Shown here: piece after piece, positions 1 to 64,000 of the stretch | Layout: each line of letters begins with the position of its first letter | Position numbering within the stretch: the first letter of the stretch is position 1 | From: Vibrio sp. 16 | GTDB lineage: Bacteria > Pseudomonadota > Gammaproteobacteria > Enterobacterales > Vibrionaceae | Direction of reading: 5' to 3' | NCBI RefSeq assembly: GCF_963681195.1 | Contig: NZ_OY808997.1 | Span: 1,550,001-1,614,000, forward strand | DNA: 64,000 bases | Notes under the pieces: generated by a model | Told to the model about the DNA's origin: nothing | Seen by the model: only the letters and a program-made list of their open reading frames with translations | Databases searched by the model: none | Position numbers and translations under genes: made by a program

Positions 1-1002
1 AGTGTCTCTGACACATTGCAGCGCCCCCTTGACCATCATTTCCAACTCATCGAGGTCTTTATTAAATTTGCTGCGCTTTGTGTCATTTTCCAGAAGTTCA
101 GCACGTAAACGAAGACGAGTTATCGGGGTTTTTAGATCATGAGAGATGGACGAAAACAGATGTTCTCTATCCGCGACATAACGCCGTATACGTTGCTGCA
201 TTCGATTGAAAGCCCGAGTCGCTGTGACTAATTCACTTGCCCCTTCTTCAGCAAGCGGAGGCTGATCGATATCCATACTCATTTCATTCGCCGCTTTGGC
301 TAATCGCTTCAACGGTTTGACTTGGCGACGCATCAGTAAATAGGTCAAACCCAATAGCAGAGTCGTTGAGAGAATTAAAAAGACAATTTGCTCGCGAGCG
401 ATAACCGTATCATCTAAAGTCACATACGGTGCGGGCAACAACGCCGCTATGTACACCCACTCATGACTGCTCAGTTCAATTTGTACTACCAATATCGGAG
501 GGTCTATCGGAGACAAGGTTAACGTATGATGCGCCCAAGATTTCGGAAGATCGTGCAGGTAAATGTCATTTTTAAGGAGCCGCAGATTATCAGGACGCGA
601 GAAATCAACGGAAATTGAATCCACCTTGGTGAGTTTTTGATTCAACACAGAAGACACGGCTTGGATAGAAGCCTGTTTTAGACGAGTCTCTTCTATCGGT
701 TCAACAATCAGCTTTTCTTTATTAAACGAGACGAAAAAACGCGTACCGCCCATATTGCGAATTTGGTCCAAAACGATGTGTCGGTAGCGCACGGGCAGAG
801 ATTGAAAGAAGGTCACCGTGGAGGCAAACATATTGGCCATGCTTTGCGACGCATCTTGGATACCCGCCAGTTCCTTCTGCTTTGACTCACTGTACCAAAT
901 GGCGGTCGCGATTCCCTGCGCCAACACCACCGCCAACAGCGCAAGACCCAAGGTTCGAGTCACCAGTGAGTTTGGCTTGATGAGACGCAGTAAACTCAGC
1001 AT
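1..1002 (-). CDS. Sensor histidine kinase, N-terminal part (cut by window edge)
   Basis: Inner-membrane sensor kinase of a two-component system. The 334 residues present begin MLSLLRLIKPNS. They hold a first membrane helix near residues 15-35, a periplasmic sensor region to about 185, a second helix near 206-224, a HAMP linker, and the dimerization/phosphoacceptor motif SSISHDLKTPITR with His288. The catalytic ATPase domain lies beyond position 1 and is not visible. The gene starts 4 bp after the stop of the response regulator at 1006-1728, so the pair is one operon and the two are presumed partners. The layout is EnvZ-like, but the signal cannot be read from the sensor region. Confidence 0.93.
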   Translation of the reverse strand, partial: MLSLLRLIKPNSLVTRTLGLALLAVVLAQGIATAIWYSESKQKELAGIQDASQSMANMFASTVTFFQSLPVRYRHIVLDQIRNMGGTRFFVSFNKEKLIVEPIEETRLKQASIQAVSSVLNQKLTKVDSISVDFSRPDNLRLLKNDIYLHDLPKSWAHHTLTLSPIDPPILVVQIELSSHEWVYIAALLPAPYVTLDDTVIAREQIVFLILSTTLLLGLTYLLMRRQVKPLKRLAKAANEMSMDIDQPPLAEEGASELVTATRAFNRMQQRIRRYVADREHLFSSISHDLKTPITRLRLRAELLENDTKRSKFNKDLDELEMMVKGALQCVRDT

Positions 1003-1005
1003 TCG

Positions 1006-1728
1006 TTAATGCTCGATAGTAACGGGCACAGCCAGAATATATCCATTACCCCGCATGGTTTTGATGTACTGGGGGTATTTACCACTGTCGCCTAGACGGT
1101 TTCTCAAGCGACTTAATTGAACGTCAATTCCGCGCTCGAACGGCAACGCTTCTCTACCGCGAGTGGCAAATGAAATCGTATCCCTGTCTAAGACCTCATT
1201 CGGACGAGTTAAAAACAGCATCAAAAGCGCGAAGTCACTGCCAGATAAATCATGCTCTTGGCCATTTTCAAGGTGGATAATCTTATGTGCGAGGGTATCA
1301 AGGCGCCAATCGCCAAAGGTGATATGTTTAGGGAGCGCATCCGCTGGTTTGTCGTCACTCAATTGCACCCGACGCAACACGGCTTTGATGCGCGCAACAA
1401 GCTGCCTCGGGTTAAAAGGCTTGGCGATGTAATCATCAGCGCCAATTTCTAAGCCGATGATTTGATCCGTTTCATCCGATACCGCAGTGAGCATGATGAT
1501 CGGAACGCTAGACTCTCGACGAATATACTGGCATAAGGTAAAGCCATCATCGCCTGGTAGCATTACATCTAACAAAACCAGTTCTGGATAACCAGTTTGC
1601 TCTAGGTGTAGCTTAAGCTGCTCCCCATCTGCGACCGTGTCTACAAGGTAGCCCGACTTAGTTAGATATTCGTCTAACAGTTCTCGAATCTCTTGATCGT
1701 CATCTACAACAAGTATTTTAGCGCTCAT
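1006..1728 (-). CDS. OmpR-family response regulator
   Basis: DNA-binding response regulator of 240 residues. The receiver domain (about 1-120) has the acidic pocket at Asp9-Asp11, the phosphoacceptor Asp54 in VLLDVMLPG and the conserved Lys in the AKPF motif. A winged-helix output domain follows (about 135-235), ending in the typical IKTMRGNGYIL wing. It is first in the operon, with the kinase gene 4 bp downstream. The family normally binds tandem sites when phosphorylated. Its target genes cannot be told from the sequence, and no OmpR/RstA/PhoP orthology is claimed. Confidence 0.95.
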   Translation of the reverse strand: MSAKILVVDDDQEIRELLDEYLTKSGYLVDTVADGEQLKLHLEQTGYPELVLLDVMLPGDDGFTLCQYIRRESSVPIIMLTAVSDETDQIIGLEIGADDYIAKPFNPRQLVARIKAVLRRVQLSDDKPADALPKHITFGDWRLDTLAHKIIHLENGQEHDLSGSDFALLMLFLTRPNEVLDRDTISFATRGREALPFERGIDVQLSRLRNRLGDSGKYPQYIKTMRGNGYILAVPVTIEH

Positions 1729-1882
1729 AAACCCTAATTCATTACCAATGATGCTTGGCTATTAGTGTAGTGAGATGGTACTCAGAAGCTGATTGATTAT
1801 TTTGCATAATTTGAACAAAGTGCAGACGAGGTTCACAAGTTTGTCATGCGAATAAAAACAGATCTATCAGTCATTCATCTTG

Positions 1883-3352
1883 TTAAGACGAACAACTGAT
1901 TTCCATCTTCTTGCCCCATTCCGGAGGCAGATTCGCATAGGCGTCTTTATCGGGTTGCTCATCAAATGGATGTTTTAGCAGTTCAGCAAGCGCTTCTACT
2001 TCACTGAAATCACCCTGCTCGGCTTTATCAATAGCGATTTGAGCCAAGTAATTTCTAAGAATGTACTTCGGATTTACCTGACGCATTTTTTCACAACGTG
2101 TTGTTGATGGGATGGCTTGCCCCGCCTCGTCCACCTCACATTCACAACGAGCAAGGTAGAGTTCAAGCCAAGCATTCGCGGCCTCTCGATCAATAAACAG
2201 ATCTGAGACGTTGTGAACAGGTTGAGTATCAAGGTTGGAGAGTTCACGCATAAACCGTGTGTAATCGACTCGGTTTTGGTGAAGTAACTCAAACATCGCA
2301 TTGAACAGTTGGCTATCCTGTTCCAGCTTGCAGTTTAGGCCGAGCTTTGCTCGCATCAGTCGGCTAAATTTTTTGCCCAGAGTTACTTCAAATTGGCTCA
2401 AAGCCTGTTCAAGTTCGCTCTTATCAATAATGGGGGATAACGCGTGCGCTAAAGCCGATAGGTTCCAAAGACCAATTCTGGGCTGTTGGTCAAAAGCGTA
2501 TCGACCTTGATAATCGGAATGGTTACAGATGTAGCCCGGCTCGTAATCATCCAAGAACCCAAACGGACCATAATCAAACGTCTGACCCAAAATGGACATG
2601 TTGTCGGTATTCATCACGCCATGAGCAAAACCATATGCCTGCCAATAGGCGATCATGTGTGCGGTTTTCTCGACTATGGTTGCAAACATCGCAGCATAAG
2701 GAGATTCGCTATCTAAGCATTTTGGCCAATACCACTCGATCACTTTATCAGCCAGCAGCTTCAGCTCACTTAATTGATTGGTGTAGAAAAAGTGCTCGAA
2801 GTGACCAAATCGGATGTGGCTTTCAGCAACACGCAGCAACAAAGCGCCACTTTCCACTTTATCTCGATAAACTGGGGTGTCACTGGTCAACATCCCTAAA
2901 GCGCGAGTGGTGGGAATACCCAACCCTGCCATCGCTTCACTACAAAGATATTCACGAATCGTAGAACGTAGTACCGCCCTACCATCTCCCATACGGGAAT
3001 AAGGAGTGAGTCCCGCACCCTTTAGATGAATATCGAACATTTGCCCAGTGGGCGACGTCACTTCACCAAGCAATAAACCGCGACCATCACCCAAATCAGG
3101 GTTATAGCTACCAAACTGATGACCTGCATATTTCATTGCGAGTACTGGGGTTGTCTGATAGTCCCCTTCTCCCGAAAGAAAATATTTCAGATCACCACTT
3201 GGCTGATTTTCAGGTAACCCAAGTTGCTCGGCCAGTACGCTATTCCATGCTATCCAATGGCTGTTTTCCAATGGTTGAGGATCCACCAAGGAGTAAAAGG
3301 CATTTGGTAATTCAGCATATCGATTGGATAAATTGGGGATAAGCAGAGGCAT
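1883..3352 (-). CDS. selO: Protein adenylyltransferase SelO (YdiU)
   Basis: SelO pseudokinase-fold enzyme that transfers AMP from ATP to Ser/Thr/Tyr residues of proteins (established for the family in E. coli). The 489-residue length is typical. Family landmarks visible are [16 protein letters not shown] near residue 75-91, the [20 protein letters not shown] block, [13 protein letters not shown] and [11 protein letters not shown], and the C-terminal Cys-Ser-Ser tail that replaces the selenocysteine of animal homologues. It stands alone, transcribed leftward. A tiny membrane ORF (3490-3591) lies upstream on the same strand. In other bacteria SelO is tied to redox stress; nothing here shows that directly. 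Confidence 0.97.
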
Positions 3353-3489
3353 TTGGTATACAACTCTTTAACAATAAGCGGATACAGCAAAAATATCACA
3401 ACCTTATCGACAAGAGCCAGTGAACCGCCCTAATAAGTGAAGAAGAAGTAAGTAACCACAAACTTACTAAGGCTTAGTTCAGTTAACAT

Positions 3490-3591
3490 TTAGATGAAAG
3501 CAAAGACAAAGAAAATAGCAAAAATAGAAAACAAACAAGTTCGGCTGATCACGCCAAGATGAGTGGGTTGAATCATTTCTTGATGCTGCAT
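3490..3591 (-). CDS. Small membrane protein, 33 aa (new small ORF)
   Basis: Unrecognised 33-residue ORF. The start is decided by a strong Shine-Dalgarno sequence, AAGGAG, placed five bases before ATG. The N-terminal half is polar (MQHQEMIQPTHLGVISR). The C-terminal half is one hydrophobic helix rich in Phe and Ile (TCLFSIFAIFFVFAFI), so the product should be a single-pass inner-membrane peptide. A possible promoter on the same strand is TTGAGG-17-CATATT about 30 bp upstream. selO starts 137 bp downstream, so co-transcription is possible. There is no homology assignment and no function is proposed. The main doubt is chance, but RBS, promoter and hydropathy agree. Confidence 0.6.
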   Translation of the reverse strand: MQHQEMIQPTHLGVISRTCLFSIFAIFFVFAFI

Positions 3592-3846
3592 AGGCACTCC
3601 TTATTTTGTTACATAGTCATTACAATATGATGAATTATTGAATAAACCTCAATATTGTATTCAATGAACTTTTTATGACATTACACCAAGTACTTTGAAA
3701 TGCTGCCCATGAACAACATATGAACTCGATCACACAACAAGTGCGAACCTATTCATTTTTCTTAATTTAATCTCTACGTACAACGCCTTCCCATTTTAAC
3801 GTCTTATACTAATTGAATAACAACAACAGTCTTGCTAGGAGCGTTA

Positions 3847-5844
3847 ATGAATACTTTAATTCACAGGTTTAGCCTTAATCACTTAGTGCTATTTCTTGCA
3901 GGGATACCCATTCTTATCTCGCTATCGCTGGCGGTAGAGTTAGTCCTCAACTATCGAACTACCTTAGAAAACGCCAACAGCGACAAGTCTGCGACTGAAT
4001 TGATTTTACTTTATGACAATCTTGCCCATAACCTTGCGGTCGAGCGTGGTCTGAGCGCCGGTGTGTTGGGTAGTAAGGGTAATCCTGAGCAAGTGAAGGC
4101 TCTGATTGCTCATCGTAAAAAGGCCGATCAACACGTTCAAAAATTAATGTCATTCTCTGACGACACTTTGCCACTCCCTTGGCAAACCAAGCTTAAATCA
4201 GATGTCGCCAATGAACTGGCGAAGTTGAATGAGGTACGTCGTCAGGTCGATACTCTCTCACCTAAGTTGTCTCCGTTTGGGTACTATTCCAACTTGAATC
4301 AGTTGTCAATTGATAACGCGTCTATCATCAGTGGCGAACTATCGAACCCAGAGGTTGTCAGCCTAAGTAAAAGTCTGATCGCCGTCATGGAGATAAAAGA
4401 AAGAGCGGGTCAGGTCCGAGGCGCTCTAAACGGTGCTTTTTCTCGCAAAAATTCAACAATAGGGCAATATGTTGCCATCCAAAACTATCTAGCATCTGGC
4501 GACTATGCTGCGCGACAAGCCAAGATTACGCTTCCAAGTCACCTCCTAGACCAGTTGACAAGAGCCAAACAACAACAAGCTTGGCAATCAGTTGAAACGA
4601 TCCAACAGCAATTTCTCGACCAGAAAGGTACACTCGCTGCGCTTACCGGACCAGAGCCATCGGCTTGGTTTGCTATGGCGACGGATAGAATTAAATTAAT
4701 TAACGCTATCCGCAACGGCATTAAGGATCAGATGGTCGTGATTTCAGATAACCAAGCTGACAGCGCGGCCTTTAACATGAGCCTGATTATTGCTGCTGCA
4801 TTTGGGATCAGCACCATACTCATGTTTGGCGTTTTGATCTCAGTACGCGGGCTCCGCCAGCAAGTCAATATGGTGACAGGCAACCTTTCCAACATGTCCA
4901 ACCAACGTAACCTCAGCATACAGTTGCCTGATACGGGAAATAACGAGTTGAGCCACATATCTCAAAGTGTTAATGACCTGACAAAAAGTATCAAAAAACT
5001 ACTAGGCAGCATCAGAGAAACCAACGACCACAGTAACGAGCGCTTGGACCATATTGTTAAAGGTGCAAGTGATTTGGGCGATAGCAGCCGAAAGACCAAT
5101 GATAAATGCAACAACATTGCCACAGCGATGACACAACTTTCTCAGTCTAGCCTTGAAATCGCTTCCTCTTCAGAGCGAGCACTTCGGGAAACAGAGCAAA
5201 TGACCAACAAGGTATTGAGTTGCCAGTCCCAAAGCCGTAACTCTTATCAAAGAGTCGAAGCCTTAGTTTCACAAATAGAGCAGACTCAAGAGTGCATGGC
5301 CAAACTCGAAAAAGATGCACAGAGTGTCAGCAAAATAGTCGACACCATCAATGGCATATCTGAACAAACCAATCTCTTGGCCTTGAATGCCGCAATAGAG
5401 GCGGCACGAGCAGGCGAACATGGCCGAGGTTTCGCTGTAGTTTCTTCTGAAGTGCGCGATTTGGCACAGCGAAGTAAAGAAGCAACCGAGCATATCTCTC
5501 AACTGCTGGGCAACATCACCACTAACACGCAGACGGCAGTTAGTAATATGCATAAAAGCCGTGAGGCCACTGATGCAACTTTCACTTCCGTATCTGATGT
5601 AAATGAGAGCATTTCACAACTCGAACATCTCATTGAAACCGTAAATCAACACATAACTAGCATCGCCAATTCAACAACGGAGCAATCCAAAGCGAGTGAA
5701 GATGTTGATAAAGATATCGATGTTCTGGCGGAAATTGCCTTAAGGACAGGAGAACTTGCAGCGAACATGGATAGTATTGTCACAAACTATAAAACTGAAG
5801 TAGCCCAAGTTCACGATCAATTACAGGAGTTTAAGTTGGCGTAG
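3847..5844 (+). CDS. Methyl-accepting chemotaxis protein with NIT sensor domain
   Basis: Chemoreceptor of 665 residues. It has TM1 near 8-30, a long helical periplasmic domain (about 40-300) with the [13 protein letters not shown] signature of nitrate/nitrite-sensing NIT domains, TM2 near 305-330, a HAMP region, and a cytoplasmic coiled coil. The conserved hairpin tip ([20 protein letters not shown]) is intact, so it should couple to CheA/CheW. ATG at 3847 is chosen over an upstream TTG at 3832 because AGGAG lies five bases before it. It is monocistronic and ends at a strong hairpin. Ligand (nitrate/nitrite) is inferred from the family only. Conserved C-terminal receptor pentapeptide for CheR/CheB docking is not seen. 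Confidence 0.93.
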
Positions 5845-5846
5845 AA

Positions 5847-5872
5847 AAATGCCAGCGATAACGCTGGCATTT
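5847..5872. terminator. Bidirectional terminator between MCP and lectin protein genes
   Basis: Perfect 11-bp stem (5847-5857 with 5862-5872) and a 4-nt loop, with A residues on one side and T residues on the other. It serves the convergent genes ending at 5844 (+) and 5880 (-). Confidence 0.85.
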
Positions 5873-5879
5873 GTTTCGA

Positions 5880-8423
5880 TTAATCTAGAATAAATTGTAC
5901 TGCATCAACATACCGTCCAGAACTCCAAACATTGATCTCTTCAAGCTCTTCACCCGAAGGAATTTCAACAATATCTGTTTTCTGAGAATGGGCATAATGC
6001 TTTGATCCATAAAACAGGACAGTTCCATCATGATAGGTAAACGTCAGTGCAACGATATGATTTCCACCCCAGTAAAACGTGCCTGAAGTTACTTCAATTT
6101 TCGCTACCTTTTCTAAGTCAACAGGGATACCAAGAACACCACCTGGTCCGCCAACCATTTCGTCATCATCTTCGCCTAAAGCATCGATCATCCAGCCAGA
6201 TCGTACGTAAAGCTCATCATCCAAATCTACGTTGGTAGGCTTACCTGTTGGGAAACCGATGATGTCAGTACCTGTACCCTTCTTCGTCGGTAATGTACTC
6301 GAACGATACGTATTGTGCGTCAACCAACTAGGCTCATACTTGCTAGGAATAGCACCTTCTTGCGTGATGTTCGATTGATGGAAAGAATGTTGGTTCCAAA
6401 TTCGAGTAGCGTTTTTCCAAGGCTTGTTAAGATCCGCGGACTTAAATACGTATACGCCATGGTTGAACGAGTATCTTGAGTCGTAGTCATTAGCAACAAC
6501 AATAAGTTCTGCATTGTTGTCACCAGCTAAATCCGCGACAACCGGTGACTCCCACAACGTGCCAGTCGAATTTGTAATTTCATTTAGCACAAGACCACTT
6601 CGACCATCTAAGATTCTTACTCGCATATGATCCTGAACAAGTACCTCATCAATACCATCGCCATCAAAATCATAAGCAGATACGCCTATTTTGCCACTAC
6701 TTGAGTCATCGTTAGGTACAGACCAAACCAATTGCCCAGTACGGTCGTACATATCTACGGCGTTGTAACCAGCGTACACGATACCAGTACTGTTAATTGA
6801 CTGTGCCGAAGTAAGTTCAAACTGCAAAGCCTCAACTAACCAGCCATTTGACCAAACATTCACCGCGCTGATTTCGCTGTCTTGCGGAACATGGAAATAA
6901 TCCGTTTGCTGCCAGAAAGATGAATTCTTGGACCCAAACATCTCCGTAGTTCCATCATTCATAAAGAATTTCAATGCCAATAAGTGTTTACCGCCCCAAT
7001 AATACTTACCCGAAGTAATGGCTATTTTACGTACCTCAGTAAGGTCTACGGGGCTATTAGTGTGGCCACCATTCCCACCAAATAAATTTGTCGGTGTTGT
7101 ACCAACCGCATCGATAGCCAGACCAGAGTTTACGTACAACAAGCTGTCATTACCCACAGCTAAGCGCTTATCATCACCATACTCGAAGCCAAAAAGATCT
7201 GATTCCTTCACTACGGTTTCAACAGGGTATCCCAAGAAATTGGAAACAGCTTGCACTCCTCCACCAGGGTTACTTGTATTATTTACACTCCATTTGACGG
7301 TCCCATCATGTTCTAAAACGGAGATGAAACTGTTTTCAGATGTGGACTTGGAAGCTGGCGACGAAACAATTAATTCAGGGCTAACATCGCTATCTAGATT
7401 CGCGACAGAAGAAAACCAAACCTTACTCGCTGATTGATGGTTCCAAATCGCCCCACCATTTCTGTCAAATAGAGTTTGATCGGCAAATACTTCTTGTTTT
7501 CCGTCACTATCAAAATCGATAGATATAGGGGAAGGCGTCCAAGCATAACTAAATAGTGACAGACCAGAGTCATAATTATAGACACCATCTGGTGCAATAA
7601 TTTCGACAGTCCCATCGTTATTCAAATCTGCAATACTAACTTGTCCAATAGTACGGCCACCCGTCTGGTTTTTGTCAATTTTTTTCTTCAGGTTACCTGC
7701 GTTATCGAGAACGTTGTAGTGGGTACTTCCTCGATTGCTGGTAATGATTTCGACAATTCCATCTCCATCGAGATCACCAGCTGCTACTGAATACCTCGCA
7801 TCGGCAATAACACCACCGTTGCTGTAATCCCAAATTTCACTGCCGTCGACACCACTCAGCGCACGAACTAATCCGCCGTCGGTATATTGATTATCCTCAA
7901 ACGTAATGACGATAATATCCGCAGTATCTTGGTTATCTATACTTCCATCGTTGTTATCATCGTTCAACTGCACAACAACCGGAGAAACAATCACTTGGTC
8001 ATATTCCGGCATGAAGCTGCTTCCTTGCCAAGACCAAGCCAATACTGGTTCGACTTCAGGAGAGCGAGAAACAACTCGCATTGAACGAGGTGCAGAGAAG
8101 TCTAGTACTTTACCATTATATGCTTTTACAGCTTCTAGTTCTGAATTGGGAGTATAACCAGTAAAAACCGCCAAACGGTTATAGGATAAATTGTCCCAAT
8201 CACTAAGCATCACCCCTGCGCCGGCACCAGCATAAACATCAACTTCATGTTCATAAATAAAAGAGGGGAGAGAATAACCTGAGCGCTCCCCTACGTTTAA
8301 ACAGTATTTATCTCCAGTTTCTTTGCTAACAATACAACCTACACCTTCTTCAGCAGAAGCAAAAACCGTCATTGAGTTCAACGATATTAACACTGCTGTC
8401 AGGGAAATATATTTGTGTTCCAT
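5880..8423 (-). CDS. Secreted RbmC/Bap1-like biofilm matrix protein (beta-propeller with two beta-prism lectin domains)
   Basis: Secreted protein of 847 residues. A signal peptide (1-24, cleavage after FASA) is followed by a small betagamma-crystallin-like segment (about 29-90, with DWDNLSYNRLAVF). FG-GAP/VCBS-type calcium loops mark a beta-propeller at 217, 266, 303, 343, 585 and 631 (DLDGDGIVE, DFDGDGIDE and similar). Two jacalin-like beta-prism domains lie at about 428-537, inserted within the propeller, and at 736-846 at the C-terminus; both carry the matching blocks YYWGG/FYWGG and NVWS-G. This order is that described for V. cholerae RbmC and Bap1, which glue biofilm cells to each other and to surfaces; the function here is inferred from that. 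RBS AGGAAG. A 26-bp palindrome lies about 85 bp upstream. Confidence 0.88.
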   Translation of the reverse strand: MEHKYISLTAVLISLNSMTVFASAEEGVGCIVSKETGDKYCLNVGERSGYSLPSFIYEHEVDVYAGAGAGVMLSDWDNLSYNRLAVFTGYTPNSELEAVKAYNGKVLDFSAPRSMRVVSRSPEVEPVLAWSWQGSSFMPEYDQVIVSPVVVQLNDDNNDGSIDNQDTADIIVITFEDNQYTDGGLVRALSGVDGSEIWDYSNGGVIADARYSVAAGDLDGDGIVEIITSNRGSTHYNVLDNAGNLKKKIDKNQTGGRTIGQVSIADLNNDGTVEIIAPDGVYNYDSGLSLFSYAWTPSPISIDFDSDGKQEVFADQTLFDRNGGAIWNHQSASKVWFSSVANLDSDVSPELIVSSPASKSTSENSFISVLEHDGTVKWSVNNTSNPGGGVQAVSNFLGYPVETVVKESDLFGFEYGDDKRLAVGNDSLLYVNSGLAIDAVGTTPTNLFGGNGGHTNSPVDLTEVRKIAITSGKYYWGGKHLLALKFFMNDGTTEMFGSKNSSFWQQTDYFHVPQDSEISAVNVWSNGWLVEALQFELTSAQSINSTGIVYAGYNAVDMYDRTGQLVWSVPNDDSSSGKIGVSAYDFDGDGIDEVLVQDHMRVRILDGRSGLVLNEITNSTGTLWESPVVADLAGDNNAELIVVANDYDSRYSFNHGVYVFKSADLNKPWKNATRIWNQHSFHQSNITQEGAIPSKYEPSWLTHNTYRSSTLPTKKGTGTDIIGFPTGKPTNVDLDDELYVRSGWMIDALGEDDDEMVGGPGGVLGIPVDLEKVAKIEVTSGTFYWGGNHIVALTFTYHDGTVLFYGSKHYAHSQKTDIVEIPSGEELEEINVWSSGRYVDAVQFILD

Positions 8424-8507
8424 TACGGACTTCCTTTTTTATTTTAGGAAGCGAGAATATCGTTGGATATAAGAAAGACTTCAATAATAGATGGGGGGAA
8501 TCTCTGT

Positions 8508-8533
8508 TCAATAATGAGACATCTCATTATTGA
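8508..8533. promoter_or_regulatory. 12-bp-arm palindrome upstream of the matrix protein gene
   Basis: TCAATAATGAGA and its exact inverse TCTCATTATTGA are separated by two bases (CA). It lies 85-110 bp before the start codon at 8423. There is no T-run, and it sits in the upstream region rather than after a gene, so an operator is more likely than a terminator. The binding protein is unknown. Confidence 0.55.
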
Positions 8534-8677
8534 TACACTTATAATCAGTAAGTAACTCGTAAGGGAGAATGATAATATAAAACCATTTTTTATTAAAAAC
8601 CCGCTAACTCATTTTTAATAAGCGTTATTGGGAGAAACAACCCAGAGATAAATAAACTTTAGTTGCACTACGTTTAA

Positions 8678-9286
8678 TTAGCGAAGCACTAAAGTTATCC
8701 TCACAAACTCCCCATCTTCAAATTCGACTTTATGTTCAAAAATTGAGGATGAGTAAATCGTTCTTAAGAAAGCATGTTTCTCACCGTTGGTACCACGGAA
8801 CAACATCGAAATATCGGCGATAAAGCGGTTACATTCGCTAAAATGCGCATTCAGATCTTGAGACAATACACACAGCAAACACCCTTTGGGATTAAACTGA
8901 AGGTCGACGGATTCCGGACTTGATACCAGTACCGTCGTATTTAGCTCTTTCTCTAGTGTATTGATGAGCAGCAGGAAGCTATCAAGGTGAGGTAACTCAT
9001 CCCCACCCTCAGGCGGTAACAAATTTTCCAACATCGCTTCCATGTCGAGACGTTGTGAGCGTGCGTGAGTAACAAGCGAACGGATCTTCTTCTTAAACGG
9101 CTTATATTTCTTACTGTTAGATGCCTTGTTGAGCCAGCCTGAAATGACATCATTCACATCGCTGCGTGAGCGCTTGAGTGAGACCTTACCTGCGTTACTC
9201 GTGTATAGATGAAGCAGTGCATGCAGCGCAAGCTCTGACAACAAAGGCTCAAACTCAGGTTTAATTTTAGTGTGAATACTGCGCAT
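8678..9286 (-). CDS. DUF2913-like conserved hypothetical protein
   Basis: Soluble 202-residue protein without signal peptide or membrane segment. The N-terminus (ELALHALLHLYTSNAGK followed by a Lys/Arg-rich helix region) resembles the DUF2913 family found in Vibrio and relatives. The middle and C-terminal parts contain mixed alpha/beta sequence with FSECNRFIADISMLFRGTNGEKHAFLR. No catalytic motif was recognised. It is transcribed away from the neighbouring genes, alone, and its RBS is weak. The DUF2913 name rests on memory of the family pattern; the function is unknown. Confidence 0.7.
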   Translation of the reverse strand: MRSIHTKIKPEFEPLLSELALHALLHLYTSNAGKVSLKRSRSDVNDVISGWLNKASNSKKYKPFKKKIRSLVTHARSQRLDMEAMLENLLPPEGGDELPHLDSFLLLINTLEKELNTTVLVSSPESVDLQFNPKGCLLCVLSQDLNAHFSECNRFIADISMLFRGTNGEKHAFLRTIYSSSIFEHKVEFEDGEFVRITLVLR

Positions 9287-9385
9287 GATGTCTAAACTGA
9301 AGAACTAAAATCGAAGCTGAACAAACACTGTTCATTCATGGAAGGGAGGTCATGCTACCGAAAAGCGTTGCGTATGTACAGAAAC

Positions 9386-9412
9386 AAAAAAGCAACGCTA
9401 ATCTGCGTTGCT
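9386..9412 (-). terminator. Terminator of the RDD-family gene
   Basis: On the minus strand, an 8-bp stem (AGCAACGC with GCGTTGCT, 6-nt loop) is followed by six T residues, 24 bp past the stop at 9436. Confidence 0.85.
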
Positions 9413-9435
9413 ATAGTATGGCGGTTGCCTTTGAG

Positions 9436-9921
9436 TTAACAATCATTCAAACGAATAACTTGCGTCGAGGCAATGATATCGTGCAAACAACGTCTAGAAC
9501 TACCAAAGATGAGCAAAACGCCAACAAGGCTTATCACACCACCGATAAGCGGTACATAACCAATCAAAAAATAGTAGGCGTACCGTTTGAACAGTAACTC
9601 GTTAAGCTTGGGTAGATCCCCCTGTTGATTGCGAATTCCTATCTTCATCCATTTTTTGCCAATTGTCTGGCCTTTATCTCGCAGTAAATTACGGTTGATA
9701 ATAGCAAATAAAATGAAGTTGAGAATACCTAGTAAAAATAGGTACCCCCAACTTGGCTCTGTCGGGGGGGATTGAGTAAAACTCTCAAATCCTCCCGTAA
9801 AGTACATCAAGGGAAGTATGAAAATAGATAAGACGATAGAATCTATCAACGCAGCGACTAAGCGAGAACCTCGGCTGGCAAGTTGCAGTTGAAGTTCAGA
9901 ACTATCTTGGACTTGTTCCAT
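9436..9921 (-). CDS. RDD family membrane protein
   Basis: Inner-membrane protein of 161 residues with the RDD pattern: an Arg near the start of helix 1 (SRGSRLVAALIDSIVLS), three to four hydrophobic helices, and the DKGQTIGKKWMKIGI segment between helices 2 and 3. The last helix ends in CLHDIIASTQVI. RDD proteins are mostly uncharacterised; some act in cation/proton exchange. The gene is monocistronic and ends at the hairpin at 9386-9412. The neighbours give no hint of its role. Confidence 0.9.
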   Translation of the reverse strand: MEQVQDSSELQLQLASRGSRLVAALIDSIVLSIFILPLMYFTGGFESFTQSPPTEPSWGYLFLLGILNFILFAIINRNLLRDKGQTIGKKWMKIGIRNQQGDLPKLNELLFKRYAYYFLIGYVPLIGGVISLVGVLLIFGSSRRCLHDIIASTQVIRLNDC

Positions 9922-10051
9922 AAAACGTTACACCTTATTTCCGTGACATCTTTAGGCATATTGACTGCTATTTAACTTATCAGCAGAACTAATATGTAAC
10001 GTTTCGATATAGATTTTATTTTAGTGAAAACTCGCTGCAAGCGTTTCTTTT

Positions 10052-10687
10052 TTAAGATGCTTTAATGGAGTCAGGCGTTACTTCACCGAATGGTTTCCAG
10101 TTAAGGTAGCTTTCATCAGCAATACGCAGCATGGGGACATCTTCGAAGGTATCGCCATAAGCGAAGACCTTAGTGTAAGCGGAAACATCCACACGACTTG
10201 CTAGCAGCCGAACTTTGTTCTCGCGACTGCAGTCACCACCTTGGTAGCGACCAGTGAATCGACCATTGCGTCTAGTGAGCTCACTACACACCAACTTGAT
10301 ACCTTGATTTTCAGTCCAGATACTCAAATACGGGTTCACGCCTGCCGACACAACAAAAACATCATCGCCACGTTCTAAATGCCAATCGATACGCGTTTGA
10401 GCAATTTCTCTGATCACGCTTGGTAAATATTGTTGGGTAAACCGTTTTGCAAGGCACTCTACCTCGTCTACATCACGTCGACAAAAAGCGAGAAATGAGA
10501 GTACAGGTCGCAAACGGCTGGCGGGCAACACTCCACATCGATATAAAGCAATCGCAGGCCATATGAAAGATAACCCAATAACAAGCCGTGGCTTAGGTGT
10601 GGCAAAATATAGAAATTTTGAATAGGTATCTTCGCTGGTGATGGTGCCATCAAAATCAAAGAGGGCTAAATTTCGCATCGTGCTCAT
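10052..10687 (-). CDS. HAD-superfamily phosphatase (subfamily IB, SerB-like)
   Basis: Cytoplasmic hydrolase of 211 residues. It has motif I FDFDGTIT with the nucleophile Asp and acid/base Asp near residues 10-12, motif II in VVSAGVNPYL, and motif III/IV in YGDTFEDVPML. The alpha-helical cap after motif I is that of phosphoserine-phosphatase-like IB enzymes. ATG at 10687 (MSTMRNL) is chosen. A longer reading frame runs upstream through the tRNA-Arg gene and its terminator, so it cannot be coding there. The substrate is unknown. Confidence 0.88.
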   Translation of the reverse strand: MSTMRNLALFDFDGTITSEDTYSKFLYFATPKPRLVIGLSFIWPAIALYRCGVLPASRLRPVLSFLAFCRRDVDEVECLAKRFTQQYLPSVIREIAQTRIDWHLERGDDVFVVSAGVNPYLSIWTENQGIKLVCSELTRRNGRFTGRYQGGDCSRENKVRLLASRVDVSAYTKVFAYGDTFEDVPMLRIADESYLNWKPFGEVTPDSIKAS

Positions 10688-10750
10688 ACATTTCTTCTTT
10701 ACGATAAAAGCATCTCTAGCCAAAGCATAAAACATTGCTTCCAAAACGCG

Positions 10751-10785
10751 AAAGCCCCGACAACTCATTGAGCTATCGGGGCTTT
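10751..10785 (-). terminator. Terminator after tRNA-Arg
   Basis: A 10-bp stem AAAGCCCCGA/TCGGGGCTTT lies just downstream of the tRNA on its strand, before the phosphatase start. The T-tract is short. Confidence 0.7.
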
Positions 10786-10794
10786 TCGAATAAA

Positions 10795-10871
10795 TGGCAC
10801 GCCCTATAGGATTCGAACCTATGACCACATCCTTAGAAGGGACGTGCTCTATCCAGCTGAGCTAAGGGCGC
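10795..10871 (-). tRNA. tRNA-Arg (anticodon TCT)
   Basis: 77-nt tRNA with encoded CCA. The acceptor GCGCCCT pairs with AGGGCGT; the anticodon loop CTTCTAA reads TCT and the T-loop is GGTTCGAATCC. It resembles E. coli argU. A TATAAT promoter lies directly upstream. Confidence 0.97.
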
Positions 10872-10884
10872 GCTACAGGGGAGG

Positions 10885-10912
10885 ATTATACGAGTTCAAA
10901 CGCTTAAATCAA
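10885..10912 (-). promoter_or_regulatory. Promoter of tRNA-Arg
   Basis: On the minus strand, -35 TTGATT (10907-10912), 16-bp spacer and perfect -10 TATAAT (10885-10890), 13 bp before the tRNA 5' end. Confidence 0.8.
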
Positions 10913-10986
10913 CGGGTTTTCATAACATTCTGATCTGAATGCCTAAAAAAAGGTCATCAAATCAATAAGCGCTCAAAAACACCTCA

Positions 10987-11002
10987 AAGCAAACGTTTGC
11001 GT
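10987..11002 (+). promoter_or_regulatory. PurR operator (PUR box) upstream of folD
   Basis: AAGCAAACGTTTGCGT differs from the PUR box ACGCAAACGTTTGCGT at one base. It lies about 70 bp before the folD start, which fits purine/one-carbon repression by PurR. Confidence 0.8.
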
Positions 11003-11073
11003 ATGGATGTTAAACTGAATTTCTGCGACAATGCTGCGCCAATAATTTGCCTTATCAATTCAAAAGGAAAGTC

Positions 11074-11934
11074 ATGACTGCTCAAAATATAGATGGAACT
11101 CTCATTTCCCAAACTGTTCGATCCGAAGTTGCAGCACGCGTAAAAGCTCGTATCGAGAACGGTTTGCGCGCCCCAGGTCTTGCTGTGGTACTCGTGGGTG
11201 AAGATCCCGCTTCTCAGGTCTATGTCGGTAGCAAACGTCGTGCTTGTGAAGAAGTTGGCTTCGTATCCAAGTCTTTTGACCTTCCTGCAACCACATCGGA
11301 AGAAGAGTTGCTTGCGCTAATTGATGAACTGAACAAAGACTCTGAGATTGACGGTATTTTGGTTCAACTGCCCCTTCCGGCAGGCATTGATACAACGCAT
11401 GTTCTTGAGCGCATTGCGCCTGAAAAAGACGTGGACGGTTTCCACCCTTATAACGTAGGGCGATTGGCACAACGCATTCCAAAACTTCGTTCTTGCACAC
11501 CAAAAGGCATCATTACGCTACTTGACCGTTACAACATTGAACTGCGCGGCAAGCACGCTGTTGTGGTCGGCGCTTCAAACATCGTGGGTCGTCCTATGAC
11601 GCTTGAACTCCTGCTAGCAGGCTGTACCACTACGACTTGTCACCGTTTTACCAAAGACTTAGAAGGCCATGTTCGCCAAGCAGACGTTGTTGTGGTTGCT
11701 GTTGGTAAACCGAACTTTATCCCCGGTGATTGGATTAAAAAAGGCGCGGTCGTGGTCGATGTGGGTATCAACCGTTTGGAGTCAGGAAAGTTGGTAGGCG
11801 ATGTGGAGTATGACAAAGCCCGTGAAAAAGCGAGTTTCATTACCCCTGTTCCTGGTGGCGTTGGCCCGATGACAGTAGCAAGCCTTATCGAAAACACCAT
11901 GATTGCCTGTGAGCAGTTCCACACTAAGAAGTAA
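11074..11934 (+). CDS. folD: FolD, methylenetetrahydrofolate dehydrogenase/cyclohydrolase
   Basis: Bifunctional cytosolic enzyme that oxidises 5,10-methylene-THF with NADP and hydrolyses the methenyl product to 10-formyl-THF for purine and fMet synthesis. The 286-residue length is typical. Motifs seen are [14 protein letters not shown] with the catalytic Lys, [10 protein letters not shown], the [14 protein letters not shown] block, the nucleotide-binding GASNIVGRP and [15 protein letters not shown] at 11074 follows AAGGAAA; an upstream TTG in the same frame is rejected. The upstream PUR box suggests PurR control together with purine genes. It ends at a 17-bp hairpin. Confidence 0.98.
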
Positions 11935-11951
11935 CGACTCTTAAGAAACCA

Positions 11952-11989
11952 AAAAAGGGGTTGATGTGGTAGCACATCAACCCCTTTTT
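11952..11989 (+). terminator. folD terminator
   Basis: 17-bp perfect stem (11952-11968 with 11973-11989), loop GTAG, ending in five T residues. It is symmetric enough to also serve the convergent nupC transcript. Confidence 0.9.
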
Positions 11990-12043
11990 AATGTTTACTT
12001 AATTCGTGGTGCTTAGAGCATTGGTAAATACTGTTCGCAATGC

Positions 12044-13243
12044 TTATAGGCTCAAGATAACGCCCGCAATCGACGCACTCATTAAGTTCGCCATCACACC
12101 TGCGGCAATCGCTCGAAAGCCGAATTTAGAAATAAACGGGCGCTTTTCAGGAACAACACTACCTAAACCGCCAATCAACATTGCCATCGTTGAAATATTG
12201 GCAAATCCACATAAAGCAAAAGTGACAATTGCTTGTGAATGCTCACTCAGTTGGGCCTTAACGTCCATTAACTGAATAAATGCAACAAACTCGTTAACCA
12301 CGATTTTGTTACCAATCAAAGAGCCTGCGGTAATCGCTTCATTCCAAGGAACGCCAAGCAGCCACGCGACAGGAGCAAACAGATACCCCAAGATTAGCTC
12401 AAAGCTGAGATCCATTCCCATCAGGCTACCAACCCAACCGAGCATACCGTTTAGCATGGCAATCACACTAACAAACGCCAGTAAGGTTGCACCAACCGCA
12501 ACGGCGATACGTAAACCCGCCATCGCGCCGTCTGCCATCGCCTCAACCACATTGGTCGCGCGTGGCATTTCGACATTGTTCATGTCTATTTCTGCGTCTG
12601 CGGTTTGTGTCTCTGGCACCATTATTTTCGCCATCAAAAGACCCGCAGGTGCTGACATAAATGCTGCTGCAATTAGGAAGTTAAGGTCAACACCGAGTGA
12701 TGCGTAGCCCACCAACGTACCACCAGCGACAGAAGCAAGACCACCAACCATCACAGCAAAAAACTGAGAGTCCGTCATGTGCTTTAAGTACGGCTTAACA
12801 ACAAGAGGCGCTTCAATCATGCCAACAAAAATGTTCGCCGTTGCTGAAAGTGATTCTGCACGACCGATTCCTAGTAACTTTTGGAGCCCACCACCGATCA
12901 AGTTGATCACTTTTGGCATTACTCCAATGTGGTATAAACCGGAAATCAACGCGGAAAAGAAAATGATGATGCCCAATACATTGATAGCGAAGGTAAAGCC
13001 ACCCGTTGCAAGGCCGCCAAATAAGAACGCTATACCTTCTTGGCCATAATTGATTAAGTTAGACACCGCGCCCGTCACGCTATTAAGTGCATCTTTTCCC
13101 GCAGGGACATACAAGACGAGCAATGCGAAAGAAACTTGAAGCGCAAACGCCAGCGATACCGTTTTAAGGTTGATACTTTTTCTGTTTGTAGAAAGTAGCC
13201 ATGCTAAAAACAAGATGGCTACGATACCAAGAATAGAATTCAT
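12044..13243 (-). CDS. NupC-family concentrative nucleoside transporter
   Basis: Inner-membrane cation/nucleoside symporter of 399 residues. It has the CNT-family layout: N-terminal helices, the gate region (ALISGLYHIG) and nucleoside-binding segments (FVGMIEAPLVVKPYL, FVAFIQL, ALCGFANISTMAMLIGGLG). Length matches E. coli NupC/NupX. It imports nucleosides; specificity and coupling ion cannot be read. A CRP-like site lies 60-75 bp upstream of the start and also contains a CytR-like TTTGCAT element, so cAMP-CRP/CytR control is likely, shared with udp (49346-50104). Confidence 0.95.
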   Translation of the reverse strand: MNSILGIVAILFLAWLLSTNRKSINLKTVSLAFALQVSFALLVLYVPAGKDALNSVTGAVSNLINYGQEGIAFLFGGLATGGFTFAINVLGIIIFFSALISGLYHIGVMPKVINLIGGGLQKLLGIGRAESLSATANIFVGMIEAPLVVKPYLKHMTDSQFFAVMVGGLASVAGGTLVGYASLGVDLNFLIAAAFMSAPAGLLMAKIMVPETQTADAEIDMNNVEMPRATNVVEAMADGAMAGLRIAVAVGATLLAFVSVIAMLNGMLGWVGSLMGMDLSFELILGYLFAPVAWLLGVPWNEAITAGSLIGNKIVVNEFVAFIQLMDVKAQLSEHSQAIVTFALCGFANISTMAMLIGGLGSVVPEKRPFISKFGFRAIAAGVMANLMSASIAGVILSL

Positions 13244-13301
13244 AAAAGATCCGACAAAATTGGGGGAACAAGATTGGCGTCGGATAATATTCGCTTAAAA
13301 A

Positions 13302-13317
13302 TGAGATGCAAATCACA
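13302..13317 (-). promoter_or_regulatory. CRP-like site upstream of nupC-type gene
   Basis: Reads TGTGATTTGCATCTCA on the minus strand, 9 of 10 conserved bases of TGTGA-N6-TCACA. It lies 59-74 bp before the start codon. Confidence 0.65.
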
Positions 13318-13464
13318 GTTGTTAATGGAGTGTACTTTCCATTGCGCAATTAATCACCATGGATATAACATGCTGTTTTTAATCAGTTTAAACGTTTGCT
13401 CTTGTTTATTATTTCCATTTAGAAAAGATGTTTCTGAAAACAGAAACAATATCGTGAGTCGCTT

Positions 13465-14412
13465 TCACGACTTGAACCCCTGCAAATACGGCGCTAATCG
13501 CTTATCCCAATGGCAAGGAGCACCGATTTTTTGTTTGATAAACTCGATCACCGCGGCGGTTTTGGTCGGCAAGTATCGACGACTAGGGTAGACGGCATAA
13601 AAAGGCATATCTTGGCTCGCTTGCCAATCAGGAAGAAGCTGTATCAGTTGCCCATTTTTGAACTCATCTCGTATTAGGTACGTCGCTAAGTAAGCAATTC
13701 CCCACCCTGCTACGGCCGCATCTCGAACCGCTTCAGCAAGGTCCACCGAGTAGTTGCCTGACACTTTTACATTCAGTTGCTCTTCCGGTTTCGAAAACGC
13801 CCAGCTTGTGTAGTCTCGCTCCCAACTGCGATAAATCAGACAATTGTGCTGCACAAGCTCATTTGGGTGATGAGGCGTACTATGCTTAACCAAGTAATCT
13901 GGTGATGCAGCTACGACGAATCGACTATCAGCTAACCTTTGCGCCACATAACCTTCAGGTAAGGTTTCGTTGTTGGTTATCCACAAATCCAGCCCTTCTT
14001 GGAGCATATCAACGCGATAGTCGAACAAATGCATCTCGACTTGCAGGTTCGGGTAACGAACTCTGAGATCGTCAATGGCGGGTAGAATATGAAGGGTGCC
14101 AAATGACTGCGACAAGCCAATTTTAATCAGCCCTGCCACTTCATCGCGTTGGCTTTCCACTTCTCGCTGCGCTTCTTCAATCGTTCGCACAACTTTTTGG
14201 CAATGGTGATAAAAATTTTCGCCTGCTTCCGTTGGAGTAAATGTTCGCGTAGTGCGTTGAACCAATTTAACACCGAGCGACTCTTCAAGCTGTGCCAACT
14301 GTTTACTCACATGAGAAACAGAAACACCCAGGCTGCGCGCCGCAGCGGTAAAATTTTTATGAGTGAGCAAGGCGGCAAACACCACCATCTGCATCGCGCG
14401 TTCTGATAACAC
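13465..14412 (-). CDS. LysR-family transcriptional regulator
   Basis: Regulator of 315 residues. An N-terminal winged helix-turn-helix (about 5-64, NFTAAARSLGVSVSHVSKQLAQLEESLG) is followed by the periplasmic-binding-like effector domain (about 90-295). The start is GTG with GGAG five bases before it. The overall pattern is that of the DsdC/PecT-like group with RTTRTFTPTEAG. No divergent target gene adjoins it: upstream is the transglycosylase gene on the same strand and downstream is nupC, also on the same strand. Effector and targets are unknown. Confidence 0.94.
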   Translation of the reverse strand: MLSERAMQMVVFAALLTHKNFTAAARSLGVSVSHVSKQLAQLEESLGVKLVQRTTRTFTPTEAGENFYHHCQKVVRTIEEAQREVESQRDEVAGLIKIGLSQSFGTLHILPAIDDLRVRYPNLQVEMHLFDYRVDMLQEGLDLWITNNETLPEGYVAQRLADSRFVVAASPDYLVKHSTPHHPNELVQHNCLIYRSWERDYTSWAFSKPEEQLNVKVSGNYSVDLAEAVRDAAVAGWGIAYLATYLIRDEFKNGQLIQLLPDWQASQDMPFYAVYPSRRYLPTKTAAVIEFIKQKIGAPCHWDKRLAPYLQGFKS

Positions 14413-14424
14413 AAAAACTCCAAA

Positions 14425-14451
14425 ACAAAAAAGGAGCTCCTATGAGCCCCT
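14425..14451 (-). terminator. Terminator of the ycgL-mltB operon
   Basis: On the minus strand, an AGGGGCTC stem, ATAG loop and GAGCTCCT are followed by a run of six T residues. It lies between the stop at 14460 and the LysR start at 14412. Confidence 0.8.
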
Positions 14452-14459
14452 CTCGATAA

Positions 14460-15431
14460 TTAAAGTACAATTCTATCGGCCAAATGGCTAACCGCTAGGG
14501 CGAAATAGTAAGAGCGATTCCACTTCATCAGCACATTGTAGTTATTATAAACAAGGTAGACTCGGCCGTTTGCGTCATCCGGGGCGATCAACCAAGCCTT
14601 AATATCGTCATCCAGTTTTGGTAATGGACGGCCATCGTAACGAGTCACGCCTAGCTTGCTCCACTCCTGAAGATATTTCCCTTTCTCTTCACTGCGACCT
14701 TGGATACTGGTATCAAAACCTTGGGGTAATTTGACCTGACGTCCCCAAGTATATTTATCGCCCCAGCCAGATTCGCTCAGATAATTCGCGGCAGATGCAA
14801 ACACATCCGCTTCGGTCTGCCAAATGTCTTTCTTACCATCACCGTTACCATCAGCGGCGAACGCTAAGAAGGAGCTTGGCATAAACTGACACTGCCCCAT
14901 CGCCCCAGCCCATGAGCCTTTAAAATCTTCAACTGGGATATGGCCTTCTTCAAGGATCTGCAGTGCCGCCATTGCTTCTTTACGGAAGAACGCTTCACGG
15001 CGGCCGTCATAAGCCATGGTGGATAACGCATCTATTACACTGTAATTGCCAGTGAAGCGGCCAAAATTGCTCTCTACTCCCCACAATGCGACGATAAATC
15101 GTGGCTGAACGCCATATTCATCACCAATACGGGAAAGAGTCTCGTAATGCTTTTCGTAGAGCTCTTTGGCTTGCTTAACTTTCCAATCTGGCACTGCCCG
15201 CGGAATGTACTCATCCAGCGTGAGCTTTTTCTCTGGCTGGTTGCGATCCGCTTTTACGGCGCGAGGCTTATAAGTTACATCTGAAAAAGCTGCAGAGATC
15301 ACCTGTTCAGAAATGCCGTGTTCTCTGGCTTCTTGTTTTAATCCATCAACGTATTGCTCAAAACTCTGCTCGTTTGCCCAAACAGAGCTGGCAATAGTGG
15401 CACCTAATACGACTGACAATAATTTCTTCAC
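14460..15431 (-). CDS. Lytic murein transglycosylase, MltB family
   Basis: Periplasmic peptidoglycan lyase (GH103, SLT_2 domain) of 323 residues. It has a signal peptide 1-21 (KKLLSVVLGATIASSVWA), the catalytic Glu in ALWGVESNFGRFTG, and the family blocks STMAYDGRREAFF and GSWAGAMGQCQFMPSSF. The start is GTG with an excellent AAGGAGG RBS; a longer in-frame extension upstream overlaps the ycgL gene and lacks a signal sequence at its front. There is no lipobox Cys, so unlike E. coli MltB it is probably soluble. It lies 37 bp downstream of ycgL, likely in the same operon. Confidence 0.92.
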   Translation of the reverse strand: MKKLLSVVLGATIASSVWANEQSFEQYVDGLKQEAREHGISEQVISAAFSDVTYKPRAVKADRNQPEKKLTLDEYIPRAVPDWKVKQAKELYEKHYETLSRIGDEYGVQPRFIVALWGVESNFGRFTGNYSVIDALSTMAYDGRREAFFRKEAMAALQILEEGHIPVEDFKGSWAGAMGQCQFMPSSFLAFAADGNGDGKKDIWQTEADVFASAANYLSESGWGDKYTWGRQVKLPQGFDTSIQGRSEEKGKYLQEWSKLGVTRYDGRPLPKLDDDIKAWLIAPDDANGRVYLVYNNYNVLMKWNRSYYFALAVSHLADRIVL

Positions 15432-15468
15432 ATTGCCCTCCTTGAGCAAGGTTTTGGCGTCCGTTTCG

Positions 15469-15759
15469 TTATTTTTCTTCGGACTGTTGACGCGCTTTTT
15501 TCTGCTCTTTGTATTCATCAAGCAAATTTTTCGGCGGTGGCGGAAGCTGAAGGAAAAAACCTTCTTCTTCAAGTGACTGTTTCACTTTATCGATATCGAC
15601 TGATGCCAGCTGGCGCCCGTCAAGTTTGATCACCATAACCATAATAGGTTTGCCAAACATCTGCATCAATGTGTCAGGAACTTGTGAAAAATCGTCCTTT
15701 TTAGGGATGTAGAGGTAAGCGCCTTCTTTTTTAGAACTTTTGTAAATTGCACAAAGCAT
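15469..15759 (-). CDS. ycgL: YcgL domain protein
   Basis: Small cytosolic protein of 96 residues, the usual size. It begins [18 protein letters not shown] and contains [18 protein letters not shown] and LPPPPKNLL, which are YcgL hallmarks. The function is unknown in all species; its place beside minCDE, divergent, is conserved in enterics. RBS AAGGCTCCCC before ATG. It is followed by the MltB-type gene on the same transcript. Confidence 0.93.
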
Positions 15760-15921
15760 GGGGAGCCTTTTGTCCGTTTCTATTCAATGAACGTCAGTGT
15801 TTCGCTATTTTTGAGAGCAAAACACTCAATTGAGCGCAAGATAACTTGCTGAGCTTATTGTGGGAATATAACATGACAACCCTAGTCTCAGGCAACGCCC
15901 TTACGAGGTTGTAAGTAAAAG

Positions 15922-16584
15922 ATGTCACATTCACCAGACCTAAAAGGCAGTAGCTTCACATTGTCCGTTTTACACCTTAGTGACAACGATGTGGAAAAAA
16001 CGGTCAAATTCCTCAATGAGAAAGTCGAGCAGGCACCGACTTTTTTTGCCAATGCCCCTGTGGTAATCAACATTGCTAAGGTGGAAGGCGATATTGACTT
16101 TCATGCACTGAAGCACGGAATTTCCGCAGCTGGTATGATTCCGGTTGGTGTTGCTGGCTGTAAAGACAAGCGAACGCAAAATCTCGCCAGTGAGGCGTCT
16201 TTTGCCATTATGTCTGCGAGTAAGTCGCCGAGCCAAGCGCCCGCTAAAATGGCGCCAACCAAAATTGTCCGCTCGCCGGTGCGATCTGGTCAACAAATTT
16301 ACGCAAAAGATAGTGATCTCGTGGTGCTTAATCATGTCAGCGAAGGTGCTGAGGTCATTGCAGATGGTTCCATTCACATTCACGGAACACTCCGTGGACG
16401 CGCAATCGCAGGAGCGAATGGCAACAAAGAAGCGGTCATCATCTGCAATAAGCTCAACGCTGAACTTATGTCTATCGCAGGTCATTATTGGTTGACAGAA
16501 CAATTTGCTGATGAATATTGGCAACAAAAGATCATGTTTAGTTTGGATGATGACTCGCTTCGATTCGAGTTGTTAACGATTTAA
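15922..16584 (+). CDS. minC: Septum-site inhibitor MinC
   Basis: Cell-division inhibitor that blocks FtsZ ring formation away from midcell. 220 residues: N-terminal FtsZ-inhibiting domain (about 1-105), a linker rich in Pro/Ala/Ser (105-120), and a C-terminal beta-helix dimer/MinD-binding domain with [15 protein letters not shown] and [11 protein letters not shown]. First gene of minCDE, with 19 bp to minD. Divergent from ycgL. Confidence 0.98.
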
Positions 16585-16603
16585 GATTTATAAGGAACAG
16601 ATA

Positions 16604-17416
16604 ATGGCACGCATTATTGTTGTAACGTCAGGTAAAGGTGGTGTAGGTAAGACCACATCAAGCGCTGCTATCGCTTCTGGCTTAGCGATGAAAGGAAAGA
16701 AAACCGCCGTAATCGATTTTGATATCGGCCTGCGCAACCTCGATTTAATCATGGGTTGCGAGCGTCGCGTCGTCTACGACTTTGTTAACGTCATCAACGG
16801 TGAAGCAACACTCAATCAAGCGATGATCAAAGATAAACGTTCTGAGAACCTATTTATTCTTCCAGCTTCGCAAACACGTGACAAAGACGCTCTAACTAAA
16901 GAGGGCGTGCGCCGCGTGCTTGATGAGCTTGACGAAATGGGCTTTGATTTTGTGATCTGTGATTCTCCTGCAGGTATCGAGCAAGGCGCTCTCATGGCGC
17001 TATACTTTGCAGATGAGGCGATCGTAACAACAAACCCTGAAGTCTCTTCTGTTCGCGACTCAGACCGCATTTTAGGTATTTTGGACTCTAAGTCACGCCG
17101 TGCTGAAGAAGGCCTTGAGCCGGTGAAACAACACTTATTGCTGACACGCTACAACCCTGCGCGCGTGACACAAGGTGAGATGCTCAGTGTTGAAGATGTT
17201 GAAGAGATTCTGCACATTGGTTTGCTAGGAGTTATCCCAGAGAGCCAAGCGGTTTTAAATGCGTCGAACAAAGGTGTACCTGTCATTTTTGATGAGCAAT
17301 CTGATGCGGGCATGGCTTACGACGACACAGTCGAGCGCCTGCTTGGCCAGCAAGTGGATTTCCGCTTCCTGACCGAACAGAAGAAAGGAATCTTTAAACG
17401 ACTATTTGGAGGCTAA
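16604..17416 (+). CDS. minD: Septum-site determining ATPase MinD
   Basis: Membrane-cycling ParA/MinD-family ATPase that recruits MinC and is displaced by MinE. 270 residues with the deviant Walker A GKGGVGKTT at residues 10-18, switch regions DFDIGLRNLDL and CDSPAGIEQGA, and the C-terminal amphipathic membrane-targeting helix (KKGIFKRLFGG). RBS AAGGAA. minE follows after 6 bp. Confidence 0.99.
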   Translation: MARIIVVTSGKGGVGKTTSSAAIASGLAMKGKKTAVIDFDIGLRNLDLIMGCERRVVYDFVNVINGEATLNQAMIKDKRSENLFILPASQTRDKDALTKEGVRRVLDELDEMGFDFVICDSPAGIEQGALMALYFADEAIVTTNPEVSSVRDSDRILGILDSKSRRAEEGLEPVKQHLLLTRYNPARVTQGEMLSVEDVEEILHIGLLGVIPESQAVLNASNKGVPVIFDEQSDAGMAYDDTVERLLGQQVDFRFLTEQKKGIFKRLFGG

Positions 17417-17422
17417 ATCGGC

Positions 17423-17686
17423 ATGTCATTACTTGAATTCTTCCGCCCGCAGAAAAAAAGCTCTGCGAACTTAGCCAAAGAACGTCTGCAAATTATTGTT
17501 GCAGAGCGTCGTAGTCAAGGTGACCCAGCGCCATCTTACTTACCACAACTAAAAGAAGACATTCTGAAAGTGATCGGCAAGTACGTTGCCGTAGACCCTT
17601 CCATGGTCGACCTTTCTTTTGAACATAAAGATGATGACATTTCAGTCCTTGAGCTGAATGTTAAGCTTCCTGAAGACGAAAAATAA
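17423..17686 (+). CDS. minE: Min-system topological specificity factor MinE
   Basis: 87-residue MinE. The N-terminal anti-MinCD helix ([21 protein letters not shown]) is followed by the dimerization domain ([17 protein letters not shown]). It stimulates MinD ATPase and so drives pole-to-pole oscillation. Last gene of the operon, ending at a hairpin 27 bp downstream. Confidence 0.99.
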
Positions 17687-17712
17687 CTCTTCTTTATAAG
17701 CAAATAACCACA

Positions 17713-17741
17713 AAAACCGACGAGAAAACGTCGGTTTTTTT
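17713..17741 (+). terminator. minCDE terminator
   Basis: Stem AAACCGACG/CGTCGGTTT with a six-base loop, followed by T residues. Confidence 0.9.
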
Positions 17742-17930
17742 CTACCTGTTCCTTCCCTCAGGTACCCATACTGACCAAACCCTGCACTCGCTAGTTTTGC
17801 ACGCGCAAGCGACTTAAAGACAGATCCCTAGCCACAGACCATGGTTCAATCACCATCCACTTCCTATTGCCGTTAGCTATTCTAAGTTCTTAGCCACTTT
17901 ATCGACAACAGCACCAAAATCACATGGCAC
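17742..17930. other. Intergenic spacer between the minE and adhE terminators
   Basis: Lies between the two convergent terminators. I see no ORF with a credible RBS, no repeat and no RNA fold here. Confidence 0.5.
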
Positions 17931-17962
17931 AAAAAAAGCCCCAGTCATTCGACTGGGGCTTT
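17931..17962 (-). terminator. adhE terminator
   Basis: 12-bp stem AAAGCCCCAGTC/GACTGGGGCTTT with a 4-nt loop; the minus strand ends in seven T residues. Confidence 0.92.
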
Positions 17963-18023
17963 ATCTTTTCCCGATAGATAAGTGTCGTGCTAGCGAAAAC
18001 TTATCTCATAACTAACGTCTTAC

Positions 18024-20723
18024 TTATGCGTCAGCTTTTGCTTTCTTAGCTTTAGGCGCTTTCGCTGCTTCTTGGTCTGCTTTCTTTTTGATTACCGTAG
18101 TACCTTCGAAAGTTTCACCTTCAACGAATGCTTTACCGTAGTAAGAAGCTAGTAGAACTTCTTTCAGCTCAGTGATTAGAGGGTAACGTGGGTTAGCACC
18201 TGTACACTGGTCATCGAACGCTTCAACAGCTAGTTCGTCTAGTTTCGCTACGAAGTCAGCTTCAGACACGCCAGCCGCTTGGATAGACATCGGGATGTCT
18301 AGGTTAGCTTTTAGCTCGTCTAGCCATGCTAGTAGACGTTCAATCTTCTGAGCAGTGCGGTCACCTTCTTGGCTTAGGCCTAGGTGGTCAGCAACTTCAG
18401 CGTAACGACGACGTGCTTGTGGACGGTCGTATTGAGAGAATGCAGTCTGCTTAGTTGGGTTGTCGTTCGCGTTGTAACGAACAACGTTAGAGATTAGTAG
18501 TGCGTTCGCCAGACCGTGTGGTAGGTGGAACTCAGCACCAATCTTGTGCGCCATAGAGTGACAAACACCTAGGAATGCGTTCGCAAACGCGATACCAGCG
18601 ATAGTTGCCGCGTTGTGTACTTTCTCACGAGCGATTGGGTCACCAGCACCGTTCGCGTAGCTTGAAGGTAGGTACTCTTTTAGCATCTTAAGTGCTTGTA
18701 GAGCTTGACCATCAGAGTATTCGTTAGCAAGAACAGATACGTAAGCTTCTAGAGCGTGAGTTACTGCATCGTAACCACCAAATGCTGTTAGAGACTTAGG
18801 CATGTTCATTACTAGGTTAGCATCAACGATAGCCATGTTTGGCGTGATTTCGTAGTCAGCTAGTGGGTACTTAGCACCTGTCTCGTCGTCAGTAACAACC
18901 GCGAATGGAGTAACTTCTGAACCCGTACCTGAAGTTGTAGTGATACATACAAGCTCAGCTTTCTTACCCATTTTAGGGAACTTGTAGATACGTTTACGGA
19001 TGTCCATAAAGCGCATTGCTAGTTCTTCAAATGCTGTTTCTGGGTGCTCGTACATTACCCACATAATTTTCGCTGCATCCATCGGAGAACCACCACCTAG
19101 AGCGATGATTACGTCTGGTTGGAAGCTTTGCATTGCTTCTGCACCTTTCTTAACAACAGATAGCGTTGGATCCGCTTCTACGTCGAAGAAAGTTTGAACT
19201 TCGATGCCTTGAGCTTTGAGAAGCTGTACTACATCGTCAGCGTAACCGTTGTTGAATAGGAAACGGTCAGTTACTAGGAACGCGCGTTTCTTACCTTCTA
19301 GGTCGCTCATTGCGATTGGAAGGCTACCACGACGGAAGTAGATAGACTTAGGTAGTTTGTGCCACAACATGTTTTCAGCTCGCTTCGCTACAGTTTTCTT
19401 GTTGATTAGGTGCTTAGGACCTACGTTCTCAGAGATAGAGTTACCACCCCATGAACCACAACCTAGAGTTAGAGAAGGTGCAACGTTGAAGTTGTACAGG
19501 TCACCGATACCACCGTGAGTCGTCGGGATGTTGATTAGGATACGAGCAGTCTTCATCTTGTCACCGAAGTAACGGATGCGGTCTGCGTTAACGTCTTGGT
19601 TAGTGTATAGACCAGACGTGTGACCGATACCACCGATCTCAACCATAGTTACGGCTTGAGCAACTGCGTCTTCGAAGTTGTCAGCACGGAAAAGACCTAG
19701 TGTTGGAGATAGTTTCTCGTGAGCGAATGCGTCGTCGTAAGAAACTTTACCAAGACCTTCACCTACAAGTACTTTTGTATCAGCAGGAACTTTAACGCCC
19801 GCTAGTTCAGCGATTGCTGGCGCTGGTTGACCAACGATTTTTGCGTTTAGCGCACCGTCGATTAGAAGCACTTTACGTACTTTGTCTGCGTCTGCTTTAG
19901 AAAGAACAACGGCTTTGTGAGAAGCGAAACGCTCTTTTACTTCGTCGTAAACTTCGTCAACTACGATTGCAGCCTGCTCAGAAGCACATACTACGCCGTT
20001 ATCAAAAGTCTTAGACATTAGGATAGAAGCAACAGCACGTTTAACGTCAGCTGTTTCGTCGATAACAACAGGAACGTTACCTGCACCTACACCGATTGCT
20101 GGCTTACCAGAAGAGTAAGCGGCTTTAACCATGCCTGGACCACCAGTTGCAAGGATAAGAGCGATGTCGTCGTGCTTCATTAGAGCGTTAGAAAGCTCTA
20201 CAGATGGCTGATCAATCCAACCGATGATGTCTTTTGGAGCACCTGCTGCTACTGCTGCGTCTAGAACAAGTTTCGCTGCATCATTAGTCGAGTTTTTCGC
20301 ACGTGGGTGTGGCGAGAAGATGATACCGTTACGAGTCTTCAGAGAGATTAGAGATTTGAAGATTGCAGTAGAAGTTGGGTTAGTTGTTGGTACGATACCA
20401 CAGATGATACCTACAGGTTCTGCGATAGTCATTGTACCTAGGTTGTCATCCTCTTCTAGGATGCCACAAGTCTGTTCGTCTTTGTATTTGTTGTAGATAA
20501 ACTCAGAAGCGAAGTGGTTCTTGATTACTTTATCTTCAACAATACCCATACCAGATTCTTCAACCGCTTGTTGAGCTAGCGGGATACGAGCTTGGTTAGC
20601 TGCAAGAGACGCAGCGCGGAAGATCTTGTCTACTTGCTCTTGAGAGTAAGTAGCGAACTCTTCTTGCGCTTTCTTAACGCGAGCAATCATTGCATCTAGT
20701 TCAGCCAGATTAGTTACAGGCAT
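18024..20723 (-). CDS. adhE: Bifunctional acetaldehyde-CoA/alcohol dehydrogenase AdhE
   Basis: Fermentative enzyme of 899 residues that reduces acetyl-CoA to acetaldehyde and ethanol and regenerates NAD. The N-terminal aldehyde dehydrogenase half has GVGAGNVPVVID and the catalytic Cys in NGVVCASEQA. The C-terminal iron-dependent alcohol dehydrogenase half has GGGSPMDAAK, TTSGTGSEVTPFAVV and the metal-binding His residues of HSMAHKIGAEFHLPHG. ATG at 20723 follows AGGAGA; upstream in-frame extension is rejected. A Lys/Ala-rich tail ends the protein. The family assembles into spirosomes. The codon use is strongly biased, consistent with high expression. Confidence 0.99.
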   Translation of the reverse strand: MPVTNLAELDAMIARVKKAQEEFATYSQEQVDKIFRAASLAANQARIPLAQQAVEESGMGIVEDKVIKNHFASEFIYNKYKDEQTCGILEEDDNLGTMTIAEPVGIICGIVPTTNPTSTAIFKSLISLKTRNGIIFSPHPRAKNSTNDAAKLVLDAAVAAGAPKDIIGWIDQPSVELSNALMKHDDIALILATGGPGMVKAAYSSGKPAIGVGAGNVPVVIDETADVKRAVASILMSKTFDNGVVCASEQAAIVVDEVYDEVKERFASHKAVVLSKADADKVRKVLLIDGALNAKIVGQPAPAIAELAGVKVPADTKVLVGEGLGKVSYDDAFAHEKLSPTLGLFRADNFEDAVAQAVTMVEIGGIGHTSGLYTNQDVNADRIRYFGDKMKTARILINIPTTHGGIGDLYNFNVAPSLTLGCGSWGGNSISENVGPKHLINKKTVAKRAENMLWHKLPKSIYFRRGSLPIAMSDLEGKKRAFLVTDRFLFNNGYADDVVQLLKAQGIEVQTFFDVEADPTLSVVKKGAEAMQSFQPDVIIALGGGSPMDAAKIMWVMYEHPETAFEELAMRFMDIRKRIYKFPKMGKKAELVCITTTSGTGSEVTPFAVVTDDETGAKYPLADYEITPNMAIVDANLVMNMPKSLTAFGGYDAVTHALEAYVSVLANEYSDGQALQALKMLKEYLPSSYANGAGDPIAREKVHNAATIAGIAFANAFLGVCHSMAHKIGAEFHLPHGLANALLISNVVRYNANDNPTKQTAFSQYDRPQARRRYAEVADHLGLSQEGDRTAQKIERLLAWLDELKANLDIPMSIQAAGVSEADFVAKLDELAVEAFDDQCTGANPRYPLITELKEVLLASYYGKAFVEGETFEGTTVIKKKADQEAAKAPKAKKAKADA

Positions 20724-21353
20724 AGGGATTCTCCTAAAATTAACAAATATTAAAAACTTTTTAGTAAGAGTACTGTTCAACTGATTTTGTTATCTAAACA
20801 AGCAGGCTTCTTAGTAAATTGCTTTCAGGGCTGAGTATATTATTTCAGGTTATGAAAAAAATTGACCCAGATCAGTTCTGAAAAACTATTTACCTACTTA
20901 GTGGTATCTAAATCCCAAAAAACCACGTAAACACATGAAATATAAAGATTTAGATCACAAAAGATAATTGTTCAAAATATCAGCATTCAGTTGCATCAAA
21001 TGGAAAAACAACAATATCTTGTAAAAAAGTTTCATTTTTTGGCCACAAACTTTCATGTGGTCCACAAACCTTGTGCTACTGAGAGTATATCTAAAGCTGC
21101 ATTTCTCTCTACATACCGACTTATTTTTTATCGAAAATGTGCAGATGTTAACGTTTGTGTCAAACAACATGATGTCGACACAGATTCTACGTAACAAAGT
21201 ATGTCATTAGTATTTACGATTTATTCAATAATTAGATTTTCTCAGTAATGGAATGATTTACAGGTTAGTTTTTTTCATTCGTTGACGAACAGATTTTAGA
21301 CTATATTCCGCGTGTACTAATCTTGTTGTTAACTTTGCTGTGGACATCCTTTA
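20724..21353. promoter_or_regulatory. Long AT-rich regulatory region between adhE and ychE
   Basis: 630 bp without a credible gene; the short ORFs here lack RBS and overlap on both strands. It must hold the divergent adhE and ychE promoters. An FNR-like element TTGACCCAGATCAG (20862-20875, 8 of 10 conserved bases of TTGAT-N4-ATCAA) lies about 140 bp before adhE, and a dyad TGTGTC-15-GACACA at 21156-21182 lies on the ychE side. Anaerobic control of adhE is expected from the family; the sites are tentative. Confidence 0.4.
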
Positions 21354-21992
21354 ATGCAAACCTTCGAAATCGCTATTTTTCTGCAGTTTTTTCTCGGCTT
21401 AGTCGCTGCCGTGAACCCCGTCGGTATCATGCCGGTGTTCGTGTCACTGACTGGCCATATGACTCAAGAAGAAAAGCATAAAACGGCAGTGACGGCCAAT
21501 GTCGCGGTCGCCATCATACTTGTTGTTTCCTTGCTTGCTGGCCAAATGCTTTTGGATATGTTCAGTATCTCGCTCGATTCATTCCGCGTTGCGGGCGGTT
21601 TGCTGCTTTTGAGTATTGCGTTCTCAATGATGAGCGGTAAGTTGGGTGAGGATAAGCAAAACAAACAAGAGAAATCAGAGTACGTTAGTCGAGAGCAGAT
21701 TGGCGTAGTGCCCCTCGCGATGCCGTTGATGGCAGGTCCAGGTGCGATTAGCTCAACCATTGTTTATGGTTCTCGCTACCCGAGCATGTTTGATACCGCT
21801 GGCATCATCGTTACTATCGTTTTATTTGCGCTCTCGACTTGGTTGTTGTTTCGTTCCGCTCCCTTGATCGTTCGATTCCTTGGCCAAACTGGGATCAACG
21901 TGATCACTCGTATAATGGGGTTGATTCTGGGCGCACTGGGCATTGAGTTCATCGCAAATGGTCTGCGCAACCTATTCCCTGGGTTGGCGTAA
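21354..21992 (+). CDS. ychE: MarC-family membrane protein, YchE type
   Basis: Inner-membrane protein of 212 residues with six hydrophobic segments. It has the MarC signatures FFLGLVAAVNPVGIMPVF near the N-terminus and PLAMPLMAGPGAISSTIV in the middle. The position divergent from adhE is the same as E. coli ychE, which supports the name. MarC proteins are not drug transporters as once thought; the role is unknown. The RBS is weak. Confidence 0.92.
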   Translation: MQTFEIAIFLQFFLGLVAAVNPVGIMPVFVSLTGHMTQEEKHKTAVTANVAVAIILVVSLLAGQMLLDMFSISLDSFRVAGGLLLLSIAFSMMSGKLGEDKQNKQEKSEYVSREQIGVVPLAMPLMAGPGAISSTIVYGSRYPSMFDTAGIIVTIVLFALSTWLLFRSAPLIVRFLGQTGINVITRIMGLILGALGIEFIANGLRNLFPGLA

Positions 21993-22060
21993 GCGCTAAA
22001 ATTAGCCTGACTTAAATAAACTCGGTATGATGGAGAGATGGAATTTTTGGTCGCTCTATC

Positions 22061-22900
22061 ATGCCGCGTAACTCACTCAGACATCACCTATACATCATTA
22101 TTTTTGGTTCGCACACAAAAGCAGGTCGCGCGTTTGACTTAGCTTTAATCGTCGCGATTGTCTCTTCACTGATCGTATTGTTACTGGAATCGATCCCTTC
22201 GATTCGCTCGGTATGGGGCGCACAGCTCAAGTATCTTGAGTACACGTTTACCGCACTATTCACGATTGAGTATATTCTAAGGCTCTACTGCTCGCCCAAG
22301 CCCAGCGCTTACGCCAAGAGCTTTTATGGCGTTGTTGACCTATTGGCGATATTGCCCACCTATTTGGCATTTTTCTTCCCTTCGGCAGCTTTCATGGGCG
22401 TGATTCGTGCGCTGAGAATCATGCGGATTTTCCGTGTACTCAAACTCGTTCGCTATCTGCAAGACTCCAATCTCTTGCTTCGCTCGCTACTTATGGCTAG
22501 ACGTAAGATCTTTATCTTCTTTAGTACCGTTGCAATTCTCGTGACTATTTTTGGCGCACTGATTTACGTCATTGAAGGACCTAAAAATGGTTTTACGAGT
22601 ATTCCTCAAAGCATCTATTGGGCGATTGTGACGATCACTACCGTTGGCTACGGAGATTTAATTCCGCAAACCGCGCTCGGCAAGGCGATCGCTTCTGTAA
22701 CAATGCTACTTGGCTACTCAATACTTGCTGTCCCGACAGGCATTATTACTGCGGAATTAAATCAAGAGATGAACTCGCACAAGTCGTTAGTTAAATGTCC
22801 AAACTGTTCCCAAAGCGGCCATGAAGCAGACGCGTTGTATTGTAAGCACTGTGGCAGCGAGCTCGCCGATCCTGACAAGCGGGTTGTAGCTGAAGAATAG
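22061..22900 (+). CDS. Voltage-gated potassium channel protein with C-terminal zinc ribbon
   Basis: Ion channel subunit of 279 residues with six membrane segments. S4 is Arg-rich (VIRALRIMRIFRVLKLVRYL), the pore helix is followed by the selectivity filter TTVGYGDL, and S6 follows. After S6 comes a short cytoplasmic tail with two Cys pairs (CPNC and CKHC, 14 residues apart), a zinc-ribbon pattern. This fits the 6TM Kch/KvAP-like family; tetramer expected. The zinc-ribbon tail is less usual than RCK domains and may be a regulatory or assembly element. Single gene, closed by its own terminator. Confidence 0.93.
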   Translation: MPRNSLRHHLYIIIFGSHTKAGRAFDLALIVAIVSSLIVLLLESIPSIRSVWGAQLKYLEYTFTALFTIEYILRLYCSPKPSAYAKSFYGVVDLLAILPTYLAFFFPSAAFMGVIRALRIMRIFRVLKLVRYLQDSNLLLRSLLMARRKIFIFFSTVAILVTIFGALIYVIEGPKNGFTSIPQSIYWAIVTITTVGYGDLIPQTALGKAIASVTMLLGYSILAVPTGIITAELNQEMNSHKSLVKCPNCSQSGHEADALYCKHCGSELADPDKRVVAEE

Positions 22901-22910
22901 CGAGAAACGA

Positions 22911-22940
22911 AAAAGGGTTGGCTTCTACGCCAACCCTTTT
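22911..22940 (+). terminator. Terminator of the potassium channel gene
   Basis: 12-bp stem AAAAGGGTTGGC/GCCAACCCTTTT with a six-base loop. It may also act on the converging asd transcript. Confidence 0.85.
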
Positions 22941-23011
22941 CAGTTATTCATCTAGGTACTTATCATGTCCACACCTAAAACTGCTTTCGAAGAACTGCTG
23001 CCCAGCTTTCG

Positions 23012-24127
23012 TTACGCTTTTTCAGCCAGAATGATACGAAGTGTACGACGAAGTGGCTCTGCTGCACCCCATAGCAATTGGTCACCTACGGTGAATGCGT
23101 TTAGGAAGTCATCACCCATCGCCATCTTACGTAGACGACCGACTGGGATAGAGAGTGTACCCGTCACCTTCGCTGGTGTTAGCTCTTGCGCGGTAATATC
23201 ACGATCGTTTGGAATCACTTTAACCCAATCATTGTGCGTGGCGATCATCTCTTCGATCTCGTCCATTGGCACATTTTGCTTCAGCTTAATTGTCAGTGCT
23301 TGAGAGTGACAACGCATTGCACCGATGCGGACACAGGTACCGTCGATAGGCACTGGCGCATCTTGGAATCCTAAGATCTTGTTCGCTTCAACGCCCGCTT
23401 TCCACTCTTCTTTACTTTGGCCATTGTCACGCTTCACATCGATCCAAGGGATCAAAGAACCGGCTAACGGCACGCCAAATTTGTCCGTAGGGAATGAAGA
23501 GCTGCGCATGGTGTCAGCGACTTTCTTGTCGATATCAAGAATAGAACTCGACGGATTTGCCAATTCAGAACTCACTGAATCGTTGATCACACCCATTTGA
23601 GAAATCAGTTCACGCATGTTTTGCGCACCTGCGCCAGAGGCGGCTTGATACGTCATTGCGCTAGTCCACTCAACGAGGCCCTTCTCGAACAAACCACCAA
23701 GACCCATTAGCATCAAGCTCACCGTACAGTTACCGCCGACAAACGTATTGGTGCCACCATGAATGCCTTGCTGAATCTGCGCCAAGTTAACTGGGTCTAG
23801 AGTGATAATAGAGTCTTGCGCCATACGCAAAGTCGAAGCCGCATCAATCCAGTAGCCTTTCCAACCTGCTTGACGAAGTGCTGGGTAGACTTTCTCGGTG
23901 TAGCTACCACCTTGACACGTGATCACTGCATCTAACTGCTTTAGGCTTTCAATATCGAATGCGTCTTGAAGAAGCCCCGCGTCTTTACCTAAGTTGGGAG
24001 CAGGGATACCTACTTGAGAGGTGCTATAAAATACCGGTTCGATAAGGTCAAAATCTTTCTCTTCAACCATGCGTTGCATCAGTACCGAACCAACCATGCC
24101 ACGCCAACCAACTAAACCTACTCTCAT
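23012..24127 (-). CDS. asd: Aspartate-semialdehyde dehydrogenase
   Basis: NADPH enzyme that reduces aspartyl phosphate to the semialdehyde, the branch point to lysine/diaminopimelate, threonine and methionine. 371 residues, gram-negative type. The start [20 protein letters not shown] carries the nucleotide-binding loop; the catalytic Cys is in [17 protein letters not shown], and the His/Arg substrate residues lie in [21 protein letters not shown] at 24127 with GGAGAG is chosen over an in-frame TTG two codons upstream. It is monocistronic and divergent from the NhaC-type gene. Confidence 0.98.
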
Positions 24128-24240
24128 TCTCAACTCTCCGTGTAATCAATTTAAAAAGGGAATACACCAATATTCAATTTTCGCAGCAAAATCTCAAGTG
24201 AAAATTGCATCAAATCTGTAACTTTTAGCTCTTGTTGACT

Positions 24241-24420
24241 CAACCTAAGCTAAACCACCTATTTTGCTGACTTTGTATCCACTTGTTATTTTCCCAACCA
24301 AAATACTCATCAATCACCACAAAAACAAAAACCACGTGCTACACAAAATTTACAAACACAAACATTGCAAACCATTAAAATTAACGTTTAACCATATTAT
24401 TAACCACAAAAAACACACTA
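24241..24420 (+). other. C-rich, G-poor leader region upstream of the NhaC-type gene
   Basis: This 180-bp stretch holds about 48 C but only about 9 G on the plus strand, unlike the flanks. Read as RNA in front of the transporter it would be unstructured and C>G, the pattern of Rho-loading sites. An apparent 68-codon frame here has a TTG start, no RBS and a His/Lys/Asn-rich product that merely reflects the A/C composition, so it is not called as a gene. A CAAATAG/CTATTTG dyad (24518-24542) follows nearer the start. Confidence 0.45.
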
Positions 24421-24574
24421 AGCAGACCAGAATCACAATAGATGCACATTATATCGAAATATTATTCTGACTAATGTAAAGTGCACCCACACCTAAAAGG
24501 CGTTCACACTCACATAGCAAATAGTAAATAAGTTGCTATTTGTACTGACTCATAACACTTATAAGAGGCTCTGT

Positions 24575-26005
24575 ATGACGCAACTTACCCCCCGTCTGCC
24601 AAGCTTGATGCAGGTTATTGTCTCCCTCGGACTGTTTCTATTGATGGCGTTTTCATTTACTGCCCAATTAGATCTACCCATTCAACTTGCACTCTATATT
24701 GGCTGGTTCATCATCATGGTGCTGGGTATTCGTTTAGGCCACCAATATAAAGAGCTTGAAAAAGCGGCCCTAAACGGTATTTCTAACGGACTTGGCGCGG
24801 TACTTATTCTTCTTGCAGTTGGTGCATTAGTGGGTACTTGGATTTCCGGCGGCATTGTTCCAACCATCATTTACTATGGTCTAAAAGCAATTCATCCTTC
24901 TATTTTCCTTCTTGCGACTATGATCATTTGTTCATTGACGGCCCTCGCCACTGGTACTTCTTGGGGTGCAGCGGGCACCGCCGGCATTGCGATGATGGGT
25001 ATTGGCCAAGGGCTTGGCGTGCCAGCACCCATCACAGCAGGTGCGGTACTATCAGGATGCTACTTCGGTGATAAAATGTCGCCATTGTCAGACTCGGTGA
25101 TTCTTGCGTCTTCAATGTCGAATGTTGAGGTAATGGAGCACATCAAAGGAATGCTGCCTGTTGCGCTTATCAGCTACATCATCACAGGTATCATGTTTAC
25201 CGCATTTGGCTTCCATTACGCGGGTAACGTCGACATGTCTCAAGTTCAGTCTGTTATCCAAGCGATGGAACAACAGTTCTACATCACACCTTACTCGTTT
25301 GTACCGGTCATTATCGTACTTGGATTACTTGCGATGCGTATGCCATCTTTCCCTGTAATTAGCTTCGGTTCTCTACTCGGCATTATCTGGGCAGTAATGA
25401 TTCAAGACGTAGACTTCTTACAAGCGTTCAACACTGCTTGGGCGCCATTTGAAATCGAATCTGGTGTCACTTTCATTGACTCGATCTTAAATCGTGGTGG
25501 TATGTCGTCCATGCTTGGGTCTGTTGCTGTGATCGTCTTCGGTTTAGGTTTCGGTGGACTACTGGATAAAGTCGGTGTGCTAGAAACGATAGCGAAACTC
25601 TTTGAGCGCCGTGTTCAAAGTGCTGGCTCTCTCGCAACCAGCACCATTGGTACCGCGTTTATGGGTAACGTCTTTGGTTCAGCAATGTATGTATCATTGA
25701 TTCTGACACCAAAAATCTGTGCGAAAAACTACGACCGCTTAGGCTACAAGCGTAAAAACCTGTCTCGTAACGCGGAATTTGGTGGGACATTGACGTCGGG
25801 TATGGTGCCTTGGAGTGACAACGGCATTTACATGGCAAGTATCTTGGGCGTTGCTACGCTCTCATACGCACCTTTTATGTGGCTGAGTTTCGTTTGTATC
25901 ATCGTCACCATCATAACCTCTTACATGGGATGGTTTGTTGATAAGTGCGAGCCAACCGCGCCCGCAACTGAAGAAGAAGCCCAATACCAAAATCAAACGG
26001 CTTAA
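24575..26005 (+). CDS. NhaC-family Na+/H+ antiporter (or related amino-acid carrier)
   Basis: Inner-membrane transporter of 476 residues and about eleven hydrophobic segments. Family landmarks are the GTSWGAAGTAGIAMMGIGQG loop, the SGCYFGDKMSPLSDSVILAS motif, and the second-repeat counterpart near SAMYVSLILTPKIC and SGMVPWSDNGIYMA. ATG at 24575 follows AAGAGG; an upstream TTG is rejected. NhaC members exchange Na+ for H+; some relatives (LysW type) are predicted lysine carriers. The asd gene next door makes that alternative worth noting, but there is no lysine riboswitch. It ends at a 12-bp hairpin. Confidence 0.92.
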   Translation: MTQLTPRLPSLMQVIVSLGLFLLMAFSFTAQLDLPIQLALYIGWFIIMVLGIRLGHQYKELEKAALNGISNGLGAVLILLAVGALVGTWISGGIVPTIIYYGLKAIHPSIFLLATMIICSLTALATGTSWGAAGTAGIAMMGIGQGLGVPAPITAGAVLSGCYFGDKMSPLSDSVILASSMSNVEVMEHIKGMLPVALISYIITGIMFTAFGFHYAGNVDMSQVQSVIQAMEQQFYITPYSFVPVIIVLGLLAMRMPSFPVISFGSLLGIIWAVMIQDVDFLQAFNTAWAPFEIESGVTFIDSILNRGGMSSMLGSVAVIVFGLGFGGLLDKVGVLETIAKLFERRVQSAGSLATSTIGTAFMGNVFGSAMYVSLILTPKICAKNYDRLGYKRKNLSRNAEFGGTLTSGMVPWSDNGIYMASILGVATLSYAPFMWLSFVCIIVTIITSYMGWFVDKCEPTAPATEEEAQYQNQTA

Positions 26006-26023
26006 TTTCACTACCTACAAACA

Positions 26024-26052
26024 AAGAAGAGCGCCACAAAGGCGCTCTTCTT
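26024..26052. terminator. Bidirectional terminator of nhaC-type and HPt genes
   Basis: 12-bp stem AAGAAGAGCGCC/GGCGCTCTTCTT with loop ACAAA, between convergent stops at 26005 and 26068. Confidence 0.82.
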
Positions 26053-26067
26053 ATTGGAAGCAAACAA

Positions 26068-27270
26068 CTAGCTTTGGTTTTCTTTTAAGAATGCTTTCGC
26101 TTCCTGAATCGCGATGGTCAAACACTCATTTAACTCATCCAACAAACCAGAAATCTGTGAAACGTCTTGTTGGATTGCAGCCTCGACTTTAGCCGCGGCT
26201 TCTCTAAGTTTATGCGCCCCTAAGTTCCCACCGACCCCTTTCAAACTGTGCGCTTTTCTTTGCGCATCTTCAGGGGAATCGGTAAGCAAACGGGTGATTT
26301 CATTCACATCATCCGCATGATCGGCGACAAACACTTCTAATAACATACACACCGATTCAACATCACCATTTAAGGAACTGAGCATGACATCGAAGTTTAT
26401 TTGCGGCTCTGCCTCAACCACTTTGGGCGAGTTGGTTACTGAGACAACGGGTTTGGCAACCGGAGGTTCACTCTCTTCAATCTCGATGTTTGACATGGAA
26501 TTAGGGCTGCTCTGAGCTAAAAAGAGTAAGACTAAGAAACCCGTCATGGTAAGTAGCGTTAACCCTACCGCAGCAATAAGGTGGTGACGCAATAGCGTAC
26601 GGTAGTCAATCTCAAGCGCCGAGATGTGATTAGACACATCATGAGAAATCAGCTTGTCAACCAAATAGGAGCCTTGAGCGTAGCTACTGAGTACTTGCGA
26701 AACATCAACCAATACCTTCTGTAGTTGCTGACGCTGCGGAGGCTCAAGCGTCGTGGACTCTTGATATATCTTATCCACATGGCGGAATATTTCAGCATTG
26801 GCTTTTTCTGAGAGGTACATAGCTTCAAACACATTGGCACTTAATTGGAAGTACTTGTTTGAGAGCGCCTCAGAATTGGTGTCTTGGGTTCGAGTTTGGC
26901 GAATGGTATTGGCTAGCTTTTGGACTGCTAACTCATTATCGAGATAAGCCTGCGCCTGCTCGATAAAACGATCGGTGGAGAATAGAAGTTGATTGAGATC
27001 GGGCATCAGCCAACTTTTTTGATAGAAGGCGTCAATCTGAAGCCGAAGGGCATAAATGAGCTGCAAATCCAACGCTTGGCGCTCGACCATTTTAGTTCGA
27101 TACGGCGCGGCGTAAATGAGCGAACTTCTCAGGCTATCAATGCCATAGCCGAGCTCTTCCACTTGCAGCCGACTTGACTCTACAGTGCGGTAGCTACTTC
27201 CTATCCCGACCAAAGCGAGGAGCCAAAGTAACGAAAGTACTAGGCCTAACTTCAACCACTTGCGTTCCAT
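26068..27270 (-). CDS. Membrane-anchored HPt-domain phosphorelay protein
   Basis: 400-residue protein with an unusual build: TM1 (about 7-25), a helical periplasmic domain of about 200 residues, TM2 (about 230-252), a Glu/Pro/Val-rich linker, and a C-terminal histidine phosphotransfer domain (about 292-395) with the phosphoacceptor His341 in AHSLKGVGGNLGA. There is no kinase, HAMP or receiver domain. It therefore cannot phosphorylate itself and should relay phosphate to or from a hybrid kinase or response regulator, perhaps gated by the periplasmic part. No such partner is encoded beside it. The function is inferred from the domain order only. Confidence 0.85.
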   Translation of the reverse strand: MERKWLKLGLVLSLLWLLALVGIGSSYRTVESSRLQVEELGYGIDSLRSSLIYAAPYRTKMVERQALDLQLIYALRLQIDAFYQKSWLMPDLNQLLFSTDRFIEQAQAYLDNELAVQKLANTIRQTRTQDTNSEALSNKYFQLSANVFEAMYLSEKANAEIFRHVDKIYQESTTLEPPQRQQLQKVLVDVSQVLSSYAQGSYLVDKLISHDVSNHISALEIDYRTLLRHHLIAAVGLTLLTMTGFLVLLFLAQSSPNSMSNIEIEESEPPVAKPVVSVTNSPKVVEAEPQINFDVMLSSLNGDVESVCMLLEVFVADHADDVNEITRLLTDSPEDAQRKAHSLKGVGGNLGAHKLREAAAKVEAAIQQDVSQISGLLDELNECLTIAIQEAKAFLKENQS

Positions 27271-27376
27271 GCAATACCTATTTCAACAAATTGCTATGAA
27301 TACAAGAATATACGTTATCGGGAGGAAAGGTAGGACTAAGCACTAATTAATTGCGCCTAGTCCTATATTCTGAGGC

Positions 27377-28378
27377 TTAGCGGTTACGCGTCAATTGATC
27401 GCGAAGATTGGGCGGCGTCCCTTTAATGGTAAGGGTATCCGTTTCTGGATCGTAAAAAATACGTTCGCCAAGTAAAAGGCTGTCAAAGCTGACATTGAGT
27501 CCTCCACCCGCACCCACATACTTAGTCAATTTACGCACTGTCGTACGATCCCCCGGAAAACTCTCTTCCAGTTCGTATCCCTGCTCTTGGGTGTAATCTA
27601 AGAAGCTGGTACCGTCTTGAGAAGAAGGCAGCTCTCCCGATAACTCTCGTACCTGTACTTCATCGCCAGCTTTGATCTGTTCGTTACAGTAGTCTGCCAC
27701 TTGTTTTTTGTAGCTGATCACTTCGTCTTTTTCGAGTTTTGAGTCCGCGCAAAAGTCTTCGACAGCTTGCATCAATACTTGGTTTTGCTGCTTAGTATCC
27801 AGTCCGACTTCAGCCTGCAAGAAATCTAGGAAGAAATCCGCCACTTTGCGCCCTACTCGGCCTTTGATATAGGCGAGGTAGCGATTAGACTCTTTGTCCG
27901 TTTCATAACTGGTCAAGTCGATACGCGCAGCGATGTCCATTTTGCTCAGGTCTAAATAGTCCGTCGCGCTGATGTCCAAACCTTCTGTCACTTTCAAACT
28001 TTGGTTAGATGGAATGATGGCTACAAAAAGATAATCTGTTGCCAACGATTGATACTCGGCAATCACCAAGATACCTTCATCTGCAAACGGATACTTTGAC
28101 AATTCTTCTTTTAAACGAGTCGCGCTGCTTTGCGAAAAGTCATAGAAGCCAAGCTCTCCTTTGCGCATTTGCTGCAACCACTGTTGAAATTCGCTGTCTG
28201 ATTTAAACGAGCCAAAGCCTTTGCCCGCCTTGGAGTGAAACACTCGGTGCAGTTCAGCAATCAGGTTTTCAGTAGAAGCATCATTGGCAAGAGAATCGGT
28301 TCTAAAATTAACGATAAGTTCGTCTGAATCGTTTTTTTGCAGTTGATGAAGAATAACGTTGGATAGTTGAAGGCTCAT
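27377..28378 (-). CDS. yejK: Nucleoid-associated protein YejK (NdpA)
   Basis: Cytosolic nucleoid-associated protein of 333 residues. It begins MSLQLSNVILHQLQKND and contains YLAYIKGRVGRKVADFFLDF and LPSSQDGTSFLDYTQEQGYELEESF, which mark the NA37/YejK family; E. coli YejK is 335 residues. ATG at 28378 is chosen; the frame continues upstream, overlapping the divergent yejL promoter. It is divergent from yejL-yejM as in E. coli, which supports orthology. Confidence 0.96.
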   Translation of the reverse strand: MSLQLSNVILHQLQKNDSDELIVNFRTDSLANDASTENLIAELHRVFHSKAGKGFGSFKSDSEFQQWLQQMRKGELGFYDFSQSSATRLKEELSKYPFADEGILVIAEYQSLATDYLFVAIIPSNQSLKVTEGLDISATDYLDLSKMDIAARIDLTSYETDKESNRYLAYIKGRVGRKVADFFLDFLQAEVGLDTKQQNQVLMQAVEDFCADSKLEKDEVISYKKQVADYCNEQIKAGDEVQVRELSGELPSSQDGTSFLDYTQEQGYELEESFPGDRTTVRKLTKYVGAGGGLNVSFDSLLLGERIFYDPETDTLTIKGTPPNLRDQLTRNR

Positions 28379-28462
28379 GATGAAATTTATCGCTGCATAG
28401 GTTTCAGTTGCGTGGCATTGTAGGTTATCATAAGCCGCTTTATTATCAACATTAGAACACTT

Positions 28463-28687
28463 ATGCCGATTACATCTAAATACAGCGACGAGACCGTTGA
28501 GAAGATTCTTACAGAGATCGCGATTGTGCTTGAAAAACATGCGGCATCACCAGAGCTTTCTCTGATGATTGCAGGCAATATCGCTACCAATGTCTTAAAT
28601 CAAGATGTTGCACCTTCACAACGCAAAGTAATTGCTGAAAAATTTGCACAAGCACTTATTTCTTCGATTGAAGAAAAATCACACTAA
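28463..28687 (+). CDS. yejL: YejL family protein (UPF0352)
   Basis: 74-residue helical protein, standard length, with [14 protein letters not shown] and ISSIEEK at the two ends. Function unknown. It lies 23 bp before yejM, presumably the same operon, and is divergent from yejK. Confidence 0.96.
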
Positions 28688-28710
28688 TCGCAAATAAATA
28701 GAACACATAC

Positions 28711-30519
28711 ATGGTAGATAGCGGAAACACATACGGCGAACGTGTATCACGTTTGGTAGGTTGGGGGCACTGGTTTGCCTTCTTCAACATTATCGCAGCA
28801 ATGTTGATCGGCACCCGTTATATCACTCAATCACCTTGGCCAGAAACTTTGCTCGGCCAGTTTTATTTGGCGATGTCTTGGGTCGGCCACTTTGGCTTTC
28901 TTGTCTTCGCTCTCTACCTTTTAGTATTGTTCCCGCTGACATTTCTTGTTCCCTCAAGAAAGCTGTTTAGACTGATTGCCGTCTGCTTTGCCACACTTGG
29001 GCTTACGCTGTTACTGATTGATACTCAGGCCTATCAAACGATTAACCTCCACTTAACCCCCGTGGTTTGGGAAGTCTTGTTCAATGATGATAAGTCTCGT
29101 GTCAGTGCGGACTTACAGCATCTATTTATCGTAATGCCACTTATCTTTATGCTCCAACTTGGCTTGTCTGAGTGGGTATGGAGAAAACAACGCAAGCTCT
29201 CTCACAAGCATGTTGGGCGTCCATTGGCTGCACTCTTCTTTGTCAGCTTTATTTCAAGTCACTTGATTTACGTGTGGGCCGATGCCTACTTTTACAATCC
29301 GATTACTGCGCAACGTGCGAACTTTCCGCTCTCCTACCCGATGACAGCAAAATCGTTTATGGAGCGTCACGGCTTACTGGACCGAGAAGAGTACTTGGAG
29401 CGCCTGCAGCAAAATAAAGAACAAAACACAGAGCTCGTTAGCTACCCGCTTGAAGCGCTCGAATTTAGTCGTCGCGCTAACCCACTTAATGTTTTAGTCA
29501 TTAGCGTCAACAACCTTCGTGGCGACGCATTAAACGCCGATTGGATGCCAACAGCAAACGAGTTTGCCAACAACAACCTCAATTTCTCAAATCACTACAG
29601 TTCAAGTAATGATTCATTTGGTGTGTTTGGCCTGTTTTACGGATTACCAAGTGCTTACGCCCCAAGCATCAAAACACAAGGGACTAAACCGATCATCGTC
29701 GATACCTTGCTAGACAAAGAATACGCTTTTGGCTTGTTCAGTGGCGACAACTTCGACGATCCGATTTACGGCGAATCCATATTCCGAGGTATGCCTTTTA
29801 CCGGCGTGCCTTTTAATGGTGAACTTTCTCAGGATAAGCAAGCCATTGACGCGTGGGCTAACTGGGTGCAAGAGCAAGGTGATTCACCTTGGTTTAGCTT
29901 CATTGAATTAACAACGCTAGACAACTTTAGCGCCTACGACAGCGGTGATGAAAAACAAACCAGCAGTGAAAAGATCAAAGCTGGTTATCAGAAGTCCGTT
30001 CAAACCGCAGATGACGAGCTAGCTGAGTTGTTTGCTTATATCGAAAAGCTTGAGCTTTCAGACTCTACCGTCATTGTCTTGACCTCAAATCACGGTACTG
30101 AGTTTAACGAGACCAACACGAATAGTTGGGGAGCTAACTCCAACTACAGCCAATATCAATTGGTGGTACCTATGGTCATTCACTGGCCAGGCAAGGTAGC
30201 CACTCAGTATCAGCATAGAACGAGTCACCTCGATCTTTCCGTCACCTTATTGCAAGATCTGCTTGGTGTTTCCTCTAACCCGAATGACTTCAGTAGTGGC
30301 CGTAACTTATTTGATGAACGTTCAAGAAAGTGGATTTTAGCCGGAGATTCGCGCGAGTTGGCGTTAATCACGACTAAAAACACCACAGTGATAGATAAGT
30401 TTGGCAACTATAAACTTTACGATAGCAGCTACAAGCGACTTAAGGACGAAAATCCAACGCTTCCTGTGCTTATGCAAGGTTTAACTGAGCTACAGCGCTT
30501 CTACGTTAAAAGTAACTAA
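28711..30519 (+). CDS. yejM: Inner-membrane sulfatase-like protein YejM (PbgA/LapC)
   Basis: 602 residues. Five N-terminal membrane helices (DUF3413, about 15-190) are followed by a periplasmic alkaline-phosphatase/sulfatase-fold domain (about 250-590). Family blocks visible are NVLVISVNNLRGDAL and VIVLTSNHGTEFNET. In E. coli this protein senses LPS and controls LpxC stability through LapB. The Asn in place of the usual sulfatase nucleophile region fits a non-enzymatic sensor. It is followed directly by a tRNA-Pro promoter. Confidence 0.95.
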   Translation: MVDSGNTYGERVSRLVGWGHWFAFFNIIAAMLIGTRYITQSPWPETLLGQFYLAMSWVGHFGFLVFALYLLVLFPLTFLVPSRKLFRLIAVCFATLGLTLLLIDTQAYQTINLHLTPVVWEVLFNDDKSRVSADLQHLFIVMPLIFMLQLGLSEWVWRKQRKLSHKHVGRPLAALFFVSFISSHLIYVWADAYFYNPITAQRANFPLSYPMTAKSFMERHGLLDREEYLERLQQNKEQNTELVSYPLEALEFSRRANPLNVLVISVNNLRGDALNADWMPTANEFANNNLNFSNHYSSSNDSFGVFGLFYGLPSAYAPSIKTQGTKPIIVDTLLDKEYAFGLFSGDNFDDPIYGESIFRGMPFTGVPFNGELSQDKQAIDAWANWVQEQGDSPWFSFIELTTLDNFSAYDSGDEKQTSSEKIKAGYQKSVQTADDELAELFAYIEKLELSDSTVIVLTSNHGTEFNETNTNSWGANSNYSQYQLVVPMVIHWPGKVATQYQHRTSHLDLSVTLLQDLLGVSSNPNDFSSGRNLFDERSRKWILAGDSRELALITTKNTTVIDKFGNYKLYDSSYKRLKDENPTLPVLMQGLTELQRFYVKSN

Positions 30520-30534
30520 ATCATGGTGTTAGGA

Positions 30535-30563
30535 TTGACTAAAGCATAGCAACCTATTACATT
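30535..30563 (+). promoter_or_regulatory. Promoter of tRNA-Pro
   Basis: TTGACT, exact 17-bp spacer, TACATT, 8 bp before the tRNA 5' end. Confidence 0.75.
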
Positions 30564-30571
30564 ATCGGAAT

Positions 30572-30648
30572 CGGACTGTAGCGCAGCTTGGTAGCGCACC
30601 GTCATGGGGTGTCGGGGGTCGCTGGTTCAAATCCAGTCAGTCCGACCA
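30572..30648 (+). tRNA. tRNA-Pro (anticodon GGG)
   Basis: 77 nt with encoded CCA. Acceptor CGGACTG/CAGTCCG; anticodon loop ATGGGGT reads GGG. The anticodon arm is very like E. coli proL. Confidence 0.96.
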
Positions 30649-30657
30649 ATACACCTT

Positions 30658-30684
30658 AAAAAGAGAGCTTCGGCTCTCTTTTTT
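30658..30684 (+). terminator. Terminator after tRNA-Pro
   Basis: AAAGAGAGC stem closed by a UUCG tetraloop and followed by a T-run. Confidence 0.92.
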
Positions 30685-30777
30685 GTTTTTAGTGGCTCAT
30701 AAAGTATAAAAAACGGCCTGTTAAATACTTTATTGTGTTCAAGCGGTCATAATTAAAGCAAACAGTAAAATTAAGGG

Positions 30778-30806
30778 TTTACAAGTTTTCTAAACCTCTA
30801 TATTAT
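30778..30806 (+). promoter_or_regulatory. Promoter of tRNA-Ser
   Basis: TTTACA, 17-bp spacer, TATTAT, 13 bp before the tRNA 5' end. Confidence 0.75.
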
Positions 30807-30819
30807 TCGCTTCAACAAC

Positions 30820-30910
30820 GGAGAGATGGCTGAGTGGTTGAAAGCACCGGTCTTGAAAACCGGCATACGTTAATAGCGTATCTAGGGTTCAAATCCCTAT
30901 CTCTCCGCCA
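30820..30910 (+). tRNA. tRNA-Ser (anticodon TGA)
   Basis: 91-nt class II tRNA with a long variable arm (CATACGTTAATAGCGTATC region) and encoded CCA. Acceptor GGAGAGA/TCTCTCC; anticodon loop CTTGAAA reads TGA. Confidence 0.97.
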
Positions 30911-30918
30911 CATTTCGT

Positions 30919-30950
30919 AAAAAAGCCGCTAAGCAATTGGCGGCTTTTTT
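30919..30950 (+). terminator. Terminator after tRNA-Ser
   Basis: AAAAGCCGC/GCGGCTTTT stem with six T residues; its end is 6 bp from the converging stop at 30956, so it may serve both. Confidence 0.88.
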
Positions 30951-30955
30951 CGTTG

Positions 30956-31879
30956 TTAGCAAGCATAGACATCGTAAGCAGCGTGTATCAACTGCATGTG
31001 AACTGGAACCAAATCACCGTGATTGGTTCGATACCCACCACCGACTACGCACGCAATCGGCAACCCATTATCCTTTGCTAAAGAGAACATAAACTTATCT
31101 CTTTCATAGATCGCCTTAGTAGAAACATCAAAGTAGCCCAACTCGTCCTCGTGATGAATATCGACGCCAGCATCGTATAAAATAAGGTCTGGCTGATGAA
31201 TCGAGATAGCCATCTCCACGACGGAGCGAAATGTGCTCAAAAACTCCTCATCGCCCGTATTTCTACTTAAAGCAACATCAAGATCTGAGTCAGGTTTGCG
31301 TGCGGGAAAATTTTTATCGCAATGGAAAGAAAGCGTGACAATGTTTTCTTCTTGTTCACATAAAGTTGCCGTCCCGTCGCCATGATGCACATCGCTATCG
31401 ATAACAATGACTTTTTCAATCCCCTCTAAGGTAAGCGCTCGTTTCGCCGCAAGTACCAAGTCATTGATCAAACAAAAACCACTACCGAAATCTTTGTGGG
31501 CATGGTGATAACCACCACTGAGATGAATCGCGACCCCGTGCTTAGCACTCTGCTCTACGGTTTCACTGGTTCCACCCGCTGATGTAAGAGTACGACTCAC
31601 CAAAGTGTCACTCCAAGGAAAGCCAATTCGCCGCATTTTAGGCGCGGGTAGAGCCCCACTAAAAAGTGCATCAATATAATCATGACAATGTACTTGCTTG
31701 ACACATTCTGCCGATAGCGGTGACGGCTCAACAAATTGAAATGCATGCTTCCATCTAGGGTCGCACTCTCGTTGCTGAGTGATGACTTCATAAAGCAGTT
31801 GGTACTTTTGAATCGGATAACGGTGCCCTTCTGGAAGCGGCAGTTGCGAGTAAATTGAGTGATAAATCAGCGGTATCAT
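30956..31879 (-). CDS. Histone deacetylase/AcuC-family protein
   Basis: Zinc-dependent arginase/deacetylase-fold hydrolase of 307 residues. It has the catalytic His pair in GGYHHAHKDFGSGFC, the metal ligands in VIDSDVHHGDGTA, a further ligand region in LYDAGVDIHHEDELG, and the C-terminal GGGYR. Bacterial members remove acetyl or related acyl groups from proteins or small amines; the substrate is not evident. Transcribed leftward toward the tRNA-Ser terminator. The Fur palindrome at 31936-31974 lies about 60 bp upstream of the start, so iron control of this gene is also possible. Confidence 0.93.
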   Translation of the reverse strand: MIPLIYHSIYSQLPLPEGHRYPIQKYQLLYEVITQQRECDPRWKHAFQFVEPSPLSAECVKQVHCHDYIDALFSGALPAPKMRRIGFPWSDTLVSRTLTSAGGTSETVEQSAKHGVAIHLSGGYHHAHKDFGSGFCLINDLVLAAKRALTLEGIEKVIVIDSDVHHGDGTATLCEQEENIVTLSFHCDKNFPARKPDSDLDVALSRNTGDEEFLSTFRSVVEMAISIHQPDLILYDAGVDIHHEDELGYFDVSTKAIYERDKFMFSLAKDNGLPIACVVGGGYRTNHGDLVPVHMQLIHAAYDVYAC

Positions 31880-31935
31880 AGCAGCGAGTAAAGTGTTGAT
31901 GTTGTTTTATGGTATCAGCTTGAACCTAGGTTGAA

Positions 31936-31974
31936 AAACTGATTAAATGATAATAATTATCATTTAATCAGTTT
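31936..31974. promoter_or_regulatory. Fur box inside a 39-bp perfect palindrome
   Basis: 19-bp arms around a single central A, with no mismatch. The core TGATAATAATTATCA (31948-31962) is an exact match to the Fur 7-1-7 motif TGATAAT-N-ATTATCA. It lies between the deacetylase gene (minus) and the small ORF/SDR gene (plus), with a possible TTGAAA -35 at 31931. Confidence 0.85.
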
Positions 31975-31980
31975 GCTATC

Positions 31981-32097
31981 GTGTATAGAACTCTCTATTT
32001 TTATTTGGGCATTATTTCCGGAACCGCTTCAGCGTTGATTCTATTTCTTGCTATGTTTGTCGCGGCGGGTCTATTTGTTATCCAACTCGTCTCTTAG
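31981..32097 (+). CDS. Small membrane protein, 38 aa, next to a Fur box (new small ORF)
   Basis: Unrecognised 38-residue ORF with a GTG start. The product (MYRTLYFYLGIISG, then a long hydrophobic stretch ALILFLAMFVAAGLFVI) would be a single-pass membrane peptide. It starts 7 bp after the Fur palindrome and ends 67 bp before the SDR gene. No clear Shine-Dalgarno sequence is seen, so if translated it may come from a very short or leaderless message. Evidence is hydropathy, position and lack of any other explanation for the stretch; no function is proposed. Confidence 0.42.
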   Translation: MYRTLYFYLGIISGTASALILFLAMFVAAGLFVIQLVS

Positions 32098-32164
32098 CTA
32101 GGGAAAGCTAACCGGATTTTTGATAGCCTACGGAGTCAGTATTGAATTGAGGGGCGATATCACG

Positions 32165-32845
32165 ATGAATACCATTCTCATCACCGGCGGAAATAGAGGC
32201 ATAGGTTTTAGTCTTGTTAAACTTTACTTAGAGCACGGTTGGTCGGTACATACTACCTATCGCAGCGCCGACAGCTCACAGCAATTACTCTCAAATAGCC
32301 ATAAAAACCTCACATGTCACCAGCTGGACGTTACCGACTACGCGTCAGTCAAAGCATTAGCGGAGCAGTTATCAGCAATCGATGTGCTGGTGAATAACGC
32401 AGGCTATTACGGTCCGAAAGGGTATGGGTTTGGCAACACAGACGTAGAAGAGTGGCGTAAAGTATTCGAGATCAACACGATCGCCCCACTCAAACTTGTC
32501 GAGGCATTCTACCCAAACCTTGAAAAAGGGAGGCTTAAAAAGATTGCATGTTTGTCGTCAAAAGTAGGGAGCATGACGGAAAACACGTCTGGCGGTGGCT
32601 ATATTTACCGTTCATCAAAAGCTGCGTTAAACTCTGTCGTAAAGAGCCTGAGCAATGATCTCGCAAAGCAAGGTTTTACTGTCTTGGCTCTTCATCCTGG
32701 CTGGGTGCAAACCGAAATGGGTGGACCTAATGCCCTCATCGATACCGAAACGTCTGCTCGTGGCTTATACAGCGTTATAGATACGGCAAAGCCTTCTCAA
32801 TCTGGGCAATTCATTAACTATGACGGAAATCCGCTCCCTTGGTAA
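32165..32845 (+). CDS. Short-chain dehydrogenase/reductase (C-factor-like)
   Basis: Cytosolic NAD(P)-dependent oxidoreductase of 226 residues, with TGGNRGIGFSLVKL as the cofactor loop, DVLVNNAGYYG, a catalytic Ser in CLSSKVGSM, and YIYRSSKAAL carrying the Tyr and Lys. The C-terminal HPGWVQTEMGG is typical of the CsgA/C-factor SDR group. ATG at 32165 follows GAGGGG; an upstream in-frame TTG is rejected. The Fur box and small ORF upstream make iron-dependent expression possible. Substrate unknown. Confidence 0.92.
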   Translation: MNTILITGGNRGIGFSLVKLYLEHGWSVHTTYRSADSSQQLLSNSHKNLTCHQLDVTDYASVKALAEQLSAIDVLVNNAGYYGPKGYGFGNTDVEEWRKVFEINTIAPLKLVEAFYPNLEKGRLKKIACLSSKVGSMTENTSGGGYIYRSSKAALNSVVKSLSNDLAKQGFTVLALHPGWVQTEMGGPNALIDTETSARGLYSVIDTAKPSQSGQFINYDGNPLPW

Positions 32846-32867
32846 CAAACCTCAGCCATTGGCTTCA

Positions 32868-32916
32868 CAATAAGTATCACCTTAGCCATACTATTAGTTT
32901 ATATTGATACTTATTG
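32868..32916. promoter_or_regulatory. Inverted-repeat pair upstream of the PEBP-AraC operon
   Basis: CAATAAGTATCA (32868-32879) and its exact inverse TGATACTTATTG (32905-32916) are separated by 25 bp. They lie 60-110 bp before the start at 32978. A likely operator, perhaps of the AraC-family regulator encoded at 33526-34305. Confidence 0.6.
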
Positions 32917-32977
32917 TCGAACTTAAGAATTGCAAGCTCGCTACACTGACTTCGAACTTAAGCGTAGGAGCAACCCC

Positions 32978-33511
32978 ATGAAAACAACGACACTTAGTCT
33001 ACTCACTCTCGCAGTCATGACTTCAACCGCAGCGCAAGCTTTCGACATTAGCAGCAAAGATATCCAAGAAGGTCACCCTATGGCCAAAACCTTTGAATAT
33101 TCTGGCTGGGGCTGTGATGGCGGTAATATTTCACCACAGTTGACTTGGGATAATGTGCCTCAAGGCACACAGAGCTTTGCGATTACCGCCTATGACCCTG
33201 ACGCCCCAACTGGAAGTGGCTTCTGGCATTGGATTGCAACCGATATCCCTGTCAGCCTGTCTGAGCTTCCAAGAGGAGCAAACATCAAAAAACTTGGTGG
33301 TCAGGAACATCGAATTGACTACGGTTCAGTAGGCTTTGGGGGCGCTTGCCCTCCAGAAAAAGATGGCATGCACCGCTATCAATTTACCGTTTGGGCACTT
33401 CCTAAAGCTAAGCTAGGGTTAGATGAAAACACGCCACCAGCGGTGATTGGTTTTACACTTAACAGTCTTGCTCTTGATAAAGCAACGCTGACAGCAACTT
33501 ACACTCGCTAA
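32978..33511 (+). CDS. Exported YbhB/YbcL-type PEBP (Raf kinase inhibitor-like) protein
   Basis: Periplasmic phosphatidylethanolamine-binding-protein family member of 177 residues. A signal peptide (1-21, ending AAQA) precedes the PEBP fold, with YDPDAPTGSGFWHWIATDIP (ligand-pocket Asp-Pro and His) and HRYQFTVWALP. ATG at 32978 follows TAGGAG. The bacterial family binds small anionic ligands; its role is unknown. The AraC regulator starts 14 bp downstream, so the two form an operon behind the inverted repeat. Confidence 0.93.
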   Translation: MKTTTLSLLTLAVMTSTAAQAFDISSKDIQEGHPMAKTFEYSGWGCDGGNISPQLTWDNVPQGTQSFAITAYDPDAPTGSGFWHWIATDIPVSLSELPRGANIKKLGGQEHRIDYGSVGFGGACPPEKDGMHRYQFTVWALPKAKLGLDENTPPAVIGFTLNSLALDKATLTATYTR

Positions 33512-33525
33512 ACAAGGATTGGGGA

Positions 33526-34305
33526 ATGAACTATCACTACCAAGTAACCACATTTCGAGCCAAGCAATTGCAAAAGCTTAGAAATGTCACCATGCATTCC
33601 CCTACTTTGATTCAAGTGCTGTCAGGGAGCAAAAGACTGTATTGGAAAGAAGATGCCGTCGCGCTCACCCATCAGCGTTTTTTACTTTGCCCAGCATCGA
33701 GCTCTCTCAGTTTCGAAAATATGCCTGAGAAAGGGCCGTTTTTATCGCGGGTATTTAGCTTCCATCACCTGCCAACAGAATCGATGATGCGATTAAGTAA
33801 TGAGCATCAAGATACCTCGGATTCGCCACTCTTAAAGTACGATAAGGCTTTGCTTGCTAGCTTAGATGCGCTAGCCTCTTTCGACCTAAGCACCATGAGC
33901 AGTGAGACACAGATCTTATGGCTTATGCCGTTGTACCAGCAGTTGGCAGAAAAAGGGGCACTACAACTGCTCTTTCCTTCGCAAGAAGCATCGCTAAGTC
34001 ATAAGTTGAGTCGCTATCTCGCCCTTTCACCTGGCGAAAATCATCCACTAGAAGAGGTGGCGGATAAGTTTGCGATGAGCAGAGCCACGCTGATTCGTAA
34101 GCTAAAACAAGAAGGTTTACAGTATCGAGAGCTGCTAGCAGAAGTAAGACTCAACCATGCTCTTCACCTGATGCAATCCACACCGTGGAGCACACTCAAC
34201 TTGGCGCAAATGTGTGGCTATCAATCCGAAGAGCGCTTTAGCCAACGCTTTAAGAGCAAGTTTGGGATTACGCCAAAAGAATACATGAAAACCGTCACAG
34301 GTTAG
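33526..34305 (+). CDS. AraC-family transcriptional regulator
   Basis: 259 residues. The N-terminal half (about 1-150) is a divergent sensing domain with [13 protein letters not shown] and [17 protein letters not shown]. The C-terminal half has two helix-turn-helix motifs ([20 protein letters not shown] and [19 protein letters not shown]) ending in [10 protein letters not shown]. It is translated 14 bp after the PEBP gene, suggesting it regulates that operon, including itself. Its stop codon overlaps the converging topB stop by 4 bp. Confidence 0.93.
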
Positions 34306-36269
34306 GATGTTTTAGAGCTCGACGATCCTTTTCTTCCCGCTGTTTTTCCTTTACCACTGGTTCGGCGTTTACGCTTAAACGCAGGCCGCTCAACCTTAGG
34401 TAGATGACGCAGCGATTGTGGAATCTCCCCCGATTTAACTTGAGACATCAAACCATCGATACGGGTTTGCAGTGCCTGCATAAAAGGACCATAGGCTTGA
34501 TTTCGCTCAGCCATGCCTTGCAGTTGATGCTCCCAATGTGCCGTCATGTCTGGATACGTCGACTCAGACGGCAGCGCATGCACTAAACCTCGTCCTGCGG
34601 GGCTACTCAAAATGGATTTACCTTGGCGAGTCAAGAGCTGGCGCTTAAACAAGGTATCTAAGATGCCCGCGCGTGTCGCTTCTGTGCCAAGACCATCGGT
34701 TTCTTTAAGGATTTTCTTAAGTTCTTTGTCTTCGACAAAACGCGCAATCCCCGTCATAGCCTGAAGCAAAGTAGCTTCTGTAAAATGCTTAGGCGGCTCG
34801 GTTTTACGGTCTTTGATTTCCCCTTCACGGCACGTAAGTATCGTCCCTTCGGCTAACGGAGGGACAGCATCGACACCGGAATCCTCCTCATCTTGCTTAC
34901 CCATCAACGCTTTCCAACCTGCCGAAACAAGTTGTCGACCTTTGGCGATGAATGTACCGCCTGCAATATCGAACACCAGTTTTGCTTCTGCATAGACCGC
35001 CGCCGGATAAAACTGCATTAAATATTGGCGGGCAATCTGCTGATAAATCTTCATTTCGTTGCCAGAGAGGGCGTTCACTGACGCTTTTTTAGGCGTTGGG
35101 ATGATGGCGTGGTGCGCATCCACTTTTGTGTCGTTCCACGCTTTTGACTTGATACTTAGGTTAGCGCCAGAAACGGCGCTCCCCAACTCTTTAGCATTAT
35201 TACTAATCGCATCACACACGCTACTTGCTTGCCCATAGTGTTCCATAGGCAAATAGCGACAGTCCGAACGAGGGTAAGTGATCAGCTTATGTTTTTCATA
35301 CAAAGACTGACATGTATCTAGAACTTGTTGTGCACTCATCCCAAAACGCTTGGCGGCATCAATTTGTAGCGCTGAGAGTGAATAGGGTAATGGTACCGAC
35401 TGCTTGGTTTGCTTCTGTTCTGATTCCACCACCTTTGCAGGCTGATTCGCGATGCGCTGAGCAACATTCTCTACCAACTTACGGTTAAGAACTCTACCCT
35501 CTTCATCCTGCCAAGGCTGACACGCTTCACTTGGCTTCCAACGCGCACGAATATCAAATGCACTGCCCTCTCCTTGATAAGGAATGAGCGCATGTAAGGT
35601 GAAATAATCGCGAGGAACAAAATTTTCGATCTCTTCGTCGCGGCGTACAACTAAGCCCAGAACTGGCGTTTGCACTCGTCCAACCGACAACACACCTTGA
35701 TAGCCAGCCTTTTGGCCAAGCAGGGTATAAGCACGGGACATGTTCATACCATACAGCCAATCAGCACGAGAACGCGCCAACGCCGAAACAGACAAAGGAA
35801 TAAAGTCACGATTACTGCGCATCTGACCGAGCGCTCGTTTAACCGCAGGTAAGTTTAAATCGCTGATAAGAAGTCGCTGGGTCGACTCTTTTTTGGTCTT
35901 ACTGACTTTGCAATAATCTAAGACTTCATCCACCAGCAGCTGCCCTTCTCTATCAGGGTCTCCAGCGTGAATAATCTGATTGGACTCTTTTAGTAACTTA
36001 CGCACAACCGTAAGCTGTTTGCTCGCAGACTTTCTTGGTCGCAACTGCCACTGTTCTGGGACAATGGGTAAATCGGCTAGATTCCATTTTTTGTAGCGTT
36101 CATCGTAGGCATCAGGCTCTACTTGTTCGAGCAAGTGGCCAATGCACCATGTCACAACATCCCCGTTCCCACAGCGAATAAAACCTTGATCGTTTTTTTT
36201 AGGGCCAGGTAACGCTGCGGCAATCGCTCGGCCAAGACTTGGCTTTTCAGCAATAAAGAGACGAGACAT
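34302..36269 (-). CDS. topB: DNA topoisomerase III
   Basis: Type IA topoisomerase of 655 residues that decatenates replicating DNA. TOPRIM domain ([32 protein letters not shown]), catalytic Tyr in [13 protein letters not shown], and a C-terminal basic Lys/Arg/Ser-rich tail without zinc fingers. ATG at 36269 is chosen from alignment to the family N-terminus; the frame continues 11 codons upstream without an RBS. Convergent with the AraC gene, overlapping it at the stops with no terminator between. Confidence 0.97.
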
Positions 36270-36378
36270 AAAAACACATCGAATAGATACAATAAGGGCC
36301 ACATTTTGATAATGCGGCCCTTATAAATCAAGAAAAACTGTAAATTTAAACAGTATTATGCAGCATCTAAGAAGAGAA

Positions 36379-36717
36379 TTACGCCTCTTCACCGCCTTCG
36401 GCGCGAGCAGCGGCTTCTTTGATGATTGGCTGTAGTTCGCCTTTTTGGAACATCTCGATGATGATGTCACAACCACCAATCAGCTCACCTTCAACCCAAA
36501 GCTGTGGGAAAGTAGGCCATTGTGCGTACGCTGGAAGCTCAGCACGGATATCAGGGTTTTGTAGGATATCTACGTAAGCGAACTTCTCGCCGCATGCCAT
36601 CAGAGCTTGTGCCGCTTGAGAAGAGAAACCGCAGCTAGGTAGCTTAGGCGAGCCTTTCATGTAAAGAAGGATCGCGTTCTCTTCAATTTGCTGTTTGATT
36701 TTGTCGATAGTTTCCAT
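36379..36717 (-). CDS. grxD: Monothiol glutaredoxin GrxD
   Basis: 112-residue glutaredoxin of the CGFS type (PKLPSCGFSSQAAQAL, active Cys near residue 30), with the glutathione-binding WPTFPQLWVEGELIGGCDI. It coordinates [2Fe-2S] clusters with glutathione and partners such as BolA for iron-sulfur trafficking. Divergent from sodB, another iron/redox gene, as in other vibrios. RBS AGGAAG. Confidence 0.97.
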   Translation of the reverse strand: METIDKIKQQIEENAILLYMKGSPKLPSCGFSSQAAQALMACGEKFAYVDILQNPDIRAELPAYAQWPTFPQLWVEGELIGGCDIIIEMFQKGELQPIIKEAAARAEGGEEA

Positions 36718-36896
36718 TGCTTCCTCTTAATGGAGTTACTGCAAGTTATCCAGACATTCTAAACCATTGGTAGAGAATAAAAAGCCCAATCTACATGGGG
36801 TTTTAGACCATAATGAAATTTCATATAGAAATTGCCTAGCTAACCTTTTAATAAGGCAAAAAATTGCTAAACTAGAGCGCAAGTCAGCACAATGAC

Positions 36897-36922
36897 CGTG
36901 ATCTATTTTTCTAACGATCACG
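36897..36922. repeat. Short dyad in the grxD-sodB intergenic region
   Basis: CGTGATC (36897-36903) and GATCACG (36916-36922) are exact inverses with a 12-bp spacer, 68 bp before the sodB start. Possible operator or leader hairpin; the factor is unknown. Confidence 0.35.
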
Positions 36923-36989
36923 AATAACAAATAACATTGGAAGCAATCGAAAGGGTCTTGACTCTTTCATATTAACGGAGAATCGAGCA

Positions 36990-37574
36990 ATGGCATTTGA
37001 ACTACCAGCTCTTCCTTACGCAAAAGACGCACTAGAACCACATATCTCAGCTGAGACTCTAGATTTCCACCACGGCAAGCACCACAACACTTACGTTGTT
37101 AAACTAAACGGTCTTATCCCTGGTACTGAGTTCGAAGGCAAATCACTAGAAGAGATCATCAAAACTTCTACTGGTGGCGTATTCAACAACGCAGCTCAAA
37201 TCTGGAACCACACATTCTACTGGCACTGTCTAGCGCCTAACGCAGGTGGCGAACCAACAGGTGCTGTTGCAGATGCAATCAACGCGGCATTCGGTTCTTT
37301 CGAAGAGTTCAAAGCGAAGTTCACTGATTCTGCAATCAACAACTTTGGTTCTTCTTGGACTTGGCTTGTTAAAAAAGCAGACGGCTCTCTAGAAATCGTG
37401 AACACGTCTAACGCTGCAACGCCACTAACAGAAGAAGGTACGACTCCACTTCTAACTGTTGACCTATGGGAACACGCTTACTACATCGATTTCCGTAACG
37501 TTCGTCCAGACTACATGAATGCATTCTGGGCACTGGTTAACTGGGACTTCGTTGCTGAAAACCTAGCAAAATAA
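36990..37574 (+). CDS. sodB: Iron superoxide dismutase
   Basis: 194-residue cytosolic Fe-SOD. Metal ligands: His in [10 protein letters not shown], His in [10 protein letters not shown], and the [13 protein letters not shown] motif. The Ala/Gly/Trp pattern near the ligands ([18 protein letters not shown]) is that of iron enzymes. RBS GGAG. Codon bias is strong, indicating high expression. In E. coli sodB mRNA is a RyhB target; that is not tested here. Ends at an 11-bp hairpin. Confidence 0.98.
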
Positions 37575-37607
37575 TCCTCTCCCCTAGGATTTAAAATTTA
37601 GTCGTTT

Positions 37608-37634
37608 AAAAAGCCAGCACTTAGCTGGCTTTTT
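37608..37634 (+). terminator. sodB terminator
   Basis: AAAAAGCCAGC/GCTGGCTTTTT stem, five-base loop, T-run. Confidence 0.9.
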
Positions 37635-37707
37635 TCTTTTCTTAACAGCAATTTCGCTAAAGTTTCGCTGCCTATCGTCGCTATAAAAGCAATAGATGAG
37701 GGCATGT

Positions 37708-38211
37708 ATGCAAATCCATACTTTAGACAAAGCGAGCATTATCAACGAGCTTCAGTTCGGCACGGGTATCAACCACGCCGTCCACGAAGGTCGCAGAGCT
37801 GACTTTGCCCTTATTTTGTCGATGTTTTCTGACGATGTGCGAGACAACACACCTGTCGAAAAGATAGAGCAACCTGAACTGACAGAAAATGTCCTACGCC
37901 AACGCTTTGAGCTTCCCGAGCCGCAGCCACTGCGCTCCGATCAAAGCTCCTACGACATTTCGGCCACCCAAGCGAGCTTGTTCCATAGTGCGGGATTACC
38001 GAGCGCCAAGCTCAGCCACTACCTCAAACCGGATGCGTTGACCTATCTACCTGAAGATACCCACGGCCTACCAGAAGAGGTTTACCACAACCTTTCCGGT
38101 CATCAACGTCGACAATTGGGCGAGAAAGAGCCAAAACAACTCATGCCTGCTGATTTGTACAATAAGTTGATCTCAGCGCAACGCAGTTTTCAGATTTCTG
38201 CACAAGCATAG
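37708..38211 (+). CDS. VC2046/SO_2500-family conserved protein
   Basis: 167-residue soluble protein, no signal or membrane segment. It starts MQIHTLDKASIINELQFG and contains GINHAVHEGRRADFALILSMF and LSGHQRRQLG. I recognise it as the family found beside sodB in Vibrio and Shewanella (VC2046 type); its function is unknown. ATG at 37708 has GAGGG at a good distance; an in-frame ATG four codons earlier at 37696 is the alternative. Confidence 0.82.
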   Translation: MQIHTLDKASIINELQFGTGINHAVHEGRRADFALILSMFSDDVRDNTPVEKIEQPELTENVLRQRFELPEPQPLRSDQSSYDISATQASLFHSAGLPSAKLSHYLKPDALTYLPEDTHGLPEEVYHNLSGHQRRQLGEKEPKQLMPADLYNKLISAQRSFQISAQA

Positions 38212-38286
38212 TGCACCCCTTTCTTTATTAAGATCACAAACTTGCCTGCTCAGTTTGTTTGCTCGTTCACTAAACCAATCATTTAA

Positions 38287-38352
38287 TGTGAATGACCGCA
38301 AAGAAACGCCGATTCCTATGTGAAGCAATGGATTAATTTGACGTCATTCACA
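38287..38352. promoter_or_regulatory. Inverted pair TGTGAATGAC/GTCATTCACA upstream of the degenerate SDR gene
   Basis: 10-bp exact inverses at 38287-38296 and 38343-38352, 46 bp apart, ending 69 bp before the start at 38422. It looks like a paired operator; the binding protein is unknown. Confidence 0.45.
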
Positions 38353-38421
38353 ACTTAATAACAGTTAATCAACCATGCTATTCAAACACATCTTATTGAT
38401 TGGTTTCAGGGAGAAATACCA

Positions 38422-39084
38422 ATGAATATTAATCGTTCTGTCGTTCTTGTGACGTCTGCAGGTTCCCAACTCGGTAGCACAATGGCTTGCCACTTTGCTT
38501 CACTTGGGGCTACGGTCGTACTTTGCGATAAAGAGACTCCCCAATTATCAGAAACTTATCAGCTTTGCTCGGACATCTCGAAAGACATCTACCAATTTTC
38601 GATTCCTGATCATTCGATGAATTCCATTCAGGCGTTATTTGATTTTATTGATCATCAAGTTCAGCGTTCCCCAGACGTGCTGATCAATGCGATCACAGTA
38701 CAAGCGATGCCGAACATTTTTGATCAATCTGCCAGTGATGTGTTCACTCAACGCCTCTCTTTTATGGCCGCAACCCTGTTTACCTTTGGGCAAGCGACCG
38801 CAGAGAGAATGCGTGAAGAGAAGAAAAATGGCGTGATTGTCAATGTGATCTCTCATAATGACTACCAAGACTTGTCTGGGCTAGATAATGCAACATCTAT
38901 GGTGGCAGGCTTTACCCAAAGCTGGGCGAAACAGTTAACGCCATTTAATATTCGCGTTGGTGGCGTGGTTCCAGCCGTTGAGCATGACTCAATGCATTGG
39001 GCCGAAATTCAAGATGAATTGATCCGCAATACTGAATACATTGTCTCTAACGACTACTTTAGTGGCCGGGTTATGGCAGCTTAG
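38422..39084 (+). CDS. SDR-fold protein lacking the catalytic Tyr/Lys
   Basis: 220 residues of short-chain dehydrogenase fold: LVTSAGSQLGSTMACHFASLGATVV as a modified cofactor loop (Gly pattern kept in part) and DVLINAITVQ in place of NNAG. Where YxxxK is expected the sequence reads LDNATSMVAGFTQSW, with no Tyr or Lys, and the Ser position reads VISHND. The fold is kept but the catalytic set is lost, so it is probably a non-catalytic or sensor protein. RBS GGGAGA. Its stop overlaps the converging phosphatase stop. Confidence 0.85.
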   Translation: MNINRSVVLVTSAGSQLGSTMACHFASLGATVVLCDKETPQLSETYQLCSDISKDIYQFSIPDHSMNSIQALFDFIDHQVQRSPDVLINAITVQAMPNIFDQSASDVFTQRLSFMAATLFTFGQATAERMREEKKNGVIVNVISHNDYQDLSGLDNATSMVAGFTQSWAKQLTPFNIRVGGVVPAVEHDSMHWAEIQDELIRNTEYIVSNDYFSGRVMAA

Positions 39085-39539
39085 TTATTCTCGATAGCAT
39101 CAAGGACACCGTCACTCGCTTCTTCGATCAAATCTAACACCAACTCAAAACCTCGATCGCCTCCATAATAGGGATCGGGAATCTCATCATAGTTTGACGC
39201 TGCATAGCTCAGAAACAGCTTGAGCTTATGTTGATGATGCTTAGGACACTCTGCAATAAGATCGTCTAAATTTGCACGATCGGCGGCTAAAATCAGGTCA
39301 AAATCAGCAAAATCTGCTGATACAATTTTTCTAGATCGAATGCCTTTGAATGAGTAGCCTCGCTTTTCCCCAGCGGCTTTAGATCGTGGATCGGGTGGAT
39401 TACCTTGGTGGTAACCGATAGTTCCAGCAGAATCGATCTCGACACTGACTCCGCGCGCCTTGGCCTTAGCTCGAAGAATCGCCTCCCCTGTTGGCGATCG
39501 GCAAATGTTGCCCATACACACCACTAAAATTCTTTTCAT
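39081..39539 (-). CDS. Low-molecular-weight protein tyrosine phosphatase
   Basis: 152-residue cytosolic phosphatase with the P-loop VCMGNICRSP (C-x5-R) at residues 7-16 and the general-acid loop IPDPYYGG near 120. ATG at 39539 follows GGAGAGAGGG; the reading frame upstream is not coding. Family members dephosphorylate tyrosine kinases, often of capsule systems (Wzb/Etp), but no capsule gene is near. Convergent with the SDR-fold gene with overlapping stops. Confidence 0.93.
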   Translation of the reverse strand: MKRILVVCMGNICRSPTGEAILRAKAKARGVSVEIDSAGTIGYHQGNPPDPRSKAAGEKRGYSFKGIRSRKIVSADFADFDLILAADRANLDDLIAECPKHHQHKLKLFLSYAASNYDEIPDPYYGGDRGFELVLDLIEEASDGVLDAIENN

Positions 39540-39644
39540 TGCCCTCTCTCCATTTCGACCTTTGTCCTTAGGATTCGCAGGTGTTTGAGTCTGCTGTGAT
39601 GCGCTATGATAGCCACAGAATGATGAATTAAAAAAGGATTTCCC

Positions 39645-40250
39645 ATGACAGTAGAGAACAACAAAGACGCTCGTCACAAAGCAAGACAGCAAAAAGTAAA
39701 AGAGAAAGTCGATGCTAAAGTCGCGGCAGCTCAAGAAGAAAAAGGACTACTTTTGGTGATCACGGGCAACGGCAAAGGGAAGTCGACGTCTGGTTTCGGC
39801 ACCATTGCTCGCGCCGTAGGTCATGGACAAAAATGTGCCGTTGCCCAGTTTATCAAAGGCACTTGGGATAACGGCGAACGCAACTTGCTGGAAAAGTTAG
39901 GCGTAGAGTTTCAAGTCATGGCTACAGGATTCACGTGGGAAACACAAAACAAAGCGGCAGATACAGAAGCAGCACAGATCGTCTGGCAAGAGTGTAAACG
40001 GATGCTCAAAGATGAATCGATTAACGTCATTTTATTTGATGAGCTGACTTATATGGTGAGCTACGGCTACATCGAGCTGGATGAAGTGGTCGAAGCGTTG
40101 GAAAATCGCCCGAAAATGCAATCTGTCGTGATTACGGGTCGTGGTGCCCACCGCACACTGATTGAAATGGCCGACACGGTATCGGAAGTGAAAAACGTCA
40201 AACATGCTTTTGAGTCCGGAGTGAAAGCATTGAAAGGCGTTGATTGGTAA
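39645..40250 (+). CDS. cobO: Cob(I)alamin adenosyltransferase
   Basis: 201-residue CobA/BtuR-type enzyme that attaches the adenosyl group of ATP to cobalamin. A charged N-terminal helix is followed by the P-loop GNGKGKSTSGFG, the substrate region GHGQKCAVAQFIKG and the Walker B-like ILFDELTYMVSYGY. RBS AAAGGA. No other B12 gene is adjacent, so it serves salvage or coenzyme formation. Also named btuR. Confidence 0.96.
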   Translation: MTVENNKDARHKARQQKVKEKVDAKVAAAQEEKGLLLVITGNGKGKSTSGFGTIARAVGHGQKCAVAQFIKGTWDNGERNLLEKLGVEFQVMATGFTWETQNKAADTEAAQIVWQECKRMLKDESINVILFDELTYMVSYGYIELDEVVEALENRPKMQSVVITGRGAHRTLIEMADTVSEVKNVKHAFESGVKALKGVDW

Positions 40251-40278
40251 AAGCAAAAGCAGCCAATCACATATTCAA

Positions 40279-40311
40279 AAAGAGCAGCTTTTGTTATGAA
40301 CGCTGCTCTTA
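40279..40311. terminator. Probable terminator after cobO
   Basis: Stem AGAGCAGC/GCTGCTCT with a 13-base loop. The T-run is clearer on the minus strand, so direction is unsure. Confidence 0.45.
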
Positions 40312-40399
40312 TTCCCTTCCGGTTTATTCAGTAACAAGTCAAACGGTTTTGTTTTCATCGACTATTATAAATGAGTTATCTATCAACAATAATTGAAAT

Positions 40400-41140
40400 A
40401 TGTCGATACTCAAAATAACACTGATTACTATTTGCTGTTTTTGGTCAGTCTATGTGAACGCCAAAATCACTATTATGACGGAAGATTTTGCCCCGTTTGG
40501 CTATTACGACGCTCAAGGAAAACTAACTGGTATCGGTGTTGAGCTCGTCCAAGCTATCACCGAAAAACTCAATGTGGATAGCAACATTCAAGTATTACCT
40601 TGGTCCCGAGCGATCAAAAAGCTTGAACTCCTTCCTAATCGAGCCTTATTTTGTGTGGCGAGAACCCCGGCACGCAATGATAAGTTTGAGTGGGTGGGTC
40701 CTATTTTGTCCGATGGAGTCTACCTCTATCACACCAACGATTTTGACTCTTCGAAAGACACTATCCAAAGTGCAAAGTTGTGGAAAAACATAGCAGTTAC
40801 AGCAAACTACCCAGAACATCAGGTATTAACTGAGTTGGGGTTCGACAATTTGTGGATAACAAACCAGCCGCAAGAGAACGTTCGTCTTCTGATTTATAAT
40901 CGAGTCACTGCCATGGTAGCGGGAGAGTTTGCGATGCCTAGTCTTCTTAAATCTCTAGAAATGGATGGTACAGATGTCGTCCGTTCCGAAATAAGCTTAT
41001 TTGATATCGAGCTGTACATCGCCTTTTCCAAAGGCACCGATCCGCAAGTGTTGCGCAAATGGCAAAATGCACTTGAGGAACTGAAGTCCTCGCCTCAGTA
41101 TTATCAGATAAGACAGCGCTATACCGTACCAACCCCATAA
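40400..41140 (+). CDS. Orphan periplasmic solute-binding protein, family 3
   Basis: 246 residues: signal peptide (1-21, ending VNA), then MTEDFAPFGYYDAQGKLTGIGVELVQAI of the amino-acid-binding (SBP_bac_3) fold and a second-lobe block VAGEFAMPSLLKSLE. There is no permease or ATPase gene beside it, so it may feed a receptor or a remote transporter. Many such Vibrio proteins are annotated as amino-acid ABC components; the ligand is unknown. The RBS is weak. Ends at a strong hairpin. Confidence 0.9.
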   Translation: MSILKITLITICCFWSVYVNAKITIMTEDFAPFGYYDAQGKLTGIGVELVQAITEKLNVDSNIQVLPWSRAIKKLELLPNRALFCVARTPARNDKFEWVGPILSDGVYLYHTNDFDSSKDTIQSAKLWKNIAVTANYPEHQVLTELGFDNLWITNQPQENVRLLIYNRVTAMVAGEFAMPSLLKSLEMDGTDVVRSEISLFDIELYIAFSKGTDPQVLRKWQNALEELKSSPQYYQIRQRYTVPTP

Positions 41141-41144
41141 TGAA

Positions 41145-41172
41145 AAAAGCCAGCATGACTATGCTGGCTTTT
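41145..41172. terminator. Bidirectional terminator between the solute-binding protein and asmA
   Basis: 12-bp stem AAAAGCCAGCAT/ATGCTGGCTTTT with loop GACT between convergent stops. Confidence 0.9.
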
Positions 41173-41186
41173 CTGAGGAAAACGGA

Positions 41187-43307
41187 TTAGTTAAATAAGC
41201 CTTTAATCAAGCTATTTACCGCCTCTTTCGTTTTCTCATCTTTGATTTTGTCGGTGAGCTTTTCAACGCCGCGGTCAATTTCTTTCTCCGCTTTCTGCTT
41301 TAAGACATCATCAAATACCAGCTTATATTTCGGCTCGGACCACTTGCCCGAAATATTAATCGGGATGGTAATGTCTCTGAGCTCGTCAATGTCTTTACCG
41401 CCTTGACCTTCCAATGAACCAACAATCGACGTGCTGACCGTAAAATCAACCGTTTGCTGGATGTAGTTGGCTTCACCGTTACCGCGAATACGAAGAAGTG
41501 GCGAGTGCATGGTCAAATCATTGGTCGAAACATTACCCTTATTCAGCTTCAAGGTTGCTTTCATGGCACTGAAGTCGGTTTTTTGCACGCCTTCCTTATC
41601 ATCGAACTTTTCGCCTTTGATTTTGGCGTAATTCTCACGAATCAATTGAGCGACGTTGATACCATTGACCGCGCCATCGGCAAAGTCGATGACCATCGTC
41701 CCAACTAGGTTACTTTGAATCCCTGTTGGCGTGAGACTTTCGCCCTTGAGATCTACAGTAATATTGCCCGTACCTTCAAGCATGTCATTGTCAGCCACGT
41801 CTTTCAGTAGCGGCTGAACTTTAACGCCCTTGATCCGTTTTTCCACGGTGTACGTCGCAGGACTCTTACGTGCATCTAGCTTCGCTTTTGCAGTAATCGA
41901 GCCTTGATAAAGATTGGAGCTGAATGAGGTTAGCTCCGCGATACCACGGTTAACCGAGAAGCTCGCTTTAACATTTTGTAGATGAGCATTGTTTGCCTTG
42001 AATTTATCAATCGTCATGTCACCTTTTACATCTAAGGTCTTCAATGCGGATAAATCCGGCTCAACCTCTTCTGATGGCGTTGCTGGCTTTGAATCACCAG
42101 AACCAGAGCTTGGGGCTTGCTCCTTATCTTGTGGAGCTTGGCCCAAACCAAGAAATTCGTCCAAATCGATATTTGGACTGTGCAACGCGAAACGAACTTT
42201 AGGAATCTCTGCTAACGTCACCTCCGCTTTACCATCAAACGCCAAGGCATTCGCCGTCAGCGATTCGAGCACAAAACTTAAGTGACTTTTATTGAGATCA
42301 AAGGTTAAGTCTGAAGCCATGGCGACTTTCATTGGTGATTGCGGCAACGCATCCCCTTCGAAGCTAGCATCCAAACTCATTTTATCGAGCACAACTTTGC
42401 TGATCGCTTCATCGACCGTTAATGTCGCTGCGCCAGTCATATCAATGCTGAGATCCGCCGCTTTGCCTTTAACTTCGTAACTCAACGAGTTAGCAGCATC
42501 AAATTCAAAGGTGTCTAGTGACAGTTTGATCGTGTCCATTTTCGTCGTGGCGTCACTAAAGCTACTCTCTAACTTGATATTGCGCAGTGCGTATTTGGCA
42601 AAGCCCTTTGCAAGCTGGAATTCTGCATGGCCACTTGCGGCAAACTTTTGCTGATTCGTCTCACCTTTCGCGCCAAAGTCGGCTTTTACCCATTCATCAA
42701 ACGCGAACTCAGATAAGCTGAGATTAACATCGTAAAGCTTGGTAAAACTTCCCGCCTGTAGGTCTTGAATTTCAACACCAGCATTAGAGATGGTGACACC
42801 CGCGAGTTGAATCGACCAATCAGACGTTGCTGGCGTCGTTTCTGTGGCGCGTGGCTCTGTCGTTGAAGGGGCTTCTTGCGTAGATGATTCTGCCGTTTGT
42901 GCTTGAGTTGACTGAGCCTTCGTCAACGCATCAATGTTTTTACGACCATCTTTGAGCGTTTCTAGCGATACCTGCGCACCATCCAGAACAACATTGCCAA
43001 TTTCGAGTTGCTTGTTGAATAGCGGCGTAACTGAAACATCAATAACCACGCTATCAACTTTAAACATATTGAGTTTGCTAAAGCCTTGTGGGTTTCTTAG
43101 CTCTGTTTGACCTAACTCTAGACCAATCGATGGGAAAAATTGCCAGCTAATGTCCCCGTCAATGACCAACTCTAAACCAGTTTGAGTCTTTGCCTGCTCA
43201 ATAATCATCGGTTTAAATTGATTTGGGTTCACCAGTAACACGAGAGCGAGAATCGCCCCCAAGATAGCAATGATGGGGATGGCAACAAAAAGGAACAGTT
43301 TCTTCAT
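41187..43307 (-). CDS. asmA: AsmA family outer-membrane biogenesis protein
   Basis: 706 residues. A single N-terminal membrane helix (MKKLFLFVAIPIIAILGAILALVLLVNP) is followed by the AsmA N-domain (FKPMIIEQAKTQTGLELVIDGDISW...FPSIGLELG), low-complexity Ser/Thr/Glu linkers near 145-165 and 390-425, and the beta-rich C-terminal domain (NLVGTMVIDFADGAVNGINVAQLIRE). The family bridges the periplasm for phospholipid transport. ATG at 43307 fits the AAGGA spacing better than the ATG two codons upstream. Confidence 0.93.
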   Translation of the reverse strand: MKKLFLFVAIPIIAILGAILALVLLVNPNQFKPMIIEQAKTQTGLELVIDGDISWQFFPSIGLELGQTELRNPQGFSKLNMFKVDSVVIDVSVTPLFNKQLEIGNVVLDGAQVSLETLKDGRKNIDALTKAQSTQAQTAESSTQEAPSTTEPRATETTPATSDWSIQLAGVTISNAGVEIQDLQAGSFTKLYDVNLSLSEFAFDEWVKADFGAKGETNQQKFAASGHAEFQLAKGFAKYALRNIKLESSFSDATTKMDTIKLSLDTFEFDAANSLSYEVKGKAADLSIDMTGAATLTVDEAISKVVLDKMSLDASFEGDALPQSPMKVAMASDLTFDLNKSHLSFVLESLTANALAFDGKAEVTLAEIPKVRFALHSPNIDLDEFLGLGQAPQDKEQAPSSGSGDSKPATPSEEVEPDLSALKTLDVKGDMTIDKFKANNAHLQNVKASFSVNRGIAELTSFSSNLYQGSITAKAKLDARKSPATYTVEKRIKGVKVQPLLKDVADNDMLEGTGNITVDLKGESLTPTGIQSNLVGTMVIDFADGAVNGINVAQLIRENYAKIKGEKFDDKEGVQKTDFSAMKATLKLNKGNVSTNDLTMHSPLLRIRGNGEANYIQQTVDFTVSTSIVGSLEGQGGKDIDELRDITIPINISGKWSEPKYKLVFDDVLKQKAEKEIDRGVEKLTDKIKDEKTKEAVNSLIKGLFN

Positions 43308-43394
43308 TCGCATTATCCTTGCTGTGTGAATTGATCCTGCTGTCCAGGACACAATCCCAAGTATAAATGATCACTTCGTCGTTCTAAGGACCAT

Positions 43395-43424
43395 AAAAAG
43401 AAAGTGGCACCTAAAGTGCCACTT
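43395..43424 (-). terminator. udk terminator
   Basis: AAGTGGCAC/GTGCCACTT stem, five-base loop, T-rich tail on the minus strand. Confidence 0.82.
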
Positions 43425-43455
43425 ATCTCATAAAAAATAAAGTCTTCGTGATTGC

Positions 43456-44097
43456 TTAAGCACGCAGTAGTTTGGCGATGTGCGCTTTCAATACGTCGAT
43501 CGCGATACGGTTCTTACCGCCACGTGGAACAATAATGTCTGCATATTGTTTTGATGGTTCAATGAACTGCATAAACATTGGACGTACTGTTTCTTGATAC
43601 TGCTTAAGCACAGAGTCCATTGTACGACCACGCTCTTCAACATCGCGCTTAACACGACGAAGCAAGCAAATGTCTAGTGGTGTGTCCATAAATACGGTTG
43701 CGTGCATTAAGTCACGTAGACGAGGGTCAGTTAACAGAAGAATACCTTCAAGAATGATCACCTTCTTTGGTGTCATGGTTGTCGTATTGTCAGTACGAGT
43801 GTGCTCAGTGTAGCTGTACTCAGGAACTTCAACCGCTTCACCTTTTACCAAGCTCTCTAGATGTTCGCAAAGCAAGTCATGATCGAGTGCGCTCGGGTGG
43901 TCGTAGTTCGTTTTAACACGCTCTTCCATGCTCAATTTGCTTTGATCGTTGTAGTAGCAATCTTCCGTAATCACACCAATTTGATGATCGCCCACTTTTG
44001 CACGCAGTTCGTTGTAAATAGTGCTAGCGATTAAACTTTTTCCAGAAGCAGACGCGCCAGCAATACCGACGATGACGCATTGATTATTATCAGACAT
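43456..44097 (-). CDS. udk: Uridine kinase
   Basis: 213-residue cytosolic kinase that phosphorylates uridine and cytidine for salvage. P-loop [11 protein letters not shown] at residues 11-21, then [25 protein letters not shown] and the [12 protein letters not shown] lid. Located upstream of asmA on the same strand but separated by a terminator. Lies in the same window as udp and a NupC transporter, so nucleoside uptake and salvage are all represented. Confidence 0.98.
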
Positions 44098-44297
44098 TAT
44101 TCTTGCACCCGATGAATGTTGATTGGTGTCATAAGCTAATACTAGCAGTGCTCGCTACTGTGAGCGCTGTGTACTAGGACAATTTTAGGTAAACCGCCTG
44201 ATTATAGGGAGTTCGGTCTGCAGTTACTAGTTGTGATTCGGCTCAATTTAGGAATTGGAATAAAAACGCCCAACGCAAACGATTACAAAGAATAAGA

Positions 44298-44328
44298 ACA
44301 AAAAAGAGCGCTCAAAAAGCGCTCTTTT
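44298..44328 (-). terminator. mrp terminator
   Basis: AAAAGAGCGC/GCGCTCTTTT stem, seven-base loop, T-run on the minus strand. Confidence 0.88.
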
Positions 44329-44343
44329 CTACGGCATTCACCC

Positions 44344-45417
44344 TTACTCAACCATGGTAAATTGAATGGATTCAGGCTTGGGCGTGCCATGCCAAAACAT
44401 GCGAGAACACACTGATTCGGCCAAGGTTAAGTAACAGATTGCATGTTCCGAGTCTGGTCTTGCGACCACAGTTGGTTTGCCGTTGTCGATATCTTCACGC
44501 ACATGAATATGCAACGGAACTTGAGCGAGCAAATCGAGACCGTACTCATTTGACATCTTTTCTGCACCGCCCGCACCAAAGATGTGCTCTTTCTCACCAC
44601 AGTGGCTGCAGATGTGGTAACTCATGTTCTCGACCAAGCCAATCACTGGAACGTCAACTTTATTGAACATGGCTGCGCCTTTGCGCGCATCTGCCAATGC
44701 TAAATCTTGCGGAGTCGTCACAATCACCGCCCCTGTAACAGGGACCTGCTGCGCAAGTGTTAATTGAATATCACCAGTGCCTGGTGGCATGTCTATGACA
44801 AGGTAATCTAAATCAGGCCATTCGGTTTCATTAAGCAATTGAGCCAAGGCTTTTGCTGCCATCGGGCCACGCCAAATAGCCGCTTCATCTTTGGAAACAA
44901 GGTAACCAATCGAATGAGTGTAGATACCGTGGCACGCTATCGGCTGCATCCATTTATTGTCTCTAACTTCAGGGGTTGCGTTCATCTGCCCTAGCATCAT
45001 CGGCACTGACGGTCCGTAAATATCGGCATCGAGCAAGCCAACCTTGGCGCCAGAGCGCGCGATGGCCAACGCAAGGTTCACGGACGTCGTTGATTTCCCT
45101 ACGCCTCCCTTTGCCGAAGTCACCGCGATAATGTTTTTTACCCCTTTAACTTCTGCGGCAACATTGGTTTGCAACGCTTTTGGTGAAACCTCAATGTCGC
45201 AATGAAAAGCAGCAACTTCCCCCTTTGCTTGCTGAGATGAAATCCACTCAGCCAGATCTTTATCTAACTGGTTGACAGCAAAAGGCAGTTGAATCTTAAA
45301 GCCATGGCTCGCTACCGAGACAATGTTGGGTGTTGATGCCCATTCAGGCGCTAGGCTTGAATGCTCAAATTGGTTTAACCAATCACAGAAATCTTGCTTT
45401 GAAGTGAACTGACGCAT
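44344..45417 (-). CDS. mrp: Iron-sulfur cluster carrier ATPase Mrp/ApbC
   Basis: 357 residues: N-terminal DUF59/MIP18-like domain (about 1-85), then a ParA-like ATPase with deviant Walker A SAKGGVGKSTT near 100 and the DADIYGPSVPMMLG loop. The dimer-bridging Cys pair is CSHC. It loads Fe-S clusters onto apo-enzymes. Divergent from metG, the same order as in E. coli. Stop is followed by a terminator. Confidence 0.97.
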   Translation of the reverse strand: MRQFTSKQDFCDWLNQFEHSSLAPEWASTPNIVSVASHGFKIQLPFAVNQLDKDLAEWISSQQAKGEVAAFHCDIEVSPKALQTNVAAEVKGVKNIIAVTSAKGGVGKSTTSVNLALAIARSGAKVGLLDADIYGPSVPMMLGQMNATPEVRDNKWMQPIACHGIYTHSIGYLVSKDEAAIWRGPMAAKALAQLLNETEWPDLDYLVIDMPPGTGDIQLTLAQQVPVTGAVIVTTPQDLALADARKGAAMFNKVDVPVIGLVENMSYHICSHCGEKEHIFGAGGAEKMSNEYGLDLLAQVPLHIHVREDIDNGKPTVVARPDSEHAICYLTLAESVCSRMFWHGTPKPESIQFTMVE

Positions 45418-45573
45418 AGGTCCTCCTTATGCATCCAATCGTAACACTCCACCAGCAGATACTGAACCCTGAAAAAACTAAGGTATTCCGGTCTTTGATG
45501 CCTTGGAGTCACTGGTGGGATAAGGTAGTATTACTCTCTATTTTTTATACATCATTAGAAGCGATTATTAAGT

Positions 45574-47634
45574 ATGGCAAACGATCCAAGAAAACTGCTG
45601 GTAACTTGTGCCCTTCCGTACGCTAATGGTTCGATTCACCTAGGTCATATGCTTGAGCACATTCAAGCTGACATTTGGGTTCGCTACCAACGCCTACGTG
45701 GCAACACTGTAAACTTCATCTGTGCTGACGATGCTCACGGCACACCAATCATGCTAAAAGCACAACAGATGGGAATTACGCCAGAAGAGATGATCGCTGC
45801 AGTAAGTGAAGAACACCAAAAAGACTTCGCTGGCTTCGATATTAGCTTCGACAACTACCACAGCACGCACTCAGAAGAGAACCGTGAGCTAGCTTCTCAC
45901 ATCTATCTAGAGCTTAAGAAAAATGGCTTCATCTCAAGCCGTACGATTTCTCAGCTATTTGACCCTGAAAAAGAGATGTTCCTACCGGATCGTTTCGTAA
46001 AAGGTACCTGTCCTAAGTGTAAGTCTGAAGACCAATACGGCGACAACTGTGATAACTGTGGTGAGACGTACAGCCCGACTGAACTGATTGATCCGAAATC
46101 AGCAGTTTCTGGCGCGACGCCAGTAATGAAAGATTCTGAGCACTTCTTCTTCGACCTGCCTCAGTTTGAAAGCATGCTAAAAGAGTGGACTCGCTCTGGC
46201 TCGCTTCAAGCAGAAACAGCAAACAAGATGCAAGAATGGTTTGAGTCTGGTTTGCAACAGTGGGATATCTCTCGTGACGCGCCTTACTTCGGTTTCGAGA
46301 TCCCAGGTGAAAAAGACAAGTTCTTCTACGTGTGGCTAGATGCCCCTATCGGCTACATGGGTTCATTCAAAAACCTATGTGACAAGCGTGATGACCTAGA
46401 TTTCGATGAGTACTGGAAAAAAGACAGCACAACTGAGCTTTACCACTTTATCGGTAAAGACATTGTTTACTTCCACTCTCTATTCTGGCCTGCAATGCTA
46501 GAAGGTAGCGGTTTCCGTAAGCCTGATAACGTATTCGTACACGGCTACGTAACGGTGAACGGCGCGAAGATGTCTAAATCAAAAGGCACCTTCATCAAAG
46601 CGGCTACTTACCTAGATCACCTAGACCCAGAGTGTCTGCGTTACTACTACGCTGCTAAGCTAAACAGCCGTATCGATGACCTAGACCTTAACCTTGAAGA
46701 CTTCACTCAGCGCGTAAACGCTGACGTAGTAAACAAGATTGTTAACCTAGCATCACGTAACGCTGGCTTCATCACTAAACGCTTTGAAGGCAAGCTATCA
46801 GCTAACTTCGCAGAGCCAGAGTTGTACAAAGAGTTCGCAGACGCGGCTGACCGCATCGCAGAGCTTTACGAGACTCGTGAGTTTGGTCGTGCAATCCGTG
46901 AAATCACTGCCCTAGCAGACAAAGCAAACCAATACGTTGATGAGAAAGCACCGTGGGTTGTGGCGAAAGAAGAAGGTAAAGACCAAGAGCTGCAAGACAT
47001 CTGCTCTGTGGGTATCAACCTATTCCGCGTGCTGATGACTTACCTAAAACCGGTAATGCCAGAGCTTGCTGCACGTACTGAAGCATTCCTAAACGAAGAG
47101 CTCACTTGGGAAGGTATCGCTGCACCGCTGACTGGTCATGAGATCACTAAGTTCAAAGCCCTATTCAACCGCATCGATCCTAAGAAGGTTGAAGCAATGG
47201 TTGAAGCTTCTAAAGAAGACGCAGCAGCAGAAGTTGCAGCAAAAGAAGCGGCAGAAGCAGCGAAGAACAAAGCGAGCCAAACGGAGCTGGACAAAGATCC
47301 TATCGCAGAAGAGATTGAGTTTGATGCTTTCGCAGCCGTTGATATGCGTATCGCGCGCATCATCTCGTGTGAAGAAGTACCAAAAGCAAACAAGCTGCTT
47401 AAGTTCCAATTGGACATCGGCGGTGAAACTCGTCAGGTGTTCTCTGGCATCAAGTCAGCGTACAAACCTGAAGAGCTAGAAGGCAAGCTAACCGTAATGG
47501 TAGCGAACCTAAAACCTCGTAAGATGAAATTTGGTATGTCTGAAGGCATGATCCTAGCCGCTGGCCCAGGTGGCAGCGACCTATGGATTCTTGAGCCGCA
47601 CGAAGGCGCACAACCAGGCATGCGTGTGATGTAA
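45574..47634 (+). CDS. metG: Methionyl-tRNA synthetase
   Basis: 686 residues. Class I catalytic core with HLGH near residue 23 and KMSKS near residue 335; a zinc knuckle (CPKC...CDNC, near 146-161); the anticodon-binding helices; an Ala/Glu/Lys-rich linker (about 545-575); and a C-terminal Trbp111-type tRNA-binding domain ([20 protein letters not shown] onward) for dimerisation. Strong codon bias. Divergent from mrp. Confidence 0.99.
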
Positions 47635-47652
47635 TCACAAACCAACCAATTG

Positions 47653-47682
47653 AAAGCCCTGCTCTTTGAGTGGGGCTTTTTA
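47653..47682 (+). terminator. metG terminator
   Basis: AAAGCCCT/GGGGCTTT stem with a 11-base loop and T-run, 18 bp past the stop. Confidence 0.75.
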
Positions 47683-47828
47683 TTACTCCCTACAACGGTG
47701 CTCTCTGCACCATCACAGTTCAATCACCCTCTCAAATAAAAACATAAGTCACTGAATAATAACAAGGAAATTTATGGCACCAAATCTGCTCTACCACTTG
47801 ATAGGTAAACCATTACAAGGAGTTGGTT

Positions 47829-48641
47829 ATGCTTGTTGTCTATTCACTGATTGTTTCATTGGCCGTTTTAGCGGCACTTTTCCACTTTTCTCGTCAGCGC
47901 CACAGCGGTCTAGAACGTAAGTTCGACACACTAGTTTTACTTAGACAGCTGATGCAGCTTTGCCGACAGCATAGATCTTTGACTCATCAAGCCCTTTCGA
48001 ACCAACAAACACAAGCCGTGAAGGCGCAATTGGATGGTGTTTGTGACGCTATGCTCGATTATTCCAACCAATTGATTGCCAATGCACCGTTTGAAAACAA
48101 GCCTATGTATCGCATTCTCCAACTGAAGCTAAAGTCGCTGTATAAAGATTGGGATCAACGAAGCGTTGCTCGGAACCAAGTGATTCATGGCAAAACCATT
48201 CGCCATTGCATGTTTTTAATGGACGAGATAGCCATCGCTTGGCTGATTGAGTCTGGACGCGAAGACGTCAGCGATGAGTACCATATGAATTGGCAGCAAG
48301 TACTTGATAGCATGGAAGTGCTCACTCAGCTTAGAATCTCGATTCAAGACAGGAGCTACCCAGAAGGAGAACTGCGCGTGAAATACTACTGCGACAAAAC
48401 CAAGCGCAAGCTCAACCAGCTCTCCTTGGTGAGTCCGCTATCGGTTGCGTCTCCGACAAGCTCCAAAGCCATGCATATTCTCACTGAAATCCACGCCAGT
48501 GACACAATTACCGCAAGCAATGATGACCTGTACCAATTAACGACGGATATCTCATTAATCATCTCGCAGGTATATGACCAAATGCTATCGGAGATGACTG
48601 AAAGCCTCTATCAGCCACTGCCTAAGATAACGCTCGCTTAA
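47829..48641 (+). CDS. Hypothetical membrane-anchored helical protein
   Basis: 270 residues, unrecognised. An N-terminal membrane helix (MLVVYSLIVSLAVLAALF) is followed by an all-helical region rich in Leu, Gln and Arg; the segment LMQLCRQHRSLTHQAL resembles in spirit the helix-1 signature of NIT nitrate-sensing domains, but this is weak. No kinase or signalling domain follows. ATG at 47829 has AAGGAG six bases before it; the TTG two codons upstream overlaps that RBS. It lies between metG and the YehS-type gene, on the same strand. Confidence 0.85.
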   Translation: MLVVYSLIVSLAVLAALFHFSRQRHSGLERKFDTLVLLRQLMQLCRQHRSLTHQALSNQQTQAVKAQLDGVCDAMLDYSNQLIANAPFENKPMYRILQLKLKSLYKDWDQRSVARNQVIHGKTIRHCMFLMDEIAIAWLIESGREDVSDEYHMNWQQVLDSMEVLTQLRISIQDRSYPEGELRVKYYCDKTKRKLNQLSLVSPLSVASPTSSKAMHILTEIHASDTITASNDDLYQLTTDISLIISQVYDQMLSEMTESLYQPLPKITLA

Positions 48642-48775
48642 TCTCTGCGACTTTAGGGCTCAGGCTTATCTCTGCTTGAGCCCAATTTCTCACTATCCAC
48701 CATGCCGCAACTTTGCTAAAGTCCTCCCCGACAAAACCTGGTCAACTCGACCTCATAGACCTAAGAGCACCCACT

Positions 48776-49255
48776 GTGACTAACAACGAAATCCTGCGCC
48801 GTATCCAACATTCATTGAATCTCAAACCTGCACAAATCGTAAAAGCGTTTGATCAAGTGGATTCACCTATCACACCAAACCAAGTCAATGACTGGTTAAA
48901 AGCTGACTCTGATAAGTCGGCAACGAAAATGAAAGATAAAGAACTGGCGCTATTTCTAAACGGATTTATCAACCTAAAGCGTGGGAAAAAAGAAGGCGAA
49001 CAACCTAAGCCTGAACAAAAGCTAACCAACAATATGATTTTTATGAAGTTGCGTATCGCGCTTAACATGAAAGCGGAAGATGTACTAGACGTACTGGAGT
49101 TAATGGGCGTGAGCTTAAGCAAATATGAGGTTGGTGCTTACTTCCGCAAACCGAACAATAAGAATTACAAAGCGTGTGAGGATCAACTGCTGTGCGATTT
49201 CTTACACGGCGTGCAGTTTACCAACCGCCCAGATTCAGAAGAGTTTGTTGCGTAA
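48776..49255 (+). CDS. yehS: DUF1456 protein, YehS type
   Basis: 159-residue soluble protein made of two similar halves (TNNEILRRIQHSLNLK and LTNNMIFMKLRIALNMK), the DUF1456 repeat; E. coli YehS is of similar length. GTG at 48776 is chosen because the repeat begins there; the frame runs further upstream with no RBS. Function unknown. Ends at a long hairpin. Confidence 0.9.
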   Translation: MTNNEILRRIQHSLNLKPAQIVKAFDQVDSPITPNQVNDWLKADSDKSATKMKDKELALFLNGFINLKRGKKEGEQPKPEQKLTNNMIFMKLRIALNMKAEDVLDVLELMGVSLSKYEVGAYFRKPNNKNYKACEDQLLCDFLHGVQFTNRPDSEEFVA

Positions 49256-49277
49256 CTGCCCGCTGAATTTGAAGACT

Positions 49278-49316
49278 AAAAAACCTCAATCTGGCTGACC
49301 ATGATTGAGGTTTTTT
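49278..49316 (+). terminator. yehS terminator
   Basis: 13-bp stem AAAAAACCTCAAT/ATTGAGGTTTTTT with a 13-base loop, between convergent genes. Confidence 0.85.
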
Positions 49317-49345
49317 CTATTGGGTCGCGTTAACTCGCGCAAACC

Positions 49346-50104
49346 TTAAAGCATTTTACGAGCCGCTTCTACAACCACTTTGATTGAGCGTGCTTCAGTC
49401 TCTTTTAGCGTTGAGTGATCTGGGATCTCTTTCTGCGTACGGTTGATAATAACGCCCGCGACACAGCCTGCTTTCAAACCAGAGCTTGCACACATAGTAA
49501 GCAGCGTTGCTGACTCCATTTCAAAGTTCAGTACGCCCATGTCTTGCCATTCTTGCATCGAACCTTGGAAACGCTTAACAACGCGGCCAGAGAAAGTGTC
49601 GTAACGCTCTTGACCTGGGTAGAAGGTATCGCTTGAAGCAGTAACACCCATGTGTACTGTTGCGCCAGACTCCTCAACCGCGGCTTTCATCGCTGTAGCA
49701 ACTTCAAAATCTGCTACTGCTGGGAACTCCATTGGAGCGAAATGCAAGCTCGCACCATCTAAACGAACAGAACCCGTCGATACGATCATATCACCCACGT
49801 TTACGTGAGGCTGAATCGCGCCAGTTGTACCAACACGTAGGAAAGTACGAACACCAAGTTGAGCTAGCTCTTCAACTGCAATAGATGTAGAAGGACCACC
49901 GATACCGGTTGAACAAACGACAACTGGCTTGCCTTCAAGCTCAGCTCGGTAAAGCGTGTATTCACGGTGACTTGCTAGAAAAACAGGGTTCTCCATTTCT
50001 TCAGCAATTTTTTGAACACGCGCAGGATCACCAGGAATAATCGCTAATGTTGCACCAGCAAGATCTTCTTGGGTAACACCTAGGTGGAATACAGCTTGAG
50101 ACAT
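49346..50104 (-). CDS. udp: Uridine phosphorylase
   Basis: 252-residue PNP-family enzyme that splits uridine to uracil and ribose-1-phosphate. Motifs: phosphate-binding GDPARV at residues 26-31, [12 protein letters not shown], and [12 protein letters not shown] for the ribose contacts. RBS AAGGAG. A CRP-like site lies about 110 bp upstream, with a second half-site and TGCAA repeats further up, the layout of CRP/CytR-controlled nucleoside genes. Confidence 0.98.
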
Positions 50105-50210
50105 AGGGGGCTCCTTATTGAGGTGAAATCCGTTCTTTCTTCGAACACCGGTTTCACTCTATAAATTCATCGGGTACAGGAATACTCTAACCAACTCCTC
50201 AAAAATAAAG

Positions 50211-50226
50211 AGTGACACAACTCACA
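50211..50226 (-). promoter_or_regulatory. CRP-like site upstream of udp
   Basis: Minus strand TGTGAGTTGTGTCACT matches 9 of 10 conserved bases of TGTGA-N6-TCACA. Further up (50255-50276) is AAGTGTGATGCAAACC, a half-site joined to a CytR-like element. Confidence 0.62.
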
Positions 50227-50308
50227 ACTACATGAGTAACAAACTATGACATTGCAAGTAAAACCGGTTTGCATCACACTTTTTAGCAAATTGGCGACGT
50301 AAGTTGCA

Positions 50309-50344
50309 TAAAAAATAACCCTCTCATCAAATGGGAGGGTTATT
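50309..50344 (-). terminator. Terminator of the metal ATPase gene
   Basis: AATAACCCTC/GAGGGTTATT stem (extended by G-T pairs), T-run on the minus strand. Confidence 0.88.
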
Positions 50345-50369
50345 GTGCGGATGAATGAAACGGGGATGA

Positions 50370-52676
50370 CTATGCGTCTTGGCTCGATTTAAATTTAAGC
50401 AACCTTAACGCATTGAGTGTCACGATCGCCGTCGCGCCACTATCTGCTAACACCGCCACCCAAAGTCCCGTAATACCAAGCAAACTGGTGATAAGAAACA
50501 CACCTTTAAGACCCAAGGCTAACGCAACGTTTTGTCGGATATTGTTAAGTGTTGCACGTGAGAGTTCAATCATCCCTGCCAACTCCAATAAACGGTTATG
50601 AGTGATCGCAGCGTCTGCTGTTTCCAATGCCACATCGGAGCCTCCGCCCATCGCAATACCAATACTGGCGGCTTTCATTGCGGGCGCATCATTGATGCCA
50701 TCCCCCACCATCGCCACGTTGGCAGTTGCCGAGAGTTGCTCAACATAAGTCACTTTATCTTGCGGCAGCAGGCTTGCTTTGTAGTCAATATCGATCATTG
50801 AACTGATCGCTGAGGCACTTCTGGGGTTATCGCCCGTCAACATGACAGCGTTAATACCTAACGCCTTGAGTGCTTTGACCGCCTGAGCTGAATCATCACG
50901 CAGCGTATCTTGCCAAGCGATGAGCCCAATCACTTGGTTCTCTCCAGCAGTCGCAACAACCACAGTCTTACCTTGCGCTTCCAATTGACCAATCAGGTTG
51001 TCAGTATTAGGGTCGAGTGTCATCGTCAGCTTACTTGGCGCAATCACTTGGTAAAGAATCCCCTCGATATAACCTTGAACGCCACTTCCTACCAGCGCTT
51101 GCTTACTTTCTGCTTCGACAATGTCAATTCCGAGAGAATCTGCTTTGCGTACCACGGACTTTGCAAGAGGATGGCTTGACCCAACTTCAATCGCCGCCAC
51201 TTTTCCAAGAAGTTGTTGTTCGCTCCAGCCGTTTAGAGGCAATATGTCCGTCACCTCAGGTTGGCCTTTGGTTAAGGTTCCAGTCTTATCAAACGCTACC
51301 GTTTCTATTTTGCCCAACTGCTCAAGTGCTGCGCCACCTTTGATCAGCGCCCCTCGACGAGCCGCCGCCGCGAGACCAGATGTAATGGCCGCAGGTGTCG
51401 ATATCACCAAGGCGCAAGGACATGCAATCAGAAGCAGCGCCAGCCCGCGATACACCCATGTTTCCCAAGGCTGAGCAAACAACAAGGGTGGCGTAATAAT
51501 GACAAGGAGCGCCACCACCATCATTAATGGTGTGTACCAGCGGCTAAATTTATCAAGGAAGCGCTCTAGTGGTGCTTTGCGAGATTCAGCTTCTTCAATA
51601 AGATGAAGAATACGATCAATTGCGTTTTCGCCCTGTTTTGAGGTAATAACGAAGCGCACGACCCGATCAACCACCACCGCGCCAGCCATGACTGACTGAC
51701 CTTCAAAACGCTCAACGGGTAGTGATTCTCCGGTAAGTGCGCTCTCATCAAAGCTCGCCACTTCACCCAATAACTGACCGTCAGCGGGCAAACGTGCACC
51801 GGGCGAAACCTCGATAATATCACCGGGTTGAAGTTCACTGGCCGAGACTTCCACTCGTTGGCCGTCAATAATCTGAGTTGCGTTTTCCGGCACCAATTCC
51901 ATCAAAGACTGAACGCCGCTTCGTGCCCTAGAGGCAGCAAACGCTTCTAAACGTTCACCAATTAAAAACAGCAGCAAAACCATGGCAGCTTCAACGGTTT
52001 CACCAAGATACAATGCGCCAAGAGCCGCAACACTCATGAGCGTTTCTATCGCGAAAGGCGTGCCCGATTTCGCCAATGACACGGCCTTTTTAGCAATAGG
52101 ATAGAGACCCGCCAAGCAGGTAAGCACGAATAACCACTCACTTACTTGAGGCAAAGTAGGCTTGATAAGCGCAGCAACCAACATCGCGATGGCGATACTT
52201 AGGATTTGACCATTGCCATCGATAAGTTTGGCTAACCCCTGCTTTTTCGCTGCTTCGGGTTTGGTGGGGCTCGAGAATGAAAAGCCCGCGTCTTGGATGG
52301 TGTTCTCCACGTTTTGAGCAACGTTTTGGTGATTGGTTTTCACCACCAGTTTCTCGGTGGCAAATAACACTTTTGCTTCGACAATGCCTTCAATCTTACT
52401 AACTGCAGTTTCGATTTTTCGCGCACAAGAGGGGCAATCCATCCCATTCACTTTCCAGCTGTGAGTATAGGTAGCCTCTATTGAAGAACCGGACTCACTT
52501 TCTTCATCAGACGGATCGCCACCGCTACTGCAAGTATTGGATCCACAACAGTCTGATTCGGTTTGTGGCACTCCTGCCATCTGTATACTGACAATTTTCG
52601 GGCTAGAGCAAGAACCCACTTGTGAAGGATTGACCGCAATTTTGCTAGAGCGGCAGGCGTTATGTTTGGTGCACAT
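50370..52676 (-). CDS. zntA: Zn/Cd/Pb-exporting P-type ATPase, ZntA type
   Basis: 768-residue P1B-type ATPase. The first 70 residues are Cys-rich and Ser-rich, followed by a heavy-metal-associated domain with GMDCPSCARKIE near 78-89. Then membrane helices, the transmembrane CPC in LLIACPCALVIS, phosphorylation site AFDKTGTLTKGQ, and the hinge MVGDGINDAPAM. The CPC with the downstream pattern fits Zn/Cd/Pb rather than Cu. The promoter carries a ZntR-like dyad, which supports zinc control. The ZntR gene itself is not in the window. Confidence 0.95.
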   Translation of the reverse strand: MCTKHNACRSSKIAVNPSQVGSCSSPKIVSIQMAGVPQTESDCCGSNTCSSGGDPSDEESESGSSIEATYTHSWKVNGMDCPSCARKIETAVSKIEGIVEAKVLFATEKLVVKTNHQNVAQNVENTIQDAGFSFSSPTKPEAAKKQGLAKLIDGNGQILSIAIAMLVAALIKPTLPQVSEWLFVLTCLAGLYPIAKKAVSLAKSGTPFAIETLMSVAALGALYLGETVEAAMVLLLFLIGERLEAFAASRARSGVQSLMELVPENATQIIDGQRVEVSASELQPGDIIEVSPGARLPADGQLLGEVASFDESALTGESLPVERFEGQSVMAGAVVVDRVVRFVITSKQGENAIDRILHLIEEAESRKAPLERFLDKFSRWYTPLMMVVALLVIITPPLLFAQPWETWVYRGLALLLIACPCALVISTPAAITSGLAAAARRGALIKGGAALEQLGKIETVAFDKTGTLTKGQPEVTDILPLNGWSEQQLLGKVAAIEVGSSHPLAKSVVRKADSLGIDIVEAESKQALVGSGVQGYIEGILYQVIAPSKLTMTLDPNTDNLIGQLEAQGKTVVVATAGENQVIGLIAWQDTLRDDSAQAVKALKALGINAVMLTGDNPRSASAISSMIDIDYKASLLPQDKVTYVEQLSATANVAMVGDGINDAPAMKAASIGIAMGGGSDVALETADAAITHNRLLELAGMIELSRATLNNIRQNVALALGLKGVFLITSLLGITGLWVAVLADSGATAIVTLNALRLLKFKSSQDA

Positions 52677-52705
52677 AATTGTATCTCCCTTTTCTATATA
52701 CCTTC

Positions 52706-52737
52706 ATCTTAAACCTTAGAGTCGACTCCAAGGTCAA
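52706..52737 (-). promoter_or_regulatory. ZntR-like MerR-type promoter and operator
   Basis: Minus strand: -35 TTGACC (52732-52737), a 20-bp spacer, -10 TAAGAT (52706-52711). The spacer holds the dyad CTTGGAGTCGACTCTAAG, very close to the E. coli ZntR operator core GGAGTCGACTCC. The overlong spacer is the hallmark of MerR-family activation. Confidence 0.88.
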
Positions 52738-52763
52738 ATACTTTTTACGAATTGGAGAGAACG

Positions 52764-52787
52764 AAAAAAGGCGCACCAGGCGCCTTT
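52764..52787 (-). terminator. Terminator of the CBS protein gene
   Basis: AAAGGCGC/GCGCCTTT stem, five-base loop, T-run on the minus strand. Confidence 0.88.
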
Positions 52788-52808
52788 CATATCGCTAGGC
52801 ACGCCTCG

Positions 52809-53225
52809 CTATACAGGGTGCTTAAAACAGTCATCAATGTTTTTGCCAATTGCTCGTAGCACATCTCGACGAGTAATAATGCCGACAAGCTTCCCATTAT
52901 CGATTACTGGATAGACCTTAGGCTTACCAACAGTCATCATTTCCGCTAATTCAATGATGGATGTATCAGACGTCACCGACAGCACTTCCGAATGCATACA
53001 GTCAGATACAATGTGAGTATCTTGACAGTAGTAAGACACCTTGATCAGTTTATCGAGTAGGTCTTGTCCTGATAAAAAGCCGATAACTTCTTTTTTATCA
53101 TTAATCACCGGACCGCCTAGGTAACGAGAGTCGAGTACCTTTTCTAAAGCGGCACTCAATGACATATCAGGGGAAAATGTCACTGCTTGCAGTGTCATGT
53201 AGTCTTTTACTTTTAATGATTCCAT
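52809..53225 (-). CDS. CBS-pair domain protein
   Basis: 138-residue cytosolic protein made of two CBS motifs (about 8-62 and 73-130), with the repeats GPVINDKKEVIGFLSGQDL and YPVIDNGKLVGIITRRDVL. CBS pairs bind adenine nucleotides and act as energy sensors. No enzymatic domain is attached. RBS AAGGAG. Partner unknown. Confidence 0.93.
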   Translation of the reverse strand: MESLKVKDYMTLQAVTFSPDMSLSAALEKVLDSRYLGGPVINDKKEVIGFLSGQDLLDKLIKVSYYCQDTHIVSDCMHSEVLSVTSDTSIIELAEMMTVGKPKVYPVIDNGKLVGIITRRDVLRAIGKNIDDCFKHPV

Positions 53226-53331
53226 TTATGTCTCCTTAACGTGCAAGCTGCGCTGCTGATACTGTAATTGTTGTCTAATTTCTTGATTTTACTAAATGGA
53301 AATCACCAATTTTTACAATTGCTATTACCTA

Positions 53332-53547
53332 TCAACTTTTTAGTGAGTCATTTTTCTTCTCGATTTCTCGTTGTGTAAACCAACTGCTGGCAAGGGAAAC
53401 AGCAAAAGGAACGCAGTAAGTTAGCATCACTTTAAACCAGTTTAGGCTTAATCCTGTGGCCAGTGCGTCCCCTTGATTGATAAGGTTGAGCAGAGTCCCT
53501 ACCACCACAGCAATAATTATTGACCTTTTAATCACTTGAGCACTCAC
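53332..53547 (-). CDS. nrtS: NrtS-family small nitrate/nitrite transporter subunit
   Basis: 71-residue protein with two hydrophobic helices (about 9-25 and 38-60) around LLNLINQGDALATG and VMLTYCVPFAVSLASSW, the pattern of NrtS proteins, small nitrate/nitrite transporters first described in cyanobacteria. A charged tail follows. It lies alone upstream of a CBS protein. Nitrate transport is inferred from the family. Confidence 0.75.
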   Translation of the reverse strand: MSAQVIKRSIIIAVVVGTLLNLINQGDALATGLSLNWFKVMLTYCVPFAVSLASSWFTQREIEKKNDSLKS

Positions 53548-53631
53548 AAATACAACCTCCGTATGATCACGATGTACTCTAAACTGTCTAAACTATAGGT
53601 AGGATTGAGAAAACCAGTAAAGGCGGGCTGA

Positions 53632-54588
53632 GTGAATTCTACTTTTTCAAAGGCGATTGCCACGAATCCAAGCATGATCAATTCGGTGTTTGAGTCGCTG
53701 CCCGAACCCACTTTTCTGATCAATAAATCGGGGATTTATGTCGAGGCGTGGGGCGGCAGAGATACAAAACGCCATCACAATCCAGACGCGCTGGTAGGTC
53801 TTACGCAATACCAAGTACTTCCGGCCGATAAAGCGGTATGGTTTAGCCAGGTGATCGTAGACGTCGTAGAAAGCCAAAAACCCGCAGAACTTGAATATTC
53901 GCTCGATCCCAAAGATTTATCCTGTTTCGACGGTGTCGAAGGGCCGACCGATGTTCAGCACTTTAGTGCGCTCGTCATTCCACTGCCCAATACCGATCTG
54001 GTGCTTTGGACAGTAAGAAACATCACGGAGTACAAGCGCGCACTCGATACATTGGCTCGCCAACAGCTTGAACTTGAAAAGCTCACCTACATGGATCATT
54101 TGACCCAACTGTACAATCGATACGCACTCGATGTGCTGTTGCCCGATGCCATTGAATTAACTCACCTACGCCAGACACATTCCGCCATTCTGATGATAGA
54201 TATCGATTGCTTTAAGCAGTACAACGACCACTATGGTCACATACAAGGCGATCGCGCGTTAATCGCCATCGGCCAAGCGATTCAAGGTTGGGCAGGTTCC
54301 AATGATCTCTGTTTTCGCTACGGAGGGGATGAATTTCTTGTCTATCTATCTGGACTCAGCCAAGACGACTCCCTCATGCGGGCTAAAATGCTCAGGCAGT
54401 CAATTTTGGATTTGAACATTCCCCACGAGGCATCAACTGTCGCAAATCACCTGACCATCACCATTGGCATCAAATTCAATCAGGCAACCGACACCCATAC
54501 CACCGCAGAAAAGATTGTAGCATTGGCCGATAAAGCGCTGTTTCATGCAAAAAATCAGCAGCGCGGCACCATCCACCAGCTTACGTGA
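53632..54588 (+). CDS. Diguanylate cyclase (PAS-GGDEF)
   Basis: 318-residue soluble enzyme making cyclic di-GMP. An N-terminal PAS-like sensor (about 15-135) and short linker helix lead into a GGDEF domain with the intact active site RYGGDEF at 231-235 and DIDCFKQYNDHYGH. The inhibitory I-site RxxD is GSND here, so the Arg is lost and product feedback should be weak. GTG at 53632 is chosen with AAGG upstream; ATG 15 codons in is the alternative. Confidence 0.93.
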   Translation: MNSTFSKAIATNPSMINSVFESLPEPTFLINKSGIYVEAWGGRDTKRHHNPDALVGLTQYQVLPADKAVWFSQVIVDVVESQKPAELEYSLDPKDLSCFDGVEGPTDVQHFSALVIPLPNTDLVLWTVRNITEYKRALDTLARQQLELEKLTYMDHLTQLYNRYALDVLLPDAIELTHLRQTHSAILMIDIDCFKQYNDHYGHIQGDRALIAIGQAIQGWAGSNDLCFRYGGDEFLVYLSGLSQDDSLMRAKMLRQSILDLNIPHEASTVANHLTITIGIKFNQATDTHTTAEKIVALADKALFHAKNQQRGTIHQLT

Positions 54589-54592
54589 AATC

Positions 54593-54619
54593 AAAAAAGC
54601 CCTCCACGAAGGGAGGGCT
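54593..54619 (-). terminator. Terminator of the moa operon
   Basis: AGCCCTCC/GGAGGGCT stem, six-base loop and six T residues on the minus strand; may also serve the converging cyclase gene. Confidence 0.88.
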
Positions 54620-54638
54620 CATCAAAGGCATGGTCAGT

Positions 54639-55100
54639 TTATTTTTTTTCTGTCCAACGCTCGGCGGCTTTGGCATCTGAATCGCGAGACTCGACCCAGC
54701 GTGTCGCGTCGGTTGTCCGCTCTTTCTTCCAAAACGGAGCCTTGGTCTTCAAATAATCCATAACAAACTCACACGCTTCGAAAGCAGCGCCACGATGGGC
54801 ACTAGACACGCCAACAAATACAATTTGATCGCCGATATCCAAATCCCCAACGCGATGAATCACACGCATGTTCAAGATTGGCCAGCGCTGCTCTGCTTGA
54901 TCACAAATATCACCCAGCGCCTTTTCGGTCATTCCTGGGTAGTGCTCTAACGATAAGCCAGTGACATTATCACCCAAATTCATATCGCGAACTTTACCCG
55001 TAAAAGTGACAACCGCACCTGCCGAAGTCCCTTGCGCAAGCGCGTCGTATTCGGCGCCGACAGAAAAATCTGCCGTTTGAACAGAAATACGCTTATCCAT
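54639..55100 (-). CDS. moaE: Molybdopterin synthase catalytic subunit MoaE
   Basis: 153-residue large subunit that transfers sulfur to precursor Z. Landmarks: GAVVTFTGKVRD, LEHYPGMTEKAL, VFVGVSSAHRGAAFEACEF and PFWKKE with the catalytic Lys. ATG at 55100 is one base past the moaD stop; a GTG three codons earlier at 55109 overlaps moaD and is the alternative. Last gene of moaABCDE. Confidence 0.97.
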   Translation of the reverse strand: MDKRISVQTADFSVGAEYDALAQGTSAGAVVTFTGKVRDMNLGDNVTGLSLEHYPGMTEKALGDICDQAEQRWPILNMRVIHRVGDLDIGDQIVFVGVSSAHRGAAFEACEFVMDYLKTKAPFWKKERTTDATRWVESRDSDAKAAERWTEKK

Positions 55101-55101
55101 G

Positions 55102-55347
55102 TTAGCCACCCGTGACTGGAGGGAAAAAGGCGACTTCGTCTCCTTCAGTTAACGAATGGTCAAGCGGCACAATAGATTGGTTTACCGCAGCAAGCAGCTT
55201 GCCCGGCTCAAGAGCAAGATCCCACTTACCTTCTTGTGTCGCAAGATGAGCACGCAGCGCTTCTACTGTCTCAAACTGGCTCTCCACTTCGAGTTCATCC
55301 ACGCCTACGAGTTCACGAGTCTGTGCGAAGAAAAGTACTTTAATCAT
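55102..55347 (-). CDS. moaD: Molybdopterin synthase sulfur carrier MoaD
   Basis: 81-residue ubiquitin-fold protein ending in the Gly-Gly that is thiocarboxylated. Starts overlap moaC stop by 4 bp, so translation is coupled. Confidence 0.97.
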
Positions 55348-55823
55348 GCATCCACCTTAAAGTGTCCTGACTTTCCACCTGTTTTTTCGAGCAAACGAAC
55401 CTGACCGATCACCATGTCTTTTTGCACCGCTTTACACATGTCGTAAATAGTCAGCGCCGCAACCGAAGCCGCAGTGAGTGCTTCCATCTCAACACCCGTT
55501 TTGCCGGCAAGCTTACACACAGATTCAATCCGAACCATGTTTTCAGCTTCAATCGCCTCAAGTTGTACTTCAACTTTAGAAAGCAGCAATGGGTGGCAAA
55601 GCGGAATCAGATCCCATGTTTTCTTCGCCGCCTGAATACCGGCAATTCTAGCCGTCGCGAACACGTCCCCTTTATGGTGAGAGCCAGAAACAATCAACTG
55701 CAATGTCTCAGGAGCCATGTGGACAAAGGCTTCAGCGCGCGCTTCGCGAACAGTTTCTGCTTTCGCTGACACGTCGACCATATTAGCTTCGCCCGACGCA
55801 TTGATGTGCGTAAATTCGCTCAT
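55344..55823 (-). CDS. moaC: Cyclic pyranopterin monophosphate synthase MoaC
   Basis: 159 residues; with MoaA it turns GTP into cyclic pyranopterin monophosphate. Seen: [32 protein letters not shown] and [17 protein letters not shown] with the active-site Lys and Glu. ATG at 55823 follows GAGGGA; the frame's extension upstream is rejected. 12 bp after moaB. Confidence 0.98.
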
Positions 55824-55835
55824 ACTGTCCCTCAC

Positions 55836-56348
55836 TTATACCGATAGGTGAGGCATAAAGTTACATGGACGATGGCTTGCATCCAGCTGCTGCTTGATGA
55901 TCTTCGTCCAGCCCGTGCGACAAGCGCCCGTTGACCCTGGCATAGCAAAAATCACCGTATGGTTAGCAAATCCAGCAATCGCACGTGACTGAATCGTCGA
56001 CGTGCCGATCTCTTCGTATGACACCATACGGAACAACTCACCAAATCCTTCCACTTCTTTGTCGAACAGTGGTTTCAGCGCTTCTGGCGTGCTATCACGC
56101 GAGGTAAAGCCCGTGCCACCTGTAATCATAATGGCTTGAACATTTTCGTCAGCGATCCATTGAGAAACAATCGCGCGAATTTTGTACATATCATCGATGA
56201 CGATCTGCTTGTCCACAACGTTGTGACCCGCTTCTTTCGCGTGTTCAACAAGATAGCCGCCCGACGTATCATTTTCTTCGGTACGTGTGTCAGATACCGT
56301 CAATACGGCAATGTTTGCTGGTTGAAATTTGCTCTCTGCGTGACCCAT
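55836..56348 (-). CDS. moaB: Molybdenum cofactor biosynthesis protein MoaB
   Basis: 170-residue MoaB/MogA-fold protein with [18 protein letters not shown] and the [12 protein letters not shown] loop. MoaB binds molybdopterin; its exact step in bacteria is unsettled. 85 bp after moaA in the same operon. Confidence 0.96.
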
Positions 56349-56433
56349 TGTTCACCTACCTGTAGTCAATTTGTTCTGATTTGGCCAAGTACAACGCTTA
56401 ACCAAGATAAAGATAATAACGTGTTGTCAGTGA

Positions 56434-57423
56434 TTAGCCGCCGATAGACGCAAGATGTGGCGTCATACCGGAGTTTCCATCGTGCAGGAAGTGACTGACG
56501 GATTTTGTTTGTAACTGTTCTTGGATGCGTTGAATCAACGCATCTTCTTGTGAGTCTTGCTGAAGAAGGTCGCGTAACTCAACGCCATGATCGCCAAACA
56601 AGCATAAATGCAGCTTACCCTTAGCGGAGACCCGAAGTCGGTTGCAACTCTCACAAAAGTCTTTTTCGTAAGGCATGATCAAGCCAATCTCACCTTGATA
56701 ATCTGGGTGGACAAACACTTGAGCGGGCCCATCGTTGTTCGCGCGAACCTTCAGAAGCCAACCGTTCGCAATCAGTTGATTACGAATCGCTACGCCAGAA
56801 ACGTGGTGCTTGTGGAACAGTTCATCCATCTCCCCGGTCTGCATCAGTTCGATAAAACGCAGTTGAATTGGACGATGTTTGATCCAGTTGAGAAAGGCGG
56901 GCAACTCATTGGCGTTGAGATCTTTCATCAACACGACATTGACTTTGACTTGTTCGTACCCGACTTCAAACGCGCGATCAATCCCCGACATCACTTCAGA
57001 GAATTTATTCTCACCCGTAATTTGATAGAACATGCGAGGATCTAAGCTGTCAACGCTGACATTAATGTGCGTCAGCCCAGCTTGCTTCCAGTCAGCGACC
57101 TGCTTTTCCATCCGATAGCCGTTTGTCGTCGTCGCGACTTTGGTGATACCGGGTGTTTCAGACACCGTATGGATAATATCGTTGAAGTCTTTGCGCAGGC
57201 TTGGCTCACCACCAGTGATGCGGACTTTTGACGTACCACAATCGGCAAACGCGCGAACGACGCGCTTAATTTCAGGTACGGATAAAAAAGACGAGTTTTT
57301 CTGCCCCGATGGTTTATAGCCATCAGGCAAGCAATATGTGCATTTAAAGTTACAAACGTCAGTAACGGAAAGACGCAAGTAATAAAACTTGCGATGAAAT
57401 TTATCTTCGAATTGTTGCGCCAC
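56434..57423 (-). CDS. moaA: GTP 3',8-cyclase MoaA
   Basis: 329-residue radical-SAM enzyme, exactly the E. coli length. SAM cluster Cys24, Cys28 and Cys31 in [18 protein letters not shown]; a second cluster with [20 protein letters not shown]-terminal Gly-Gly. GTG at 57423 matches the E. coli N-terminus (MASQL... versus MAQQF...); the frame runs further into the riboswitch and is not coding there. First gene of the operon. Confidence 0.97.
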
Positions 57424-57424
57424 G

Positions 57425-57535
57425 GAACACCTTTCCAAACACGGGAGGCAACGTCATTTCCAACCTTGCCCTTGTGACAACTTGTCACTGGCTCTACACG
57501 CTTATTTATTTACAAACTTAGCCCGCAGAGCTCGG
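57425..57535 (-). ncRNA. Moco RNA (molybdenum cofactor riboswitch)
   Basis: The moaA leader, read on the minus strand, holds GGGCAAGGTTGGAAATGACG, TTGCCTCCCGTGTTTGG and AAAGGTG in the order and spacing of the E. coli moaA leader, with a preceding CCGAGCTCTGCGGGC arm. It ends just before the GTG start, so it should govern translation of moaA. The 5' boundary is approximate. Confidence 0.88.
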
Positions 57536-57726
57536 AGTTATGGCAACTGGTTCGCGTAATATGTACACCACCAGCAGCTGTCGAGTAAAATACTTAATAT
57601 TCGTGCGTGTTTCTACCCTCGAGGTCAAAAAAACATGCACGTAACTCAAAATACCTCGTTTTGAGTATCTCCTATTAATACAATATTCTAAATTGTAGTT
57701 GGTTATAAAAAAATAAGACGAAAATA

Positions 57727-58614
57727 ATGACTTTGTATTCAAGCAAAAAAGTGGTGGCGATCGGCGGTGGGCATGGCCTTGGTCGTATTCTTGCGGCTTT
57801 AAAAGACTTCGGCGAGAACGCAACGGGAATCGTTGCAACCACAGACAACGGCGGCTCTACTGGCCGAATCCGCAGCTGCCAAGGCGGCATTGCATGGGGC
57901 GATACGCGTAACTGCATCAATCAGTTGATTACCGATCCTTCCATCAGTTCAATGATGTTTGAATACCGTTTCAAAGGCTCTGGTGAACTTGACGGCCACA
58001 ATTTGGGTAACCTCATGCTCACCGCATTAGACAACTTATCAGTGCGTCCTCTCGATGCCACAAACCTAATCCGCAACATGCTCAAAGTGGATGTCAATAT
58101 CATTCCGATGTCTGAACATCCTTCAGATTTAAAAGCGCTATCGACGGAAGGACACTGGGTGACTGGCGAAACCAGTGTTGATGAGATGCCGGAAAAATTG
58201 GTTAGGCTTGATTTGGAGCCAGAAGTCCCTGCGACAAAAGAAGGCGTGATCGCCATTGAGCAAGCGGATGCCATTATTCTCGGTCCGGGCAGTTTTTTGA
58301 CCAGTATTATGCCGCCATTGCTCCTGTCAGAAGTTGGTCGCGCGATCGCCAACAACAAGAAAGCTCAGCTTATATTCGTTGAGAACTTATCGCCTGAATT
58401 CGGCCCCGCCGGTAAAATGAGTTTGCGTGAAAAACTGGAATGGTGCGAGCGAGCCTGCCAAGGCCGACAGATAGACGTGGTGCTAGGCGAAGAAGCGCAC
58501 CCTGAACTAGAAGAGTGGAACTGTGTCACCACACCGCTCGCTTCACCCAATCGGGACTGGCGTCATGACCGAGACAAACTGCATGACGCTATTGATGCCT
58601 TACTGAGAAACTAA
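57727..58614 (+). CDS. ybhK: YvcK/YbhK (CofD-like) UDP-sugar-binding protein
   Basis: 295-residue CofD-fold protein. IGGGHGLGRILAALKDF at the N-terminus, TTDNGGSTGRIR, DGHNLGNLMLTAL and ILGPGSFLTSIMPPLL. The family binds UDP-GlcNAc-type sugars and affects carbon use and cell shape. Divergent from moaA as ybhK is in E. coli. Its last 15 bp overlap the end of luxU on the other strand. The RBS is weak. Confidence 0.93.
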   Translation: MTLYSSKKVVAIGGGHGLGRILAALKDFGENATGIVATTDNGGSTGRIRSCQGGIAWGDTRNCINQLITDPSISSMMFEYRFKGSGELDGHNLGNLMLTALDNLSVRPLDATNLIRNMLKVDVNIIPMSEHPSDLKALSTEGHWVTGETSVDEMPEKLVRLDLEPEVPATKEGVIAIEQADAIILGPGSFLTSIMPPLLLSEVGRAIANNKKAQLIFVENLSPEFGPAGKMSLREKLEWCERACQGRQIDVVLGEEAHPELEEWNCVTTPLASPNRDWRHDRDKLHDAIDALLRN

Positions 58615-58941
58615 ACGCTGATAGTGCGATTCGGTTTCACTCAGTAGGTCAATCATCTTGTCTCGGCTACTGTTTGGGTCAAACGATTGACCGGCTTTTG
58701 CCATAGAATCCAACTCTATGGCATAAGCACACAGCACCTCAGCCCCAAAGCTCGCAGCACTACTTTTGAGTGCATGACTGATCTCTTTTAGATAAGACAC
58801 CACATCCAAGCTCGCATCATCAGTCAGCTTGCTTTTGTACTGGGCCAGCTCGCCTAAGAATATATCAAGGAGAATGGGGACATTGTCCGCGCCAATCTCG
58901 CTGGCCAAACGCTCAATTTTCTCTTTGTTTAATACATCCAT
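58600..58941 (-). CDS. luxU: Phosphorelay protein LuxU
   Basis: 113-residue HPt protein of the vibrio quorum-sensing relay, passing phosphate from the LuxQ/CqsS/LuxN-type sensors to LuxO. Begins MDVLNKEKIERLASEIGADN; phosphoacceptor His56 lies in SHALKSSAASFG. Starts 5 bp after luxO's stop, so it is co-transcribed. Its 3' end overlaps ybhK by 15 bp. Confidence 0.97.
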   Translation of the reverse strand: MDVLNKEKIERLASEIGADNVPILLDIFLGELAQYKSKLTDDASLDVVSYLKEISHALKSSAASFGAEVLCAYAIELDSMAKAGQSFDPNSSRDKMIDLLSETESHYQRLVSQ

Positions 58942-58946
58942 GATAA

Positions 58947-60341
58947 TTACTGTGTTTCCTTCAAATTCCATGATTGCAGCTTGCGATAGATGGTCGATGG
59001 ACTGACATCCAAATAGCCCGCCGCTTTAGGGATATTGCCATCACATGCCTTAATAGCTTGCTCAATGGCTCGCTTTTCCGTTAACCAAAGTGGGAAAATG
59101 TCTTGCACTGAAAACTCATCAGACACAGGCAAATCAACCCGAATTTGGTTCTCCGTCGGTTTGTTTAATGGCGGAGGCAACATAGACAAATCAATTTCCT
59201 TGCCATTATTGAGCACCACAACATTACGCAACACATTTTGCAATTGGCGCACATTTCCTGGCCACTCGTAGCTGGCAAATCGATCTACTACCTGCGGAGA
59301 TAAGCGGACGAAATCCTTACCTTCTTCTTTTGACATAAAGCCCAGCAGCGAATAGGCAATTTCAATGATGTCGTCACCGCGCTCGCGCAATGGGGGTAAG
59401 TGAAGCGGGATAACATACAAACGGTAGTACAAGTCTTCCCTAAAACGCCCCTCCTCCACTTCTTTCCAAGGGTCACGGTTGGTCGCGCACACAAAACGAA
59501 CATCCACGCTTTTCATTTTAGACGATCCCACCTTCTGGAAGGTGCCTGTCTGAATAAAACGCAAAAGCTTGGTCTGTAAGTCGAGATCCATTTCACACAA
59601 CTCATCAAGAAACAGAGTTCCGCCATCGGCCAGTTCAGCCGCTCCTTGACGATCGGTCGCGGCACCGGTAAATGCCCCTTTAACGTGACCGAACAGTTCA
59701 CTTTCAATCAAGTCTTTTGGAATCGCAGCACAGTTAATCGCGATAAACGGTTTATCACCGCGCTTGCTGGTTGCATGGATCGCTTCTGCACACACCTCTT
59801 TACCCGTACCACTCTCACCGGTGATGAAGATACTGGCTTTACTCGACGCCGCAGAGTCAATGGTTCGATAAACCGCCTGCATTGTCTGACTACTACCGAT
59901 AAACCCTTGATAGCCCTGGTTACCTGGATAGTCAGCCTCGTTTTTCAACTTACTCGCTTTGCGTAATGCATTGTTGACGGTGACACGCAGTCGGTCGGCT
60001 TCACAGGGCTTAATTAAGAAATCCTGTGCGCCGTGACGCATCGCCTCTACCGCCGTATCGATAGAGCCATGCGCGGTCATAAATACAACTGGCACGTCTG
60101 GGTTTTTCTTTTTCACCGCGTAAAGTACATCCATCCCTGTCATATCGGGAAGACGCAAATCAAGGAGAATAAGGTCGGGGGTTCGAAAGTTAAGGCTTTC
60201 GATTGCATCCCGTCCTGTACCGACAATATTGATGTCGATGCAAAGCGGGGTTAGATAGGAACGATAAAGAGCCGCGACAGACGCGGTATCCTCAACCATC
60301 AGCAAATATTTTGCGTTCTGATTATCTGTGTGTTCTTGCAT
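58947..60341 (-). CDS. luxO: Quorum-sensing sigma54 response regulator LuxO
   Basis: 464-residue NtrC-family activator. Receiver domain with phosphoacceptor Asp61, AAA+ domain with Walker A GESGTGKE near 175 and the sigma54-contacting GAFTGA at 222-227, and a Fis-type helix-turn-helix at the C-terminus ([21 protein letters not shown]). At low cell density phosphorylated LuxO activates the Qrr genes. Divergent from qrr1; the leader contains TTGGCTAGG, complementary to Qrr1. First gene of luxO-luxU. Confidence 0.98.
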
Positions 60342-60390
60342 AGCCTAGCCAATTATTATTTTGCAATTTGTTAAATGATTGCATTGCGCT

Positions 60391-60403
60391 TTGCATTTTG
60401 CAA
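60391..60403. promoter_or_regulatory. LuxO binding site upstream of qrr1
   Basis: TTGCATTTTGCAA is a perfect match to TTGCA-W3-TGCAA and lies about 100 bp before the qrr1 start. Partial copies (TTGCAATTTG at 60361 and TTGCATTGCG at 60380) sit beside it, suggesting a second, weaker site. Confidence 0.85.
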
Positions 60404-60464
60404 ATTGATTGGGCTATTTTGGCAAAAATTAGTAGGAATTTGGATGAATCACGCACAATATTTG

Positions 60465-60480
60465 TGGCACGGTATCTGCT
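60465..60480 (+). promoter_or_regulatory. Sigma54 promoter of qrr1
   Basis: TGGCAC (-24) and TGCT (-12) are 6 bp apart, matching TGGCAC-N5-TTGC, and lie 11 bp before the RNA start at 60491. Confidence 0.9.
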
Positions 60481-60490
60481 AAAACTACTA

Positions 60491-60586
60491 TGACCCTCAT
60501 GGGTCACCTAGCCAACTGACGTTGTTAGTGAATGTATTATTCACAAATTACAGCCAATAGATACTTTATCTATTGGCTATTTTTTT
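60491..60586 (+). ncRNA. qrr1: Quorum-regulatory small RNA Qrr1
   Basis: About 96 nt. Starts TGACCCTCATGGGTCACC (first hairpin), then the target-binding block CCTAGCCAACTGACGTTG, an AT-rich linker and a terminator hairpin AGCCAATAGAT/ATCTATTGGCT followed by T residues. All match the vibrio Qrr1 plan. It acts with Hfq on luxR/hapR-type and aphA mRNAs; here it also pairs with luxO. Confidence 0.95.
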
Positions 60587-60601
60587 ATCTTGATAAAACC
60601 G

Positions 60602-62632
60602 TTAACTGTTGGCGATAAATTGCTGACGCAGTTTTTCGATCTGATCGCGCTTTTCTGCCGCCAATTCAAACTCCAGGTCTTGTGCATGTTGATACATTTG
60701 CGCTTCTAGTTTGCTGATCTCTTTCTCAAGCTGTTGTGGTGTCATGACATCATAACGTTGTGACGATTCCGCTACCTTCGATAACGGTACCGCTTTACTC
60801 ACACGCTGCTTCTTACTCTTGGTGATATCACCGAGCTCCATGATGTCTTTAATGTTGCGTTTCAGAGCTTGTGGTTCAATGCCCATTTTTGCATTGTATT
60901 CCTGCTGCTTCTCACGACGGCGATTGGTCTCATCCATCGCTTTCTTCATCGATTTGGTGATCGAATCCGCGTACAGGATCGCTTTACCACTGACATTTCG
61001 CGCAGCACGACCAATGGTCTGAATTAATGACCGTTCGGAGCGAAGGAAACCTTCTTTGTCGGCATCTAGGATCGCAACTAAAGACACTTCCGGCATGTCC
61101 AAGCCCTCACGTAACAAGTTGATGCCGACCAAGACATCGAACTCACCCAGGCGCAGGTCGCGGATAATTTCAACACGCTCAACCGTATCAATATCAGAGT
61201 GGAGATAGCGCACTTTCACATCATGTTCCGTAAGGTACTCAGTCAAATCCTCCGCCATACGCTTAGTGAGTGTGGTAACCAGAACACGCTCATCTTTAAC
61301 AGAGCGAATTCGAATCTCAGACAACAGGTCATCAACTTGGGTTGCCACAGGGCGCACTTCTAATTCAGGGTCAAGTAAGCCAGTAGGACGAACCACCTGA
61401 TCAGCGATCTCGTTGTCAGATTTTTCCAGCTCATAATTACCGGGCGTCGCTGAGACAAAAATGGTTTGCGGAGCAATAGATTCAAACTCCTCAAACTTCA
61501 TTGGTCGGTTATCAAGTGCCGAAGGTAGGCGAAAACCAAACTCTACCAAGGTCTCTTTACGAGAACGGTCACCTTTATACATGGCGCCAATCTGTGGCAC
61601 GGTGACGTGCGATTCATCGATGATTAGAAGGCCATCATGAGGAAGATAGTCAAACAAAGTCGGAGGCGGCTCTCCCTCTTTGCGCCCACTCAAGTAACGA
61701 GAGTAGTTTTCGATTCCAGAACAAAAACCGAGTTCGTTCATCATTTCTATATCGAACTGAGTACGCTGTGAGATCCGCTGTTCTTCAAGCAGTTTGTTGT
61801 TTTCTAGGAGATACTTTTTACGTGACTCCAATTCGACCTTGATGTTTTCAATCGCATCTAGAATCCGGTCACGTGGGGTTACATAGTGGGTCTTCGGGTA
61901 AATAGTGAAACGTGGTAAATCGCGCTGTTTTACCACACCGGTCAGTGGGTCAAAAATGCTAATGCAGTCAATTTCATCATCAAACATCTCAATACGAACC
62001 GCATCTTGATCCGATTCTGCAGGGAAAATGTCGATCACCTCTCCCCTAACGCGAAATTGACCGCGCTCAAAGGCAACATCATTACGACTGTATTGGAGCT
62101 CTGCAAGACGACGCAAAATATCGCGCTGATCTAAAACATCACCGCGACGAATATGCAGCATCATTTGCAGATACGCTTCTGGATCACCCAAGCCATAAAT
62201 CGCGGAGACCGACGCAACAATAATGGCATCTTTTCGCTCGAGCAGTGCTTTGGTGGCAGACAAACGCATCTGCTCAATATGTGCGTTTACTGAAGCGTCT
62301 TTTTCAATGAAGGTGTCTGTTGTTGGGACATAGGCTTCTGGTTGGTAATAGTCGTAATACGAGACAAAGTATTCAACCGCATTGTGAGGAAAAAATGATT
62401 TCATTTCCCCATACAGCTGCGCTGCTAGCGTTTTATTCGGTGCTAAGAGAATGGCTGGTCGTTGCGCTTTGGCGATCACATTCGCTAAAGTAAACGTCTT
62501 ACCAGACCCTGTTACCCCGAGCAAAGTTTGGTGGGCTAACCCTGAATCTAAACCTTCTAGCAACTGATTGATGGCGGTCGGCTGATCACCCGATGGCTGA
62601 TAATCCGATACCAATTCAAATACTTTACCCAT
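60602..62632 (-). CDS. uvrB: Excinuclease ABC subunit B
   Basis: 676-residue UvrB of nucleotide excision repair. Walker [14 protein letters not shown], beta-hairpin [35 protein letters not shown], and the C-terminal UVR domain ([24 protein letters not shown]). ATG at 62632 (MGKVFELVS) has GAGG six bases before it. A perfect LexA box lies 45 bp upstream, so it belongs to the SOS regulon. Confidence 0.99.
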
Positions 62633-62676
62633 AGACACCTCGGCCCTATCCACTTTTCATCAATCCATTATTGTGA

Positions 62677-62692
62677 CTGTATAAATATACAG
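62677..62692. promoter_or_regulatory. LexA (SOS) box of uvrB
   Basis: CTGTATAAATATACAG matches the LexA consensus CTGT-N8-ACAG perfectly, 45 bp before the uvrB start. Confidence 0.93.
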
Positions 62693-63133
62693 AAACAATA
62701 GCTGAGGAAAAAATATCTCGCTGTTTTAATAAATTTGTACTGTGATCGCTAGATCATCAATTTCAATCCTGTTACTATCTTCCGCCCTAGCAGAGACCAC
62801 TTCTCAAAAAGCCTTTCAAATAGCTCACAAGTTATTCACATTTTCCCGCAACATCACTTGATCACAGAAATGATCCACTCGATCCAATTTAGTCACCAAA
62901 TGACTAAAAATTAACCTGACGCTTTATTATACAACCGGTTACAAAATGATCTTTATTGATTATTTTTAGACTTAATACTCTACAAATCGATTGTTTATTA
63001 ATTGCTCAAGTTTAATTAACATAGTTATCCACAATTTTGGTGGATAAGTAAATCTAGCCTTTGTCTGATAAGGGCTACAAGAAAGTAAAGTTTTTTATTA
63101 CGCAAAAAATCATCATTCACAGCCTATTTAGTA
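62693..63133. other. Long AT-rich gene-free region between uvrB and tRNA-Asn
   Basis: About 440 bp with no credible gene. A dyad TTTAGTCA-5-TGACTAAA lies at 62888-62908. Several GATC sites cluster near 62750-62885. No RNA fold was recognised. Confidence 0.4.
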
Positions 63134-63162
63134 TTGACAGGGTCAAACTGGATCGTTAAGAT
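63134..63162 (+). promoter_or_regulatory. Promoter of tRNA-Asn
   Basis: Consensus -35 TTGACA, 17-bp spacer, -10 TAAGAT, then a GC-rich discriminator (GCCCCGC) typical of stringently controlled stable-RNA promoters. Confidence 0.85.
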
Positions 63163-63181
63163 TCGCCCCGCTTAAAGCAAT

Positions 63182-63257
63182 TCCTCCTTAGCTCAGTTGG
63201 TAGAGCGACGGACTGTTAATCCGCAGGTCGCTGGTTCGAGCCCAGCAGGAGGAGCCA
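63182..63257 (+). tRNA. tRNA-Asn (anticodon GTT)
   Basis: 76 nt with encoded CCA. Acceptor TCCTCCT/AGGAGGA; anticodon loop CTGTTAA reads GTT; T-loop GGTTCGAGCCC. Confidence 0.97.
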
Positions 63258-63266
63258 GATTTAGAG

Positions 63267-63296
63267 AAAAGCCCAATCGAGAGATTGGGCTTTTTT
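63267..63296 (+). terminator. Terminator after tRNA-Asn
   Basis: 12-bp stem AAAAGCCCAATC/GATTGGGCTTTT, GAGA loop, T-run. Confidence 0.93.
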
Positions 63297-63505
63297 CGTA
63301 TTGATGGCGTTTACAACCTAAGTTCGATCGCGCTACACCCATCTGATAAGCATCGACGACCCTCTCTATCGATATTTCGTGCGACTTTTTGCCACCAAAT
63401 CCGTATAAATTTCACTCAACAGCATAAAACCTTATCTTTCCTTGGTTGTTATTGGCTTGGCAAAGCACGATAATATCGGGATCGGAATTTCTCAAATAAA
63501 TAACT

Positions 63506-64000
63506 ATGACCGAATATCTTTTGTTGTTGGTAGGCACTGTCCTAGTAAACAACTTTGTACTGGTGAAGTTTTTGGGCTTATGTCCATTTATGGGCGTGTC
63601 AAAAAAACTGGAAACAGCAATCGGAATGGGGTTAGCGACAACGTTCGTTTTGACCCTCGCCTCCGTGTGCGCCTACCTTGTTGAAAACTACATTCTAGCG
63701 CCTCTTGGTCTTCAATATCTCAGGACCATGAGCTTCATTCTAGTGATTGCTGTTGTCGTACAGTTCACGGAAATGGTGGTCCATAAAACCAGCCCAACAC
63801 TCTACCGCTTACTGGGGATTTTCTTACCCCTTATCACGACCAACTGTGCGGTTCTGGGTGTCGCGTTACTCAATATCAATGAAAACCATAACTTTATTGA
63901 ATCCATCATTTATGGTTTTGGTGCTGCGGTGGGATTCTCGTTAGTGCTGATTCTGTTTGCTTCCATGCGTGAACGTATTACCGCGGCTGACGTACCCGCT
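63506..64000 (+). CDS. rsxA: RsxA/RnfA electron-transport complex subunit (cut by window edge)
   Basis: First 165 residues of a subunit of the membrane ion-pumping Rnf/Rsx complex, which couples NADH-ferredoxin chemistry to Na+ or H+ movement and helps reset Sox[21 protein letters not shown] begins the first of several helices; [19 protein letters not shown] and [17 protein letters not shown] are conserved. The frame stays open to position 64000. The remaining rsx genes lie beyond the window. Confidence 0.95.

What the first reader, a model, noticed from the sequence alone, without database searches (positions are those of the whole stretch)
5880..8423. RbmC/Bap1-like biofilm matrix protein with a split propeller and two beta-prisms
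The 847-residue protein has a signal peptide, one betagamma-crystallin-like segment, FG-GAP calcium loops on both sides of a first beta-prism lectin domain, and a second beta-prism at the C-terminus. That inserted-lectin layout is known for V. cholerae RbmC and Bap1. It differs from RbmC in having one rather than two crystallin-like units at the front, and from Bap1 in having two prisms without Bap1's long adhesive loop. It may be an intermediate member of the family with its own glycan specificity.
Basis: partly seen in the sequence, partly recalled or inferred. Interest (0 to 1): 0.72.

Follow-up and report, generated by a model that had tools for sequence, protein, structure and literature searches.

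The report
Third lineage of Vibrio biofilm adhesins
This marine Vibrio gene encodes a secreted-looking sticky protein, related to the cholera bacterium's biofilm adhesins RbmC and Bap1, that probably ties the bacterium's own slime polysaccharide to host sugars; its slime-gripping part may change along with the slime type, which can be tested.

Summary

It is probably not an intermediate: read with prism-less propellers as outgroup it branches before the RbmC/Bap1 split (98/94; AU p 0.02, but 0.07 with fewer outgroups). Prism 1 keeps the N-glycan pocket in 8 of 8; prism 2 has lost its Trp-Leu pair in 8 of 8. All eight lack RbmA and a close VPS cluster but have a related, variable EPS locus. An upstream palindrome is shared with rbmC promoters.

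Between the two genomes of this species the gene's ends are 97.7-99.7% identical, but propeller plus prism 1 is only 77% identical, evidently replaced; the EPS glycosyltransferase block differs too. The propeller may track EPS type; few comparisons support this.

The parts
5880..8423 (-). one-M, two-prism RbmC-like adhesin gene (847 aa)
   Evidence: ORF and translation; Pfam and PDB matches; model and Bap1 match
8355..8423 (-). putative signal peptide, about residues 1-23
   Evidence: hydrophobic N-terminus, by eye; no predictor run
8067..8354 (-). M domain (betagamma-crystallin type, like the StcE X409 mucin-binding module), residues 24-119
   Evidence: Crystall_4 8.9e-42; StcE module 9grj/9grf/9gsm E about 3e-30
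7224..8063 (-). propeller, first part, residues 121-400
   Evidence: 6mlt match 119-711; 6mlt and 6tjg
6801..7223 (-). beta-prism 1 inserted in the propeller, residues 401-541, canonical N-glycan pocket residues except Leu at the Phe850 place
6288..6800 (-). propeller, second part, residues 542-712
   Evidence: 6mlt match; domain map
5883..6287 (-). beta-prism 2, residues 713-847, altered pocket (Trp at the Phe850 place; Trp948-Leu949 replaced by Arg-Tyr)
   Evidence: 4gx7 708-846; pocket columns; clade with RbmC prism 2 domains 97/95
8509..8532 (.). conserved upstream palindrome (core TGAGA-NN-TCTCA at 8515-8526), 91 bp before the start codon
   Evidence: core exact in 8 of 8 one-M loci; shared with rbmC promoters; exact in 0 of 3735 background pieces
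6414..8048 (-). segment (codons 126-670: propeller plus prism 1) that differs between the two genomes of this species as if replaced
   Evidence: 376 of 1635 nt differ, against 1 of 375 and 12 of 531 on either side; dS 1.0-1.5 against 0.01-0.08

Best explanation
A secreted biofilm-matrix adhesin of the RbmC/Bap1 kind, working as 'double-sided tape': the propeller holds the bacterium's own exopolysaccharide, and the outward parts (one mucin-binding M domain, prism 1 with an N-glycan-core pocket, prism 2 with a changed pocket) hold host or surface glycans. It is most likely a third lineage beside RbmC and Bap1, at its own chromosomal site in eight genomes of the genus, with an rbmC-type upstream palindrome, and the only propeller adhesin found in each of those genomes. 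Those genomes have no close V. cholerae-type VPS cluster but a related, variable EPS locus, so the propeller most likely binds that local polysaccharide. Shown here by computation: domain content, fold, locus, pocket residues, palindrome, EPS locus without rbmA, mosaic allele; the lineage with good but not full support. Inferred: secretion, EPS binding, glycan binding, regulation by a biofilm regulator.
For: Domains and fold. For V. cholerae, VPS binding by the propeller, N-glycan binding by RbmC prisms and mucin binding by M1M2 are in print (PMC10102183, sections 6, 7, 9, 11 read; PMC5825169, passages). Prism 1 pocket kept in 8 of 8. All 25 propeller carriers among 227 genus genomes have a VpsM homologue at E <= 1e-50, against 68 of 227 overall (hypergeometric 2e-15; cut-off chosen after seeing the list, kinship not corrected for). 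One propeller gene in each of the 8 genomes. Palindrome core: 8 of 8 one-M loci exact; 13 rbmC-type loci: 6 exact, 6 with one mismatch, 1 with two; background of 3735 random pieces: 0 exact, 48 with at most one mismatch, 629 with at most two, so the two-mismatch case tells nothing. PMC9785129 (passages) reports, citing other work, an RbmC protein in the secretome of a V. coralliilyticus mutant.
Against: No assay of a one-M protein was seen in the passages read. The gene lies outside any EPS or rbm cluster. The palindrome was not found (within two mismatches) in 497 bp before the window genome's own EPS operon, nor before vpsL or rbmA in L043. The root rests on long outgroup branches (p-AU 0.072 with three rows left out). 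The M-domain tree does not decide whether one M is ancestral (AU p 0.16-0.35).
Confidence: 0.8

Rival explanations
1. It is simply the RbmC orthologue, placed outside the vps region, that has lost one of two M domains; its basal place in the tree is an artefact of the distant outgroup.
For: Same two-prism layout; prism 2 of all lineages in one clade (97/95); rbmC-type palindrome; p-AU 0.072 with trimmed outgroup.
Against: 98/94 and 98/93 support for RbmC plus Bap1 without the one-M clade in the two trees; p-AU 0.020 with all outgroups; a different locus in 8 of 8.
Confidence: 0.3
2. A secreted lectin that targets or decoys host glycans and no longer works with exopolysaccharide.
For: No RbmA and no close VPS cluster in the 8 genomes; the gene stands alone; prisms of this kind also occur on a cytolysin.
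Against: Many invariant propeller residues across 21 proteins; 25 of 25 carriers have a VPS/CPS-type VpsM gene; Pfam shows no catalytic or pore-forming domain.
Confidence: 0.12
3. One reading: an intermediate between RbmC and Bap1.
For: The domain count lies between the two.
Against: Holding one-M with Bap1 apart from RbmC has p-AU 0.020; no 57-residue loop; Bap1 prisms lie on a separate long branch.
Confidence: 0.04

Closest known systems
RbmC (VC0930) of Vibrio cholerae
   Same: Propeller split by prism 1, C-terminal prism 2, N-terminal mucin-binding M type domain, shared upstream palindrome; 55-59% identity to seven two-M proteins
   Different: One M domain, not two; prism 2 pocket altered; locus outside the vps/rbm region; no RbmA and no close VPS cluster in the genome
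Bap1 (VC1888), structure 6mlt
   Different: Bap1 has no M domain, no second prism, a 57-residue loop and another locus
RbmC homologues of V. tubiashii and V. coralliilyticus named in PMC10102183, section 11
   Same: The copy in V. tubiashii T33 found here (L033) is a one-M protein of this clade at this locus
   Different: The section names them as RbmC homologues and does not mention a single M domain or an altered prism 2; its supplementary figure was not seen
Prism-less propeller proteins (L053 with a Pfam pAdhesive_15 domain) of Vibrio and other Vibrionaceae
   Same: Same propeller family, 37-62% identity per matched segment; in G160 and G006 within about 20 kb of a VpsL-like gene
   Different: No prism, no M domain found; L053 has an N-terminal ice-binding-like adhesive domain instead
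StcE X409 mucin-binding module
   Same: M domain 57-59% identical (E about 3e-30)
   Different: In StcE it sits on a mucin protease (PMC8249670, passages); no protease domain here

Membership tests
RbmC | propeller split by a beta-prism | tested here: met
RbmC | second, C-terminal beta-prism | tested here: met
   prism 2 clade 97/95
RbmC | two tandem N-terminal M domains | tested here: not met
   one M in 8 of 8
RbmC | N-glycan pocket residues in prism 1 | tested here: met
   equivalents of Asp853, Tyr894, Trp896, Trp948, Leu949 in 8 of 8
RbmC | N-glycan pocket residues in prism 2 | tested here: not met
   Asp853 and Trp896 kept, Trp948 and Leu949 lost in 8 of 8
RbmC | gene in the rbm/vps region | tested here: not met
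   chemoreceptor/DUF2913 neighbourhood in 8 of 8; no RbmA in 8 of 8
RbmC | groups with RbmC to the exclusion of Bap1 | tested here: inconclusive
   best tree says no (98/94); p-AU 0.020 and 0.072
RbmC | propeller binds VPS | not testable with these tools
   needs a binding assay
Bap1 | 57-residue loop in the prism | tested here: not met
Bap1 | single prism and no M domain | tested here: not met
RbmC and Bap1 | secreted | tested here: inconclusive
   N-terminus looks like a signal peptide by eye; no predictor run

The most novel reading that the evidence does not exclude
The adhesin's propeller is a swappable, polysaccharide-type-specific plug: when a strain exchanges its EPS glycosyltransferase block, the propeller segment of the adhesin is exchanged too, while the M domain and prism 2 stay. 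In the two genomes of this species both blocks differ while their surroundings are nearly identical; G068/G069 share the EPS block and have an evenly conserved adhesin; G218/G024 share most of it, and their propellers are about 14 points more alike than either is to G219, whose block differs.
Probability: 0.3. Interest if true: 0.78.

Novelty: new variant of a known kind. Interest (0 to 1): 0.5.

Why it matters
How matrix adhesins recognise their own strain's slime is, as far as I know, open; a species with one conserved VPS cannot show whether grip and polysaccharide co-vary. This lineage pairs a single propeller adhesin with a variable EPS locus, so the question can be tested with two strains of one species. 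It also gives natural variants of a mucin- and N-glycan-type adhesin in marine vibrios (some relatives are known from shrimp, shellfish and coral; general knowledge), including a prism that keeps the sugar-binding Asp but not the Trp-Leu pair.

Tried and rejected

Against the EPS-coupling reading: in the two-M pair G011/G104 prism 1 is only 65.7% alike although the M domains are 96.9% alike, so this segment is exchanged elsewhere too; whether their EPS differs was not tested. Gene-content differences between G000 and AD048 are common: 86 of 1092 pieces of 164 kb had no counterpart in the AD048 stretch, so an EPS block difference in the same pair may be coincidence. Divergent tracts (under 90%) are rare: 32 of 1092 pieces, in two places, this gene with the edge of its neighbour, and C1 1510-1514 kb, not followed up.

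Rows dropped: rbmC copies broken by apparent frameshifts (L047/L018, L051/L022) and L054 (Bap1 without an ATG before the propeller) were left out of the trees; L017 (ends at a contig end) was kept for propeller, M and prism 1. One search left out the first codon.

Literature: Yang et al. 2025 (mSystems, PMC12090793), on Vibrio biofilm matrix clusters and proteins, is cited in PMC12965690 (passages) but is not held. I have not read it and it may already describe one-M proteins; I recall, from no call, that its abstract speaks of modular changes in RbmC and Bap1. What I say about novelty covers only the searches and the sections and passages named.

Full report

WHO HAS IT. Of 227 genomes of the genus (one per species held), 38 match the protein somewhere and 25 carry the propeller (sorted by the part of the query matched; two of the 25 have a broken rbmC). 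Eight of the 25 have the one-M, two-prism form: the window's genome G000, and G143, G020, G069, G068, G218, G219, G024. Contig lengths tie G143 to V. sinaloensis AD048, G020 to V. atypicus DSM 25292 and G219 to V. tubiashii T33; the tool calls G143 the same species as G000. In all eight the gene has DUF2913 on one side and folD further on; a NIT-type chemoreceptor gene is on the other side, whole in seven and reduced to remnants in AD048; SelO follows in seven of eight, not found in G218's stretch. G105 has chemoreceptor, DUF2913, folD and nupC in the same order with no adhesin and 49 bp between chemoreceptor and DUF2913, so the gene is a single-gene gain or loss there. The rbmC genes of the other species lie in other surroundings, the vps/rbm region in L043, and bap1 lies near mfd in L054; calling G092 V. 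cholerae-like rests on gene order and recall.

LINEAGE. A propeller tree of 37 rows, read with eleven prism-less Vibrionaceae propellers as outgroup, gives a one-M clade (100/99) sister to RbmC plus Bap1 (98/94). Grouping it with RbmC alone, or with Bap1 alone, lowers the log-likelihood by 12.7 (p-AU 0.020 each); without three long outgroup rows the branch has 98/93 and the first alternative p-AU 0.072. Prism 2 domains of all lineages form one clade (97/95), so two prisms most simply predate the split and Bap1 lost one. The M-domain tree is undecided. 'Third lineage' is the better reading, not a certainty.

POCKETS. In the RbmC prism 2 structure the sugar is held by Asp853, with Phe850, Tyr894, Trp896, Trp948 and Leu949; in the related cytolysin prism, changes at the Asp, Leu and Trp equivalents cut activity (PMC5825169, passages). 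In the one-M proteins prism 1 has Asp, Tyr, Trp, Trp, Leu in 8 of 8, with Leu at 850. Prism 2 has Asp and Trp896 in 8 of 8, Trp at 850 in 8 of 8, Tyr, Phe or Ile at 894, Tyr for Leu949 in 8 of 8, and Arg, Gln, Ala, Asn or Asp for Trp948. The other RbmC-type prisms in the alignment (23 of 23 rows outside the one-M and Bap1 groups) keep Trp948 and Leu949. So the two prisms should not bind the same glycan equally.

POLYSACCHARIDE. RbmA was found in none of the eight one-M genomes and in 14 of the 25 searched. Their best VpsL match is 49-56% and their best VpsM match 33-35% identical to the proteins of L043, side by side in one locus; in the 15 other genomes with RbmC or Bap1, VpsL is 76-100%. In G000 the locus lies on C2, about 988.5-1008.6 kb, outside the window: VpsL-, M-, N- and O-like genes, a UDP-sugar dehydrogenase, a WecG-type and a Wzy_C gene, and others not named here. 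All 25 propeller carriers have a VpsM homologue at E <= 1e-50, against 68 of 227 genomes (cut-off chosen afterwards; not corrected for kinship).

PALINDROME. All eight one-M genes have TGAGA-NN-TCTCA, core beginning 102-106 bp before the start codon. Of 13 rbmC-type loci scanned (two-M, no-M two-prism, and two broken copies), 6 have the core exactly, 6 with one mismatch and 1 with two, 183-219 bp upstream. Of six bap1 loci none is exact, two have one mismatch, one has two and three have none (one of these had only 153 bp). Two prism-less loci have none. Of 3735 random 450-bp pieces, 0 are exact, 48 have at most one mismatch and 629 at most two (the pieces are mostly coding, so a fair control only in part). 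The genome has six exact cores in all. This ties the gene to rbmC by ancestry or regulation; the regulator is not identified, and the window genome's EPS promoter lacks the core.

A MOSAIC GENE. Between G000 and AD048, codons 1-125 differ at 1 of 375 bases, codons 126-670 at 376 of 1635, codons 671-847 at 12 of 531; synonymous divergence is 1.0-1.5 in the middle domains and 0.01-0.08 in M and prism 2. In the middle the two strains are about as far apart as each is from V. atypicus. Across 164 kb of the same chromosome only one other place has tracts under 90% identity. So the propeller with its prism was most likely replaced by recombination in one of the strains; an assembly error in AD048 was not excluded. 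In the same pair the EPS locus is 97-100% identical at VpsL, M and N and again at a 159-residue gene and the Wzy_C gene, but between them VpsO is 83% and ten of the next eleven genes of G000 have no counterpart in AD048, the eleventh 43%. Other close pairs: G069/G068 share the EPS block (70-99%) and show no mosaic (propeller 92.7, M 94.8, prism 2 91.1). G218/G024 share most of it (63-97%; one gene of G218 has no counterpart; G024's stretch ends at a contig end), and their propellers are 85.8% alike, whereas each is 72% like G219, whose block is different, although M (87.6 against 84.5 and 89.7), DUF2913 (90 against 88 and 88) and prism 2 (79.4 against 75.0 and 76.5) differ little. The propeller-minus-ends difference is -15.5 for G000/G143, the lowest of 28 one-M pairs (next -10.7), and -7.5 to +4.8 in 16 two-M pairs. 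G011/G104 is a warning: prism 1 is exchanged there too, and their EPS was not examined; and gene-content differences between G000 and AD048 are common (86 of 1092 pieces). The association rests on three close pairs and one trio.

HOW IT LIKELY WORKS. By analogy with V. cholerae, where the propeller binds VPS, RbmC prisms bind N-glycans and M1M2 bind mucin (PMC10102183, sections 6, 7, 9, 11), this protein is exported, docks on the local EPS by its propeller and exposes the M domain and prisms to mucus, glycoproteins or other cells. The altered prism 2 may serve another sugar. This paragraph is inference.

KNOWN OR NEW. RbmC homologues in V. tubiashii and V. coralliilyticus are in print (PMC10102183, section 11). 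What the sections I read do not state is the single M domain, the altered prism 2, the separate locus with an rbmC-type palindrome, the different EPS locus and the mosaic propeller. A 2025 mSystems paper on these proteins could not be read. I rate it a new variant of a known kind.

Noticed in passing
L053 8206-10365; also L052, L079-L085: Propellers of the same family without a prism; L053 has instead an N-terminal Pfam pAdhesive_15 (ice-binding-like adhesive) domain: another outward module on the same anchor (only L053 was scanned with Pfam).
   Followed up: partly
L061, L062, L063, L088, L089: Proteins with two or three tandem mucin-binding M domains and no propeller, in this genus and others of the family.
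   Followed up: no
G282:C32:48867-50168 and G301:C2:38273-39574: The propeller also matches inside open frames of over 3600 residues in another genus of the family.
   Followed up: no
L048, L049, L050: Two-prism RbmC forms with no M domain, each with an RbmA gene on the same 20-kb stretch.
   Followed up: partly
L047/L018 (G091) and L051/L022 (G100): rbmC copies interrupted by an apparent frameshift; described only.
   Followed up: no
window 3651-5750 against L031: The NIT-type chemoreceptor gene beside the adhesin is reduced to remnants in V. sinaloensis AD048.
   Followed up: no
G000:C1:1510001-1514350: The only other place with divergent tracts between the two strains in 164 kb; genes not identified.
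   Followed up: no
window 57051-63950: About 6.9 kb at the end of the window has no counterpart in the AD048 stretch compared; a strain-specific piece or the end of that stretch.
   Followed up: no
L046 and L017 (G011, G104): In two close two-M genomes prism 1 is only 65.7% alike while the M domains are 96.9% alike: a second case of exchange in this segment.
   Followed up: partly
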